Below are positions 1-49,647 of a stretch of 49,647 nt of DNA, one piece after another. Below the pieces are notes generated by a model. It had not been told where the DNA came from, ran no database searches, and saw only the letters and a program-made list of their open reading frames with translations. Where the stretch lies: positions 1 through 49,647 of IMG/VR virus record IMGVR_UViG_3300048056_000086. One strand, 5' to 3'. The stretch is from a virus. The position numbers were made by a program, and so were the translations under genes. Within the stretch, counting starts at the first letter, position 1, and each line of letters begins with the position of its first letter.

Positions 1-127
1 AAAAACGACAAGGGGGGTACCCGGAACGGTACAGCGTATCGTGCACAATGGCGAGTATGTCTTTTTACGTAGTTCGACGTCTGATATTTACGTATACAAA
101 ATAAACGCGGAGGGGTCGCCGGTACTG
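1..127. repeat. Left copy of 127-bp terminal direct repeat (circle closure)
   Basis: Bases 1-127 are identical to 49521-49647. A reading frame passes through both copies in the same phase. An exact 127-base overlap matches a common assembler k-mer length, so it most likely marks a circular or circularly permuted molecule rather than a biological terminal repeat. The unique genome length is then 49,520 bp. Confidence 0.93.
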
Positions 128-1234
128 ATTGACACTAATGACGCCATGACCCCGAACGATATGGAGGGGATCTATCACAGCGGGCGCTTTCTGTATGCGT
201 GCAATGATGATACTCTATGTGTTTTTAAATTAGACACGAATGAAAAACTTATTTTAATCGACGTGATACCCACGGATTCGGGTATCCAAGACGTTCACGG
301 TTATGATAACTTTATTTTCATCATAGACAGTGTCGGCGTCAAATCTTACTCGGAAAATCACCTTGGGGTTTTAACATCTATTGACAGTTTTGCCAGTGTT
401 GGCGGGTCCGCAATTTGGTCAAAGAGCGGGCGGTTATTCGTGGCTGCTTCGTGGGGTCTGATAAACGTAACAGTGTCGGAGTCCGGACGATTGACATACA
501 AAGAGGCATACTACGGCGGACTTGTAAACGCGGTGCACGGTGACGAAGATTTTATTTATGCCGTAACAAGCGTGGGTGATTTGCTCGTTATGCGGATAGG
601 TACCGACGGGGCATTGTCAACATTGAGTACAACGGCGCTACCCACTTCGAGTGTCCAAACCTGTTACTGGGATGGCGGATACCTTCACCTGTGTATGCCC
701 GACAGGTTTTTGTCGTTCGGCGTTGACCGGTCAACCGGCGCGGCCACACTCGAAAACCAAGTATATGACTCAATTGCGCAGTATTTTGACTCAATATTAC
801 ACGGCGGGAATCTGGTAGTTGTTAAGAGTTTAGTGGTGGAGGGCCCGCCCTACGCGATTGACGTGTTTTCGTTCGGGGATTCACGCGTTGAATACCCGGT
901 CAATTTCGTACCAAACGGCTACGGGATACTAGACGGCGTAATAAGTGTTCAGGGTTCCGACCTCGCCGTGACTGGCGAGGCCCCGCTGGGATTTGACCCG
1001 CAAATAGTAGAGCGGTCTAACTCGCGAGTGTTGGACGTGGATACGCGGTGGGATAAGATCTGCTACCAGTGGTTTGGCAGTTTTGACAGGTTGCAAGAGC
1101 TCTATGATGCCAATGACCACATTGACGCCGATATCAAAGCACGCTTGTATGTGCCACGCGGCACGATAGTATACAAGCCGGTGTCGGCCGAAACTGGTGA
1201 GTCGTCAATTGGCGCGGTATCATGGAGACGATGA
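2..1234 (+). CDS. C-terminal part of tail protein: beta-propeller-like region plus gpX-type domain (gene begins at 48595)
   Basis: This is the 3' part of the gene starting at 48595; the frame is open from base 2. A GTG at 41 could look like a start but is internal. The full protein is about 719 aa. This part first shows about seven beta-rich repeats (for example around GIYHSGRFLYACNDD and VHGDEDFIYAVTS), as in a beta-propeller. The last 80 residues (VDTRWDKICYQWFGSF, then YVPRGTIVYKP) look like the LysM-like tail protein X of phage P2. The gene sits between gpU and gpD, exactly where P2 has X. Inference: a tail-tip protein in which X is fused to a large surface-binding module. The propeller call rests on pattern only. 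Confidence 0.75.
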   Translation, partial: KTTRGVPGTVQRIVHNGEYVFLRSSTSDIYVYKINAEGSPVLIDTNDAMTPNDMEGIYHSGRFLYACNDDTLCVFKLDTNEKLILIDVIPTDSGIQDVHGYDNFIFIIDSVGVKSYSENHLGVLTSIDSFASVGGSAIWSKSGRLFVAASWGLINVTVSESGRLTYKEAYYGGLVNAVHGDEDFIYAVTSVGDLLVMRIGTDGALSTLSTTALPTSSVQTCYWDGGYLHLCMPDRFLSFGVDRSTGAATLENQVYDSIAQYFDSILHGGNLVVVKSLVVEGPPYAIDVFSFGDSRVEYPVNFVPNGYGILDGVISVQGSDLAVTGEAPLGFDPQIVERSNSRVLDVDTRWDKICYQWFGSFDRLQELYDANDHIDADIKARLYVPRGTIVYKPVSAETGESSIGAVSWRR

Positions 1235-1235
1235 C

Positions 1236-2225
1236 ATGTTAAAGAGCTATAAAATACTCGTCAACGGGATGGACATCACTAGCCAAATAAAAGACACGAT
1301 TACCAAAATAACATACCGTGATAACATGGGCCTCAAGACAGACACTTGCGACTTTTCGTTCAACAACACCGCGTTTGACCACAGTTTTCTAATGCCGGAT
1401 GCGTCACTAGTCGAGCTAGAGTTAACAGACCACAGCGATAAAGTTTTGCGGACAGGGTCCCTCTATGTGGATACAAGGAGCGGCAAGATCGGCAAGGGCC
1501 ACACGGTGACGATCATGACTAATTCGCAGCCTATGAACCGGCCAAGCCTGCGCCAATTTGTGTCTTACTCGAAACGTAAGGTCGCCCTTCGGACAATGCT
1601 CAAAGACGTGCTGAAAAAGGCAGACCTTGAGTTGATTTACTTGTTTGCTGAGTCACCCACTAAGCTATGGGACATAAATCTAAAAAACGTAGTGATACAG
1701 AACGAGACAATCGGCGCGGTGATTGACCGGTACGCTTCGGATTTTGGGTGCATGCTCAAACTGCATGACAATCAAATAATTTTTGCCAACAAATTAATTT
1801 TTGACCAATACGAAATCAATAAAATAATTGAGCCCTCTGCGGGGTGGATTGAAGATTTTGAGTATGAAATAAACGAGCGGCAGTTTTCTGAGTTTTCTGT
1901 GAAATATTACAACCCACGGACGGGCAAAACAACGGAAGACAAAAAGAACAAAAAATCAATACTGTTGACCGAGTCCCAAACAGTCAAGAGACTTATAGGC
2001 CAGCTTGCCGACAGCACTGCGGCGCGTGCGATAGCGATGTCCGTTGATGGTCAAAGCCAAGTCACCATATCATTTAGAACGGACGGTGACTCGGGGTGGC
2101 TTGCGGGCGACGTTTTGCAAGCGCAAGAGTTTGAAGAATTTACCGGCAAATATGTTATAACTAGTTTATTGCATGAGATCGGCACCGGCTGGAATGTAAG
2201 AGTGGAAGCCGAGAATATTTTTTAA
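1236..2225 (+). CDS. D: Tail hub protein, P2 gpD-like
   Basis: A 329-aa protein resembling the gpD / late-control D family, which forms the hub under the baseplate spike and is related to VgrG and T4 gp27. The N-terminus (YKILVNGMDITSQIKD) and the body with TKLWDINLKNVVIQNETIGAVIDRY are typical. ATG 1236 is chosen over GTG 1197 because GGAG at 1223-1226 is well placed, and because GTG would overlap the previous gene by 38 bases. The U - X-fusion - D order matches P2. The role is structural, in the virion tail tip. Confidence 0.82.
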   Translation: MLKSYKILVNGMDITSQIKDTITKITYRDNMGLKTDTCDFSFNNTAFDHSFLMPDASLVELELTDHSDKVLRTGSLYVDTRSGKIGKGHTVTIMTNSQPMNRPSLRQFVSYSKRKVALRTMLKDVLKKADLELIYLFAESPTKLWDINLKNVVIQNETIGAVIDRYASDFGCMLKLHDNQIIFANKLIFDQYEINKIIEPSAGWIEDFEYEINERQFSEFSVKYYNPRTGKTTEDKKNKKSILLTESQTVKRLIGQLADSTAARAIAMSVDGQSQVTISFRTDGDSGWLAGDVLQAQEFEEFTGKYVITSLLHEIGTGWNVRVEAENIF

Positions 2226-2236
2226 GGAGAAAAAAA

Positions 2237-3013
2237 ATGGCACGAAGAGTTTTACTAGGAGATGGCCGGTTAGCTGCTAACGAACTAACGGCAAGTGAAG
2301 TGGTGCCGATCGGCGCTACTTTTACCGAAGTCGCATCCACAATCAACACCCTGAACGGCGGGCGGGGTATGGCCGCAAGCGGGCTAAACGAACTAGTCAC
2401 GCATATCGCCATAACTGACACTATGCCCGCCGGGTCCGAGATCGTTATTACTCCGTGGGTGATAGGGTTCGGCGCTCTTGACGACGTCACCGAAGTCCTC
2501 GGAACTGTAACGGATGACACCCTTGCTAATCGTCTGGTTAACAACCAAGGAATTCGTGACGCCGATTTTATAAAAATCACATATCGTTTTCAGCAAGGCG
2601 CAGCCGCATACACAGTGACGGCGATTAACACACAGCTGAAAAACGCGGCGGCTAGTCAAAGCGTTGCGCTAGTCCCGCAATCGAGAGTCCCGAAACGATA
2701 CGAGGCCGCTACAGCGCCACTAGATATTGATTATGCGGTTACTTCGGCGTTTCATCTAATCTCAGTCAGTATGACTTGGAGCGGCGCAGTCACCACGGAT
2801 GAAGACTTCACAGTTAAGGTTCTTAACGGGTCCGGTGATGTCCATTGGCTCTACACGTTCGCGCCCCTGGACCGAATGCCCGGCCTAGTTTTCGATATCG
2901 ATTTCGACAAGCGGGAATTCCCTGCGGGATATACTATCGCTATAGATTTCCCAAACACCGAGGCAAACACAATAATCGTAAACACTATCTACGAACTAGA
3001 TAACGCAATTTAA
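2237..3013 (+). CDS. Putative baseplate or tail-fibre-region structural protein
   Basis: 258 aa with a good ribosome site (aaggagaaaaaa) directly after gpD. It is rich in beta strands, Thr, Val and Ala, with no membrane segment or signal peptide. A C-terminal stretch (LISVSMTWSGAVTTDEDFTV) resembles the jelly-roll-like domains of phage fibre attachment proteins. Its position between the hub and the fibre genes suggests a tail-fibre connector or receptor-binding accessory. I do not recognise the family. Confidence 0.6.
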   Translation: MARRVLLGDGRLAANELTASEVVPIGATFTEVASTINTLNGGRGMAASGLNELVTHIAITDTMPAGSEIVITPWVIGFGALDDVTEVLGTVTDDTLANRLVNNQGIRDADFIKITYRFQQGAAAYTVTAINTQLKNAAASQSVALVPQSRVPKRYEAATAPLDIDYAVTSAFHLISVSMTWSGAVTTDEDFTVKVLNGSGDVHWLYTFAPLDRMPGLVFDIDFDKREFPAGYTIAIDFPNTEANTIIVNTIYELDNAI

Positions 3014-3025
3014 GGAAGGTGAGAA

Positions 3026-4180
3026 ATGGTACAGTTTAGAGTAGAGGGCGTTCTAGTCACGGGTAATTTTTCGGTTGCGCCGGACGGTACAACCACGATT
3101 ATTTCAAACACGAACGCGGATGTTGTTATCACCCCCCACGGAACGGGTAATTTCGAATGGTCCGGCGCGAATTCATCCCTGTCCGACTTGGGTGCGCTGT
3201 CACTCGGCGGAGATATTACCCTTGTAGGTGGTGGGTCTATACTCACAGATTCGAACGGTGACATCGCACTCGCGCCGCACGGTACTGGGTATATAACCGC
3301 ATCTTCAAAGCAAGCAATTACGGGCGGCGGCTTGTCAACTGCGTGGGTCGCTAACAGTTTGTCAATGGGCCACGACCCAGCGACACACGTATCGTGGATT
3401 CAGGGTGGGGCAACGGCCGCCGGTACCCTGCAACTTAACCCGCAAGGTGGTCTAACCGTTGTTGGCGGTACCGGGGTTGGCAGTCATAGTCTCGGTACCG
3501 GAGACGTGGTTTTTAATAACAAAATAGAGGTTGATGGGTACTCTTATCTCGACGGATTAGTGCTACTTGGAAGTGCGATAAAATTCGGTGTGAATCAACA
3601 GATTTATGGTGACTCAACTGTAGGATATTTTTACCCGTATCTAACAACACAGACAGCATATTGTATGGGTTTTGGATTAGGCAGTCTATCAAATACTCTT
3701 TTAATCGCCGAGCGGGGTGACGAAACCGGTTTCGACTGGCAGGTACCACAACAAACAACGCCCACACTCGCGATCTGTGGGGCAGTGCGAAACACGACTC
3801 ACATAGGGCTATTAGCTCATGACGACACAGACTTCACTATAGATTCGTTGACACTGACGACTAAGTTTAAGTCTGGTATCAAACACAATGTAACAACAGT
3901 AAACGCGGCGACATATGATCTGCTTGCAAGCGATTATATTTTGCATGTCACATATACAGCCACGGCAGCTGTGACTTCTCTAACTCTTCCAAGTGCTCAA
4001 TGTGTCGATGGCCGTGTGATTTATTTTGCTGATGCTGGTGGCAATGCGGGCGCGAACAATATCACTTTTGACACCGAAGGCAGTGAGACGATTAACGGAT
4101 CTGCCACGCACGTTGTGAGTACTAATTACGGCAAGGGGATGATCTATTCCGATGGGTCTAATTGGTTCATAGGAGCATAA
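3026..4180 (+). CDS. Tail fibre protein with repeated PHGTG motif
   Basis: 384 aa, with the ribosome site ggaaggtgag before ATG 3026. The N-terminal half has two copies of a short motif, NADVVITPHGTGNFEWSG and NGDIALAPHGTGYI, a repeat seen in phage and environmental fibre proteins. The C-terminal 120 residues (TVNAATYDLLASDYILHVTY then SLTLPSAQCVDGRVIYFADAGG) form a compact beta domain often found at the end of tail fibres. The first residues (MVQFRVEGVLV) are similar to those of the next gene (MVTLRVNGTLV), which suggests a shared attachment segment. Probable role: adsorption. Confidence 0.7.
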   Translation: MVQFRVEGVLVTGNFSVAPDGTTTIISNTNADVVITPHGTGNFEWSGANSSLSDLGALSLGGDITLVGGGSILTDSNGDIALAPHGTGYITASSKQAITGGGLSTAWVANSLSMGHDPATHVSWIQGGATAAGTLQLNPQGGLTVVGGTGVGSHSLGTGDVVFNNKIEVDGYSYLDGLVLLGSAIKFGVNQQIYGDSTVGYFYPYLTTQTAYCMGFGLGSLSNTLLIAERGDETGFDWQVPQQTTPTLAICGAVRNTTHIGLLAHDDTDFTIDSLTLTTKFKSGIKHNVTTVNAATYDLLASDYILHVTYTATAAVTSLTLPSAQCVDGRVIYFADAGGNAGANNITFDTEGSETINGSATHVVSTNYGKGMIYSDGSNWFIGA

Positions 4181-4183
4181 AAA

Positions 4184-4519
4184 ATGGTAACCCTGCGCGT
4201 CAACGGCACCCTAGTTTCAAACGGACCTCTCTACGCCGTGCGGTCTGTGATTCAGCTGATTAATGACGCGAGCTTTACGTTGCCTGACTCACGGGCCGGA
4301 TTCGGTTTTTTCCAAGCGGGTAATGGTGCCGAATACATGCAGCTATCATGGGCCGATGACGCCACAGCGGTGACTGTTATCAATGGGTCGCTCAATACGG
4401 CGAACTCTGATAGTGTAGGCGACTTTTGCGCGTATAAAGTCGGTAATCAAGTCACAATAAAAAACAGACTCGGAACGACTCAAAAAATAGCATTCGAATA
4501 TTTCTACTACAAGCCATAG
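4184..4519 (+). CDS. Small fibre-associated protein
   Basis: 111 aa, beginning 3 bases after the fibre gene. Its N-terminus resembles that of the preceding fibre protein (MV, aromatic or Leu, RV, G, LV), followed by a single beta-rich domain. It may be a short fibre tip or fibre cap that uses the same attachment segment. No known family recognised. Confidence 0.55.
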   Translation: MVTLRVNGTLVSNGPLYAVRSVIQLINDASFTLPDSRAGFGFFQAGNGAEYMQLSWADDATAVTVINGSLNTANSDSVGDFCAYKVGNQVTIKNRLGTTQKIAFEYFYYKP

Positions 4520-4531
4520 GGGGTATTTTTA

Positions 4532-6202
4532 ATGTCTGCGTCCACGCCTTTGAAATCAAATGGAGAAAAAATATCCCGTCACGGAACACTAGGCAATGAC
4601 GTGTTCTCGATGGGCGACTTGCTCGACTACACCTCGGGTGGGGTGATAACCCTTCCTACGGGCAAGTGGATCTTTCGCGAAAGTTTTTCAATTGGCACGA
4701 ACCGGTTTTATTTGCCGATAGGATGGCAGGGCGAAATAACTGTAGATAATACGCGCAACGTCGCCATCACATACGAGGGTACCGGTACGATGTGGACCGT
4801 TTTCTACGCGGCCCGCCTTGCATTTGTGGATATGGGTTACATCCTAACGGGGATCGGCGCGCAATTTATCGACGTTACTGGCTCGGGGACGAACCTAGAA
4901 AACGGCATAATCCAGTTTCAAAACACGGGTCAAACTATCGGCACGTTTACGGATTGTTTTGGCGTGTACATGGATTTACTATATCTACTCGGGCACACTA
5001 ACGGCATGCGTATAATTCGGGGCAGTAACGTCAACATACGCAATATAGTGATACAAAGCTCTGGCGCTGGTACGGGCCCTGTTGTGAGCATAGAGGAGAT
5101 TGCGGGCACATTTGGGCCGCTCGCTACTATTAATCAACTATCAGTTATAGCGGGGCCAAACGAAAGCGTATTTTTTATTGACCCGTGCGCTAACGTCCCT
5201 GTGTCTATAAATGACACGGTGGCGGCGGGGTATAAAGACTTCTGGGAGGTCCGTGACACGGGGTCTATCGCCAGTTTTACAGACGTGTCCACAGGTGCCA
5301 CGGCGGTATCGGTAACAGACGACAGCGGTGACGCGTTGTTTACCTCCGTAGCCCATGGTTTAGTTGTTGGCGAGACGCCCGTCCATACGACCTCTCCTGA
5401 AGCGTCCTATAACGTGTCACTGCCTGTAACAGATGTGCCGACGGCCGACACTTACAAAGTCGGGGTTGACTACGTATCAGACGAGACCCTATTGTTTGAG
5501 ACGACGACCTGCCGGGTCAATGCCGTTGCGCACGGGCTCATGGACATGGCGTGTCTGTGCATATTGGACACGCTGTATTTCAGCGCTGGGTACAAGATAT
5601 TTAATGTTCAGACGGACAGCTTTGAGATAACGCTTGGGAAGCCCTTTCCGCCAACGGGGACCGAAACGGGGACTTGGAGTACAAGCTCGTTAACCTCGCA
5701 GAGCCCGTACGTAAATAGCGTGAGTAACGGCGAGGGCGTTAGAAACTCCAAAAACGTAGGGGCGTGGCTAGTAGGCGGTAACACTGCTGAGACCGATACT
5801 TCGACCCGATACCAGTTTGTTGATTTTAATTTAGGCGGCTTGGCGGTACCGCAAGGCCACATTGAGCAGTGGACAGTAATTGACCCAACTACCGGCGCTA
5901 TCAGATTTGACGGTCTCTACAGAACATACTTGACATACAAGGGCCACGTAACCGCAAAATCGGCGGGTAGCCCGCAAGAATTTAGGATACGGTTGATGAG
6001 GAGCCGAAACGGCGCGGCGTTTACGGAATTGCCCGCCCCGGACAACGTCGACGAAAAAGTCGGCGTTGCAGGGTTTTTGCAAACCACATCAGTGCAATGG
6101 AGTATAAACGTGTACCCGGGCGACGTGTATAAAATGCAAGTGGCCAATTGGGATGGGATTTCGAAATGGGTAATTGACACAGTAAAGAGTACAACAGAAT
6201 AG
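4532..6202 (+). CDS. Tail spike / fibre protein with beta-helix-like region
   Basis: 556 aa. Residues 1-60 hold a start typical of spike proteins (LPTGKWIFRESFSIGTN). Residues 60-230 read as short beta repeats (ITVDNTRNVAITYEG; NVNIRNIVIQSSGAG), consistent with a right-handed beta-helix. At about 255-370 two units built around SVAHGLVVGE and NAVAHGLMDM, each ending in a strand such as TDSFEITL, resemble the FCCH-like beta domain found in many tail spikes. No catalytic residues can be named. Role inferred: receptor or surface-polysaccharide binding. Confidence 0.68.
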   Translation: MSASTPLKSNGEKISRHGTLGNDVFSMGDLLDYTSGGVITLPTGKWIFRESFSIGTNRFYLPIGWQGEITVDNTRNVAITYEGTGTMWTVFYAARLAFVDMGYILTGIGAQFIDVTGSGTNLENGIIQFQNTGQTIGTFTDCFGVYMDLLYLLGHTNGMRIIRGSNVNIRNIVIQSSGAGTGPVVSIEEIAGTFGPLATINQLSVIAGPNESVFFIDPCANVPVSINDTVAAGYKDFWEVRDTGSIASFTDVSTGATAVSVTDDSGDALFTSVAHGLVVGETPVHTTSPEASYNVSLPVTDVPTADTYKVGVDYVSDETLLFETTTCRVNAVAHGLMDMACLCILDTLYFSAGYKIFNVQTDSFEITLGKPFPPTGTETGTWSTSSLTSQSPYVNSVSNGEGVRNSKNVGAWLVGGNTAETDTSTRYQFVDFNLGGLAVPQGHIEQWTVIDPTTGAIRFDGLYRTYLTYKGHVTAKSAGSPQEFRIRLMRSRNGAAFTELPAPDNVDEKVGVAGFLQTTSVQWSINVYPGDVYKMQVANWDGISKWVIDTVKSTTE

Positions 6203-6213
6203 GGAGAAAAAAA

Positions 6214-6570
6214 ATGTCAGAAGAGAAAAAAGCAATCATCAGTTTAAGTTTTCTATGTTCGGATGAGATGGAGGGCGAAACGGTCACGAAAAAAGCCCGA
6301 GACGTGGCCAGCTCGGCCATGGCCATCATAGACAACTTCATATCCGGGCAACCAGAGGGCAGCACGGCGCAAGAGCGTACGGCACCGATAGGGGCGGACC
6401 GCAGAATGGACGTTACTATAACTGTGGTAGTTGACGCGATAGCAGCGGCGGCAAGCCTCGAAACTCTTGTCAACAACAACCTAGGCTTATTCCCGCCGAT
6501 GATACCAAACACAAAACGCTTCGTGTACCTATCCGAAGAGATGCTGGATGTTGTTGATCCAGTAGTCTAA
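6214..6570 (+). CDS. Hypothetical protein, late operon
   Basis: 118 aa with the ribosome site agggagaaaaaaa, 11 bases after the spike gene. A soluble, Ala/Val-rich protein with no membrane segment and no recognised family. The position after the fibre genes and before a holin-like gene suggests a fibre-assembly or late accessory role, but nothing in the sequence decides this. Confidence 0.6.
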   Translation: MSEEKKAIISLSFLCSDEMEGETVTKKARDVASSAMAIIDNFISGQPEGSTAQERTAPIGADRRMDVTITVVVDAIAAAASLETLVNNNLGLFPPMIPNTKRFVYLSEEMLDVVDPVV

Positions 6571-6608
6571 TTTGTGCTAAACTGGAAACAGCAAAAAGGA
6601 GAGAAAAC

Positions 6609-6956
6609 ATGAGAATTGATTTTGAAACTGTGGTGATTGACCTGGGGGGCAAACCGGCGGGCAACGCCGCGAAGGGCGGCGCGCCGTACACGTTCCGCGA
6701 TGCATTTCTGGACGTGGTCAATATGTCAATGGCTAACCAACCCCCGGAGGTCAAGCGCGCTATTTACAACTGGGGCGTTAAGATCGCCGAAAACAAAACA
6801 CTCGAAATAACCGAACAAGAGGCCAATGAACTGGCGTCGATCATATCGATGCACCCCGGCGCTATTGTGATGGGGCGCATTCAAGACGCTCTCGCGGCTC
6901 CGGTTGCAGCACCAGCACCCGCGCCACTCAGGGCCGTACCGAAAGAGGAAGAGTAA
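6609..6956 (+). CDS. Hypothetical protein with Ala/Pro-rich C-terminus
   Basis: 115 aa with the ribosome site aaaaggagagaaaac. The N-terminal domain (MRIDFETVVIDLGGKPA) is followed by helical segments and an Ala/Pro tail (APVAAPAPAPLRAVPKEEE) that looks like a flexible linker. The soluble part ends before a short acidic stretch. The family is not recognised; it is co-transcribed with the fibre genes and the holin-like gene. Confidence 0.6.
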   Translation: MRIDFETVVIDLGGKPAGNAAKGGAPYTFRDAFLDVVNMSMANQPPEVKRAIYNWGVKIAENKTLEITEQEANELASIISMHPGAIVMGRIQDALAAPVAAPAPAPLRAVPKEEE

Positions 6957-6962
6957 CAAAAA

Positions 6963-7184
6963 ATGACTTGTCAATCCGATCACGACTTACTGCTGGAAAT
7001 GCGCGCGGACGTGCGCTACATAAAGCTGAATCTCGTAACCCGTCCAGAAATCAGGTTGACAGTATCGGACGGCATAGACATCCACGAAGACAAAAAACAC
7101 AAAAGTATTCCTGTCGCCACCATCATATCGACTGTTGTGATTGTAAGCGCCGCGCTAGGGACGATCATCACCAAACTTTTCTAG
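6963..7184 (+). CDS. Holin-like / XhlA-like small membrane protein
   Basis: 73 aa. The N-terminal half is an amphipathic segment (LLLEMRADVRYIKLNL) followed by a hydrophilic linker, and the last 22 residues (VATIISTVVIVSAALGTIITKLF) form a single membrane helix. This layout matches XhlA/haemolysin-type phage membrane proteins that act with holins in host lysis. It is the last gene of the plus-strand late block and overlaps the end of the convergent minus-strand MuF gene by 30 bases. The lysis role is inferred from topology only. Confidence 0.55.
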   Translation: MTCQSDHDLLLEMRADVRYIKLNLVTRPEIRLTVSDGIDIHEDKKHKSIPVATIISTVVIVSAALGTIITKLF

Positions 7185-8102
7185 CCGTTTTTTCATGCCC
7201 TTCGTGGGTTTCATCCAGTCATCAGATTGACCCGGGTTCACTGCGAAATCTTCGCCTTGATCTTCGGCTGTGATAGTCACCGGGCCGGATTCCTTGATAC
7301 CGTTTAGCGCAACATACGACTCAGTATATTCTAGCACTTGCGACCGCTCTTGGTAGTGGTTCGGTGTGTAATACTTGTCCCAAAATGGGTCGCTTTTTTT
7401 CCTACGGACGCCATTTAACTGCATACAAATATCAGTGGTACCGCCGTCTAAAACCGCCGCATATTCGAGCATAGCCACAAGTTTGCTAGCCTGCGCGGCT
7501 TTCCACCTGCCGACACTGTGGGCGGTGCTGTAATTAGTTCGGTATACGTTTTCGATATAGTATGGTTCCTCGCCCGCAAGCCCTAGCGTGTTCATGATCT
7601 CGTCACGCCCGACTCTGTCCATAAAATCGCGCAAGCCCAAACCGGTAGGCACGTTTTTGATAAACAGTTTCTGCAGGGCCTCCATGTTGTCGTAAAAGTC
7701 CAGCTTTGCGCGCGCGGTCAACATGCTGTCCATTTTGCCCGCCAGCTCGTCAACATACTCTTGACCCACACCTGCGTCGTCCAATATAGCGTCAATGGTT
7801 TTCTCATCAATCACATAGGCCGCATCCGTTTTCGCGCTAAACCTCGCCACGGCCTTCTCTTGGGCGTCGATGTTTTTATACGCGTGGATGTAGCCGAGCA
7901 AGTGGCTGTGCATGATCGAGAGGAAGATTAGTTGCTCTGAGGAGTCTAGATAATTGTTTCCCGGTTTGGGGCTGGGATCGCCCGCGCGTGCGTATAGCTC
8001 GGCATAAATGCCGTCTGCTATTTGTTGCCCGTAGACGTCGGTAATAGCGGCAAGATCTGACTCTGCGCTTTCAACACGTTTTTCCTCCGCTCGGTTTGCA
8101 AA
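7155..8102 (-). CDS. MuF-type minor head protein, probably made as a -1 frameshift extension of the portal
   Basis: The minus frame is open from 8108 to the stop at 7155 (about 315 aa after the shift point). An ATG at 7913 gives only 252 aa, has no ribosome site (upstream bases are pyrimidine-rich), and discards a convincing coding stretch of some 60 residues (ANRAEEKRVESAESDLAAI and GIYAELYARAGDPSPKP). No ATG, GTG or TTG occurs in frame between 8108 and 7913. The C-terminal part (YYIENVYRTNYSTAHSVGRW) is the core of the Mu gp30 / SPP1 gp7 head-morphogenesis domain, which binds the portal. The simplest reading is a portal-MuF fusion made by -1 slippage at the run of nine T. A homopolymer error in the assembly would give the same picture. 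Confidence 0.7.
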   Translation of the reverse strand, partial: FANRAEEKRVESAESDLAAITDVYGQQIADGIYAELYARAGDPSPKPGNNYLDSSEQLIFLSIMHSHLLGYIHAYKNIDAQEKAVARFSAKTDAAYVIDEKTIDAILDDAGVGQEYVDELAGKMDSMLTARAKLDFYDNMEALQKLFIKNVPTGLGLRDFMDRVGRDEIMNTLGLAGEEPYYIENVYRTNYSTAHSVGRWKAAQASKLVAMLEYAAVLDGGTTDICMQLNGVRRKKSDPFWDKYYTPNHYQERSQVLEYTESYVALNGIKESGPVTITAEDQGEDFAVNPGQSDDWMKPTKGMKKRLEKFGDDRP

Positions 8103-9361
8103 AAAAAACTAGAGAGCTCTGTTGGCACTGTGGGTATGGAGGTCGGCTCTACTAATAGATCGTCATCGTCCTCCGCGCGCACAACATTATATTTCGAGTG
8201 AAACCATTTTGCGCTAACGGGCACTTGCGCTTGAACTGCTTTGATAGTCTCCTCAAACGTGGGGTCATACTCGTAGATAAACTTAAACAAGGGCAATTTT
8301 TCGGGGTCGATTTTGCCAATATTCAGCTCGGCAGTCCAGCGCAATATAGTGTTGATAGCCGGTTGCAGTTCGCGAGTCGTTACCTTCTCGGCGCGTGCTT
8401 CCACAAGTGCCTCTTGATTTTTGGTATCCCCACGATTTGAATAGCGAGTGTCATTTGTTAGCGTGGAGCTCCCTAGGATGCCCTTGGAGATCATGCGATT
8501 AAACATCTCTACGAGATTGATAACATCGTCGCCCTTTGCGCTTGCGTTTATCGACTCGATTTTATCAACATTAGCAACCGCAATGCCCGAGTTATTCGCG
8601 AGTTTTTTAAGCTCGGCGGCGAGTAGCAGGCCCTCCGCTTGCGTGGCCTCTTTGTTTGCGCTCGCTTTGTACATCGCAATAATCGAGGGGATAATCGCCT
8701 TTTTGACGTATAGCAAGCCCGCTTTAATGCAGGCTTTGCGGAAAAACCAAGCCCAATAGACCCCCAACTCCATCGACTTCCCGTTTAGATTACCAGCGAT
8801 CACGTTGTGCGATACGGACACGTACTTGTACGGCTCGTCGTCGAGTATGATGTTGTTCGCAACGTCGACCATCCGACCCCGCTGATTAAAACCGTACCGC
8901 GTATGACTGAGCGGTTTCAATCGGTCAACATACCAACCCCCCGTTATAGCCGGGTCGGCCCAAATAAGTTCACAAATTACATGCCCATAATCGAGGGCAT
9001 TTAAAAACTCGTTAGTCTGTTTTATGAGCGCCCCGCCTTGGCGGGCTATAACATCCTTATAAAACTGGACTAGCTTATCATCTTCGCCCTCAATGACGTA
9101 CTGAGTGCGTGTCACAAAGGATTTGAACGTCTCCATTTCGGCGGACACTTGTTCATCATGCAGCATGTTCTGAACGGTCTCAAAAACTTCCTCCGCACTA
9201 ATGTCAGATAGGAATTCTTCATCAACCGATTCAAACAATTGATCCAGATCGGTGCCCTCGTTTTCGGCGCTGATGTCCGAAATCAATCGCGTGGGGTCGA
9301 TCGCTTTACGCTCAATAACAGCGTGGTTATCAATGGGCACTATTGGATCATATTTAAACAT
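8018..9361 (-). CDS. Portal protein, DUF935 / Mu gp29-like
   Basis: 447 aa in the zero frame. Forms the dodecameric portal at the capsid vertex through which DNA is packaged. Family features: an N-terminal region followed by FLNALDYGHVICELIWA, KACIKAGLLYVKKAIIPSI and the TNDTRYSNRGDTKNQEA region typical of Mu-type portals. The start ATG overlaps the stop of the metallopeptidase gene (TAATG). The last 27 residues, after residue 420, look unlike coding sequence, whereas the -1 frame from there continues smoothly into the MuF protein. The short form may be the non-shifted product. It lies on the strand opposite to the terminase. Confidence 0.85.
   Translation of the reverse strand: MFKYDPIVPIDNHAVIERKAIDPTRLISDISAENEGTDLDQLFESVDEEFLSDISAEEVFETVQNMLHDEQVSAEMETFKSFVTRTQYVIEGEDDKLVQFYKDVIARQGGALIKQTNEFLNALDYGHVICELIWADPAITGGWYVDRLKPLSHTRYGFNQRGRMVDVANNIILDDEPYKYVSVSHNVIAGNLNGKSMELGVYWAWFFRKACIKAGLLYVKKAIIPSIIAMYKASANKEATQAEGLLLAAELKKLANNSGIAVANVDKIESINASAKGDDVINLVEMFNRMISKGILGSSTLTNDTRYSNRGDTKNQEALVEARAEKVTTRELQPAINTILRWTAELNIGKIDPEKLPLFKFIYEYDPTFEETIKAVQAQVPVSAKWFHSKYNVVRAEDDDDLLVEPTSIPTVPTELSSFFLQTERRKNVLKAQSQILPLLPTSTGNK
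8102..8108 (-). promoter_or_regulatory. Predicted -1 frameshift site, T TTT TTT, in portal gene
   Basis: Minus-strand bases 8108-8102 form the heptamer T TTT TTT in zero-frame phase, inside a run of nine T (8108-8100). Slipping back one base after codon 420 joins the portal frame to the upstream-open MuF frame. The tail chaperone at 41393-41399 has the same heptamer in the same phase. Caution: a nine-base homopolymer is also a likely place for a sequencing indel. Confidence 0.55.
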
Positions 9362-9939
9362 TATTTAACCCCGTTCTCATGCAAAAACCTGATGACGTAG
9401 CGGCCTATTTTCGTAAGCGTGCCGCCGCTTGCTAGTATAGCGCAGACCATCCTGTACGATTTAAGCGTGACGCTGATATCTAAGTCAGTACAACCATAAT
9501 ATGCTAGTGATTGCGCCACTTTTTGAATATTGGGCATCTCATGCATTTGGTCAAAATACACATCAAACGTCGCTTTGTTTGCCTCCGCCTCGTAGCCCGC
9601 GCGCTTGGCGCTCGAAAACAGATACCGCAGCCAGAACGCATACCCGTCAACGTGCCATTGATGCACGTGCCCAAATTCGTGGGCACAGATAAAAACTTGG
9701 TCCCACAGCGACCACTGTTGTGTGTCCGTACCGATTTTAAACGGGACGTAGATTTTGTTTTTAACTGTAGTAACGTAGCCCGCCATAAATTGCTGGTAGC
9801 TTATCGGGCTCACCAGTGACAAGAGCCTACCGATTATTTTCATCTCGGACGCGGTCGACTTTTGCACTACTTTAGCGCCGTAGCGCCATGCCATATGCGC
9901 CCACAGCCTTTGGACTATTTCCGGCGTCAACTTTTCCAT
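9361..9939 (-). CDS. Predicted zinc metallopeptidase (HEFGH) next to portal
   Basis: 192 aa from ATG 9939; a TTG at 9948 is rejected because GGAG (about 9950-9953) is correctly spaced only for the ATG. Residues 87-91 read HEFGH, the HExxH zinc-binding motif, and an acidic segment 26-28 residues later (YEAEANKATFD, Glu117/Glu119) could supply the third ligand, as in gluzincin-type enzymes. There is no signal peptide, so it would act in the cytoplasm or virion. Coupled to the lipoprotein gene upstream and the portal downstream. Possible roles are head maturation, a virion-borne host-wall or protein-degrading activity, or attack on a host factor; the sequence does not decide. Confidence 0.65.
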   Translation of the reverse strand: MEKLTPEIVQRLWAHMAWRYGAKVVQKSTASEMKIIGRLLSLVSPISYQQFMAGYVTTVKNKIYVPFKIGTDTQQWSLWDQVFICAHEFGHVHQWHVDGYAFWLRYLFSSAKRAGYEAEANKATFDVYFDQMHEMPNIQKVAQSLAYYGCTDLDISVTLKSYRMVCAILASGGTLTKIGRYVIRFLHENGVK

Positions 9940-9940
9940 G

Positions 9941-10192
9941 TCAATCAACTCCCATTATCTCACAATCGTGCTTGGGCATGCACGTGTGGAAATCCTTGTC
10001 TGCCGGTAAACAACACGCCCAAACCGGGTTAGAAATACTCTCTACTTCGCCACAGTCTTGCACGTCTGTCCAATCAGAATCACCATCACAAATTTGAACA
10101 AATGCGCCATCGCACCGGGTCTCTTCCGGGGTGCATGACTCGCCGGGCTCGCAAGCCACAATTACTAACGCTAATATGATTATAAACTTCAT
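9941..10192 (-). CDS. Small Cys-rich lipoprotein
   Basis: 83 aa with the ribosome site aaaggag. The N-terminus MKFIIILALVIVAC is a short lipoprotein signal with lipidation Cys14. The mature part is Cys-rich: CTPEETRCDG, then VQICD and DVQDCGEV. This pattern is common in secreted proteins of Myxococcota-like bacteria, so the gene may be host-derived. A phage-encoded lipoprotein could act as outer spanin, superinfection-exclusion factor or surface modifier. The 3' end is two bases upstream of the metallopeptidase start. Confidence 0.7.
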   Translation of the reverse strand: MKFIIILALVIVACEPGESCTPEETRCDGAFVQICDGDSDWTDVQDCGEVESISNPVWACCLPADKDFHTCMPKHDCEIMGVD

Positions 10193-10215
10193 TTTTGCAT
10201 ACTCCTTTTAGAATG

Positions 10216-10374
10216 TTATCTTACTCTGTGCAATCTGGCAAGCGAGGCACGCGCTATCATTTGACTGACCGTCCATAGTGTACAGTACTTGACCCATTCT
10301 GCTTTGGTCCGCCCCCCACGTAGTTGTTGTTTTTCAAATCGTTTTGATAGATTCTGAATTTTTCTTCTACTCAT
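10216..10374 (-). CDS. Small basic hypothetical protein
   Basis: 52 aa (MSRRKIQNLSKRFEKQQLRG...), strongly basic, with the ribosome site aaaggagcaaaaag. Its start overlaps the end of the preceding gene by 8 bases. The start region, including the ribosome site, is part of a 24-base sequence repeated exactly at the next upstream gene start. A basic helical protein that could bind nucleic acid; no family recognised. Confidence 0.55.
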   Translation of the reverse strand: MSRRKIQNLSKRFEKQQLRGGRTKAEWVKYCTLWTVSQMIARASLARLHRVR

Positions 10375-10492
10375 CTTTTTGCTCCTTTTGTTGCCTCAAT
10401 AATCTACAATGTGCACAGTCACACGGTGCGTAATTGCCACCGCTCGCGGCCGTCCCAGGCCATCTATCCCAAAAAGTCACGGGCTCACTCAT
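10367..10492 (-). CDS. Small Cys-containing hypothetical protein
   Basis: 41 aa (MSEPVTFWDRWPG..., with CDCAHC near the C-terminus), ending in QKEQKDE. The start at 10492 is preferred over an upstream in-frame start because aaaggagc lies just before it. The preceding gene also ends in QKEQKDE, so tail, ribosome site and start are a duplicated junction. CDCAHC plus His could bind a metal. Function unknown. Confidence 0.5.
   Translation of the reverse strand: MSEPVTFWDRWPGTAASGGNYAPCDCAHCRLLRQQKEQKDE
10369..10392. repeat. 24-bp direct repeat, copy 1 (gene-junction repeat)
   Basis: Identical to 10487-10510. On the minus strand it encodes the end of one gene (QKEQKDE plus stop), the ribosome site AAAGGAGC and the first two codons of the next gene. 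Confidence 0.9.
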
Positions 10493-10820
10493 CTTTTTGC
10501 TCCTTTTGTTTGAAATATTTTGCATCAGGCCCACAGGAAATGTCCACGCTACGGCACCCGAACGCCGAGCTGAAAGTTCTGTCGAGTATGTCGCCCGTAA
10601 CCAGGTCAAATTTCGAGGTTGTTTTTTGATTGACACAAACTTGATCCAAAATCATAAATTGGTCTTCAAATTTCAGAACGATTTTTTTGCGATAATAAGC
10701 ACAGTCTTTACAAAATCTCACTTTTGACCTCCATTTTCCGCATATATCCCACCCACCCCATTCTTTGTACTCGTAAGTGCAATCACCAACACCGCAATTA
10801 CCGCAGTGCTCCCAGGTCAT
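10485..10820 (-). CDS. Cys-rich zinc-ribbon-like hypothetical protein
   Basis: 111 aa. Residues 1-45 hold several close Cys pairs (CGNCGVGDC; CKDCAYY), suggesting one or two metal sites, then a beta-rich middle (KFEDQFMILDQVCVNQKTT) and a C-terminal tail QKEQKDE shared with the next gene. The start overlaps the stop of the secreted lysin candidate (ATGA). Not recognised as a named family. Confidence 0.65.
   Translation of the reverse strand: MTWEHCGNCGVGDCTYEYKEWGGWDICGKWRSKVRFCKDCAYYRKKIVLKFEDQFMILDQVCVNQKTTSKFDLVTGDILDRTFSSAFGCRSVDISCGPDAKYFKQKEQKDE
10487..10510. repeat. 24-bp direct repeat, copy 2 (gene-junction repeat)
   Basis: Identical to 10369-10392 and placed at the equivalent gene junction 118 bases upstream in the operon. 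Confidence 0.9.
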
Positions 10821-11332
10821 TTCTTAAACCTCCAATATCTTTGTAATGTTTTACCACAGTTTACCGGCTCAACGCCGCTCATTTTTGGGCGATCGTTAAC
10901 CGCGCCGTAGTCCATCGCGTCCGTGCAAATTGTGGCCGCCCTACGCTTAAACGCAAACTTGACAGCGGCGGTCTCTATCAAGATCCATTTGTCCCGGAAA
11001 TTCTCCCAGCGCAGAGTTTTGGGCCAGTACTTGGGCGCTTTGTAGCCCCTTAGGTGCTTGATCCAGGGACGCCGACCGCGTTGAGCTCTGCATTTCCAAT
11101 ACGAGTTAAACAGCAACGTTTGACGTTTTAGTGACCGCTGTTTCCTAAATGCGTTTTGTTGATTCACGACCCACATCAATTCGCACTCGGACACGTCACC
11201 ATCAAAGCCAATTTCCGCAACGCACGTGCGCGCAAGTAGTAAGGGTAGTTCATCGTCCGCACGCGCATCACACGCGTGTAACACAATGCACACGAATGCA
11301 AAACAAACTACCCAAGTTACCGGAGCTCTCAT
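10817..11332 (-). CDS. Exported protein, candidate endolysin / wall hydrolase
   Basis: 171 aa from ATG 11332 (ribosome site aaaggatt); a longer start would only add a non-signal leader. The N-terminus MRAPVTWVVCFAFVCIVLHA is a signal peptide or signal-anchor. The mature part begins with ARTCVAEIGFDG and ECELMWVVNQQNA, resembling the Glu-containing first motif of SleB-type wall hydrolases and lytic transglycosylases, and is Trp- and Arg-rich later. No other lysin is recognisable in the genome, which strengthens the idea. Family assignment is tentative. Confidence 0.5.
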   Translation of the reverse strand: MRAPVTWVVCFAFVCIVLHACDARADDELPLLLARTCVAEIGFDGDVSECELMWVVNQQNAFRKQRSLKRQTLLFNSYWKCRAQRGRRPWIKHLRGYKAPKYWPKTLRWENFRDKWILIETAAVKFAFKRRAATICTDAMDYGAVNDRPKMSGVEPVNCGKTLQRYWRFKK

Positions 11333-11336
11333 TTTA

Positions 11337-13604
11337 TCAATCCTTTCGAAATCTGCGACCGCGCCAACCGCCCGCCGCTCGTACAGGCCAACTCTCACAC
11401 CATTCGGGCATAGTTGACATTATTTTTTCAACTTCCCCGATCGAGCCCCACCCGTGCGGGACCTCCACGACTACCTCGTCGTGGACATGCAATACAACTT
11501 TGTAGCCTGCCGCTTCGAGCTGTATTAGGGCGTGTACTAGTATATCACGGGCAAGGGCTTGAATCACGTTTTCGAACAGTTTACCGCTGCGAGTACTGCG
11601 CCGCATCCAACCAACAGGCCCCTTTGAGCTGTCGCTATTCCAACCCTCAAAAGTTATCTGATAGATCGGTTTTTTTGAATATCGGTCTGTGACGACGCGC
11701 AGCAAAGGCCTGTGATAAACCAAGTTTCTACCGCTGATTAACTTACAATAAAGAGCATCACCGCGCTGTATGTACGTGACGTCGTTATACGTGTACGCTG
11801 TTCCGGGGTTGAGGATCGCGAGAACTGCGCAACCTTCAAGGCCAAAAAACTCATAATAAAATTCCCACCCCTCGCCCCCCTTGCGCCGCACTTGCCCGCC
11901 CCACATCTCTACGATGTTGGGGGACTCCGCGCGCCATTTCAGAATGCTATCTCTGATCTCTTTATCGTCTTTAAAATACTTGTCCGCACCGAACACCTTC
12001 CACGCGTTTATCCAACCGCCGTAGATGGATGCCAGCTCGCTTACCTTACCGATTGATTTTCTAAGTGGGTGATGCGACCCGGTCTTTTCTTTGTGATCAA
12101 AAAACTCTTGCAACGGTACGCCGGTTATTTTTGACGCACCGCTCTCGTAGATTTTGCCGTGCGTCCTAAATACCTCTTGACGCCATGGCTCCCGGGCAAC
12201 CTCCGCCGCAACCACCGCCTCGATCGCCGAGTAATCAGACCCGATCAAATCGTGCCCCTCTTTTGCGATAAATAGCCCGCGCATACAGCCGGATAAGACT
12301 TTTAGTGCGCTCCCAAAATACGCCTCTACCACGTCGATCGACCGGCTAGCAATAATCGACAACGCATCCTCAACCGCCTCAACGCACCACTCGCTTGACT
12401 CGGGCTTACCCGTACTGCCACACCACTTGCACCCGCCGAGATTGTCGACCTGGTAGTGTCCACAATGGCTACACTTTGCAACCTTCGGGCCGCTATTAGC
12501 GAGGTTTTGGGGTTGCGCGCCACTACCCGCAAAGCGCCCCGTTGCGGCACCGTAGTAGACAAACAAGTCCCGTAGCCGGTCGTCAGAACAGCGTAGCCGG
12601 TCAATGGCGTTGAGTTTTTTAACAGACGCGGAGGACAACCACTGCCGGATCTGCAGCACTCGGCGAACGATTGCGGGCAGGTCGTCACGTGCTAAAAACT
12701 CTTTCACCGTGGGTGCCTGAACATTAGGGATTGGGACGCCATAGGATGCGGTAAACGCGCGCAGGTTTTCGAGCTCTGCAATGGTGCCAACCGCGCCGCC
12801 GGTTATTATTTTTAATTCCTCCGCGTGTCTGTATTCCGCTTGCTCTAAAATGCTAATACAATCTCTTAAACTCTTAGTATCGACTTGCACGCCGCGCAAA
12901 TTTATCACTTGTGATGTCTGCCAAACTTTGAGCTCAAACGGGCTCAACTCAGGCAACATCCCGGACACTTCAGATTCTGTGCGCGAGTCGTCAATATTGT
13001 ACCCAATAAAGTCGGCGTAAGAAAGTGGGTCGTGTTCAGGCAATAGTCTTAGTGACGCGTTGGCTTTGGACGGCTTGCGCGGGGTGCACCATTTGCGCAC
13101 TAAGAGTTTTCCATTACCCCGTTTTTTTACGTTAGTGTCTAAAACTTTGCATAGCTTATCAAGAGCGCCGGGCAGGGCGTGACTGCGAGCCTTAGCCATC
13201 GAACAGCGTTGCTGTTCAAGTTTTAACTCCGGCCACCCCCATTTTTTAAAACAGATATTGTACCACATCACAAACTCGAAAAACGCGTTATGTGATTCTA
13301 GTAGCCCGCCACTTTCGACATGGTCTAGCAAGTCTTGTGGGTCGGGCATACTGGGCAGCCACAGTTTTACACCCTCGCCCGCCTGCAAGTCGTACGACAA
13401 CATTAATATCTCGGTAGATGGGTGCCCTGCATACACGGCCGCACCGACACCGAAGATCCCAGGATTGTTTTTCACTAATGGTTGATAACAGTTTTTCACT
13501 GAACAGTAAAAATAACCGGCTAATGAAAAAGCCTCGAAATCGAGATTAGGCGTTGCGCCTAGTGGCTTCGGGATCTCCGGTGTCGATGCGGCCGTGAGAA
13601 GCAT
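11337..13604 (-). CDS. polA: Family A DNA polymerase with 3'-5' exonuclease domain and zinc-ribbon insert
   Basis: 755 aa. Replicative or repair DNA polymerase. The exonuclease domain shows DFE at 22-24, SHNAFFE at 104-110 and YNIDD at 202-206. Polymerase motifs: A with SDYSAIE (Asp457), B with RKSIGKVSELASIYGG (about 515-530), C with HVHDE (706-710). Between the thumb and motif A is an unusual insert with CSHC (378-381) and CKWC (392-395), a zinc ribbon. The gene follows the ssDNA-binding protein by 3 bases and belongs to the known phage set DUF2800 - DUF2815 - PolA - helicase - VRR-NUC. Confidence 0.93.
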   Translation of the reverse strand: MLLTAASTPEIPKPLGATPNLDFEAFSLAGYFYCSVKNCYQPLVKNNPGIFGVGAAVYAGHPSTEILMLSYDLQAGEGVKLWLPSMPDPQDLLDHVESGGLLESHNAFFEFVMWYNICFKKWGWPELKLEQQRCSMAKARSHALPGALDKLCKVLDTNVKKRGNGKLLVRKWCTPRKPSKANASLRLLPEHDPLSYADFIGYNIDDSRTESEVSGMLPELSPFELKVWQTSQVINLRGVQVDTKSLRDCISILEQAEYRHAEELKIITGGAVGTIAELENLRAFTASYGVPIPNVQAPTVKEFLARDDLPAIVRRVLQIRQWLSSASVKKLNAIDRLRCSDDRLRDLFVYYGAATGRFAGSGAQPQNLANSGPKVAKCSHCGHYQVDNLGGCKWCGSTGKPESSEWCVEAVEDALSIIASRSIDVVEAYFGSALKVLSGCMRGLFIAKEGHDLIGSDYSAIEAVVAAEVAREPWRQEVFRTHGKIYESGASKITGVPLQEFFDHKEKTGSHHPLRKSIGKVSELASIYGGWINAWKVFGADKYFKDDKEIRDSILKWRAESPNIVEMWGGQVRRKGGEGWEFYYEFFGLEGCAVLAILNPGTAYTYNDVTYIQRGDALYCKLISGRNLVYHRPLLRVVTDRYSKKPIYQITFEGWNSDSSKGPVGWMRRSTRSGKLFENVIQALARDILVHALIQLEAAGYKVVLHVHDEVVVEVPHGWGSIGEVEKIMSTMPEWCESWPVRAAGGWRGRRFRKD

Positions 13605-13607
13605 TAT

Positions 13608-14477
13608 CTAGACTTCGGCCTGCGCGTTAATTTGTTCCTCTGTCCATCCCTTAGCGAGTAGCGCAGCCCTTGCATATTCGATGCCTCCAATTTTAACAAC
13701 CGCGTTCAGAAAACTAGGGTCGGGCACGATAGCCGGTGATATTGCAGGTGGTGCGACGGGCATTGGTGGTGCGACGGGCATTGGTGGTGCGGCTGGCATA
13801 GGCTGCCCTGGTAGCGCGCCCGGTTGCACGGCTGGCATAATCGGGACTGGACTTGCGCCCGCTGGTAACGCTATTGCGCCCGCAGACCCGATCAATGTTT
13901 GGGCATCAATACCGCGTTTTATCGGCTCGCCATAACCAGCGAACTCAACCATTTTACAATTGACGTATACGCCCGGGTTTTTAGCGTTGCCCGCAGCGTC
14001 ACAGTTGGGTTTAATAGACCCAAACACGCGCACAAAAGACCCAAGGGGGATTTCCATAGGCTCATGTCCGCCCGTGCAATAGCACTGAAATGGGTTATTC
14101 GTACCTGAAAATCCAAGTATCATATTGCCCGCGCACCCCTCCTTATCTGACAGCTTTTTTCCAGTATTGGCGTTAACGTGCGTGTCACCGTCCCGAAATT
14201 TCCAAGAGAAATCGGCGATAGTGCAATTGCCCGCAGCGTCAAACAAGTGGGGGAATCCGAACTTTCCCGCCGCTACCAGCTTAGCCCATAGCTCGGCTAT
14301 GCAGGGGTCACTTTTGGGTATTGCTAACCCGAAATAAAATCGAGTCGCGGGCTGGCCCTTGTTCGGCCCGCTTTTAATCACATAAGGCTCACCATCCGTG
14401 TCATGGGTCTGGCCTTTGTTCGTGTCGCCCTCTACCACCCTTCCAATCACTACGAAATCAATACTATTCTGTGTCAT
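13608..14477 (-). CDS. ssDNA-binding protein, DUF2815-type
   Basis: 289 aa. The N-terminal 190 residues match the DUF2815 / Enc34 single-stranded-DNA-binding family: FVVIGRVVEGDTNKG, then FYFGLAIPKSDP, FSWKFRDGD and LGSFVRVFGSIKPN. A Pro/Met/Ala repeat linker (about 225-255, repeated PMPVAPP) precedes an acidic C-terminal region, which usually recruits partner proteins. It lies between the DUF2800 nuclease and the polymerase and presumably coats ssDNA for both. The start overlaps the preceding 51-aa gene. Confidence 0.82.
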   Translation of the reverse strand: MTQNSIDFVVIGRVVEGDTNKGQTHDTDGEPYVIKSGPNKGQPATRFYFGLAIPKSDPCIAELWAKLVAAGKFGFPHLFDAAGNCTIADFSWKFRDGDTHVNANTGKKLSDKEGCAGNMILGFSGTNNPFQCYCTGGHEPMEIPLGSFVRVFGSIKPNCDAAGNAKNPGVYVNCKMVEFAGYGEPIKRGIDAQTLIGSAGAIALPAGASPVPIMPAVQPGALPGQPMPAAPPMPVAPPMPVAPPAISPAIVPDPSFLNAVVKIGGIEYARAALLAKGWTEEQINAQAEV

Positions 14478-14619
14478 TTTCTTCGCCTTCCTCTTTTACC
14501 AGCTCTAATGCATGATATGAGTTTTCAAATTTGTTCAGTGCTTCCTGTTCGTTTTCTGCTTCTACTATATGCTCGTCTGTGCCCGTCTTGTCACGTGTTA
14601 AAACCCGATACGTTTTCAT
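14464..14619 (-). CDS. Small acidic hypothetical protein in replication operon
   Basis: 51 aa (MKTYRVLTRDKTGTDEHIVE..., ending EEGEENDTE). The start at 14619 overlaps the stop of the nuclease gene by ATGA, and the end overlaps the ssDNA-binding protein start by 14 bases, so it is translationally coupled on both sides. It has a beta-hairpin then helix pattern and an acidic tail. Function unknown. Confidence 0.65.
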   Translation of the reverse strand: MKTYRVLTRDKTGTDEHIVEAENEQEALNKFENSYHALELVKEEGEENDTE

Positions 14620-15770
14620 TTTATCGCCCCCTCATGCTCGAACATAAAGCGGGCCGCTCGGCAGTCGTCAAACACTAATTTCATCTTGCCAGGTTTGCGT
14701 TCTGACACCATCTCAAGCATCGCCTCACTAAACCCCTTGGCCTTTGCTTGTGTGGGTGTTATCAATTCAGTAGGCTTAACCACTTCCACAAATTGAGATT
14801 TTGCAAGGGCGACAATGTCATCGATTTTACCATTCCATTCCAATTTGCCAGAGCTCGGCTCTAATTTAAAACGGTGCACTTTTTCGCCATTTTTCAAGCG
14901 GTTCTCCAGTTCGGTCCGCAACGCCGTAATGCGGTGTTTGATGCTCTTCGCCGCCTTCTCAAGTAGATACAATTCATACCACTTACTAGACTCAGGGACT
15001 TCCGAAATCCCTATCCTACTTGTGATGTCTATCAGCTCAAAATTCGTATCTCTATTTGTGCCGCAGTCTACCAGGGACGGGCATTTTTTGCAATGGGGTC
15101 CCGCCGAAAAATAGGGGTCAGCGCCGAGTGCAGTGCTGGCGGCTTTCCTCATCTTAGTAGCATACTCATTAAGGTGCCCGAAACTGCTAAGAGTCCACGT
15201 TCTAATCCATCCCTCTTTGTGATAACCACGCGGCTGCACGATAGTCATGTAGATTTTTGACGGTGCTATCTTGCCCAATAAGTCACAAACACCACTCGCG
15301 CAGGCTATCAACTCTTGGTTTTCGTAGACTTCGACTAGGCCCTTGCCGTGCTCGTATTTCCAAACATATAGAGAGTCGTCGTCCTTGTCATAAAGATAGC
15401 AGTCTACAGTCCCGGCGCACATAGAGTGTATAGGGGGCACATTAATGTCTTTGTTCACTCCGATATTTTTACCGCCAAAAACTCGCGAGGCTTTTATAGT
15501 GTTCTGGACGTCTTTGACGTACAACATAACAGCGTCTGTTATTTCGCTTGTCACTAATATGCCGTCAACCACTTCGTCAGGTATTTTTGCCGATAATAGT
15601 TTGCCAGGGTCGCCGCCGGTCGTGCAATCCTGTATCAACTCTGCAGCGATCTTTTTAGCTACGTCCCCCTCGTACACGCGCTTGTTAGCCTCAACGCGCA
15701 TAGCGTTTTGCATTGCCGATCCAGGGCACCGAGACCAAACACCGGCCGTATTCGTGTTTAGTAATGACAT
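14616..15770 (-). CDS. DUF2800 family nuclease (PD-(D/E)XK, Cas4/RecB-like)
   Basis: 384 aa. The N-terminal WSRCPGSAMQNAM is the start typical of DUF2800. Middle: MCAGTVDCYLYD then YVWKYEHGKG, giving D and E-x-K-like positions (the family usually has DYK; here WKYEHGKG). A Cys cluster (CKKCPSLVDCG, about residues 220-230) suggests an iron-sulfur or zinc site, as in Cas4/AddB. Probable exonuclease in recombination or replication, paired with the DUF2815 ssDNA-binding protein. Confidence 0.8.
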   Translation of the reverse strand: MSLLNTNTAGVWSRCPGSAMQNAMRVEANKRVYEGDVAKKIAAELIQDCTTGGDPGKLLSAKIPDEVVDGILVTSEITDAVMLYVKDVQNTIKASRVFGGKNIGVNKDINVPPIHSMCAGTVDCYLYDKDDDSLYVWKYEHGKGLVEVYENQELIACASGVCDLLGKIAPSKIYMTIVQPRGYHKEGWIRTWTLSSFGHLNEYATKMRKAASTALGADPYFSAGPHCKKCPSLVDCGTNRDTNFELIDITSRIGISEVPESSKWYELYLLEKAAKSIKHRITALRTELENRLKNGEKVHRFKLEPSSGKLEWNGKIDDIVALAKSQFVEVVKPTELITPTQAKAKGFSEAMLEMVSERKPGKMKLVFDDCRAARFMFEHEGAIK

Positions 15771-15773
15771 GGC

Positions 15774-16397
15774 TTAAGCTCGCATCATTAGAGCAGTGCG
15801 CAGAGTGTGCAACACGCTCGGGTCTGTCTCAATCGCTGCTAGTACAAGCGGCAAAGAATCATAACCACAAGAGGACTTCAGAAACTCGTTCATTTCAACA
15901 ACACCCATTTTTTTGGCTTTGCACTCGTCAACAAAATTAGCAAACGTATAGGTTGCTTCCTCGGGCTCGTCTGGCACCGCGACCGGTGGGGGTGGGGGTG
16001 CTACTACTTCGGCGGCGGGTTGCCCCCCGCGTACTGGCCCTATTCTGATCTCATCTTCTACTTGTCTCAAAAACTCGGGTTTGTCTGTAATGCCCCGCAT
16101 ATTGCGCCAAGTGCCGTCCTTATTAAGGTTGTGCGAGCTAGCGTGGATACGTTCGTCCCATGGCAAGCCGTTGATGTCGATGTCTACGATCTCGTCTACG
16201 TCCTCAAGTCCCTCAACTACTGCAACCGGCGGCGGGGGTGTTGCGTCGGCTTCTAACTCCGCACCCAAGTTCGCGAGTGGTTCGGGCGCACACTTGCACC
16301 CCGCGCAGTCTATCTGCCCGAGCAGTTTAACAAGCGTTTTTTGCAGTTCCTCAACCGTCTCTGATTTGATCGTTAGTTGTATTTTTTCGTCATGCAT
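15774..16397 (-). CDS. Phage replication-cluster protein with DINGLPWDERIH motif
   Basis: 207 aa. The central segment DINGLPWDERIHASSHN followed by DGTWRNMRG is a conserved signature in phage proteins encoded beside DUF2800/DUF2815 genes; its biochemical function is not established. A CAGCKC pair lies at about 32-37, a Pro-rich linker (APPPPPVAV) at about 140, and a helical C-terminus. First gene of the minus-strand operon, with ribosome site aaaggagaccc and its own promoter at 16438-16466. Confidence 0.72.
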   Translation of the reverse strand: MHDEKIQLTIKSETVEELQKTLVKLLGQIDCAGCKCAPEPLANLGAELEADATPPPPVAVVEGLEDVDEIVDIDINGLPWDERIHASSHNLNKDGTWRNMRGITDKPEFLRQVEDEIRIGPVRGGQPAAEVVAPPPPPVAVPDEPEEATYTFANFVDECKAKKMGVVEMNEFLKSSCGYDSLPLVLAAIETDPSVLHTLRTALMMRA

Positions 16398-16425
16398 TTC
16401 AGGGTCTCCTTTTTGCGAAAAGTTA

Positions 16426-16454
16426 TTGACTGAAAAAATAATAGCTGATATTGT
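16426..16454 (+). promoter_or_regulatory. Sigma70-type promoter for helicase operon
   Basis: TTGACT at 16426-16431, a 17-base spacer, and TATTGT at 16449-16454. It points at the helicase ATG 16485 (ribosome site aaggaattt). It overlaps the opposite-facing promoter at 16438-16466, so the two cannot be occupied together. Confidence 0.65.
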
Positions 16455-16466
16455 TCAGGGAGTCAA
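16438..16466 (-). promoter_or_regulatory. Sigma70-type promoter for replication operon
   Basis: On the minus strand, TTGACT (16466-16461), a 17-base spacer, and TATTAT (16443-16438), a close match to consensus. It drives 15774-16397 and the genes after it. It overlaps the divergent helicase promoter by 17 bases. Confidence 0.7.
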
Positions 16467-16484
16467 CAAGGAATTTAAAAAAAA

Positions 16485-18185
16485 ATGAAATTAAGGCCAT
16501 ACCAAAAAGACTTCGAAAACGACATCTATAAAGGGTGGGCATCCGGCGCAAAAAATGTGCTTGGAGTGCTGCCTACCGGGGCAGGCAAAACCGTGTCTTT
16601 TGCAAAAATACTAGGCGATCACAACGGCAAGAGCGTAGCCACTGCGCACCGTCAAGAGCTTGTATCACAAATTGCGCTTGCACTCGCCCAGCGTGGGCTA
16701 CCGCACCAAATAGTTGGACCTATGAAAGTGGTTCAGTTTGCGGTACAGCGGCAAATGGACGAACTAGGCACGTCTACATATAGAGCGGGGTCGGATATAA
16801 CCGTTGTGGGCGTCGATACACTTACCCGCCGAGCGGAGGCCCTCGCAAGTTGGGCCAAAACCGTGACTCTGTGGGTGCAAGACGAAGCGCACCATTTACT
16901 ATTGAAAAACAAATGGGGTAAGGCTACAAAACTTTTTCCGAACGCTCGAGGCTTTGGGGCAACCGCAACGCCTACGCGCTCGGACGGGCGCGGACTGGGA
17001 CGGACATCAGACGGCGTTATGGACGTGATGGTCGAGGGCCCGGGTATGCGTGAATTGATCGAGGACGGCTATCTGACTGACTACCGTATATTTGCGCCGC
17101 CTAGCACTATTAATCTATCTAAAGTCAAAATTACGGCAAGCGGCGATTACTCAAAACCACAGCTTAAAACCGTGTTGCAAAAATCTCAAATCGTGGGCGA
17201 CGTTGTCGAACACTATAAAAAAATAGCGCCCGGCAAACTAGGCATCACATTTGCGTCCGACATAGAACTAGCCACGCAGATCGCCGAGCAATACCGTGAC
17301 TCGGGCGTGCCCTCCGAGGTCGTGAGCCACAAGACTCCGGACAACATGCGTGCTGATATTTTAAAGCGGTTTCGAAATCGTAGTGTAATGCAACTCGTCA
17401 ACGTAGACCTTTTTGGTGAAGGCTTTGACCTGCCCGCCATTGAAGTCGTGTCAATGGCCCGACCTACAGAGTCCTATCCTCTATACTGCCAACAGTTCGG
17501 GCGGGCGTTGCGTCTAATGCTCGGTACCGCTCACGGTTGTGACCTGTCAACCCGCGCGGGCCGCCTTGCCGCCATTGCCGGGTCGATAAAACCCAAAGCT
17601 ATTATCATTGACCACGTCGGCAATATCTCGCGCCATTTGTTGCCAGACGCAAAAAGGAAGTGGACACTCAACCGACGTGACGGGCGCGGGCGCATGGACC
17701 CGACGGGGCTAATACCGGTAGCGACATGTTTAAACCCAATGTGTTTTAGTGTGTACGAGCGCATCCTTCCCGCTTGCCCATTTTGCGGGCATGTCAACGA
17801 ACCGGCAGACCGTAGCAAGCCGGAGTTTGTGGACGGCGACCTGTGCGAGTTAAGCCCAGACGCACTCGCGCAATTGCGTGGCGAAGTTGACGCGGTTGAC
17901 AAAGACGTCGAAGACTACCGGGCCGAGCTGGTAGCAAAGCACGCGCCACATTTGGGCGTGCTGAAAAATGTCAAATACCACGCTAATCGACAAGTTGTTC
18001 AATCTGGGTTAAGATCGGCTATGGCGTGGGTGGCGGGCAAATACAAAAACGGCGGGTTAGATATGCGGGCACAACAAAAAAGATTTTTTTACGATTTCGG
18101 AATCGACGTATTGAGCGCGCAGGCCCTAGCGCCAAAGGACGCGGTCGTGCTCACAGAGCAAATAATAAAGGAGCTAATGAGATGA
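16485..18185 (+). CDS. Superfamily 2 DEAH helicase
   Basis: 566 aa. An ATP-dependent DNA translocase/helicase of the UvsW/RecG-like phage type. Motif I LPTGAGKT (about 29-36), motif II DEAH (133-136), motif III-like GATATPTRSDG, motif VI QQFGRALRLMLG. Near residues 405-430 a zinc-ribbon pair (CLNPMC, CPFC) follows the helicase core. It overlaps the VRR-NUC gene by ATGA. Likely role: fork remodelling, recombination or origin opening together with the polymerase cluster. Confidence 0.9.
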   Translation: MKLRPYQKDFENDIYKGWASGAKNVLGVLPTGAGKTVSFAKILGDHNGKSVATAHRQELVSQIALALAQRGLPHQIVGPMKVVQFAVQRQMDELGTSTYRAGSDITVVGVDTLTRRAEALASWAKTVTLWVQDEAHHLLLKNKWGKATKLFPNARGFGATATPTRSDGRGLGRTSDGVMDVMVEGPGMRELIEDGYLTDYRIFAPPSTINLSKVKITASGDYSKPQLKTVLQKSQIVGDVVEHYKKIAPGKLGITFASDIELATQIAEQYRDSGVPSEVVSHKTPDNMRADILKRFRNRSVMQLVNVDLFGEGFDLPAIEVVSMARPTESYPLYCQQFGRALRLMLGTAHGCDLSTRAGRLAAIAGSIKPKAIIIDHVGNISRHLLPDAKRKWTLNRRDGRGRMDPTGLIPVATCLNPMCFSVYERILPACPFCGHVNEPADRSKPEFVDGDLCELSPDALAQLRGEVDAVDKDVEDYRAELVAKHAPHLGVLKNVKYHANRQVVQSGLRSAMAWVAGKYKNGGLDMRAQQKRFFYDFGIDVLSAQALAPKDAVVLTEQIIKELMR

Positions 18186-18679
18186 TCTTTGATAAAATAG
18201 TCATACAATGGGCTGCGGAGAACGGCGTACCCGCGCGCGCGGCGTGGGCGCTGATAGAAAAACTTAGTGCGGAGATGGAGCCCGAAGTTGAATCATATCC
18301 CGGTTGCCCTGATAGGTACAAAGAGGCGGGCGTTTCTAAAGTCGTGAGACTCGACGCGAGTAGGCGGGGCGCGCGATACTGGCGTAATAATGTGGGTGCG
18401 TTCAAACCCGAGACCGGCGGCTTTGTCCGGTACGGACTTTGTAACGAATCGAAAAAAATGAACGACGTTTTGAAGTCCAGCGATTTGATCGGTATTGAGC
18501 CAATACTAATCACGCCCGAACACGTCGGCACGACTATCGGACAATTTGCCTGCCGTGAGACAAAAAAACCAGGGTGGCGGTACCGAGGCACCGCGCGCGA
18601 AATGGCACAAAACAATTTTATATTCCTCGTGAATTCATTGGGCGGCGATGGCAAATTTTGTACGGGGGTAGACGAATGA
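18182..18679 (+). CDS. VRR-NUC domain nuclease
   Basis: 165 aa from ATG 18182, overlapping the helicase stop. The sequence has the VRR-NUC order: an N-terminal helical cap, RYWRNNVGAF and KSSDLIGIEPILI (the catalytic Asp within SDLIG), then GQFACRETKKPGWRY (E-x-K) and QNNFIFLVNSLGG. These are PD-(D/E)XK endonucleases related to Holliday-junction resolvases and FAN1. It works with the SF2 helicase upstream, probably in resolving branched DNA. Confidence 0.85.
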   Translation: MIFDKIVIQWAAENGVPARAAWALIEKLSAEMEPEVESYPGCPDRYKEAGVSKVVRLDASRRGARYWRNNVGAFKPETGGFVRYGLCNESKKMNDVLKSSDLIGIEPILITPEHVGTTIGQFACRETKKPGWRYRGTAREMAQNNFIFLVNSLGGDGKFCTGVDE

Positions 18680-18951
18680 ATCCGAACAGAACAGATCAAT
18701 ACCGGCATACTCTCGGCGTGGCCGTTGAGCTAGCAAAAACGGTACATTGGTCAAAAATAACAATACAGATGATCAGTCAACATCTGTTTATTTCGGAATC
18801 CACGATTCGGCACCATCTCGGCGGAGGCCCAATTATGCGCGCTCTAATCGTGATAGTGCAATCAAAACAACTTAGGGGATGCCCGGATCCATTTGAGCCG
18901 GTGGAGGGATTGCAATGCGTAAAAAACCGCAGCAAACATACGAGCAAATAA
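18676..18951 (+). CDS. Mini TetR-like helix-turn-helix protein (paralog 1)
   Basis: 91 aa, overlapping VRR-NUC by ATGA. It has the TetR-type DNA-binding segment: helix (LGVAVELAKTVHWSKIT), turn, and recognition region ISESTIRHHLGG (about 47-58). It ends after about 90 residues and lacks the large ligand-binding domain of true TetR proteins. It overlaps a second gene of the same type by 37 bases. Likely a DNA-binding regulator of phage or host transcription. Confidence 0.65.
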   Translation: MNPNRTDQYRHTLGVAVELAKTVHWSKITIQMISQHLFISESTIRHHLGGGPIMRALIVIVQSKQLRGCPDPFEPVEGLQCVKNRSKHTSK

Positions 18952-19160
18952 TAACAGCGGCGTTGACGCTCGCTGAAAAATATCACTACATGTCCGTGAC
19001 TGCGGGCATGATCGCCGAGCGTGCCGGATGTAGCAAATCGCTAGTCCGGCACCACCTTGGCAATGATTTGGATATGCGGTCGAGAATGTTGGCGGCCGCT
19101 GTTATGCGCGGGCGAGATGAGATTATTGAGCAGGGTATTAGGGCTGGAGAGCTTTCCTGA
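18915..19160 (+). CDS. Mini TetR-like helix-turn-helix protein (paralog 2)
   Basis: 81 aa (MRKKPQQTYEQIITAALTLA...), with TetR N-terminal features: SVTAGMIAERAGCSKSLVR is a helix-turn-helix, followed by HHLGND. As in the preceding paralog, there is no ligand domain. Ribosome site ggaggg just before the start. It converges with, and overlaps by 23 bases, the minus-strand gene at 19138. Confidence 0.72.
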   Translation: MRKKPQQTYEQIITAALTLAEKYHYMSVTAGMIAERAGCSKSLVRHHLGNDLDMRSRMLAAAVMRGRDEIIEQGIRAGELS

Positions 19161-19413
19161 TGACGTCGTCGTATTGGCCGGACCAGCAACCGCTGTGACA
19201 GTAAACAACGGCACCAGCCCCGAAGGCGTGCCGCCTCGCATCTAAATGACCTTGGGCTTCTTTGCGACTAAAAAACGGCCCGGTTATCATACCGGCGACA
19301 TTGTGACAAGCCTCTCTTCTCTTGCTCATATTTTGTCGGGGGTCAATAATCAGCCACCAAGGGCTACTTGTGCCCTCATTGTTTTCAACATCTACATCAA
19401 TTGTGATTTTCAT
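19138..19413 (-). CDS. Hypothetical protein
   Basis: 91 aa (MKITIDVDVENNEGTSSPWW...). The start overlaps the stop of the upstream minus-strand gene (ATGA), which supports it as a real gene. The sequence suggests a small alpha/beta fold; GPFFSRKEAQGHLDARRHAF resembles short phage proteins that pair a beta hairpin with one helix. Function unknown. Confidence 0.6.
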   Translation of the reverse strand: MKITIDVDVENNEGTSSPWWLIIDPRQNMSKRREACHNVAGMITGPFFSRKEAQGHLDARRHAFGAGAVVYCHSGCWSGQYDDVIRKALQP

Positions 19414-19652
19414 TTAATTTCCTCGTAGTACTCGGGGTGCCCAATTATGCGCGTGCGAAAGCCGACGTCGACGGCCACGGACCCACACCGACACCGCTCG
19501 AAGCCTTGTGGTTGCCTGCCGAGAACGTCACCACAGCGACGGCATTGCACAATCAAGGGCAGTTGTGATTTCCATCGCAATTCTTGCATCGCGTCACGTA
19601 TTGCCACGGCTACCACGATTGACACAACTATTATTAGTATGCTCATTGCCAT
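19410..19652 (-). CDS. Small membrane-anchored zinc-ribbon protein
   Basis: 80 aa. An N-terminal membrane helix (MAMSILIIVVSIVVAVAI) is followed by a cytoplasmic or periplasmic zinc ribbon, CRRCGDVLG and CRCGS (about 37-57). It overlaps the neighbouring coding regions by a few bases. A membrane-anchored metal-binding protein; possible roles include superinfection exclusion or takeover of a membrane complex. No named family recognised. Confidence 0.6.
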   Translation of the reverse strand: MAMSILIIVVSIVVAVAIRDAMQELRWKSQLPLIVQCRRCGDVLGRQPQGFERCRCGSVAVDVGFRTRIIGHPEYYEEIK

Positions 19653-19885
19653 GCCAAACGCGCGGCCCGGCCGTCCGGGTCTGCAAGCACGGAAATCGTG
19701 CGCGGGCTTCTATCCCTCGCGATGTAGCCCTTGCGCTCAATCGCCGCTAGCCTATCAGTGACTGCCTGCAGCGCAATCCCGTAATGATTGCCTATTTCGC
19801 GGTATGTCGGCGGGTACCCAAAGTCACATATAAACCCCATGATGTACCCAAGAGTGCGCGCTTGTATCTCTGTCAATTGCTTCAT
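19643..19885 (-). CDS. LexA-type winged-helix DNA-binding protein without protease domain
   Basis: 80 aa from ATG 19885 (ribosome site gagggagag; ATGA overlap with the upstream gene), preferred over a longer start at 19915. LTEIQARTLGYIMGF, then GYPPTYREIGNHYGI, AVTDRLAAIERKGYI and a final wing with RTISV correspond to the N-terminal domain of LexA. The Ser/Lys autocleavage domain is missing. It could compete for host SOS operators or regulate phage promoters. Confidence 0.75.
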   Translation of the reverse strand: MKQLTEIQARTLGYIMGFICDFGYPPTYREIGNHYGIALQAVTDRLAAIERKGYIARDRSPRTISVLADPDGRAARLAWQ

Positions 19886-20463
19886 TTTAAACTCTCCCTC
19901 AACTGCGCCAACCATTTGTTATTCTCGTCAACCGTCGCCAGCTCATTAGCCCATTGTCGTCCCCAATACGCCCTATCTGCTAGTAGTTTCCCCAATTTCG
20001 ATTTTTTCCAGACCGCGCCCGGGGTAGATTCTTTTGGCGGCGGGGTAATATAGCCTTCGACACAATCTACGGCCAGAGACCTCCGTATCTGCACTATCAT
20101 AAATTTTTTGAGGCCTGTGTGGTTCGGTGTCGGCGGTGCCCACGCTGCTACGTCGGCCAGCATCCTCTCATATCGCATTTTCGTGAGCCGGATTTCTTTT
20201 ATCCTATCCCCATACCTCTGGACGCTGTCCAACCACTCTTTTTTTGCTGCCGCCTCAACTTGCTCATCTGACATATCACGCAAATTGTCGATCTCGCGGG
20301 ACGATGCGTACACTTTTCCCCCATAGTATTTCGAAGGTTCGAGGCGCTCGGGTATGGGTCCCTCCCTCACGCTCACTAGAGCACCGCACGTGCGCGAGCA
20401 CTCCATGACGAACTCCCTGAACTCGATACCCCCGCTTATCAAATCAGTGTAACAAGTCGGCAT
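19882..20463 (-). CDS. Hypothetical helical protein
   Basis: 193 aa with ribosome site ggggaagg. Mostly helical and charged, with Cys near the N-terminus (MPTCY; MECSRTC). The middle (EAAAKKEWLDSVQRYGDRIK) looks coiled-coil-like, and a Pro-rich segment (TPPPKESTPG) separates it from a basic C-terminal part. Coupled to the LexA-like gene. No recognised family. Confidence 0.6.
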   Translation of the reverse strand: MPTCYTDLISGGIEFREFVMECSRTCGALVSVREGPIPERLEPSKYYGGKVYASSREIDNLRDMSDEQVEAAAKKEWLDSVQRYGDRIKEIRLTKMRYERMLADVAAWAPPTPNHTGLKKFMIVQIRRSLAVDCVEGYITPPPKESTPGAVWKKSKLGKLLADRAYWGRQWANELATVDENNKWLAQLRESLK

Positions 20464-20465
20464 TT

Positions 20466-20729
20466 TTAACCTTCCCCTTTCAGAATCTCATTAGACCGTT
20501 TAATTGCAAAATCGGTTATCTCGTCACGGTCTTTTTGTGGCATAGACAGCACGCTTACGAACCTACACGACTTGTAAATAGAGACCATACCCCAGTCGTG
20601 TTTGATAGCAACGCCAGGTATTTTGGAAGGCAAAACAGGGTACTCAACTACATACACGTTGCCCTCGATTAGCAGTGACTCTCTAGCGTCGACGCATCTT
20701 ACCCAATCGCCCTTTTTAAAATTTCTCAT
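20466..20729 (-). CDS. Single-unit SH3-like repeat protein
   Basis: 87 aa. The first half (MRNFKKGDWVRCVDA then IEGNVYVVEY) is clearly related to the five repeats of the protein at 26297-27325 (FKPGDWVRC, ITEGxxYxV), so it is a one-unit paralog of that protein. Predicted small beta-barrel (SH3/KOW-like). First gene of the leftward operon, with ribosome site aggagg and a sigma54-like promoter directly upstream. Confidence 0.7.
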   Translation of the reverse strand: MRNFKKGDWVRCVDARESLLIEGNVYVVEYPVLPSKIPGVAIKHDWGMVSIYKSCRFVSVLSMPQKDRDEITDFAIKRSNEILKGEG

Positions 20730-20759
20730 TTTTTTCCTTGCCTCCTAATACTACAGCCT

Positions 20760-20776
20760 TGCACAACGCGTGCCAG
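20760..20776 (-). promoter_or_regulatory. Sigma54-like -24/-12 element, leftward
   Basis: On the minus strand CTGGCACGCGTTGTGCA, with GG and GC exactly 12 bases apart as sigma54 promoters require. It is about 35 bases upstream of the start at 20729. The core GCAC-N5-GTGC is also a dyad, so a repressor site is an alternative. Confidence 0.45.
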
Positions 20777-21001
20777 TTTATCGGCGTGTTTTGGTCGGCT
20801 CTTTAATGATTACGTATACGTACGTATATACGGTAGGGGCAAATTCGCAAACTTTGCGGTACTACGCAAATCAGCGCAAACTGCGCCAACATGCGGAATC
20901 ATTGGGCTTTTCCGTGTCCAATTCAGAAACTATGCAATCTTTTCATACTGGAACGGGGTTTCCCAAAAACTTAAGTGGCCGAAATCATTGAAAACACGTT
21001 C

Positions 21002-21018
21002 TTGGCACGCTCTGTGCA
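21002..21018 (+). promoter_or_regulatory. Sigma54-like -24/-12 element, rightward
   Basis: TTGGCACGCTCTGTGCA: GG at 21004-21005 and GC at 21016-21017. It matches the sigma54 consensus except for one base in the -12 part and shares 14 of 17 bases with the opposite-facing element at 20760-20776. About 50 bases before ATG 21068. Confidence 0.5.
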
Positions 21019-21067
21019 CTGCTATTATTGCATGGACGCCGACACACAAACAAAGGGAGCTAACACA

Positions 21068-21535
21068 ATGACAAACGAAAAAATCAGAAATATTAACGAG
21101 AGCTTTGGTGAATCCATTGAATTTGACAGCATCGAAGAAATGGAGGCCTCTATTGAATCCATGGGTTATATGCCCGAAGATGGCCTGAAAGAGGGGCGTG
21201 ACTACGAGACTGTTGCAAAAGTAACAGAGATTCAATTTTTCGATTATACTCGCGAAGAACAAATTGACGACTCTGCGACGGAAACCATCGTAGAGTACTC
21301 CGCTAATATCAAAATTGAGCTCGAAGGCCGGACCTTTTGCGCGCAATGGAGTGGTAATGAAGAAGAAGCGCGTATGCTTTCTATTCCCTCTTCAGATGAA
21401 AATTTCTGGGGTACAAGAAAAGATCAGGATTGGGCTTGTGAAAATGTCGATTGTAGAGAACTCGAAGAAGAATTAGAAAAACAGGGATATGAAAACAATT
21501 TTGGTTTTCTCGAAGAGCATGGCGAACGAATGTAG
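21068..21535 (+). CDS. Acidic hypothetical protein, first rightward early gene
   Basis: 155 aa from ATG 21068 (ribosome site aaagggagc); an earlier in-frame start at 20975 would run back through the promoter element. Very acidic, with many Glu and Asp (SIEFDSIEEMEASIES; CRELEEELEKQGYENN). Strong acidity in an early phage protein is compatible with DNA mimicry or inhibition of a host enzyme, but no family is recognised. Confidence 0.7.
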   Translation: MTNEKIRNINESFGESIEFDSIEEMEASIESMGYMPEDGLKEGRDYETVAKVTEIQFFDYTREEQIDDSATETIVEYSANIKIELEGRTFCAQWSGNEEEARMLSIPSSDENFWGTRKDQDWACENVDCRELEEELEKQGYENNFGFLEEHGERM

Positions 21536-21611
21536 TTTTTTTTACCCTGGTGGAGATTACTTATCAAAGCCCGGGTGCCAATGGACGTAACAAACAAATG
21601 GAGCAAGCACA

Positions 21612-22019
21612 ATGACAAAAACACAGCTATTAGATATTGCAACCAAAAACGGCGCAACAGTTAAAAAATCATGGGCTAAGGGCAAAATCCAGGGAACGCT
21701 TATATTTAGGCTTATGCGTTCTGTGGCTGCTATTGAGTCTACTATTGCCCATCATCAAAAATATTCAAAATCGTATATGTGGGGCGGGGACAATGGTAAT
21801 AGTGCGTCCCGAACGCGCCGGGAAAATGAGTTAAGTTTTACGATAGTGATGAGTTACAATGGAGTAGAGTACTCGTACGAGTCTGCCGTCACGATTTCCC
21901 GGGCCAACTTTTATTACAAAGGCTATTTTTGCGTTGATGGCGAGCGTAAAGACTTGAGAGCGTGGCGCAAACTAATCAAACTAATCGAGGCCGATCTCGA
22001 AGCCGTAAGGGGTGCGTAA
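21612..22019 (+). CDS. Hypothetical protein, early operon
   Basis: 135 aa, ribosome site atggagcaagcac. Basic and beta-rich; SFTIVMSYNGVEYSYESAVT suggests antiparallel strands, followed by a C-terminal helix (RAWRKLIKLIEADLEAV). It begins 76 bases after the acidic gene. The stop overlaps the next start (TAATG). Not recognised. Confidence 0.65.
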   Translation: MTKTQLLDIATKNGATVKKSWAKGKIQGTLIFRLMRSVAAIESTIAHHQKYSKSYMWGGDNGNSASRTRRENELSFTIVMSYNGVEYSYESAVTISRANFYYKGYFCVDGERKDLRAWRKLIKLIEADLEAVRGA

Positions 22020-22213
22020 TGGAGATCTTTTTACCAAAATTTGGGCTTGTACCCGTAATAATAGAATCGCTTGGACATGGCCACACACGGGTTGTGCCGA
22101 TCACGGGCGAACGATATGATGAGATACTAAACACCCACAAGATCATAGCGCAGACTAGCACCGAGCGGGGATCGCTGATTACGTTTAGAGAAAATGAACT
22201 GCCCGGAGTGTAA
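22019..22213 (+). CDS. Small hypothetical protein
   Basis: 64 aa (MEIFLPKFGLVPVIIESLGH...) from ATG 22019, coupled by TAATG to the gene before it. A beta-rich small domain (VIIESLGHGHTRVVPITG). The last codons overlap the next gene by 20 bases. Function unknown. Confidence 0.6.
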   Translation: MEIFLPKFGLVPVIIESLGHGHTRVVPITGERYDEILNTHKIIAQTSTERGSLITFRENELPGV

Positions 22214-22406
22214 CATAAGTTACGACGACTTTAGGACCGGGTTGACCTATGCGGATGTATACGCAATAATCTACGAGCGCAAACACAAGCGCAGGAACGG
22301 AGTTTTGGGGAAATGGCACGAAATCAAGCAAACAATGTGGGCGGATCATGTCGAGAATTGCAGAGCGGGGGAACCGGGCAAATTAGAACGAATAGAAAAG
22401 TATTAG
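22194..22406 (+). CDS. Small zinc-finger-like protein
   Basis: 70 aa. Begins MNCPECNISY and ends with WADHVENC; Cys3, Cys6, His51 and Cys55 (approximate) would form a CCHC metal site with a long helical insert. This pattern occurs in small phage DNA-binding or host-takeover proteins, but the family cannot be named. It overlaps both neighbours. Confidence 0.6.
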   Translation: MNCPECNISYDDFRTGLTYADVYAIIYERKHKRRNGVLGKWHEIKQTMWADHVENCRAGEPGKLERIEKY

Positions 22407-22546
22407 TGGAGGTCTGCGTTATTGTAGACGAGCGCCGCAAGCTCTCACTATTTACGTGCAATAAAACAATGGCTCAGGCCCTCACAAAATTGCACAGCAT
22501 TGTGGGGCACGGGTTTGGGTTTACAGCAAAGCGGACAGTCATATGA
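22406..22546 (+). CDS. Small hypothetical protein with GTG start
   Basis: 46 aa (MEVCVIVDERRKLSLFTCNK...). The GTG at 22406 overlaps the previous stop codon and the 3' end overlaps the next ATG (ATGA), so coupling on both sides favours this short form over an upstream ATG (22313) in the same frame. No strong ribosome site; probably translated by re-initiation. Function unknown. Confidence 0.5.
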   Translation: MEVCVIVDERRKLSLFTCNKTMAQALTKLHSIVGHGFGFTAKRTVI

Positions 22547-22830
22547 AGACCATGCACAAAGTGATTGTTCGAGATGGCACGACTACAATTGAGCCACGCA
22601 AGGTCAAAAAAGAAACCCCGTGCTATGTGTTTTTAGAGAGCGGATTAAGCGAGTATAAGCAGAACCAAGACATTTTTACACGTGTCTCGTATCTGTATTT
22701 TGACGATAAAAAAGACGCGGTTAAATACGCAGTAGCGCAGGCCGAAAAAAAGATCACTCTACACAATGCACACATTGACTCGCAGCGGGACAGTATCGCT
22801 AAAATACTAACGGAGGCCACCAAGTGCTAG
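22543..22830 (+). CDS. Hypothetical protein
   Basis: 95 aa (MKTMHKVIVRDGTTTIEPRK...). A beta-hairpin N-terminal half, then an alpha-helical C-terminus (AVKYAVAQAEKKITLHNAHI). Layout resembles small phage proteins with a beta-beta-alpha fold. Overlaps both neighbours. No family recognised. Confidence 0.6.
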   Translation: MKTMHKVIVRDGTTTIEPRKVKKETPCYVFLESGLSEYKQNQDIFTRVSYLYFDDKKDAVKYAVAQAEKKITLHNAHIDSQRDSIAKILTEATKC

Positions 22831-23033
22831 TACTAGATAAACCCTGCTACCCGGATACGCCAGTTGACGATCGTCCCCCAACTGGGTCGATATTCGTCGA
22901 ACCGCGCCGGGGTGGGGGCTACTCGATACGGCTAAAAGAAGTCGGTATCTACTCGATAGAAGTACATCACACGGAGGACCTCAAGACAGCGACCGATTAC
23001 GCTGAAAGATTGGAGCAACAAAATGAAAATTAA
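22824..23033 (+). CDS. Small hypothetical protein (GTG start)
   Basis: 69 aa. GTG 22824 is preceded by cggaggccacc. The body (GSIFVEPRRGGGYSIRLKEV, then IEVHHTEDLKTATDYAERL) is a beta sheet then helix, similar in layout to the preceding protein, possibly a distant paralog. Overlaps the next gene by 11 bases. Confidence 0.6.
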   Translation: MLVLDKPCYPDTPVDDRPPTGSIFVEPRRGGGYSIRLKEVGIYSIEVHHTEDLKTATDYAERLEQQNEN

Positions 23034-23373
23034 AGAGGTGCAAATACTCGAAATCTCTAAAAGCAGCCCAACTAAACGAGAGATAGACGAGCAAGCCGAC
23101 CCGATCGGCATGAGTCAATCAACACAGCTCGCGCTGTTATGCGTGCAAATCGATAAACTTAAGGACAGATTGAGGGAGTTAGAAAAATGCAACCATGCTA
23201 TGTGTGTGAGTGAAGAATCAGCAACCGAGGCGCGCGAAATAGCCGACCGGCTAACAGCAAACCAACCGTTGATTGATGCGATCAAAACACTCAGTTCAAA
23301 TGGTATGAGCCGCCGGGAAATCCAAGACGGAATCAATAAGGTGTTTAAAAAGTTGGTTACCCCACGCTCTTAA
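23023..23373 (+). CDS. Coiled-coil hypothetical protein
   Basis: 116 aa. Residues 35-60 (ALLCVQIDKLKDRLRELEKC) form a likely coiled coil, suggesting a dimer. The C-terminal region (GMSRREIQDGINKVFKKL) resembles a short helix-turn-helix. Could be a small DNA-binding regulator. Family not recognised. Confidence 0.6.
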   Translation: MKIKEVQILEISKSSPTKREIDEQADPIGMSQSTQLALLCVQIDKLKDRLRELEKCNHAMCVSEESATEAREIADRLTANQPLIDAIKTLSSNGMSRREIQDGINKVFKKLVTPRS

Positions 23374-23446
23374 AAAAGAAGAAAAATAGAACGCAGGATA
23401 ACCACAGTGAATAGTATCACTAAAATTGATAAAGGAGAAAAAAATC

Positions 23447-23632
23447 ATGCACAGGTCGACGCGCAACGAATCGAACTTTTCGAGCGCTGAGAAAATTGCT
23501 TGGGACTACGTATTGCCATACAGGCATATACCAATACACGCGCAAGACGAGCGGAACGCCGAAAAGCTGGCCGAATTTTTAGAAAAAGTGTTTAGGCCCG
23601 AGGAGCTCGCCAACGCTGAGAGCCGCCTATAA
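23447..23632 (+). CDS. Small hypothetical protein
   Basis: 61 aa from ATG 23447 (ribosome site aaaggag); an in-frame start at 23426 would include the ribosome site itself. N-terminal polar segment then helix (QDERNAEKLAEFLEKVF). Last small gene before the primase promoter region. Function unknown. Confidence 0.55.
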   Translation: MHRSTRNESNFSSAEKIAWDYVLPYRHIPIHAQDERNAEKLAEFLEKVFRPEELANAESRL

Positions 23633-23714
23633 CCCGCACCGGTGACCCCGTAAGGCCACCAATGCACACACATAATATTAGAGAATCTGATTATGAACAT
23701 AAATACAACGCTCT

Positions 23715-23728
23715 GTCAAGTGCTTGAC
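23715..23728. promoter_or_regulatory. 14-bp palindrome overlapping a possible -35 box before the primase gene
   Basis: GTCAAG-TG-CTTGAC is a perfect dyad. TTGACT (23724-23729) inside it could be a -35 element, though only weak -10 sequences follow (GATAGA near 23751). The rest of the 163-base gap at 23634-23796 holds a small CCCCTCGGGG hairpin sequence and the ribosome site aaggaggag. A likely operator for the primase gene. Confidence 0.4.
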
Positions 23729-23796
23729 TTCCACCGCCCCGGCGTGGCACGATAGACCCTTGCCCCTCGGGGGTACACACACATAAGGAGGAGAAA

Positions 23797-26307
23797 TTGA
23801 ATGATGCTTTTCAGGGTTTAAAAAACACGCCCCAATGGATTTTATGGAAAGAATTACCCCCGCTTAAAGGAAAGACAAAACGGCGCAAAGTGCCTTACGA
23901 CGTGCTCGACGTGCTCAACCCGGAGCGACACGACCCACACGATGCGTCTATTCATATGACCTATAAGACCGCTTGCAATTACCTATCACTTTTAGGCAAC
24001 AAAAAGTTCTCGCTTGGGTTCGTTCTCACCACTCACGACAATTTTTTTTGTATAGACCTGGACAAATGCATTACAGCGGACGGGCCAAACGAGCACGCAC
24101 AAGCTGTGCTTTCCCATTTCCCGGGTGCTTGCGTTGAGCTTTCGCACAGCCTGGCAGGTCTGCACATTTGGGGTGCTTGTGGGCCACTCCCAGATCGTAA
24201 AAAACGTTGCAACGCTTTGGAGCTCTACACCGACAACCGATTTATCGCATTTACAGGGCAGTCATACGGCGCGCAAGTTCATTCGTGCTCTATCGATTGG
24301 ACGCCATCCGTGTTGCGCGTGGTTGATCACTACCTGCAAAAAACAAACAACCATCTGGGCACGGCAATACAAGATCTAGAGTGGACCGAGACCGGCACGC
24401 CGGGGTCCCTCTCCGATCAAGACAAAATAATAGAAGTGCTTATGCGCATGGGCACAATGCAAGCCGTCATGCACAATAACCCAATTAGCGGCGTTCGTCC
24501 CTATAAATATAAGGTGACACCTCGTGAGTTGTGGGTGGGTGACTGCGATGCACTCGGCAGAGCGTTCCCCAGCGATACCGGGCAAGAGTACAACGCAAGC
24601 GCCGCCGATCAAGCCCTGGCAAACCACGTCATATTCCTAACGGGTGGCAATTGCGAGCTAACACAGACTATCATGCTGCAGTCCGCGCTATGTCGTGACA
24701 AATGGCTCGACCGTGACGACTACCTGCCTAATACAATCAAATCAGCTCTATCTGTGGCCACAGAGTTTTATTCGAACAAAAAACCAACCGCTGATATCAT
24801 GCCCAACCAGACAGTAACGCTACCCCCGCCACCTCCGCCATTGCGCGCGCCGGACCCGGTGCACGAAAACAAGCCAGTGCCGCCGCCGGACACGCTAGTG
24901 GGTCAAACGTTATTGCCGATCTCTGCGATGATTGAGTATTTCAAGGGCTGCATGTATATCGCAGACCGGCACCGCGTGCTCATGCCCAATGGTATGCAAG
25001 TCAAACCCGAGGTGTTCAAAACCCTCTGTGGGGGCCACGTGTTTGCGCTTGCGGAGGGCAAAACGACAACGGACGCGTTCAAGGCATTTAGCGAAAATCA
25101 ATTGCATCAATTCCCACGCGTGGACACTACGTGTTTTAAGCCCACGCTGGAGTCGCTAGGCGTATCGCGTCAAGATAATCTGCTAGCAGTAAATACGTAC
25201 GTCCCCCTTTTCGGCAAACAGACACCGGGCGACATAACGCCGTTCTTGAAACACGCTGAAATGCTGCTGCCCGTCGAATCCGATAGAATTATTTTTCTGG
25301 ATTTTTTAAAATGGTGTGTCCAAAACCCCGGCAAAAAAGCACAATGGGCCCCTGTCATGCAGGGTGTACAGGGCAACGGGAAAACCGTATTTTACACGAT
25401 TTTGGAATACGCTATCGGTGCCAAATATTGCCACCAAGTAAACCCCCTAGACCTCGGCAATGTTTTTACGGGCTGGCTACCCGAAAAAATAATTTGCTGT
25501 ATCGAAGAAATCCACACTCAAGGCAAGCGCAAGATCGCGGATGCGCTAAAACCACTTATCACCAACCGGCGCGCGCCCATACAGTCGAAGGGTTTTGACC
25601 AAGAGACCGGCGACAATTGCGCCAACTTCTTACTGTTTTCAAATCATAAAGACGCTGTTTTGAAAACTATTGATGATCGTCGCTATTGCGTTTTTTATAC
25701 GGCACAACAGACAACGGATGACCTGGTACTAATGGGCCTAGATGAGGACTACTTCAACTATCTGTTTTCGTGGCTCGAAAACGGCGGCCTCGCTAACGTA
25801 GCGCACTGGCTGGCCACAGAGCCAATAACAAGCACTAACATGCTTGGGCGCTCGCCATACACGTCGAGCACAGACGAAGCTGTGCGTTGTTCTGTGGGCT
25901 ATATTGAGCAGATAATACAACAAGCGATCATCAACGAAGTGCCTGGATTTCAAGAGGGACTCTTGCTACCCGGGCAAGTCAATGACTACATCAAAGACGA
26001 CGCCGGTGTGAAAGGGTTCAGGCCCCAACAACTACGGGCAAAACTTGCGAACATAGGCTACACCGCTCACCCAGCGCATAATGTTGTTGGGCCAGACGGC
26101 AAGCCGGGTTGCGCGAGGGTCGGCGTTTTGAAATGGAAACATCAGAAATTTTACGTGTTGCGCAGTAGCCCACATTGGGCGATCGAATCAGCTTTCCAAT
26201 TGCGCGAAGTTTGGTGCGGCCGGTATCTACGGGCGCAAGAGAAACTAATAGGGCAAGCCGCAAAATCAGACACAGAATTATACAAGGAGCAAAAGTATGA
26301 AGTTTAA
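23797..26307 (+). CDS. Primase(-polymerase)-SF3 helicase
   Basis: 836 aa, starting at TTG 23797: ataaggaggaga is ideally spaced for it, and nearby ATGs are out of frame. The N-terminal 200 residues (PQWILWKELPPLKGKTKR; FCIDLDKC with Asp87/Asp89; ELYTDNRFIAFTGQ) fit the primase-polymerase fold of phage DUF5906/NrS-1-like proteins. A Pro-rich linker lies at about 345-365. The C-terminal part is a superfamily 3 (D5-like) helicase: Walker A GVQGNGKT (residues 523-530), Walker B-like IICCIEEIH and the sensor region NFLLFSNHKDA. Probably starts and unwinds replication forks for the family A polymerase. Confidence 0.85.
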   Translation: MNDAFQGLKNTPQWILWKELPPLKGKTKRRKVPYDVLDVLNPERHDPHDASIHMTYKTACNYLSLLGNKKFSLGFVLTTHDNFFCIDLDKCITADGPNEHAQAVLSHFPGACVELSHSLAGLHIWGACGPLPDRKKRCNALELYTDNRFIAFTGQSYGAQVHSCSIDWTPSVLRVVDHYLQKTNNHLGTAIQDLEWTETGTPGSLSDQDKIIEVLMRMGTMQAVMHNNPISGVRPYKYKVTPRELWVGDCDALGRAFPSDTGQEYNASAADQALANHVIFLTGGNCELTQTIMLQSALCRDKWLDRDDYLPNTIKSALSVATEFYSNKKPTADIMPNQTVTLPPPPPPLRAPDPVHENKPVPPPDTLVGQTLLPISAMIEYFKGCMYIADRHRVLMPNGMQVKPEVFKTLCGGHVFALAEGKTTTDAFKAFSENQLHQFPRVDTTCFKPTLESLGVSRQDNLLAVNTYVPLFGKQTPGDITPFLKHAEMLLPVESDRIIFLDFLKWCVQNPGKKAQWAPVMQGVQGNGKTVFYTILEYAIGAKYCHQVNPLDLGNVFTGWLPEKIICCIEEIHTQGKRKIADALKPLITNRRAPIQSKGFDQETGDNCANFLLFSNHKDAVLKTIDDRRYCVFYTAQQTTDDLVLMGLDEDYFNYLFSWLENGGLANVAHWLATEPITSTNMLGRSPYTSSTDEAVRCSVGYIEQIIQQAIINEVPGFQEGLLLPGQVNDYIKDDAGVKGFRPQQLRAKLANIGYTAHPAHNVVGPDGKPGCARVGVLKWKHQKFYVLRSSPHWAIESAFQLREVWCGRYLRAQEKLIGQAAKSDTELYKEQKYEV

Positions 26308-27325
26308 AAAAGGTGACATCGTTGAGTGCATCGACGCAGAACAGGCGGAGGACATAACCGAGGGCCGAGCATACGAGGTGTTGGACTATGGTGGTGGGAT
26401 GGTGGTTGTAGTAGACAACGTGAATGTTGCGAGCACTTACCGTGCGCCACGGTTTGAGCTAGCAGCCAAACCAGTTTTCGAGCCCGGTGACCGGGTGCGG
26501 TATGTAGGCGGTACTGCGTATATGGACCTAACCCAAAACAAAATATACGCCGTCCTATCGCAGCTTGAGGGGCGTATTAATGTAGTAGACGACGTGGGCG
26601 ATGAATACCCCTACCGCGCGTCTTGTTTTGAGCTGGCGGCCCAAGCAGGCCAACCAGCCTTCAAGCCCGGTGACTTTGTGCGATGTGTCGACGCAGAGCA
26701 CCCTTCGGACATAACCGAAGGCAACGTGTACCACGTACTCGAGTGCGGGGATAACTTTGTGCGTATAGTAGACGATGCGGGCGACAAGGGCATGTTCTAC
26801 AGTAGCCGGTTTGAGCTGGCAGCCAAACCAGTTTTCAAGCGTGGCGATTGGGTGCGATGCACCGACTCAAAACAGGCGGAGGACATAACCGAGGGCCGAG
26901 CATACGAAGTGGTGCGCGATTCATCAGAACACGCTAAAGTGGTGTTTATAGTAGACGACACGGGCGAAGAAAACGCATTCCGTCGGTGGCGCTTTCGGGC
27001 TGTTAGTCCGCCCACATTCAAGCCTGGTGACTGGGTGCGATGTACCCACAGGAGGGGATCTTTAGATATAACCGAGGGCACCGTGTATCACGTACTCGAA
27101 TGCGAGCCTAAATTTGTCCGCATAGTAGACGACGCTGGTGACAAGGACATGTACTACAGTGACCGTTTTGAGCTTATTGATAACCGGATGGAAGAGTTCA
27201 AAAAAGCGTGCGAGCCGCTCATGAATTGGATGCTAAAAAACTGCAACCCGCACACATCTGCAATAGTCAACAGCCTGAACGCCGAGCTAATGGAGGGCGT
27301 AATGGTGTGCAAAAATGAAGAGTAA
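26297..27325 (+). CDS. Protein of five SH3-like (KxGDxVRC) repeats
   Basis: 342 aa; ribosome site aaggagc, overlapping the primase 3' end. Five repeats of about 56-60 residues each start F-K-x-G-D-x-V-R-C (residues about 3, 62, 122, 180, 241), contain DITEGxxYxV and a VDDxGD strand, and end near RFELAAKPV. Each looks like one small beta-barrel. A helical C-terminal tail follows (MEEFKKACEPLMNWML). Repeats 1 and 4 share an identical 37-base stretch (26340-26376 and 26871-26907), so duplication was recent. Related to the one-repeat protein at 20466. Could bind DNA, RNA or protein; function unknown. Confidence 0.8.
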   Translation: MKFKKGDIVECIDAEQAEDITEGRAYEVLDYGGGMVVVVDNVNVASTYRAPRFELAAKPVFEPGDRVRYVGGTAYMDLTQNKIYAVLSQLEGRINVVDDVGDEYPYRASCFELAAQAGQPAFKPGDFVRCVDAEHPSDITEGNVYHVLECGDNFVRIVDDAGDKGMFYSSRFELAAKPVFKRGDWVRCTDSKQAEDITEGRAYEVVRDSSEHAKVVFIVDDTGEENAFRRWRFRAVSPPTFKPGDWVRCTHRRGSLDITEGTVYHVLECEPKFVRIVDDAGDKDMYYSDRFELIDNRMEEFKKACEPLMNWMLKNCNPHTSAIVNSLNAELMEGVMVCKNEE

Positions 27326-27439
27326 TTGTGGCACATTGGCCCAAAAAAGCGGCGTTCAAGCTCCCGAGTATCCCAACCACTAAACCCTACATTCACCCAC
27401 AGTTTCACACAGTAGTATACACCACTTTACCGTGTGGAT

Positions 27440-27495
27440 GTATTACGTTTAAACTGTATTATGCCTCTACTATAATTACAGTTTAAATGTAATAC
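27440..27495. repeat. 19-bp inverted repeat (hairpin), AT-rich
   Basis: Arms 27440-27458 and 27477-27495 are reverse complements with one mismatch (18/19), 18 bases apart. The core GTTTAAAC is itself nearly palindromic. An outer exact 10-base pair TTACCGTGTG/CACACGGTAA (27427-27436, 27519-27528) encloses it. Confidence 0.85.
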
Positions 27496-27568
27496 AGTGT
27501 AGATGTATTTAGGAGATGCACACGGTAACTTTACAACTGGGGTGGAATCTCGGGATAGTTGGAAACTA

Positions 27569-27794
27569 CTGTCCCGATCTATCCCGGCGATTTAGCACCT
27601 ATAATTTCAAGTAGTTACAAGGGCTCGGGATTACGGGATTACAAAACGTCACTTCCCCCTAGGTAGATCCATGTATACCATTTTACTAGACTTGGATCAA
27701 TCTCACATAGATGGGTGATTAGTAATCCCGTAGTCCCGAGCCTCTGCAAGTATGCGAAATCATTGTGGAAAACTTCCGGGATAGATAGGGACAG
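27569..27794. repeat. Concentric imperfect inverted repeats, 226 bp
   Basis: Four pairs share one centre near 27682: 27569-27587 with 27776-27794 (18/19 matches), 27603-27608 with 27756-27761 (5/6), 27622-27642 with 27722-27742 (20/21) and 27666-27671 with 27693-27698 (6/6). Sequence between the arms has diverged. This points to one old long palindrome or to a fold kept by selection. Confidence 0.85.
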
Positions 27795-27934
27795 AATGAA
27801 CAATAAAAAATGGTCTCCGTAAGTACCCGTAATCATTGAGGAATTCGCCGGGATTAGCGCAAGTGTATGATATTATTAAGCATTCGCCCTAAAGAGGGTC
27901 TAACACTGTGGAATCATTGAGAAATTCTTTTTTA

Positions 27935-27962
27935 TTGCAAAAAAGTGGTAATTTGGTACTAT
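27935..27962 (+). promoter_or_regulatory. Possible sigma70-type promoter before Cys-repeat array
   Basis: TTGCAA (27935-27940), 16-base spacer, TACTAT (27957-27962), 24 bases before ATG 27986 with ribosome site aaggag. Moderate match only. Confidence 0.4.
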
Positions 27963-27985
27963 TGTTCCAAGGAGTAATAACGAAA

Positions 27986-28237
27986 ATGAAAAAAGAAGAA
28001 ATTTTAGCAATGGGTTTTCGCGAGTACATGGACCGAGCCAACGAAAATATTAATTGTCACAATTGTATCGACTGTATAGATTGCCTCTGGGGGGTGGATC
28101 TAACACGCTGCGCGAAGTGTCACAATTGTATCAATTGCGTAGACTGCGTAAACTGTAGGGGAGTATCAGATAGGCGATACGTAGTTGACAATATCCAATT
28201 AACGGAATCCGAATACAAAGATTTTATGGCGAGGTAA
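27986..28237 (+). CDS. Cys-repeat protein A1 (tandem array)
   Basis: 83 aa from ATG 27986 (ribosome site ccaaggag); an upstream in-frame GTG at 27908 is rejected because the paralog A2 has exactly this length. N-terminus MKKEEILAMGFREYM, core with C-x2-C steps (CHNCIDCIDC; CAKCHNCINCVDCVNC), and C-terminus VVDNIQLTESEYKDFMAR. The Cys spacing of three suggests a metal-binding or regular coil structure. First of four genes with conserved ends; gene A1 plus B1 forms a 526-base unit repeated as A2 plus B2. Confidence 0.78.
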   Translation: MKKEEILAMGFREYMDRANENINCHNCIDCIDCLWGVDLTRCAKCHNCINCVDCVNCRGVSDRRYVVDNIQLTESEYKDFMAR

Positions 28238-28242
28238 CCGAG

Positions 28243-28506
28243 ATGAAAAAAGAAGAAATTTTAAAATTGGGGTTGTCGGGGTACTTAGGGGAGAGTTGCT
28301 TGGGGTGTCTTGAATGTAGCGACTGCTATGCTTGCGTGGATTGCAGGGAATGTAAAGACTGCCGTAGTTGTTACGAGTGTTTCGACTGTCATGGTTGTGT
28401 AGGGTGTAGGGACTGCATGTCATGCACGGGGCTATCCGATGATAGGTACATGGTTGACAATACCCAATTAACGGAATCCGAATACAAAGATTTTATGGCG
28501 AGGTAA
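28243..28506 (+). CDS. Cys-repeat protein B1 (15 Cys at period three)
   Basis: 87 aa. After MKKEEILKLGLSGYLGES comes an uninterrupted run of 15 Cys, each separated by two residues (C-x2-C repeated 14 times, about residues 19-61), then the shared C-terminus (VDNTQLTESEYKDFMAR). The ribosome site gcgaggt lies in the last codons of the gene before it. Such strict Cys periodicity suggests a metal-rich or metallothionein-like protein or a disulfide-stacked helix. The repeat type occurs in uncharacterised phage proteins. Confidence 0.78.
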   Translation: MKKEEILKLGLSGYLGESCLGCLECSDCYACVDCRECKDCRSCYECFDCHGCVGCRDCMSCTGLSDDRYMVDNTQLTESEYKDFMAR

Positions 28507-28511
28507 CCGAA

Positions 28512-28763
28512 ATGAAAAAAGAGAGAATTTTAGCAATGGGTTTTCGCGGGTACATGGGCCAAGCCAACGAAGATATCCACTGTCACAATTGTGTTGACTG
28601 TATCTCCTGCATTTGGGGGGTGGGCATAACACGCTACGCCCGGAGTCACAAGTGCGCCAATTGCGTGGACTGCGCGAGTTATAAAGGGCCATATGATAGG
28701 CGATACGTGGTTGACAATATCCAATTAACGGAATCCGAATACAAAGATTTTATGGCGAGGTAA
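28512..28763 (+). CDS. Cys-repeat protein A2 (partly decayed core)
   Basis: 83 aa, paralog of A1 at exactly 526 bases distance. N-terminus MKKERILAMGFRGYMGQANE and C-terminus VVDNIQLTESEYKDFMAR are kept. In the second half of the core three Cys of A1 are replaced (Cys to Tyr, Ser and Tyr) while the first CHNCVDCISC block stays. The metal-binding capacity is therefore probably reduced or changed. Confidence 0.76.
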   Translation: MKKERILAMGFRGYMGQANEDIHCHNCVDCISCIWGVGITRYARSHKCANCVDCASYKGPYDRRYVVDNIQLTESEYKDFMAR

Positions 28764-28768
28764 CCGAA

Positions 28769-29056
28769 ATGAAAAAAGAAGAAATTTTAAAATTGGGGCT
28801 GAGTGGGTACTTAGAGAGTGGGGGTGGCCTAGCCGATATGCGGGTACTATTACTCCCTTTCTTTTTAAAAGTTGTGCACCGCAGTCATGGCCCCGAAGCG
28901 GGCACGCCCTACCAGCCGGTCACACTAAACAAGCGGGGGCGCGTGCAAATAGCGACCGAGGGCCGGACGTTGGCATTTTACCCACGTGACTACGTAGTGA
29001 CGATGGATGGCGTTCAACTAACAGAATCCGAATACAAAGATTTCATGGCGAGGTGA
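28769..29056 (+). CDS. Array protein B2 with replaced, Cys-free core
   Basis: 95 aa. Shares MKKEEILKLGLSGYLES with B1 and the same C-terminus (GVQLTESEYKDFMAR), but the central 60 residues are unrelated: no Cys, a hydrophobic stretch (RVLLLPFFLKVV) and a beta-rich part (GRVQIATEGRTLAFYPRDYV). At the position where a B1 copy is expected the core has been exchanged. Together with A1, B1 and A2 it shows constant ends with a variable middle. Confidence 0.74.
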   Translation: MKKEEILKLGLSGYLESGGGLADMRVLLLPFFLKVVHRSHGPEAGTPYQPVTLNKRGRVQIATEGRTLAFYPRDYVVTMDGVQLTESEYKDFMAR

Positions 29057-29062
29057 ACAATA

Positions 29063-29590
29063 ATGCCATTTGTTACAACGTTACAGAAACTAAAAGACAA
29101 CGATGCCTGCAAGCCCAGGTTTGATCATTTAGTCGAATCGCTCGGGGAGTACGGTTTTAGCGAACCAATTTCAATTTCGAAAATCCTCGAAACTAACGGA
29201 GTACAAGACGCCTTGTGGGCGCTGCGCGCCTGTGATTTGACCAAGAACGAGGAATGTAAGGTGCACCTTCTTGCATGCGACTTTGCTGAGCATGTATTGC
29301 CTAGCTTTGAAAGAGAATTTCCGAACGACAAACGGCCACGATCGGCGATTGAGGTGAAAAGAAAATGGGCCCACGGTGAAGCCACAGAGGGCGAATTAAC
29401 CGCCGCCCGTTCCGCCGCCGCCTCCGCCGCCTCCGCCGCCTCCGCCGCCTACTCCGCCGTCGACGCCGCCTACTACTCCGCCGACTACTCCGCCGTCGTC
29501 GCCGCCTACTACTCCGCCGACTACGCCGCCGCCGCCCAAGACGAGTGGGACTGGCAAGCCACAAAATTAACAGAGATGATTGAGGGGTAA
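29063..29590 (+). CDS. Protein with Ala/Tyr/Ser low-complexity repeat C-terminus
   Basis: 175 aa, ribosome site gaggtgaac. The N-terminal 110 residues are a helical domain (LWALRACDLTKNEECKVHLL). The segment 115-160 repeats SAASAASAA and AAYYSADYSA, encoded by a run of CC-containing triplets (29401-29535) likely to change length by slippage, and the C-terminus ends QDEWDWQATKLTEMI. The layout recalls the Imm-5-like immunity domain family (Ala-rich helices then W-x4-L-x2-MI). Exact role unknown; it directly precedes small terminase. Confidence 0.65.
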   Translation: MPFVTTLQKLKDNDACKPRFDHLVESLGEYGFSEPISISKILETNGVQDALWALRACDLTKNEECKVHLLACDFAEHVLPSFEREFPNDKRPRSAIEVKRKWAHGEATEGELTAARSAAASAASAASAAYSAVDAAYYSADYSAVVAAYYSADYAAAAQDEWDWQATKLTEMIEG

Positions 29591-30156
29591 TGGCTAAAAA
29601 GAAACAAACAAAGTTAACAGGCAACGCGCCGCTGGGTATCGTCGTGCCGTTTAACCCAGAGCGCCACACTGTGCTCATTGCGAGTCTTGCGCGTCAAGGC
29701 TGCACGAACGCGGAGATTGCCGCACACTGCGGGATTGACATCAGGTCTTTAGGTGTGTGGCGGTCGAAGTTTGAGGCGGTTGAAACGGCTATTACTGAGT
29801 CTAGGGCGTATGCCGTCGCCCGGTTAGAGTCGGCTATGCTTGAGGCCGCCATGGGCGGGGAGTACGACGAGAAAACAAAAGTTAAGCGTGAGAATGAAGA
29901 TGGCTCAATTTCATACGAGTACAAGACCACAACGAAATTAACCAAGGCGAGCGTAACGGCTCAAATGTTCCTGTTGAAAAACCTCGCCCCGGACAGATAC
30001 AAAGACCGTCACGAAATTAAGCAGACTGGCGAGCTAAACATAACTTGGAACGAAGTACGCGAGGAGCTAACAGCGGAGGCAAGAGCGGCAATCAAAGCGC
30101 CGCCCGCAATTGTGCTGGACATAGTGAAAGGGGACGAACATGATGAAAGACGTTGA
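29590..30156 (+). CDS. Terminase small subunit-like protein
   Basis: 188 aa, coupled to the previous gene (TAATG). An N-terminal helix-turn-helix (LASLARQGCTNAEIAAHCGI) and a central helical region with YKTTTKLTKASVTAQMFLLKN and LAPDRYKDRHEIKQTG are typical of small terminases that recognise phage DNA for packaging. Large terminase follows at 32720, 2.6 kb away, with ten small genes in between. The C-terminal tail APPAIVLDIVKGDEH is repeated in the next gene. Confidence 0.72.
   Translation: MAKKKQTKLTGNAPLGIVVPFNPERHTVLIASLARQGCTNAEIAAHCGIDIRSLGVWRSKFEAVETAITESRAYAVARLESAMLEAAMGGEYDEKTKVKRENEDGSISYEYKTTTKLTKASVTAQMFLLKNLAPDRYKDRHEIKQTGELNITWNEVREELTAEARAAIKAPPAIVLDIVKGDEHDERR
30097..30143 (+). 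repeat. 47-bp gene-junction repeat, copy 1
   Basis: 43 of 47 bases match 30266-30312. All four differences are transitions and three are silent in the shared frame. It encodes the peptide APPA(I/V)VLDIVKGDEH, then the ribosome site (gggac) and the start codon of the next gene. Confidence 0.9.
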
Positions 30157-30316
30157 CAATGTGGTTTACCTTGAAGACTACAAGTGCGAGAAAGCCAGGA
30201 AGCGAATTTTGGAGCAATTAAAGCGAGACGGTCTAATAACGAGGGTGCCCATTGAAGAAAAAGAAGCGCCGCCTGCAGTTGTGTTGGACATAGTGAAGGG
30301 GGACGAACATGAATAG
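30140..30316 (+). CDS. Small protein with C-terminal tail duplicated from small terminase
   Basis: 58 aa (MMKDVDNVVYLEDYKCEKAR..., ending APPAVVLDIVKGDEHE). The start overlaps the small terminase 3' end and the 3' end overlaps the next start. The last 15 residues repeat the tail of small terminase with one change (Ile to Val). It may be a duplicate tail that regulates or competes with small terminase, or a by-product of junction duplication. Confidence 0.65.
   Translation: MMKDVDNVVYLEDYKCEKARKRILEQLKRDGLITRVPIEEKEAPPAVVLDIVKGDEHE
30266..30312 (+). repeat. 47-bp gene-junction repeat, copy 2
   Basis: Second copy of 30097-30143 (43/47), ending with the ATG of the gene at 30309. Confidence 0.9.
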
Positions 30317-30530
30317 TTTACCGTGGGCATATTTCATGGCGCACTTTACGCCGGGCGGCGGGGTTGAGTATAGGGTTAGGCTTTGGGGTCCACTTGTCTC
30401 TAAGACAACGGAGATAACTATCGACTTAAACGACCCGCGCTTGGAAGGCTACGCGCCGAACATTAGCGGGTTTAAAGAGTGGGTACAAATGAGAGAAGTG
30501 CCGATCATAAAAGAGTTGAGCACTCGATAG
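30309..30530 (+). CDS. Small hypothetical protein
   Basis: 73 aa (MNSLPWAYFMAHFTPGGGVE...), beginning in the junction repeat. A beta-rich N-terminal half (YRVRLWGPLVSKTTEITIDL) and polar C-terminus. No family recognised. It lies in the small-gene stretch between small and large terminase. Confidence 0.6.
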   Translation: MNSLPWAYFMAHFTPGGGVEYRVRLWGPLVSKTTEITIDLNDPRLEGYAPNISGFKEWVQMREVPIIKELSTR

Positions 30531-30574
30531 CAATGTGTTATTGTTTTCGGGGTTAATAAAAAAAGGAGCGTACA

Positions 30575-30706
30575 ATGTGGACAGCAATTATTTTGGGTTT
30601 AGCAGGCGGGGTGCCCGCGCTAATTGGCGCGATCTCGCTAGCGCGCAGGCAACGCAGGCAACAAGAGGCGGAGTTAGTAAAGGAGAGATGTAGGCATAAG
30701 AAATGA
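30575..30706 (+). CDS. Very small single-helix membrane protein
   Basis: 43 aa (MWTAIILGLAGGVPALIGAI..., then a basic tail RRQRRQQEAELVKERCRHKK), ribosome site aaaaggagc. One N-terminal membrane helix with a positively charged cytoplasmic tail. It overlaps the next ATG by ATGA. Could be a holin-associated or membrane-targeting protein. Confidence 0.6.
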   Translation: MWTAIILGLAGGVPALIGAISLARRQRRQQEAELVKERCRHKK

Positions 30707-30990
30707 GCAACTACGAGTACAAAATTAAAAAACAAATACGCTCTGGTTATTCGCATGATCACCGGTGGGTTGAGCGGGTAGTCTCAACGCCGTTCCCGCC
30801 TTATGAGGGACTACAGCTAACGTGCGACGATTGGGAAGAGACTTTGGCGGAGGTGTATTACCACCTCCTAGACAAAGTGTTTGTTTGCTATACTGAGCCA
30901 GATAGAGAGATTTATGAAGCAAAATGGGGACACCGTGACATAGAGCGGACAGTTGCGAAGTATGTGGCGCGGGGGTGGGTGGAGAAATGA
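30703..30990 (+). CDS. Hypothetical protein
   Basis: 95 aa (MSNYEYKIKKQIRSGYSHDH...). A soluble alpha/beta protein with a WEETLAEVYYHLLDKVF helix and a C-terminal AKYVARGWVEK. It overlaps both neighbours by 4 bases. Not recognised. Confidence 0.6.
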   Translation: MSNYEYKIKKQIRSGYSHDHRWVERVVSTPFPPYEGLQLTCDDWEETLAEVYYHLLDKVFVCYTEPDREIYEAKWGHRDIERTVAKYVARGWVEK

Positions 30991-31379
30991 TCTACTTGGC
31001 AACGCCATACAGTGACCCCGACCCGCGCGTAATGGAGTTTAGGTTCAACGCGGTCAACGAAGTCGCCGGTAGGCTCATGAATAGCGGCTTGTACGTATAC
31101 TCCCCTATTTCGCACTCTCACCCAATTGCGCAAGTGGGTGGCCTTCCGGGCAGTTGGGAATTTTGGAAAGTATACGATCAAGTCATGATGTCCGTGTGTG
31201 ATGAGCTTTGTATCTACACCGCTTATGGGTGGGAGAAATCTGTGGGTGTATTCGAAGAGTTAAATATTGCGTTGAAAGAGGGTAAAAAAATCAGCTATAT
31301 CGGAGTGGGTGAGGTTGCGCGGGTTGAAATGTGCGGCCCCTCAATGCTCGAAAAAATACTACAAGCAAGAGGTGAATAA
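30987..31379 (+). CDS. DUF1937 / nucleoside deoxyribosyltransferase-like protein
   Basis: 130 aa from ATG 30987 (ATGA overlap); an upstream start at 30975 is less likely. MIYLATPYSDPDPRV is the N-terminal signature, followed by FNAVNEVAGRLMNSGLYVYSPI and DELCIYTAYGWEKSVGV. The family resembles the nucleoside 2-deoxyribosyltransferase fold (Rossmann-like, base-exchange or N-glycosidase activity). The catalytic Glu of that family may correspond to the Glu in GVFEELNIA. Possible roles: nucleotide salvage, base modification, or NAD/nucleotide-based defence interference. Confidence 0.7.
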   Translation: MIYLATPYSDPDPRVMEFRFNAVNEVAGRLMNSGLYVYSPISHSHPIAQVGGLPGSWEFWKVYDQVMMSVCDELCIYTAYGWEKSVGVFEELNIALKEGKKISYIGVGEVARVEMCGPSMLEKILQARGE

Positions 31380-31567
31380 TGGAAACTTTGAATAAAATCT
31401 GGGAATTTTTAGACGGTAAAAAAACAGTGATAGGATTTATTATCGTGGTTATCTGCGGAGATCCAAACCTTGGTAACTATCTGCCAGCGTACTGGATCAG
31501 TGTGTTGCACTATGTCGGCACGTCAATCGGTGGTGTTGGTATCGGTCACAAATTGCTAAAACGATGA
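31379..31567 (+). CDS. Small membrane protein, holin-like
   Basis: 62 aa, coupled to DUF1937 (TAATG), ribosome site aagaggtg. METLNKIWEFLDGKKTVIGF is followed by a hydrophobic segment (IIVVIC), a loop, and a second hydrophobic segment (SVLHYVGTSIGGVGIGH) ending in LLKR. Two short membrane segments with a basic end fit class II-like holins. Alternative: membrane accessory protein. Confidence 0.55.
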   Translation: METLNKIWEFLDGKKTVIGFIIVVICGDPNLGNYLPAYWISVLHYVGTSIGGVGIGHKLLKR

Positions 31568-31767
31568 GCCGTTTAAAACTATGTGTTGATTGTACCCACG
31601 GTGGCATGCGTGCCAAGCGTGCGCCGGACGCGTACTGTCTACGAAAGTGTGTCAAGCGGGTCGATCTAGTAACCGGCGCGAAGCGTGGCGAGTCGTACAA
31701 TGATGCGCGCAGCGAGGGCGGGTCATGCGGTATAGAGGGCAAGTTTTTCGAGCCGGTGGAGTTTTGA
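31564..31767 (+). CDS. Small Cys-containing hypothetical protein
   Basis: 67 aa. Cys at 7, 10, 25, 29 and 56 (approximate; CVDC, YCLRKC, CG) suggests a zinc-binding or disulfide-stabilised mini-domain. Basic. Overlaps the holin-like gene by ATGA. This pattern resembles small phage proteins of unknown function with CxxCxH start. Confidence 0.6.
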   Translation: MSRLKLCVDCTHGGMRAKRAPDAYCLRKCVKRVDLVTGAKRGESYNDARSEGGSCGIEGKFFEPVEF

Positions 31768-31768
31768 T

Positions 31769-32038
31769 ATGGATGTAAATAGAGAAGTTCTACGGGCCAT
31801 AGAAAGAATGTTTGACGCCGGTACGGCAGGGCACGGCTGGCAATCTATTGAGGGCATCGCCATTCGCATGGGCCTAGATTCATTTTGTGAATTTACAGGG
31901 CTAACTGAGTTGGGGGTTAAAAAAGAGTATGGCATACGAGAGTATTATTTTGTAGAAATTCGTGACATAGATTTCGAGCTTGGCGAGTGGCGGGGAAACG
32001 TTGATGGTGGTCAATTATTTGTAGAGAGCGAGGCATGA
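31769..32038 (+). CDS. Hypothetical protein
   Basis: 89 aa, ribosome site ggtggag. The N-terminal helix (MDVNREVLRAIERMF) and WQSIEGIAIRMGLDSFCEFTG resemble a small helix-turn-helix-like fold, followed by an acidic C-terminus. Coupled to the caspase-like gene (ATGA). Not recognised. Confidence 0.55.
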   Translation: MDVNREVLRAIERMFDAGTAGHGWQSIEGIAIRMGLDSFCEFTGLTELGVKKEYGIREYYFVEIRDIDFELGEWRGNVDGGQLFVESEA

Positions 32039-32718
32039 TGAAAAAAAATGACATTGTAATTTACTCTTGCGAAAACACTCCGGGCAAGCACGACGCTAGC
32101 GGGGCCTTCGTCCCCGAGGCGCTAGCATACGCAGAGCTCCACAATTGTGCCAACGTGTTCCCGCAAAATTATGTACGCGTGCCAGCGGCAAAGAGTCGGG
32201 TCAATTTTTACGATTGCTTATTGAAGGCATATGAGGCGAGCGGCCCAATAACATCAATCGCGTTTTTTGGGCATGGTTGGCACAGCGGTATTCAAGCCGG
32301 GCTCAATATCAGACACATACCCGCGTTGGTAGCTATGCTCGAAGATATTTGTCACCCCGACGTTAAGATAATATTGTACGCGTGTTCCACTGCGGAAAAC
32401 AAAATCAAAGACCATGAGGCGGACCCAAAAGAGTTAGCAAACATTTGTGACGGCGGTTTTGCTGATAGGCTACGTGATGAGATGTGGGAGTATGACGACT
32501 TCGAAGGCTTCGAGGTCTATGGGCACAAGACGGCGGGCCACACTACGCGCAACCCGTACATGGTCCGGTTTGACAGGGGCGGCACTATTTGGGCCATGCC
32601 GCCGGGTAGCCCGCATTGGCACGCTTGGGTTAAGGCGCTCAAAGAAAATAAAAACGACATACGCTACACGTTCCCATTTCTCAGGATCGACGAGATCCAC
32701 GAAGTACTCAGGGCGTAG
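32035..32718 (+). CDS. Caspase-fold (clan CD) protease-like protein
   Basis: 227 aa. Two hydrophobic strands end in the clan CD catalytic pattern: ITSIAFFGHGWHSG (His80-Gly81) and KIILYACSTAENK (Ala-Cys117). Their 37-residue spacing is typical of caspase/gingipain/DUF4347-type folds. The C-terminal third (YGHKTAGHTTRNP) may form the substrate pocket. It ends one base before the large terminase start. It could process a virion protein, attack a host protein, or be a decoy in caspase-based defence. Activity is not shown. Confidence 0.65.
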   Translation: MMKKNDIVIYSCENTPGKHDASGAFVPEALAYAELHNCANVFPQNYVRVPAAKSRVNFYDCLLKAYEASGPITSIAFFGHGWHSGIQAGLNIRHIPALVAMLEDICHPDVKIILYACSTAENKIKDHEADPKELANICDGGFADRLRDEMWEYDDFEGFEVYGHKTAGHTTRNPYMVRFDRGGTIWAMPPGSPHWHAWVKALKENKNDIRYTFPFLRIDEIHEVLRA

Positions 32719-32719
32719 T

Positions 32720-34126
32720 ATGCGCCTCTACCCCAAACAGTCCCACACGTTAGAATTACTTGAAGACCCAGACGGACCTACGGAGGTCCTAATGGGCGGT
32801 GCCGCTGGGGGTGGCAAGTCCGCGATGTTGGTTTACTGGCTGCTCAAAGGTGCTGTCAAATACCCGGGGTCCAGATGGCTGCTAGGTCGCCACGAATTGA
32901 CCCGGCTGAAAGAGAGCACGCTTGTCACGTTTTTTGAGATTGCCGAAATGCAAGGGTTTCACGTCGGCAAGCAATACATATACAACCAGCAAGGCAATTT
33001 CCTACTGTTTAAAAATGGTTCTAAAATTTTGCTTAGAGATCTAGCGTATCTGCCAAGCGACCCGGAGTATCATAGATTTGGGTCGCTAGAGATAACCGGC
33101 GCGGCGATTGACGAGGCGGCGGAGGTACGTGAGGGTGTCAAAGAAATCCTCTCCATACGTGTGGGTAGGTGGAAAAATAAACAGTTTGGTGTACCTGGCA
33201 AGATACTAATGTCATGTAACCCGCACAAGGGGTGGCTGTATCACACTTTTTACAAGCCCTGGCGTGACGGTTGCCTTGAGTCACACAGAGCGTTTATCCC
33301 TGCAGTATCGGGCGATAACCCGGCGCTAGACGATGCATACTTGTTGTCGCTTAACAGATTGACCGGTGCGCGCCGTGAGCGCATGTTGTTGGGTAATTGG
33401 GATTACGACGAGGACCCGGCGCGGTTGATGGACTTCGAGAACATTGCAAACTTGTGGACAAATACGTTCGTCCCCGAAGGCAAAGAGAAATTTATCACGG
33501 CGGACATCGCAATGATGGGGTCAGATAAGTACGTGCTCAAGGTTTGGGCAGGCTGGCGAGTCATTGGTATTTCTGTATTTCCAAAGATTGATGCCAAGGC
33601 TATCGAAAATCACATACGCGAAAAAGCCAACGAGTTTTCTGTGCCGCGCTCCAACATTGTGTACGATGCGGACGGGTTGGGCTCATACCTCAACTCATAC
33701 CTCGAAGGTGCCCACGGTTTTAATAACAACGGCAAACCGGTCGTACGCGAAGCGGGGACGGACCCCTTCCAGGAAAATTTCACAAATCTAAAAACTCAGT
33801 GTAGTTACAAATTGGCCGAAAAAGTCCAGGCCGCTCAAATCTATATCGTAGATAGAGAATACCGCGACGAAATATCCGCCGAGCTGGCATGGATAAAACG
33901 AGACCGCATGGATAGCGACGGTAAGTTGTATCTTCTACCCAAAGAAAAAGTTAAGCTAGGCTTGGGCAGGTCGCCAGACTTTGCCGACTCTATGATGATG
34001 CGCACATATTTCGAGATCACGCGAGAACGCAACAAGAAAATTACAGGTAGTGCAACGAATGACGACATACTCGGGCACGGTGGCCGGTATGCCGATGACG
34101 ATTATGGGATCACGAAGGGGTATTGA
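32720..34126 (+). CDS. terL: Large terminase subunit
   Basis: 468 aa from ATG 32720; the longer open frame upstream overlaps the caspase-like gene and is rejected. ATPase: Walker A LMGGAAGGGKSAML (about 24-37), Walker B AAIDEAAEV. C-terminal RNase H-like nuclease: FITADIAMMGSDKY (Asp), NIVYDADGLG (Asp) and SPDFADSMMM (Asp) provide the metal-binding residues. It cuts and translocates concatemeric DNA into the capsid through the portal. Confidence 0.92.
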   Translation: MRLYPKQSHTLELLEDPDGPTEVLMGGAAGGGKSAMLVYWLLKGAVKYPGSRWLLGRHELTRLKESTLVTFFEIAEMQGFHVGKQYIYNQQGNFLLFKNGSKILLRDLAYLPSDPEYHRFGSLEITGAAIDEAAEVREGVKEILSIRVGRWKNKQFGVPGKILMSCNPHKGWLYHTFYKPWRDGCLESHRAFIPAVSGDNPALDDAYLLSLNRLTGARRERMLLGNWDYDEDPARLMDFENIANLWTNTFVPEGKEKFITADIAMMGSDKYVLKVWAGWRVIGISVFPKIDAKAIENHIREKANEFSVPRSNIVYDADGLGSYLNSYLEGAHGFNNNGKPVVREAGTDPFQENFTNLKTQCSYKLAEKVQAAQIYIVDREYRDEISAELAWIKRDRMDSDGKLYLLPKEKVKLGLGRSPDFADSMMMRTYFEITRERNKKITGSATNDDILGHGGRYADDDYGITKGY

Positions 34127-34129
34127 AAA

Positions 34130-34339
34130 ATGAAATGCTTCATTTGCAAAAAGGACGGCGGTTTAGAAGAGATTGGCAGCGGGTCGTACAAGTGCTGCTG
34201 GTGTGGTGGTGGCTGGGATAACAAAAACAAAAAGTGGGTTAAAAAGATGGATACATTCCGCAAAAGGACAAACCCGCTCGATACGCTGGCCAGCCTGTAC
34301 ATGTTGGGGCTGATGTATGAGCAGTTAAAGGACGACTAG
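34130..34339 (+). CDS. Small zinc-ribbon protein after terminase
   Basis: 69 aa. CFICKKDGG (3-6) and CCWCGGG (22-26 approximately) form a zinc ribbon, followed by a basic helical C-terminus (NKKWVKKMDTFRKR). It starts 3 bases after the terminase stop. Small zinc proteins next to terminase sometimes help DNA packaging, but the function here is not known. Confidence 0.65.
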   Translation: MKCFICKKDGGLEEIGSGSYKCCWCGGGWDNKNKKWVKKMDTFRKRTNPLDTLASLYMLGLMYEQLKDD

Positions 34340-34341
34340 CC

Positions 34342-34397
34342 CCGCTATGCTCACCTAAACATACCGAACGCGTAACATACTTGCCAAAGCATAGCGG
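34342..34397. promoter_or_regulatory. Operator-like inverted repeat before capsid operon
   Basis: CCGCTATGCT (34342-34351) and AGCATAGCGG (34388-34397) are exact reverse complements, 36 bases apart. The right arm lies inside the spacer of the promoter at 34381-34409, so a protein bound there would block or bend the promoter. Confidence 0.65.
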
Positions 34398-34409
34398 CAC
34401 TCCTACAAT
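34381..34409 (+). promoter_or_regulatory. Sigma70-type promoter for protease-capsid operon
   Basis: TTGCCA (34381-34386), 17-base spacer, TACAAT (34404-34409; five of six consensus bases), then ribosome site aaggagtg and ATG 34430. The only clear promoter in this plus-strand late block. Confidence 0.65.
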
Positions 34410-34429
34410 GGCATAAGGAGTGATTTATA

Positions 34430-35428
34430 ATGGCTATCAAAACATTACAGCTTATGTACCCACGGCAGGTAGACGATTACCGGCGCATTACTAAAAAAAT
34501 GCTGAAAGAGATAGTCGCTAATAGCAGCGGGGCGCACAGATACCCGGTAGCAGTGGGTCACAACAAGCCAATGGGGTATTGGGGTGATGACGCCGAGGCT
34601 GACGGCAGGTTGTTCAACCTGCGTTTAACTGATGACTTTAAGCTCCTTGGCGACGTAGAGCTCCAACCCGAAATTGATAAAAACTACGAGGCCGGGAAAT
34701 ATGTGGGCTGGTCTTTGGGGATCGTCCCCAGCAAAAAACTAGGGACGTACATCGACCATTTGGCGCTCCTTGGTTCTGTGGGTGCCGCGTTTAAAGACTT
34801 AGAAGATGTCACCGGCAAAACCAATTTTTCAGTAGTTGACGTACAAGACAATAACGCAACGGTGGTTTGCTTCGGAGAGACCCCCGCGCAAAATAAAACC
34901 GTTTGGTGTGTTCGAAGCGAACAGACCAAACAAGAGGCGTTCAAAGATGCGCCAACCGGAGGTAAGGACACCATGAGCCAAGAACTCAAAGATCAGATTG
35001 CCGCGCAGAAAGCGGAAATCGAGGCTTTCAGGGCGCAGAAAGCAGAGCTTGAAACATTTCGAGCGGAGAACGCAGAGCTAAGAGCCCAAGTGGAAGCAAG
35101 AATCGCGATGGAAAAAACCAATCGCGTTAATGAATTTACGGCTGTTAAAGAGTCAGTGTTGACCGCAGCCAAGGGCAAGGGCTTATCTGAGCAAGTTCGT
35201 GACTTGCTCTCAAGTGCCATTGATGCACAGTCCGAAGCCTTTGCATCTGGACTTGTTAAGCGAGACCTTTTTGACGCCCTGTTGCAAACATTTGGCGAGT
35301 TGTCACCAAAAGTGCAACCCGGCGAAGCGGGTAACGAAGGTGCCGACGAGTCATCCAAGCCGATCAAATTCTCGGGCAAAGAAGCAGTTAACTGCTTGTT
35401 CGGGTCACAAGAGGTGAACCATGGTTGA
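34430..35428 (+). CDS. Prohead protease-scaffold, Mu gpI-like
   Basis: 332 aa. Residues 1-135 match the Mu-like I protein: YPVAVGHNKPMGYWGDDA, FKLLGDVELQPEID, KYVGWSLGIVPSKKLGTYI and HLALLGSVGAAFKDLED. Residues 182-240 are a repeated Glu/Ala coiled coil (EIEAFRAQKAELETFRAEN), typical of a scaffold. The C-terminal part is a capsid-binding region. The catalytic Ser cannot be fixed from sequence alone. It cleaves itself and scaffold during head maturation. Contains a second start at 34973. Confidence 0.82.
   Translation: MAIKTLQLMYPRQVDDYRRITKKMLKEIVANSSGAHRYPVAVGHNKPMGYWGDDAEADGRLFNLRLTDDFKLLGDVELQPEIDKNYEAGKYVGWSLGIVPSKKLGTYIDHLALLGSVGAAFKDLEDVTGKTNFSVVDVQDNNATVVCFGETPAQNKTVWCVRSEQTKQEAFKDAPTGGKDTMSQELKDQIAAQKAEIEAFRAQKAELETFRAENAELRAQVEARIAMEKTNRVNEFTAVKESVLTAAKGKGLSEQVRDLLSSAIDAQSEAFASGLVKRDLFDALLQTFGELSPKVQPGEAGNEGADESSKPIKFSGKEAVNCLFGSQEVNHG
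34973..35428 (+). CDS. Predicted nested scaffolding protein (in-frame internal start)
   Basis: 151 aa, from ATG 34973 in the protease frame. GGAGGT at 34958-34963, nine bases upstream, is a near-perfect ribosome site lying inside coding sequence. The product begins MSQELKDQIAAQKAEIEAF and holds only the coiled coil and C-terminus. Same arrangement as lambda C/Nu3 and Mu I/Z, where the shorter protein is the free scaffold. Confidence 0.65.
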   Translation: MSQELKDQIAAQKAEIEAFRAQKAELETFRAENAELRAQVEARIAMEKTNRVNEFTAVKESVLTAAKGKGLSEQVRDLLSSAIDAQSEAFASGLVKRDLFDALLQTFGELSPKVQPGEAGNEGADESSKPIKFSGKEAVNCLFGSQEVNHG

Positions 35429-35810
35429 TTTCAACACCAAAAGAGCGGTTGATACGTATACCGAAAACTATGAGCTTTATGTGCGCGGCCCTGCCAGGCT
35501 TAAAGACGTTTTCTTGGACGCTGCAACGGCCGGTTATGTGCCTGTGGTTGGTGATGTTATTTGCCGCAAGAGCGACGACACTAACAAGCACCAAAAATGG
35601 GATCCCACGGATGCCGCGCTGGTTATCCTCGGAGTTATTGACAATCTCGAATCTGACAACACAGGTACTGCCGTTGTCAAAATCGGCATTGCCTTGGATG
35701 CATGGGTTAATTACGCCGCGCTCGGTATCACCGGTGGCGTGCCTTCGGCTGCCGACAAACTAATTTTGAAAGATGGTCTTCGCGCTGTCAATATCGACGT
35801 AGCGGGATAA
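35421..35810 (+). CDS. Head decoration protein, lambda gpD-like
   Basis: 129 aa, overlapping the scaffold gene end by 8 bases. YELYVRGPARLKDVFLDAAT, then GVIDNLESDNTGTAVVKIGIALDAW and AADKLILKDGLRAVNID form the beta-rich fold of lambda D-like head-stabilising proteins. Position between protease/scaffold and major capsid is the usual one. Confidence 0.75.
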   Translation: MVDFNTKRAVDTYTENYELYVRGPARLKDVFLDAATAGYVPVVGDVICRKSDDTNKHQKWDPTDAALVILGVIDNLESDNTGTAVVKIGIALDAWVNYAALGITGGVPSAADKLILKDGLRAVNIDVAG

Positions 35811-35820
35811 GGAGGAAATT

Positions 35821-36843
35821 GTGATTACATCGACAAAAGACGCAATCCTACGCATTAAACCCGCGCTGGTACTGCAAAAACTGGGTGAGATCAAAGTGCC
35901 TGACACTGAGATCATGACTAACGTTTTTAAAAACAAACCAACTATTAACGATTCCTCGGTTGCGAAATCAGTGACCGCTGAAACGTTGCGCGCTATCCCC
36001 TACGTGGGCAAGACTAACCCCGGTGTTAGATTGCAGGGCAAAGTGATCACAACCGAGGCTATCACAGTCCCGCCCATGAAAGCGCAAATGACGGTAACGG
36101 CCGCAGACATCGAAGCATCCCGCGAATTGCAAGGCATGGAATTCCAAGCCTGGCTACGCGATAAGCTCGTTACTGTTAGGGCCACAGTCTCGGCAAACAT
36201 GGAGTGGTATGCCAGGCACTTCCTAGCAACTGGCTCTTGTGCTTACCCGTATTGGGTAGATGAGACAATGCAGGCCCTCACCTACTCGCTCGGCACCATG
36301 ACTGCCGTATCCGGCCCGCCCTCGGTACTGTTTGACGCAGCAACCGCAACGCTTACCGACGTTATCCTACACCTCGACCTGATGCGGAAAACAGGGCAAG
36401 ACGTAGCGGCAAGGGGTCACTTTAATGAGCCTTCGAAAATTATCACATACGCACGCTCTGCGGTGTGGAACGCGATTTACGACATCCTCGACGGCAAACA
36501 AACTACTAACGTAGTTTCCGGTCGGCGCGATGGCGACGATCTTTATGTTGGGCCGTACAAGATCAGAAAATTTGACGCCGAATGGATCAACCCGACTGAT
36601 CAATTAGCAGACAACGCAATCACCGCAAAGCATATGCGCATGATTGACACGGGCTTTACTGCACCGCACACAATGGCAAGTTTGAGACTCGATAACTTCA
36701 ACGCCACGGGCGGGCAAAAGTTTGTCTACGTTGGCGTTATCCCAGATCCACACGGAAACTTTGTCGACATCGACGTGCAATGGCGTCCTTGCGGGTTGTT
36801 TATCCCCGAGGCCATGGTCGATAGTGACGCGGTAATTTCCTAA
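35821..36843 (+). CDS. Major capsid protein, lambda gpE / Cap_E-like
   Basis: 340 aa, GTG start with ribosome site aaggaggaaat. The N-terminal half has the Cap_E signature: AETLRAIPYVGKTNPGVRL, then TVPPMKAQMTVTAADIEASR and SANMEWYARHFLATG. The C-terminal half (FDAEWINPTDQ; KFVYVGVIPDPHGN) completes an HK97-type fold. Main shell protein. Confidence 0.88.
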   Translation: MITSTKDAILRIKPALVLQKLGEIKVPDTEIMTNVFKNKPTINDSSVAKSVTAETLRAIPYVGKTNPGVRLQGKVITTEAITVPPMKAQMTVTAADIEASRELQGMEFQAWLRDKLVTVRATVSANMEWYARHFLATGSCAYPYWVDETMQALTYSLGTMTAVSGPPSVLFDAATATLTDVILHLDLMRKTGQDVAARGHFNEPSKIITYARSAVWNAIYDILDGKQTTNVVSGRRDGDDLYVGPYKIRKFDAEWINPTDQLADNAITAKHMRMIDTGFTAPHTMASLRLDNFNATGGQKFVYVGVIPDPHGNFVDIDVQWRPCGLFIPEAMVDSDAVIS

Positions 36844-37139
36844 TGGGTGGCGGGCTATATAGGATCCTCTTTCGATGCGAGCAATCCGGCAGGGTTTTCG
36901 CAGATCTGTTTCAAGACGTTGACGAAAAAAAAGCGATTGAACAGGCAAAGAGGACCTATAAAGATTACGAATTTGTAGAGTGCACTGTCAAACAGAGGTC
37001 ACATTCTGAGATTCGCGCCGATAGGAAAGAATTTGAGGCCAAAGCCGCGAAAGCTAGAGACGACGCGGCTATGGACTTGTTAACGCAGCAATCCGAGCGT
37101 GAAGCCAAGAAATCTTCGCGCAAGAAGAAGAGTAAGTAA
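36843..37139 (+). CDS. Hypothetical basic helical protein, head region
   Basis: 98 aa, coupled to the capsid gene (TAATG). An N-terminal beta part (GLYRILFRCEQSGRVFADLF) and a long charged helix ending in a Lys/Ser-rich tail (AKKSSRKKKSK). Position between capsid and DUF1320-like gene suggests a head completion or assembly factor. Not recognised. Confidence 0.6.
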   Translation: MGGGLYRILFRCEQSGRVFADLFQDVDEKKAIEQAKRTYKDYEFVECTVKQRSHSEIRADRKEFEAKAAKARDDAAMDLLTQQSEREAKKSSRKKKSK

Positions 37140-37682
37140 GTGACTGTTACGAATGGCGACATACTCGACTACGTCCTCGCGAATAGGATGCATCTCGAAG
37201 ATGGTGAATATGCCCTCCAAGAGAAGGCAGGCACTATGGGCGCGGACGCGGTCGGGTCTGCGCGCATTTGGTTGCAGGGTAGGTTCTTAGCGGCGGGTGA
37301 AACCGCAACGTTTAGGGCTTTCATTGTGGCCACTTGGGGCGGGCTTGACGCGGCCGATCTAGTCGACCTTGAAACCATTCGCGCAGCTTATTACACCGAC
37401 TTGGCCGACGACGTTTTAACCGAGACGTACATGTTGTTATTTGACGCCTTGGTTCGGCTCACCATCGCCTACATTTGGGTGGCGGCGGGCATGGAGGGCG
37501 AGGGCGACATAGCGCAAGGCAAGGCGCAAGAGCTCATCAGTGCTATAGTTGGGTCGGTAGCTAACCCGGACAACGTGACCGGCGGAGATGGCGGCGATAT
37601 TGGCGAGGGCTTGCCCTCCACGATAGTAGTGTCACCGTTGACTGATACGGAAATATCCGCGCTGCTCGGGAATTACAGCTAA
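37140..37682 (+). CDS. DUF1320 / Mu gp36-like head-tail connector
   Basis: 180 aa, GTG start directly after the previous stop. The N-terminal helical region and the central domain (TETYMLLFDALVRLTIAYIW) fit Mu gp36-type proteins found after the capsid gene. The C-terminal part contains a Gly/Asp-rich linker. Coupled to the virion-morphogenesis gene. Assignment rests largely on position. Confidence 0.55.
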   Translation: MTVTNGDILDYVLANRMHLEDGEYALQEKAGTMGADAVGSARIWLQGRFLAAGETATFRAFIVATWGGLDAADLVDLETIRAAYYTDLADDVLTETYMLLFDALVRLTIAYIWVAAGMEGEGDIAQGKAQELISAIVGSVANPDNVTGGDGGDIGEGLPSTIVVSPLTDTEISALLGNYS

Positions 37683-38140
37683 TGGCCACAGAGATCAAAT
37701 TCATGGGGTTGCACTCGAAGGACGCCGGGAAAGTCGGCACCTTCGCGCACGCAGTCGCACGTCTGATAAAAAGGGGCGGAGATCTCACGGATGTGATGGA
37801 GGACATAGGGGTTAACGCAGTTACCGAAACTAGGAAATTCCTATTTGCCGGCAAAGTGAAACCGAGAACTACGGACGCCACTTTTGCACGGCGTAAGACG
37901 CGCAAGAAAAACCCCGAGCTGAAAGATACAACCCTTGTGGATACTGGCATTGGGGCCATGCAGGTCGACTACAGACACACGAAGTCGAGTGTAGCTGTGG
38001 GTGTCCCAGATGGTTACATGGCTTATCATCAGGAAGGGCGAGTACCCAACTCGCCGCAACGTAAATTTTTAGTACTGCCCAATAGCGGGTACATAGTGAA
38101 GCTAGTGAATTTCCACTGGCATAAGGTGGTGAACAGATGA
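37682..38140 (+). CDS. Virion morphogenesis protein, Mu gpG / P2 gpS-like
   Basis: 152 aa, TAATG overlap. VMEDIGVNAVTETRKFLFAG near the N-terminus and the C-terminal GYMAYHQEGRVPNSPQRKFL, ending in the P-x-R-x-F-L motif, are the signature of the phage tail-completion family. Helps form the tail end that joins the head. Confidence 0.78.
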   Translation: MATEIKFMGLHSKDAGKVGTFAHAVARLIKRGGDLTDVMEDIGVNAVTETRKFLFAGKVKPRTTDATFARRKTRKKNPELKDTTLVDTGIGAMQVDYRHTKSSVAVGVPDGYMAYHQEGRVPNSPQRKFLVLPNSGYIVKLVNFHWHKVVNR

Positions 38141-38394
38141 ATGAAAAAAAGACAGAAACTGTTGCAGAAGAAATTAAGCCACCCTTAAAAATCGTGGAGG
38201 ACGGGCTTAAGGAGTACAAAGTTTTTACTCGTACTTACACCGAAGCCGAGCTCTCGAAAATCAAAAACAGTGACGAACGTATAAAGAAAATGCGTATGTC
38301 ACCTGGACCCGTTACGATCCGCGCCAAGTCGATTGCCGAAGTCAAGGCGAAATTTTCGGATAAAAACGTTGCACAGATTTACGAGATTAGATGA
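38137..38394 (+). CDS. Hypothetical protein between neck and sheath genes
   Basis: 85 aa, mostly charged (MNEKKTETVAEEIKPPLKIV...), no membrane segment. In Mu-like genomes a small gene of unknown function sits at the same place. Overlaps both neighbours by 4 bases. Not recognised. Confidence 0.58.
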   Translation: MNEKKTETVAEEIKPPLKIVEDGLKEYKVFTRTYTEAELSKIKNSDERIKKMRMSPGPVTIRAKSIAEVKAKFSDKNVAQIYEIR

Positions 38395-38990
38395 GCTTAT
38401 TGCGTGCCACTGCTTCGAGACTGGAACTAATTACGGGCGTTAATCGCTCGGAAGTAGAGCCCTCTGTTTCGAACCGGCGCGCAGACAAATGGATCGTGAA
38501 AGTGACGGCGTATTGGAAAGAGGTGAGTTGTAATTATTCGGCTCAAGACGACCGAAATAATTTCGAGGATAACGGGATGATAGTCGAAGGATTTTGGAGG
38601 GCGTTGCCTATCCGAGCAATCTACCAGAGCAAGGGCGCGGGTGAATTATGGGATGGTAAGTTTATGGCACAAACCATGAAAAACGTAGACACGTTGCACG
38701 ACCCGTTCCACGTGCCCGCTTTCGGCGGCAAGTTGCAGGGCGGCACACTCGCTAAAATGGACAACGGCACGCCGATTGACATTGCTGATTACTACTTGAT
38801 AAACACGGACGGCCCGGGCATGGGTTACAACGTTGCGCTCACTAGGGACCCCGGTTCCGACGTAGTACCCGACGGCCCGGAGATTAAAAACAATAAACGC
38901 GCCGGTTACGTTGCTGAACAACATTTTACTGGCGAAATAGTATTCTACGGGGTTCGCAGAATCCCCGAAACCCAAAGAGGTATAGTATGA
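38391..38990 (+). CDS. Predicted tail/neck protein
   Basis: 199 aa, directly before the sheath gene and overlapping it by ATGA. Beta-rich with a few helices. YQSKGAGELWDGKFMAQTMK and NNKRAGYVAEQHFTGEIVFY do not belong to a family I can name. Position suggests a tail terminator or neck protein. Confidence 0.55.
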   Translation: MSLLRATASRLELITGVNRSEVEPSVSNRRADKWIVKVTAYWKEVSCNYSAQDDRNNFEDNGMIVEGFWRALPIRAIYQSKGAGELWDGKFMAQTMKNVDTLHDPFHVPAFGGKLQGGTLAKMDNGTPIDIADYYLINTDGPGMGYNVALTRDPGSDVVPDGPEIKNNKRAGYVAEQHFTGEIVFYGVRRIPETQRGIV

Positions 38991-40474
38991 CACTCACGTA
39001 CGGTGTAGAAACATTACAGGGGCCTACCAAGGGAGCCAAACCGCTATCAGTGGCAACTGAAATAATTGCACTGTACGGCTGTTTTCCGGTAGACAAAGAG
39101 ACGAGCCCGACCAAAGGCTACCCGCTACAATGGCGGGAAGAGCTAAGCTGGACAACTTACCAATCCGGCTACGGCGGCGAAGAATTTTGGGGCGCTAGCA
39201 CGCTAAACAGATCGGGCGGTTTTGTAACTCCTAAGAGTTGCGAGACACTGTTGAATCTGTTCGCACTGACGCCCGTTCTGATTTACAACTTTTTCGACCC
39301 AGCAAATCATTTAACTACAATTACGGCCGAGTCCGTTACGTTCACAGCGTTGGCAGCAACGCAACCAATTGCTGAGAAGTTCGCTTGCATCGACACTTTT
39401 GTTGTCACCGATGACCCAATGACTCTTACATACGTAGAGGGTACTGACTACTCGTTAGAGCGCAACGCAACCACAGGATTTGTGGAAGTTACGAGAATTA
39501 CGACCGGCGCGATCGGCGCAACTGATAGCGTGTTAGTCACTTACAAATACTGTGACCCTACCCTCATCGTGGATGCAGACATTGTGGCCGCAATCGCGAA
39601 GGGTAACGACATTATAACCGAGCTCGGCTTTGGTAAAATACCTGGCTGGCTGCATTGCCCCGAGTATTCAAGGATCGCAGTAAATGGGTCAGACCCAGCG
39701 GTGGTTAGGGCTGCCCTGAAAACGCAGGCCCTCGCGCTCAACACTGTATTCACGACTCGATTTATCTACGACATTGACGAGACCGCGTACAACGTCACTG
39801 TGGCTGCGGGGTCCCCAGACCTACAAGAGATCTATGACGACAAAGACGTGATGAGTGAGCATGGTAGGGTAACACAAGGGCGCGGGACATCCACAGGTCG
39901 CACTGAACAGCTTTTGAGCGATTGGTGGTTGGCCGCACATACCGAGGAAGTTTCACTAAACCAGTTCCCGGCCGCGTCCCCTTCGATGCGCGTACTCGAA
40001 GATTTTACGCCGGATAACAAGCACGCTTGGCCTCTGGTATCGAACGCGATTAGGGACAAGGGCATCATTACTGTTATCCTAGACCCGGGCGATCGAGGGT
40101 GGTGTATCTGGGGTACTTGGACAAGTTACTTTGCCGGTACTGCAACAGACCTGGCGAAGGATTCCACGAATCAAAACGACGTGTACAATTATCTCAATAA
40201 GGCCATGACTAGGGATATTTGGATCAACAACACTGACAGAAATTTCAACGCCACCTCTGCGCAGCTAATCATTGAGAAATGGAACGGACTAGGCGCGCAG
40301 CAAGTAGGCAAGGGCAAGATGTTGGGGTGGGAGCTTAGTTTCTTGCCTTCAGACAACTTGGACCTATCGCTTAAGGTAGTCTACAGACTCAGTCTGTTAG
40401 CGCCCGAGCCACAGAAAAAAACAGAGATCATCATGCAGTTTGATCTCAATTACCTAGACACCGTTTTCGGGTAA
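38987..40474 (+). CDS. Contractile tail sheath protein
   Basis: 495 aa. P2 FI / Mu L-type sheath: TLTYGVETLQGPTKGAKPLS near the start, the VLDVDADIVAAIAKGNDI-like middle (here TLIVDADIVAAIAKGN), and the C-terminal domain with NAIRDKGIITVILDPGDR and RDIWINNTDRNFNATSAQ. The C-terminal YRLSLLAPEPQKKTEIIM is the final strand that contacts the tube. The sheath shows the phage is a myovirus. Confidence 0.83.
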   Translation: MTLTYGVETLQGPTKGAKPLSVATEIIALYGCFPVDKETSPTKGYPLQWREELSWTTYQSGYGGEEFWGASTLNRSGGFVTPKSCETLLNLFALTPVLIYNFFDPANHLTTITAESVTFTALAATQPIAEKFACIDTFVVTDDPMTLTYVEGTDYSLERNATTGFVEVTRITTGAIGATDSVLVTYKYCDPTLIVDADIVAAIAKGNDIITELGFGKIPGWLHCPEYSRIAVNGSDPAVVRAALKTQALALNTVFTTRFIYDIDETAYNVTVAAGSPDLQEIYDDKDVMSEHGRVTQGRGTSTGRTEQLLSDWWLAAHTEEVSLNQFPAASPSMRVLEDFTPDNKHAWPLVSNAIRDKGIITVILDPGDRGWCIWGTWTSYFAGTATDLAKDSTNQNDVYNYLNKAMTRDIWINNTDRNFNATSAQLIIEKWNGLGAQQVGKGKMLGWELSFLPSDNLDLSLKVVYRLSLLAPEPQKKTEIIMQFDLNYLDTVFG

Positions 40475-40486
40475 TAGGAGGGTATT

Positions 40487-41023
40487 GTGCCTACCGAATT
40501 AGAATTAACGAAAGCATTTCAAGTCTCGAAAATGGCGATCTACATCGCAGGCGACCGGACCCAATATGTGGCGTCCGTTAAGATCCCGCGCATCGTGTCA
40601 CCCACCGAGACGTTTAACAACACGTCAACGGGCGGTGAGGTAGAAGTTGCGGACTCGGGCCGTAGGATGGCGTCCGGCGACGGTGAGATAAAGTTCGAGG
40701 CTGTCGAGGCGGGCTTGTACCGTAAGGTTTTTGACGCCAAGCAAGTATATCTGATGCAGATACCTATGGCGGTTAACTCGCTTAACCCGCAGCTTGGGCG
40801 TATGTTAGCGATGCCCATGAAATACACAATTGGTGCTCAATTTCATGATGTGGACGACGGCGAAATTTCGCAAGGCGTGAAGCGCGAGATCACTGCGAAG
40901 TTCAAAATGTTTAGCTACAAATTGGAGATCAACTTGATTGAGGAAATCAATTTTGACTTTGTTTCTGGCGTGTTCAAAATCGGCGGCGAGGACATCCTAG
41001 GCGCAATCAATCTGCTACTGTAA
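40487..41023 (+). CDS. Tail tube protein, P2 FII-like
   Basis: 178 aa, GTG start with ribosome site aggagggt. KFEAVEAGLYRKVFDAKQVY, RMLAMPMKYTIGAQFHD and GVKREITAKFKMFSYKLEIN follow the pattern of the P2 FII tube family. Forms the inner tube inside the sheath. Sheath then tube is the usual order. Confidence 0.85.
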   Translation: MPTELELTKAFQVSKMAIYIAGDRTQYVASVKIPRIVSPTETFNNTSTGGEVEVADSGRRMASGDGEIKFEAVEAGLYRKVFDAKQVYLMQIPMAVNSLNPQLGRMLAMPMKYTIGAQFHDVDDGEISQGVKREITAKFKMFSYKLEINLIEEINFDFVSGVFKIGGEDILGAINLLL

Positions 41024-41036
41024 AAAGGACCGAACA

Positions 41037-41441
41037 ATGGACGACGAAAAAAAAGAAGAAGAATTATCTGAACTTGAAAAGGCCAAGAAGTTACTCGGCG
41101 AGGCGCAACCCGCAATTGCTAAATATGCCAAAGAAATGGGCTTTGACTTGGGGCTTGAGGATGGATTCGTCGAGGACATCCCGGCCCCTAAGTTTAGACT
41201 AGTCCGCAAGTCAAGAGTTGGCGACATCGTGGAAGCCGAACGCATGGCGCGCGAGCATTTCAATACGAAAAAAGATTCCAATTTCAAGGTTACGCCTGCG
41301 ATGCTTATGCAAGCAAAAATCTGTATCTTGGGCGTGTTCGGCGAAGAAAAAGATCACTACAACCTTTTACAATTGGGTGAGCTGGGTGAGGATTTTTTTA
41401 CAGTGGTCTCAGCGACGTATTCGAAGTACCTTGCTTTTTAG
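41037..41441 (+). CDS. Tail assembly chaperone, short (zero-frame) form
   Basis: 134 aa. Acidic N-terminus (MDDEKKEEELSELEKAKKLL), a central domain (VGDIVEAERMAREHFN) and a helical C-terminus. In P2 this position is gene E. Translation can shift at 41393-41399 to make the longer form ending at 41599. It binds the tape measure during tail assembly and is not part of the mature tail. Confidence 0.8.
   Translation: MDDEKKEEELSELEKAKKLLGEAQPAIAKYAKEMGFDLGLEDGFVEDIPAPKFRLVRKSRVGDIVEAERMAREHFNTKKDSNFKVTPAMLMQAKICILGVFGEEKDHYNLLQLGELGEDFFTVVSATYSKYLAF
41393..41399 (+). promoter_or_regulatory. -1 programmed frameshift site T TTT TTT (chaperone E/E')
   Basis: The heptamer T TTT TTT is in zero-frame phase near the end of the chaperone gene. 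Slipping back one base continues in a frame open to 41599. P2 uses a closely similar site (T TTT TTG) in the same gene pair, so the mechanism is well supported by homology of arrangement. Confidence 0.85.
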
Positions 41442-41599
41442 AGGACGACTATATCGACATGCATGCCACGCTATGGACTGCGGGGCTGTCGATAGGGTAC
41501 GCGCAAATGATGGAGATGCCCGAGGATTATTTTTTAAAGTTGTTTAAAAGTTATGCGGGAAAAATCAAAGAGGCAAAGGACAGGGCAGATAGAAAATGA
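41399..41599 (+). CDS. Frameshift extension of tail assembly chaperone (E'-type)
   Basis: Frame -1 is open from 41399 to TGA 41597-41599 and adds 66 residues after the shared 121 (total about 187 aa). The extension (DVFEVPCFLEDDYIDMHATL and EDYFLKLFKSYAGKIKEAK) is coding-like. An ATG at 41459 lies in it but has no good ribosome site. Its end overlaps the next gene by 4 bases. Confidence 0.8.
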   Translation, partial: YSGLSDVFEVPCFLEDDYIDMHATLWTAGLSIGYAQMMEMPEDYFLKLFKSYAGKIKEAKDRADRK

Positions 41600-41964
41600 C
41601 ACCGCAAAACCAAAAAGGGGCCTACAAAAGACTGAGTTTTGAAACCCTCGGCGGTGATGATTACGTTCGACTTACCAGAGTATCCAAAGGCATCCACAGA
41701 GAAATAATGACACCAAAACTTTCGGTACCCCAATCACGTGAGGGTACCGAAGTTTACAAGCAAGTGGACCGTAACGAAATTGCGGCGGCCGTGCTTATCC
41801 GGTCGCTAGTCACACAGATGATTGTCAAGTGGTACCCAGTCGTAACGCTTAAAAAAGTGTATCTCGCTTACGCCTCCGCGTACACTTCCGTTCAAAATAC
41901 TTATCAAGTCACGTACAATAAAAACTATGGCGTTGTTAGCCCGGAGACTTACTACAATGGCTAA
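41596..41964 (+). CDS. Putative baseplate wedge protein (gpW/gp25-like)
   Basis: 122 aa between the chaperone and baseplate J. The order W - J - I is standard in P2. The C-terminal half (AAAVLIRSLVTQMIVKWYPVVTLKKVYLAY) is compatible with the gp25-like fold, but no diagnostic motif can be cited. Coupled at both ends. Confidence 0.5.
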   Translation: MTPQNQKGAYKRLSFETLGGDDYVRLTRVSKGIHREIMTPKLSVPQSREGTEVYKQVDRNEIAAAVLIRSLVTQMIVKWYPVVTLKKVYLAYASAYTSVQNTYQVTYNKNYGVVSPETYYNG

Positions 41965-43396
41965 ACCAAAAATATTTGACATAAGTCTACCGGCTATTTT
42001 TTCGGATGCGGTTGACGATTTTCAGGCAATAACAGGCTACGCGCTTGAACGCTCGGACGCTGAGAGACTCATGCTCCAAAACTTCTCCAACTCAGTGTAC
42101 GAGTGGGGCTCGCAGTGGTTAGAGGCGAGCGCACAAAACTATCTTGAGTACATGACAGAGGGCGCGCAGTTAGACGCCTACGGCGGCGCGCGAATACCAC
42201 GATTGTTAGAGACCCCCGCAAAAGTTTGGGTCCGGGTTGTGTTTACGGCCGAGCTAGAATCATTCCTACCAATTCACGAAAATACCGTTGTGACTGGCTC
42301 GAATGATAATGGTACGTTTACATTCAAAACTACCGGTCTGATAATGGCACCCGAGGGCTCGTCTGACATAGACATAGAATTCGAAGAGTTTATCGAGGGC
42401 GGCACGAACTCGGGCGTGCTAGCGAATGATATTGAAATAGGTTCTGTGGATACACTGATTGACATAGACGATACTTACAACGGTATTATTGATTCTGTCG
42501 CAAGTATTGCCGAGTCTCACGGTGGCCACAATTCGGAGTCAAACGAGCATTACAAAAAACGGTTGCAGTATCGTGAAATGTCGCCCTCCACAGCGGGGCC
42601 ACGCGAGCAATTTATCCTAAAATCATTGGGCGCTCATCACAAAGTTTTGGACGTAGGGCTGTTAAAACCATTTTTCGAGATGGATCTCTACGTGCTACCT
42701 GTAGATTTTAAAGACCATGTTTTGGGCGATGCATCCGCGCAGATTTCCAATTTAGTATTAAGCGGTTTGACCGTGTCGAACACGGACAATGGTAGGCTGT
42801 ATTGGTCACTGTCTGGACTGACACCAACGCGCACTTTGAACGTATATGACGACATGGCAAAGACGTCACTGGTTGCGCAGTACTTGACCGGCGCGAACGG
42901 CACCGGGCTAGTGTTGGCGGCGGTCGGAGGGTCGGGCATCACTGGCACCTTTGACCTAGTTGGGTCTACAGATGACACGGACGCGGCAAACTACCTCAAT
43001 ACGCATATGTTACCCGTTGCGGCCGTCGAGCAACTTTGGAACCCTACGGCGGGCGAGTCCGCTGTTAGGCCGATCAATGACCAAGTCAACGTATACGTAT
43101 GTGCCGAAGAGACTTTCACAATCTCGACACTGAACATAAAAATATCTAGCGGCAATAAGGAGACAATCGAAGCGAAGGCGCTACAACTGATCAACCTCTA
43201 CCGCACCCAACTGAGATCCGAGGCGGGCAGACATGCCGTGAAGTCTCAAATCGGCGGGCTGATAACAAACATTCCCGGCGTGTACACTGTTGACATAGTG
43301 CTTGACGGTGACGCCACAAAAACGGAAGTATCTATCGATGATAGTAAATTCTTGACCTGCCCAACGCCTACGATCACTAGTGAGATAGTGCTATGA
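41957..43396 (+). CDS. J: Baseplate assembly protein J
   Basis: 479 aa from ATG 41957 (the upstream frame to 41927 lies inside the previous gene). P2 gpJ / T4 gp6-type wedge protein: MTEGAQLDAYGGARIPRLLE, then SHGGHNSESNEHYKKRLQYR and STAGPREQFILKSLGAHHKV. The C-terminal third (FTISTLNIKISSGNKETIEA) forms the later J domain. A beta-sandwich insert lies between about 245 and 360. Forms the baseplate with I and the spike. Confidence 0.88.
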   Translation: MAKPKIFDISLPAIFSDAVDDFQAITGYALERSDAERLMLQNFSNSVYEWGSQWLEASAQNYLEYMTEGAQLDAYGGARIPRLLETPAKVWVRVVFTAELESFLPIHENTVVTGSNDNGTFTFKTTGLIMAPEGSSDIDIEFEEFIEGGTNSGVLANDIEIGSVDTLIDIDDTYNGIIDSVASIAESHGGHNSESNEHYKKRLQYREMSPSTAGPREQFILKSLGAHHKVLDVGLLKPFFEMDLYVLPVDFKDHVLGDASAQISNLVLSGLTVSNTDNGRLYWSLSGLTPTRTLNVYDDMAKTSLVAQYLTGANGTGLVLAAVGGSGITGTFDLVGSTDDTDAANYLNTHMLPVAAVEQLWNPTAGESAVRPINDQVNVYVCAEETFTISTLNIKISSGNKETIEAKALQLINLYRTQLRSEAGRHAVKSQIGGLITNIPGVYTVDIVLDGDATKTEVSIDDSKFLTCPTPTITSEIVL

Positions 43397-44061
43397 CCCT
43401 AGGGCGCGAAAGAGCTTTTTTATGGAGCGATTACGACGCGGGGCAGGCAATCAACAACTTGACCGTTTTGGGATTTCTCGAAGCGATCAACAAAACGTTT
43501 GACGCCAATACGCCCACGCGTGCGGGTATGTCTGTAGAGCTCGATAAAATACCAATGTGGACGGCTATCGAGAACAAGCTACTAGATGAACCAATGATGG
43601 ACCTGATCGCACGTCAAATGAAGTTCCCGGCTTGGGAATACGTTGGCAAGTACAACTTGGTAGCGCCGTTTGATACTGTGCTTAAGCGTAAACAAGAGAT
43701 GCTACGCCACGTCGTGCGGCTCATGGAAGTGCGCGGGACTCCGTACAGCGTTGCGGAGGCGTTGCGGGCGTTTGGGTTTACGAGTGTCTCTATAATCGAA
43801 AACGTGTCTCTGGATTTTAAATACGACGGGACGTACAGCTATGATGGCACTATGGCGTATTTCGGGAACTTCGAGCACAACTTATTTAATGTTGAATTAA
43901 CTACTATTTTGGATCTAGTCGGGCCGCCGGATGAGCAGGTTGACGCCATTGTGAGCATAGTCAACGCCTTTAAAAAATATCGTCCGGAGCTGTATCAGGT
44001 TATAATACATACACCGTCGGTGCCCTCGGGAACAACGCGTACGGTTTGGGAAGGGATCTAG
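43393..44061 (+). CDS. I: Baseplate protein I (P2 gpI-like)
   Basis: 222 aa, overlapping J by ATGA. NKLLDEPMMDLIARQMKFPA, then VLKRKQEMLRHVVRLMEVRG and GTPYSVAEALRAFGFTSVSI are the typical gpI tail-protein pattern; the C-terminus ends with KKYRPELYQVIIHTP. Baseplate wedge component. Confidence 0.87.
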   Translation: MTLGRERAFLWSDYDAGQAINNLTVLGFLEAINKTFDANTPTRAGMSVELDKIPMWTAIENKLLDEPMMDLIARQMKFPAWEYVGKYNLVAPFDTVLKRKQEMLRHVVRLMEVRGTPYSVAEALRAFGFTSVSIIENVSLDFKYDGTYSYDGTMAYFGNFEHNLFNVELTTILDLVGPPDEQVDAIVSIVNAFKKYRPELYQVIIHTPSVPSGTTRTVWEGI

Positions 44062-44064
44062 ATT

Positions 44065-45702
44065 ATGTGGATACCAAGTAAATCAACAATAACCAATTTT
44101 GGAGACGCATGGTCTGACACAGTCGCAGTCCCTGAACTACTCGATTCTGTTCTAGGCCAAAACGTTCCGGGCGCGCCGGTAGCATTGGGCGGGCTCGCAA
44201 GCGCTAGTGCTAATATTTTCGGCGCTATCGCGAACAATTTACAATATGTGAGGGATACATTTATCACCGAAAGTGTTGTGTACAACGTCACTAGCGTTGC
44301 GGAGTTATCCGCAACTTTGGACATCATAGAAAAGATTCAATACATCCAAAAGGGTGCGGTGGTACAAGTCAGTATTGCGGCGGGGACGTACATTTGGACT
44401 GAGACGCGTGCACCCATAAGCGGGGAAGGGATATCCGGCGGCGGTCAATTACGTTATGCCGCGATAGGTGGCGCGGTAACTATCGAGACGCAGATCAGTG
44501 CGAACAGATACGGGATCTATTTTCACAAGATGGAAGCCGAGGCCACGATCTCAAACCTCACGCACCCTCTCATAATTAGTAATAACGCTGCGAGCTCATC
44601 AAGTGTGGTGCGGGTCTCAGAATGCCGGTCTGTTTTTATTTACGGTGTAGAGTTCGAGAACCAAAGTGGTAAAACTGTAGGTAATATTTTTTATGTAACC
44701 GGTACCCGCTTCTTGGAGTGCTCTATAACCGCCGACACCGCAGCGCCCACAGATAACGGGTGTGAGCGGATAATAAAAGCGGAGGACGGGTCTACTGTTT
44801 ATTTCAACTGCCGGTATTCCGAGTTAGGGATTTTTAAAACTGAGTATTTTGATCTGTCAAATAACTCAACTCTGATTATAGACGAATTTGACGATCTTTG
44901 TTGGGGTGGGTCGTTGCTTGGTAGCATGGCCGCACGCGCAGGCATCACTTGTGATGACTCATCTACATGGCGTGTGACCGCTCTGTCAACTTCGGGCGAC
45001 GGGTCATACACCACCCCGTATGTATACACCGTAGGCGGCATGGACACCCCCGCGCAAATCCACAGATTGATACAATTTGTGATCGATATGATACCTAAAG
45101 ACCTCAATTTTTGGGTGAAGATTAAACTCCCCGCAGTGTTGACACTGGCGGGGAACCTAGTCATAGAGGGCTTTTCAGGGCACGGCGGGCTGATACTCGA
45201 AGCCAACACACCACTGTTCACGGTTTCCAATTCTCAAGACTCCGGGTTTTTAGCAACAACGGGCGATTGTGTTGCAATAAATAACTGCAAGAGCGAAATA
45301 GTTTTTGACTCCGTTAAGTTAGACGCGACTGTAGGTAACGCGATTTCCGGCATTTCCTGTGGGCATGTCCGCCCGCAAAATTGCTGGCTAAAAGCCCCGA
45401 CAGGATCGGGAACTGATGATTCAAAAGGCAATGGGGTCTATGTTATGCGCGACTCAAAAGTACACGCGTTTTTCTGCTCGGTGGGTGCGTGTAACCGTCA
45501 CGGGTTCCAGGCGATACAAGGTGCCAGAATTACGGCTCAAGACTGCGACGAAGAAGGAGCCCCGACAAACATGCCACAGCAATACGGCTATTTCGCTCGG
45601 TCCGGCGGGCTTATAACTCGCGGGGCGGCGGCGGGCGAATACGTAGCCGGTTTAGTGGGCCCGGACAGTGAGGACAAGGGCGGAAAGGTTTGGAACTCAT
45701 GA
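44065..45702 (+). CDS. Beta-helix tail fibre/spike protein
   Basis: 545 aa, just after baseplate I where P2 has fibre gene H. Repeated short strand motifs (ISNNAASSSSVVRVSECRSV, FIYGVEFENQSG, FLECSITADT) indicate a right-handed parallel beta-helix of the pectin-lyase type, with a helix-rich insert near 330-365. N-terminal 100 residues are the attachment region. Likely receptor-binding or depolymerase spike; catalytic residues are not identifiable. Confidence 0.7.
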   Translation: MWIPSKSTITNFGDAWSDTVAVPELLDSVLGQNVPGAPVALGGLASASANIFGAIANNLQYVRDTFITESVVYNVTSVAELSATLDIIEKIQYIQKGAVVQVSIAAGTYIWTETRAPISGEGISGGGQLRYAAIGGAVTIETQISANRYGIYFHKMEAEATISNLTHPLIISNNAASSSSVVRVSECRSVFIYGVEFENQSGKTVGNIFYVTGTRFLECSITADTAAPTDNGCERIIKAEDGSTVYFNCRYSELGIFKTEYFDLSNNSTLIIDEFDDLCWGGSLLGSMAARAGITCDDSSTWRVTALSTSGDGSYTTPYVYTVGGMDTPAQIHRLIQFVIDMIPKDLNFWVKIKLPAVLTLAGNLVIEGFSGHGGLILEANTPLFTVSNSQDSGFLATTGDCVAINNCKSEIVFDSVKLDATVGNAISGISCGHVRPQNCWLKAPTGSGTDDSKGNGVYVMRDSKVHAFFCSVGACNRHGFQAIQGARITAQDCDEEGAPTNMPQQYGYFARSGGLITRGAAAGEYVAGLVGPDSEDKGGKVWNS

Positions 45703-46178
45703 TAGCCGACTCGATACGATTGTGCTCACTCAAAAGTTATGAAGATAATTACGCAACGGTTGTGCTGTTGCAGGGCCACGGTAGCGAGGAAGAGAGGACG
45801 ATCCCCGAAGTTATCACAAGCCGCATGAACAGCGGGTCACAAGGGTTGCCGGACGTTGGGTCTGAGGTGCTAGTTGCCTTTGATAACCTTGGAGACGCCT
45901 ATCTTCTGTGGGCTATCGGCACGGAAAATCAGCCGTTGCCAGACCCCGGCGTGCCAGAGCACATCATATGTGACAACGGCGCAATCAAAGCAGAGCTAAC
46001 AAAAATGGGCGGCTTCAAAGTCGAAAATAGTTCTAACGAGATAGTCGGGTTGTTGTTTGACTTAGTTACTGAGTTGGCGTTAACCACGGTTGCTACTTCC
46101 GGGGGCCCCACCACACCCGTAAATAATGCTGCCAAGATTGCAACTTACGCTGTTAAACTCGCAACGTTCAAGGTGTAA
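45699..46178 (+). CDS. V: Baseplate spike protein, gpV-like
   Basis: 159 aa from ATG 45699 (ATGA overlap; ggaaagg ten bases upstream); a TTG at 45690 is too close to that ribosome site. The OB-fold core LPDVGSEVLVAFDNLGDAYL is typical of gpV / VgrG-type spikes. The C-terminal part (ELTKMGGFKVENSSNEIVGL) continues into the beta-helical needle. Located before the tape measure rather than before W and J as in P2. Confidence 0.75.
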   Translation: MIADSIRLCSLKSYEDNYATVVLLQGHGSEEERTIPEVITSRMNSGSQGLPDVGSEVLVAFDNLGDAYLLWAIGTENQPLPDPGVPEHIICDNGAIKAELTKMGGFKVENSSNEIVGLLFDLVTELALTTVATSGGPTTPVNNAAKIATYAVKLATFKV

Positions 46179-46181
46179 AAA

Positions 46182-48092
46182 ATGGCCGAAGAATTTGAAG
46201 CTGCATTACGATTAGTACTCGAAGATGAGTTGTCTAAAGCACTTGAGAAAATGCAGTCGACATCTGACAGGACGAGCACGGCCGTTGAGCGGGGTTGGCG
46301 CGGGGCATTTTCAGACATGCGCCGCAACATGGGCGACGCCCAAAAAGAAATACAAAAGGGGTTCCAAAACATAAAGGGTGGTATGATCGGCGTCGTGAGC
46401 GGTGCGGCCTTTGCTGCGCCTATCGCGTTAGCTTCAAAGTCGTATGCCGGTTTTTCAGAAGGCATGTCCGAAGTTGCTACGCTTACAAAACAATCATCAC
46501 AAGAAATAGAGGCCTCGTTTGGGCCAATTGTGAACGCTACGCGAACGGCGTTCGGCAAGGGGCCACTCGATACAATAACCTCGCTATATGACGGTTTTTC
46601 GGCGGGCGTCCCACAAACAAAAGCAGCGGCGCAAGAGTATCTGCAGGCCACCGGGCAAATGGCGCTTGGCGGCAAGACTGACATGTCAAGCGCGGCGGAC
46701 GCAATAACCACGGTGAAAAACGCATGGAAAGAGGAAGGTTTATCATTTCAGGAAATAGTAGACCAAACATTTTCCGGCGTGCAAGATGGTAAGACGACTA
46801 TCACCGAGCTATCCGCGTCAATGGGTCAAGCGGCCACCACTGTGGCATCCGCTGGCGTTAAGTATTCCGAGTTTATTGGCTCCATCGCCGCTCTAACCTC
46901 TGCCGGTGTGAAGACCCCGCAGGCCATGACACAGATCGCAGCGGCAATACAGGCACTGAGAGAACCCGGCGCAGAGGCGGCCAAACTGTTTAAAAAAATA
47001 GGCGCTGAAATAACGCCGTTGACATTAGCACAAAGAGGCCTGGGCGGCACGCTCGACTATATAACCGAAAAGGTGCGAGGCCACACGAAGTCGGAAGTAA
47101 AACGCGAAAGCATAATGCAAAAGTTGATCGGGTCCGTTGAGGCGGGCCGCGCGGTCACTGCGTTATCCGGTGATCAGCATGACAAATTTGCCGAGTCTAC
47201 GCGTAACGCTCAAAACTCTACGGGTAAAATGGCGGAGGCCGCTGAAAAAATGAAAGGCCCAATGTGGCGCTATAACCAGGCCGTTGAAAAAGTTAAAATC
47301 GCTTGGGAGAATTTTGGCAAAACAACAAATCCAATATTTGAGGGCGCGCTTGAGACCATAGGAGATCTAGTCTCTAAGGTTACGGAATTTACGAACGAAA
47401 ATAGAGAACTCGTTAGAGTTGGCGCGTTGCTCTTCTTGTCCCTTGGCGCTGTGGTGATGGTGTTTGGAGCTTTCAAAATCGCGCTAGGAATCGCCGGATT
47501 GCTTAAGGGCGTATCAGTAGCAATTTGGGGCGTGCAAGCCGCTACGGCCGCGCTTAACACATCGATGTGGATGAACCCCGCAATCATTGGTGGTGTGGTG
47601 GTTGCGCTATTGGCGGGGGTTGTGGCGTTTGGCCTTTGGGGCACGCAAACCGAGCAAGGCCAGCTAGCTACCGAAATGTGGGCTACGAACGTAGTACAGA
47701 GTTTTTATCTCACAAAAGCCGCTATAGACGACGCATTTTTATCACTTGCCAGATTTATGGGGTTTGAGGGTAGCGAGGGGCTGCAGGAGGACTACCAAAA
47801 CTCAATCGATAAAATAGCAGAAATAGAAGGTCAGAAAAAACAGATACGGCGCGCCCAAATGGACATACAGATCCGCAATGATGAAGAGGCTTATACTCGT
47901 AAAAAAACCATGGAGGCCACAGCGGCAATAGGCCAAAACCAGGGCAAGGGTGACATCAATTTAGGTGGCATTACGAACAACATCACCGGCGGAATACCAA
48001 CCGATACCGCGAGCCTTAAGAAGCTTACTGACTCGATAGTTGAGGCCGTCACCAAAGCAGACAAGCTGCAGTCTAGGGAGGCGCTAAAATGA
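46182..48092 (+). CDS. Tail tape measure protein
   Basis: 636 aa. The TP901-type core (MSEVATLTKQSSQEIEAS, TSLYDGFSAGVPQTKAAAQE, ADAITTVKNAWKEEGL) is at 90-260. Hydrophobic helices lie near 410-490 (ALLFLSLGAVVMVFGAF; AIIGGVVVALLAGVVAFG), often used to cross the inner membrane during DNA entry. An N-terminal helical segment and a C-terminal charged coiled coil follow the usual plan. Sets tail length. Confidence 0.9.
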   Translation: MAEEFEAALRLVLEDELSKALEKMQSTSDRTSTAVERGWRGAFSDMRRNMGDAQKEIQKGFQNIKGGMIGVVSGAAFAAPIALASKSYAGFSEGMSEVATLTKQSSQEIEASFGPIVNATRTAFGKGPLDTITSLYDGFSAGVPQTKAAAQEYLQATGQMALGGKTDMSSAADAITTVKNAWKEEGLSFQEIVDQTFSGVQDGKTTITELSASMGQAATTVASAGVKYSEFIGSIAALTSAGVKTPQAMTQIAAAIQALREPGAEAAKLFKKIGAEITPLTLAQRGLGGTLDYITEKVRGHTKSEVKRESIMQKLIGSVEAGRAVTALSGDQHDKFAESTRNAQNSTGKMAEAAEKMKGPMWRYNQAVEKVKIAWENFGKTTNPIFEGALETIGDLVSKVTEFTNENRELVRVGALLFLSLGAVVMVFGAFKIALGIAGLLKGVSVAIWGVQAATAALNTSMWMNPAIIGGVVVALLAGVVAFGLWGTQTEQGQLATEMWATNVVQSFYLTKAAIDDAFLSLARFMGFEGSEGLQEDYQNSIDKIAEIEGQKKQIRRAQMDIQIRNDEEAYTRKKTMEATAAIGQNQGKGDINLGGITNNITGGIPTDTASLKKLTDSIVEAVTKADKLQSREALK

Positions 48093-48595
48093 AGTGGGGT
48101 CAATTAGGGGACATAGTTTTTGAGTTTATGACCTCGCCCGTTTATGGGTCGCTTAGTTACTCGCAACACGCGAAGTATATAAGCCACCCGCGCATATTAT
48201 CGCGTGACGAATCCGGTAAACTACAAGGCCAAAAACCTATCAAAGAGCCGGATGGTATGGAGTTGGCGACGGTGTCATTCGAGTGCAAAATATCTGCTTT
48301 CGTGCTCAAGACTCTTAGTCTGTCGGTAGTAGGCGCGGCGGTCGCAGCCGCAACGCCAATACCCGGATCCGCAGTGGGCGACTTGGAGGACGACTTGAGA
48401 TTTTGGGGCGACATTCGCGGGTTTATCGGAGTGCTTAAAAATGCCCAATTGCTCCAAACCGCGTCACCGCTTTTAGTGGGCGAGGACTTCATGGGCGAGT
48501 TTACGATCAACGGTCTGGACATTAACGAAAAACACAAAGCGGACGGCACGATCTCAGTAGCAGAAATAAAAATCACACTTGAGGAGTCTGTTTAA
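48089..48595 (+). CDS. U: Tail protein U (P2 gpU-like)
   Basis: 168 aa, overlapping the tape measure by ATGA. MKWGQLGDIVFEFMTSPVYG and the middle KPIKEPDGMELATVSFECKI match the GpU family; the C-terminal GISVAEIKITLEES-like end (here GTISVAEIKITLEESV) is the final strand. P2-like order T - U - X - D is kept. Confidence 0.85.
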   Translation: MKWGQLGDIVFEFMTSPVYGSLSYSQHAKYISHPRILSRDESGKLQGQKPIKEPDGMELATVSFECKISAFVLKTLSLSVVGAAVAAATPIPGSAVGDLEDDLRFWGDIRGFIGVLKNAQLLQTASPLLVGEDFMGEFTINGLDINEKHKADGTISVAEIKITLEESV

Positions 48596-49647
48596 TGTCA
48601 ACCTCCACATACCCTAGATCGCTCAATTTCGGTATTCTTCCCGTGGGCTCCCGGTCTCGGTCGCAAAGCATCCATCTTGTGAACCATGGCGCGCCGGTCA
48701 ATATAAACGAGGTCGAAATTGATGGCCACTTTGTGACTAAAAGACCGTCAATAAACCTTTTAGGTGCGTCCCCTGAGTTAATAATTGACGACACTATAGA
48801 AGGCTCTTACGGCCCCGAGCTATTGAGTGATGGAGATGCGGAAGAGTCCGGCGTTGCTAGCTGGCCCGTGGGTAACTCCGCCACAATTACGAAACAATCC
48901 GGGTCACCGTATGGTGGCTTGCAATCCCTGCGCATAGCGTACAACGGCGTTGATATTCCGTACACTGTCCGCAATATTTTAACAGTAGGCAATGTGTACA
49001 GATGGCGCGGAGTGGCGAAGGGCGACGGGACGAACGCGCCGAGGATCGGTAACTGGGACGTGAATCTATGGACGGGCGAAGCTACGGCCTCATGGCAAGA
49101 ATTTGATGTGACGTTTACCGCTCTTGATACTCGCGTGCACCTCCAAAGCATGGCCACAGCGGCGGGCTATTCACAGTTTGATTCCATGACGATCAAGGAA
49201 TCCACATACACCGGGCTAGCCGCGTTGATAACGTACAATAACGGCACATCAGATCCGTATGTAGAGCAGGCTATTTTGACAGTGGGTGAGGTCGTGCGCA
49301 TAAGCGGCAAAGCTCGCGGTGACGGCACTTTCAAGCCGATTATAAAAGACGGGTCGACGGCGATATGGACCGGCACGAATTCGACGGCAGACCAGCCCTT
49401 TGATTTTACGGTGACGGCGTTGACTACCTTGTTTCGGCTTAGTTCGGATATTGCCGCCGCTTCAGGATATGTGGAATTTGAAGATGTGTCTGTACGCAAA
49501 GCGGCAAACATCGAACTGATAAAAACGACAAGGGGGGTACCCGGAACGGTACAGCGTATCGTGCACAATGGCGAGTATGTCTTTTTACGTAGTTCGACGT
49601 CTGATATTTACGTATACAAAATAAACGCGGAGGGGTCGCCGGTACTG
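48595..49647 (+). CDS. N-terminal part of tail protein: ASH-like domain and two carbohydrate-binding-like modules (continues at 2-1234)
   Basis: The ATG overlaps the U stop (TAATG). The frame runs to the window end and continues in phase at base 2 after removal of the 127-base repeat (total about 719 aa). Residues 1-60 (RSLNFGILPVGSRSRSQSIH) resemble an ASPM/SPD-2/Hydin Ig-like domain. Two tandem beta-sandwich repeats follow, each with I-L-T-V-G-x-V-x-R, then GDGT, WTG, F-D-x-T-x-T-A-L and GY-x-x-F-(D/E); they resemble CBM4/9-type modules. The C-terminal part is a beta-propeller and a gpX-type domain. Role inferred: tail-tip surface attachment. Confidence 0.75.
   Translation, partial: MSTSTYPRSLNFGILPVGSRSRSQSIHLVNHGAPVNINEVEIDGHFVTKRPSINLLGASPELIIDDTIEGSYGPELLSDGDAEESGVASWPVGNSATITKQSGSPYGGLQSLRIAYNGVDIPYTVRNILTVGNVYRWRGVAKGDGTNAPRIGNWDVNLWTGEATASWQEFDVTFTALDTRVHLQSMATAAGYSQFDSMTIKESTYTGLAALITYNNGTSDPYVEQAILTVGEVVRISGKARGDGTFKPIIKDGSTAIWTGTNSTADQPFDFTVTALTTLFRLSSDIAAASGYVEFEDVSVRKAANIELIKTTRGVPGTVQRIVHNGEYVFLRSSTSDIYVYKINAEGSPVL
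49521..49647. repeat. Right copy of 127-bp terminal direct repeat
   Basis: Identical to bases 1-127. It lies inside the gene that begins at 48595. Joining 49520 to 1 keeps that frame open to a stop at 1234, so the join is genuine at the coding level. Confidence 0.93.

Follow-up and report, generated by a model that had tools for sequence, protein, structure and literature searches.

In T4, the constant part of the internal proteins is an N-terminal capsid targeting sequence, and in the variable lymphocyte receptors of lampreys constant caps enclose repeat modules that are shuffled by recombination between copies. The internal proteins of the T-even phages are diverse counter-defence proteins that have only the capsid targeting sequence in common (PMC3012670). 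Among the short proteins of phages, a number of hypothetical proteins with Cys-X-X (CXX) repeats have been recorded; some of them are annotated as "insect antifreeze", and the function of the corresponding profile, phrog_15341, is unknown. We found no description of phage CXX-repeat arrays in the open-access literature, most subscription journals being outside the scope of this search.

Here, we describe an array of four small phage genes that carry the same ends around differing cores, and we consider it about evenly probable that they form a tandem multigene family whose products are capped or tagged repeat proteins and whose evolution proceeds by recombination between homologous ends.

Genome setting

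The window, by which we mean the whole stretch of 49,647 bases that was analysed, is an IMG/VR virus record with a direct terminal repeat of 127 bases, and it therefore probably represents a complete phage genome. Its gene content includes an NrS-1-like primase, a family A DNA polymerase, a terminase and contractile-tail-type genes, among others. The terminase is at most 45% identical to those of known phages, chiefly phages of Bacteroidota. Searches for close relatives gave IMG/VR matches to the terminase of at most 39% identity, no relatives via the gene downstream of the array and no DNA-level relatives among phage records, and the array family was absent from the cellular genomes searched. 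Since Shine-Dalgarno (SD)-like sequences are found upstream of 30 of the 48 genes, as compared to a background of 10%, the phage makes real use of this signal.

Directly upstream of the array lies a non-coding region of 656 nt (27330-27985), which contains three AATCATTG repeats as well as nested inverted repeats:

27569-27598 and 27765-27794, inverted repeat
27601-27645 and 27719-27763, inverted repeat
27439-27458 and 27477-27496, inverted repeat

The folding of this region is far better than that of its shuffles (z -9), and the GC skew minimum of the window is situated nearby, at 24-26 kb. No other viral contig matched a 19-nt segment of the inverted repeat. Possibly, the region is a replication origin. 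The protein encoded at 26297-27325 has five tandem, KOW-like repeats of approximately 60 amino acids (F-x-x-GD-x-V...DITEG...VDD-x-GD) and matches PHROG 4927/DUF6501-type proteins, and the start of an ORF on the opposite strand (20466-20729) resembles the sequence of this repeat protein.

Organisation of the array

The array, its joints and the gene that follows it are arranged as follows:

27986-28237, plus strand: A1, CXX-repeat protein of 83 amino acids with 10 Cys; own upstream SD (AAGGAG)
28184-28272, plus strand: joint J1, comprising the A1 tail, SD/stop, and the B1 start and head
28243-28506, plus strand: B1, CXX-repeat protein of 87 amino acids with 15 Cys at a strict period of 3
28464-28522, plus strand: joint J2, comprising the B1 tail, SD/stop and the A2 start; exact match of 59 nt to the A2-B2 joint, offset 257
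28512-28763, plus strand: A2, copy of A1, 83 amino acids with 7 Cys
28710-28798, plus strand: joint J3, comprising the A2 tail, SD/stop, and the B2 start and head
28769-29056, plus strand: B2, 95 amino acids without Cys; unrelated coding core between a B-type head and the family tail
29015-29054, plus strand: B2 tail, three synonymous and no amino-acid changes relative to the other tails; SD for the gene at 29063
29063-29590, plus strand: downstream coupled gene, Imm5_like/phrog_18326, a neighbour outside the family

The coordinates and constant ends of the original prediction all hold on rechecking, as does its spacing of 526 nt both from A1 to A2 and from B1 to B2; the Cys counts are 10, 15, 7 and 0, and the gaps between successive genes of the array are 5 nt each. 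The duplication of a two-gene unit that it had proposed is seen in a stretch of 300 nt (27978-28277), which recurs with 83% identity at the same offset of 526 nt (28504-28803). Likewise, A2 is indeed short of three of the Cys of A1, which were changed by substitution (C42Y, C45S and C57Y) and not by an indel. B1 and B2 have their first 15 residues in common as well as their last 13 (or approximately 22, if an indel of two residues is allowed). The family tail ends with GCGAGGTAA, and GAGGT thus comes to lie 7 to 8 nt 5′ of the next ATG (GCGAGGT), such that each tail carries the ribosome site of the following gene, as had been claimed.

In 60 simulations of the window by a first-order Markov model, no run of at least five Cys at period 3 arose. 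All 363 window ORFs with a length of 40 amino acids or more were compared for shared ends; apart from the array, these were seen in just one further gene pair, once antisense artefacts and a single weak match on the minus strand are set aside. E-values for low-complexity Cys repeats need care, and our arguments rest on the ends, on DNA comparisons and on shuffles.

The product of the downstream gene is Imm5-like (PF21805, E=1e-10) and has an Ala/Tyr/Ser-rich stretch that stems from CCGCC-type triplet repeats. Defence-system profiles gave no match to the array and one chance-level match (E=0.03) to this downstream gene.

Divergence of cores and ends

The two A genes differ at 38 of 138 positions in the core, but at only 6 of 111 positions in the ends (Fisher p=3e-6, all differences included), and the joints J1 and J3, i.e., A1-B1 and A2-B2, are identical at 88 of 89 nt. 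Since dS is 1.12 in the core, which is saturated, as compared to 0.11 in the ends, the joints have by this measure been homogenised as DNA, whereas the A cores have diverged. This is what would be expected if recombination homogenises the joints as the cores drift. The core dN/dS is 0.21, which shows constraint rather than positive selection, and most of the differences are transitions that go in both directions and are not restricted to adenine. Exact core blocks of more than 12 nt common to A1, A2 and B1 do not exist, so recent core shuffling is not seen in the window.

In the ends of B2, 28 codons show five synonymous and no amino-acid changes relative to B1, and both ends have therefore been kept as protein around a foreign core. 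This core, which had been described as unrelated and Cys-free, shows no BLAST match elsewhere in the window and scores as coding, and searches for B2 relatives in phages or in the PDB gave chance matches only. A frameshifted Cys core was rejected as its origin, because the other frames lack the CXX pattern, and so was a fragment of the KOW-like repeats encoded at 26297 (hhalign probability 0.4%).

Family members in other phages

A distant viral contig of 108 kb (IMGVR_UViG_3300042731_009409, here G001) harbors four paralogs that have the same ends as the window genes (MKKEEILKLGRTGFL...NIQFTEAEYEDWMKR) and cores with 8 to approximately 36 Cys. Their heads are MEKTELLKLGRTGYL or MKKEEILKLGRTGFL, and their tail reads S[KR][YF]M[IV]xNIQFT..EY..WM.R. 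The array and these paralogs can be aligned at both ends and have the CXX core in common, B2 joining the family via its ends only (tail, probability 96%). In two of the paralogs, the next gene follows within 2 nt, as in the window. The tail peptide, NIQ[LF]T..EY..[FW]M.R, is kept in G001 despite large DNA divergence, even in places without a directly following gene, and the contig also contains a tail copy that stands by itself as an orphan (L004:5988-6086). Two tandem genes of a third contig (L108) carry the related tail GNVQFTEDEY. The phrog_15341 profile matches B1 (E=4.2e-12), A1 (1.2e-7) and A2 (0.0026), and does not match B2. By these alignments, the ends of the array belong to a real protein family that is found beyond the window.

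CXX arrays with unrelated ends

A scan for the CXX-repeat pattern retrieved at least 120 viral contigs, a count that includes other reading frames, and among the matches listed several viral contigs carry CXX gene arrays with constant ends. More such arrays, with constant heads and tails, are present at L128:1-1615 and L082:348-2722.

One phage of this kind (IMGVR_UViG_3300037172_000055, here G002) carries nine CXX genes with the common head RWYDENNNSW...SPTLTNC. The C-terminal motif R-x-L-[ED]-x-x-L is found in 24 of its proteins, namely the nine Cys-repeat proteins and a further 15 that are Cys-free, with varied codons and in several cases without a following start. In the other loci compared, which include fragments of G002 itself, the motif fits 13 of 6,469 ORFs. 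Judged by their sequences, the Cys-free G002 proteins with the common tail motif parallel B2 in the window. In G002 and its relative G005 (L194, L195, L197-L199), genes with the motif, which stands on Cys-repeat and Cys-free proteins, often overlap by ATGA.

The original prediction had called for a comparison between related phages, which could be carried out with G002 and G005, whereas no close relative of the window phage was found. The two genomes are 98.8% identical in the neighbour genes and 98.0% in the tails, but 18% of the columns in the cores are gaps, and the cores have been resized, shuffled among paralogs, or replaced. For example, the G005 core at 70257 has no 15-mers in common with its G002 counterpart while the adjoining gene is 100% identical, and the copy number differs, because G005 has one extra CXX gene beside 70257. 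Stretches that are exactly matched over at least 27 nt in a non-orthologous paralog account for 46% of the core bases; in 200 shuffles, this share was 7% on average and at most 16%. On this evidence, core exchange between constant ends happens in phages like G002 and G005. Their ends are not homologous to those of the window, so that the argument for the window is one by class and not by descent; active variation at the window locus itself was not observed.

In the Campylobacter phages WX1 and CP21, which have one CXX gene each, the two genes are distinguished by a single in-frame core insertion of 135 nt (15 x 9, i.e., 15 repeat units). In the Campylobacter phage CJLB-14, a CXX-repeat gene (pair L002:5171-6190 and L002:3899-4360) lies less than 1 kb from a radical SAM gene, a putative RiPP-like pairing. 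Campylobacter phages of this type carry many radical SAM proteins (PMC2853527).

Proposed recombination at constant ends and its alternatives

If recombination between homologous ends drives the evolution of the array as a family, which we hold at even confidence, each protein would have, as predicted by modelling, an N-terminal helix and a C-terminal beta-hairpin with helix, both constant, on either side of a variable core. Usually, this core would be a (Cys-X-X)n repeat, whereas B2 has an unrelated domain instead. Homologous recombination and unequal crossing-over at the joints, each of which comprises tail, SD, start and head, would add, remove and swap units, the CXX core would change by whole 9-nt units, and the ribosome site in the tail would keep every unit translatable. 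Less certainly, the constant ends may act as peptides, be it as repeat caps and/or as an address label, and the cores may be variable interaction or thiol/metal modules for phage-host conflict, a role that by analogy would be like that of the T4 internal proteins. The array had been proposed to be a diversification system. Of this proposal, the fixed flanks and variable interiors stand, as seen in the homogenised ends, the saturated A cores, the foreign core of B2 and the comparison of G002 and G005, whereas dedicated machinery was not found and the constraint on the A cores speaks against diversifying selection.

A wider version of this idea, which we consider rather unlikely, is that several phage lineages independently keep cassette systems in which recombination continually rebuilds the bodies between constant ends and the C-terminal peptide serves as an address label on CXX-repeat and unrelated proteins alike. 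They would thus hold a modular repertoire for phage-host conflict, of which the window would be a small four-gene version.

The alternative that survives best, and to which we likewise assign a minor share of the probability, is that the proteins are thin CXX-repeat solenoids with the ends as plain folding caps. Their repeat number would drift by slippage, the ends would be retained because folding requires them, and B2 would be a one-off chimera that plays no part in a system. An AlphaFold2 run on B1 with seven family members gave a pLDDT of 82 for the N-terminal decade and of 76-78 for the C-terminal end, and the model has a helix at 3-15 and a short hairpin followed by a helix at 78-86. The core (pLDDT below 50) was not confidently modelled, and the models of the B1 core and of the whole of B2 were too uncertain for a fold search. 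The constant ends are thus plausibly small structured elements in this model, either repeat caps or a docking module. Confident termini around a low-confidence core are in line with caps, as are core lengths that shift in whole CXX units and the fact that CXX proteins with other ends also show constant ends. However, slippage between caps does not readily explain why B2 keeps both ends at the protein level around a Cys-free core, why one tail is found on many Cys-free proteins in G002 and G005, and why core blocks common to the paralogs of these phages are so far above the shuffles.

It is less probable still that the tail is kept as DNA or RNA rather than as a peptide, because the SD of the next gene lies inside it and inserted genes inherit the tail of the junction copy. 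GCGAGGT is present in the tail before each next ATG, and a second gene pair in the window provides the strongest caution in this respect. Two unrelated neighbours, the gene for the terminase small subunit (29590-30156) and the ORF after it (30140-30316), have in common the in-frame C-terminal tail APPA[IV]VLDIVKGDEH, encoded by 49 nt (30095-30143 and 30264-30312) that are 92% identical at the DNA level, each with the start signal of the next gene. Junction duplication alone can therefore yield shared tails, and those of the array could partly be its by-product. Nonetheless, the peptide in G001 has outlasted the divergence of its DNA and is kept without a directly following gene, the changes in the B2 ends are all synonymous, and the G002 tails vary in their codons and in several cases precede no start, all of which argues for the peptide.

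Somewhat more doubtful is that the genes encode a metallothionein-like or redox thiol protein whose CXX cores bind metals or Fe-S, the copies raising dosage only. The cores have up to 15 Cys within 43 residues at strict spacing, and the second X is mostly Asp, Asn, Glu, Gly or Ser, which would suit such a function. However, A2 has three Cys fewer than A1 and B2 is Cys-free, no Pfam or NCBIfam family, and no metallothionein profile, matched the array, and the constant ends on Cys-free cores are left unexplained. A RiPP or bacteriocin precursor of the heterocycloanthracin-like or radical-SAM type, called to mind by the resemblance of CXX repeats after a conserved N-terminus to a Bacillus CXX bacteriocin precursor (PMC2674419), is largely refuted and very improbable, since YcaO and radical SAM genes were not found in the window phage or in G001, no NCBIfam precursor matched, and a conserved element is present at the C-terminus as well. 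The least credible candidate is a diversity-generating retroelement, or another form of hypermutation targeted to the cores, which would also give variable cores between constant flanks but is unsupported, since no reverse transcriptase was found in the window phage, the A1/A2 differences are mostly two-way transitions without adenine bias, and the core dN/dS is low.

Comparison with known systems

With respect to described proteins, the array is closest in its cores to phrog_15341 and the CXX hypothetical proteins of phages (Flavobacterium FL-1, Vibrio 1.238, Campylobacter Firehammervirus), which are likewise short phage accessory proteins with a CXX core profile. Their N- and C-terminal ends are different, however, and a tandem four-gene array was not seen in those records. 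The insect antifreeze protein TmAFP (PF02420) is also a small-period repeat, and there is a weak sequence match of the array to 1ezg (E=0.61), but no Pfam family matched the array at E up to 1, and the Cys spacing is 6 in TmAFP and 3 in the array. Heterocycloanthracin-type TOMM precursors (Haft 2009) resemble the array in having variable-number CXX repeats after a conserved N-terminus, yet the array is phage-borne, has a conserved C-terminus, and came without maturation enzymes in our searches.

If recombination rebuilds the cores and the ends serve as labels or caps, phages would possess a repertoire of small proteins that does without a reverse transcriptase and is to be found among their "hypothetical proteins". 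Reshuffled Cys cores between fixed ends suggest a little-noticed route to small-protein diversity in phages. In G002, the seven-residue C-terminal motif on 24 proteins offers a direct entry to its job, be it packaging, docking or degradation.

In this context, the T-even internal proteins IPI, IPII and IPIII are like the array in that a constant terminal sequence is carried by several small proteins with diverse bodies. Constant terminal sequences on unrelated bodies were found both in B2 as compared to A1, B1 and A2, and in the G002 tails. The array differs from the T4 proteins in that both ends are constant, and the likeness is one without shown homology. The same holds for the lamprey variable lymphocyte receptors: although there is no homology and no receptor role is known for the array, the scheme of constant ends and reshuffled cores in G002 and G005 resembles the one by which these receptors are assembled.
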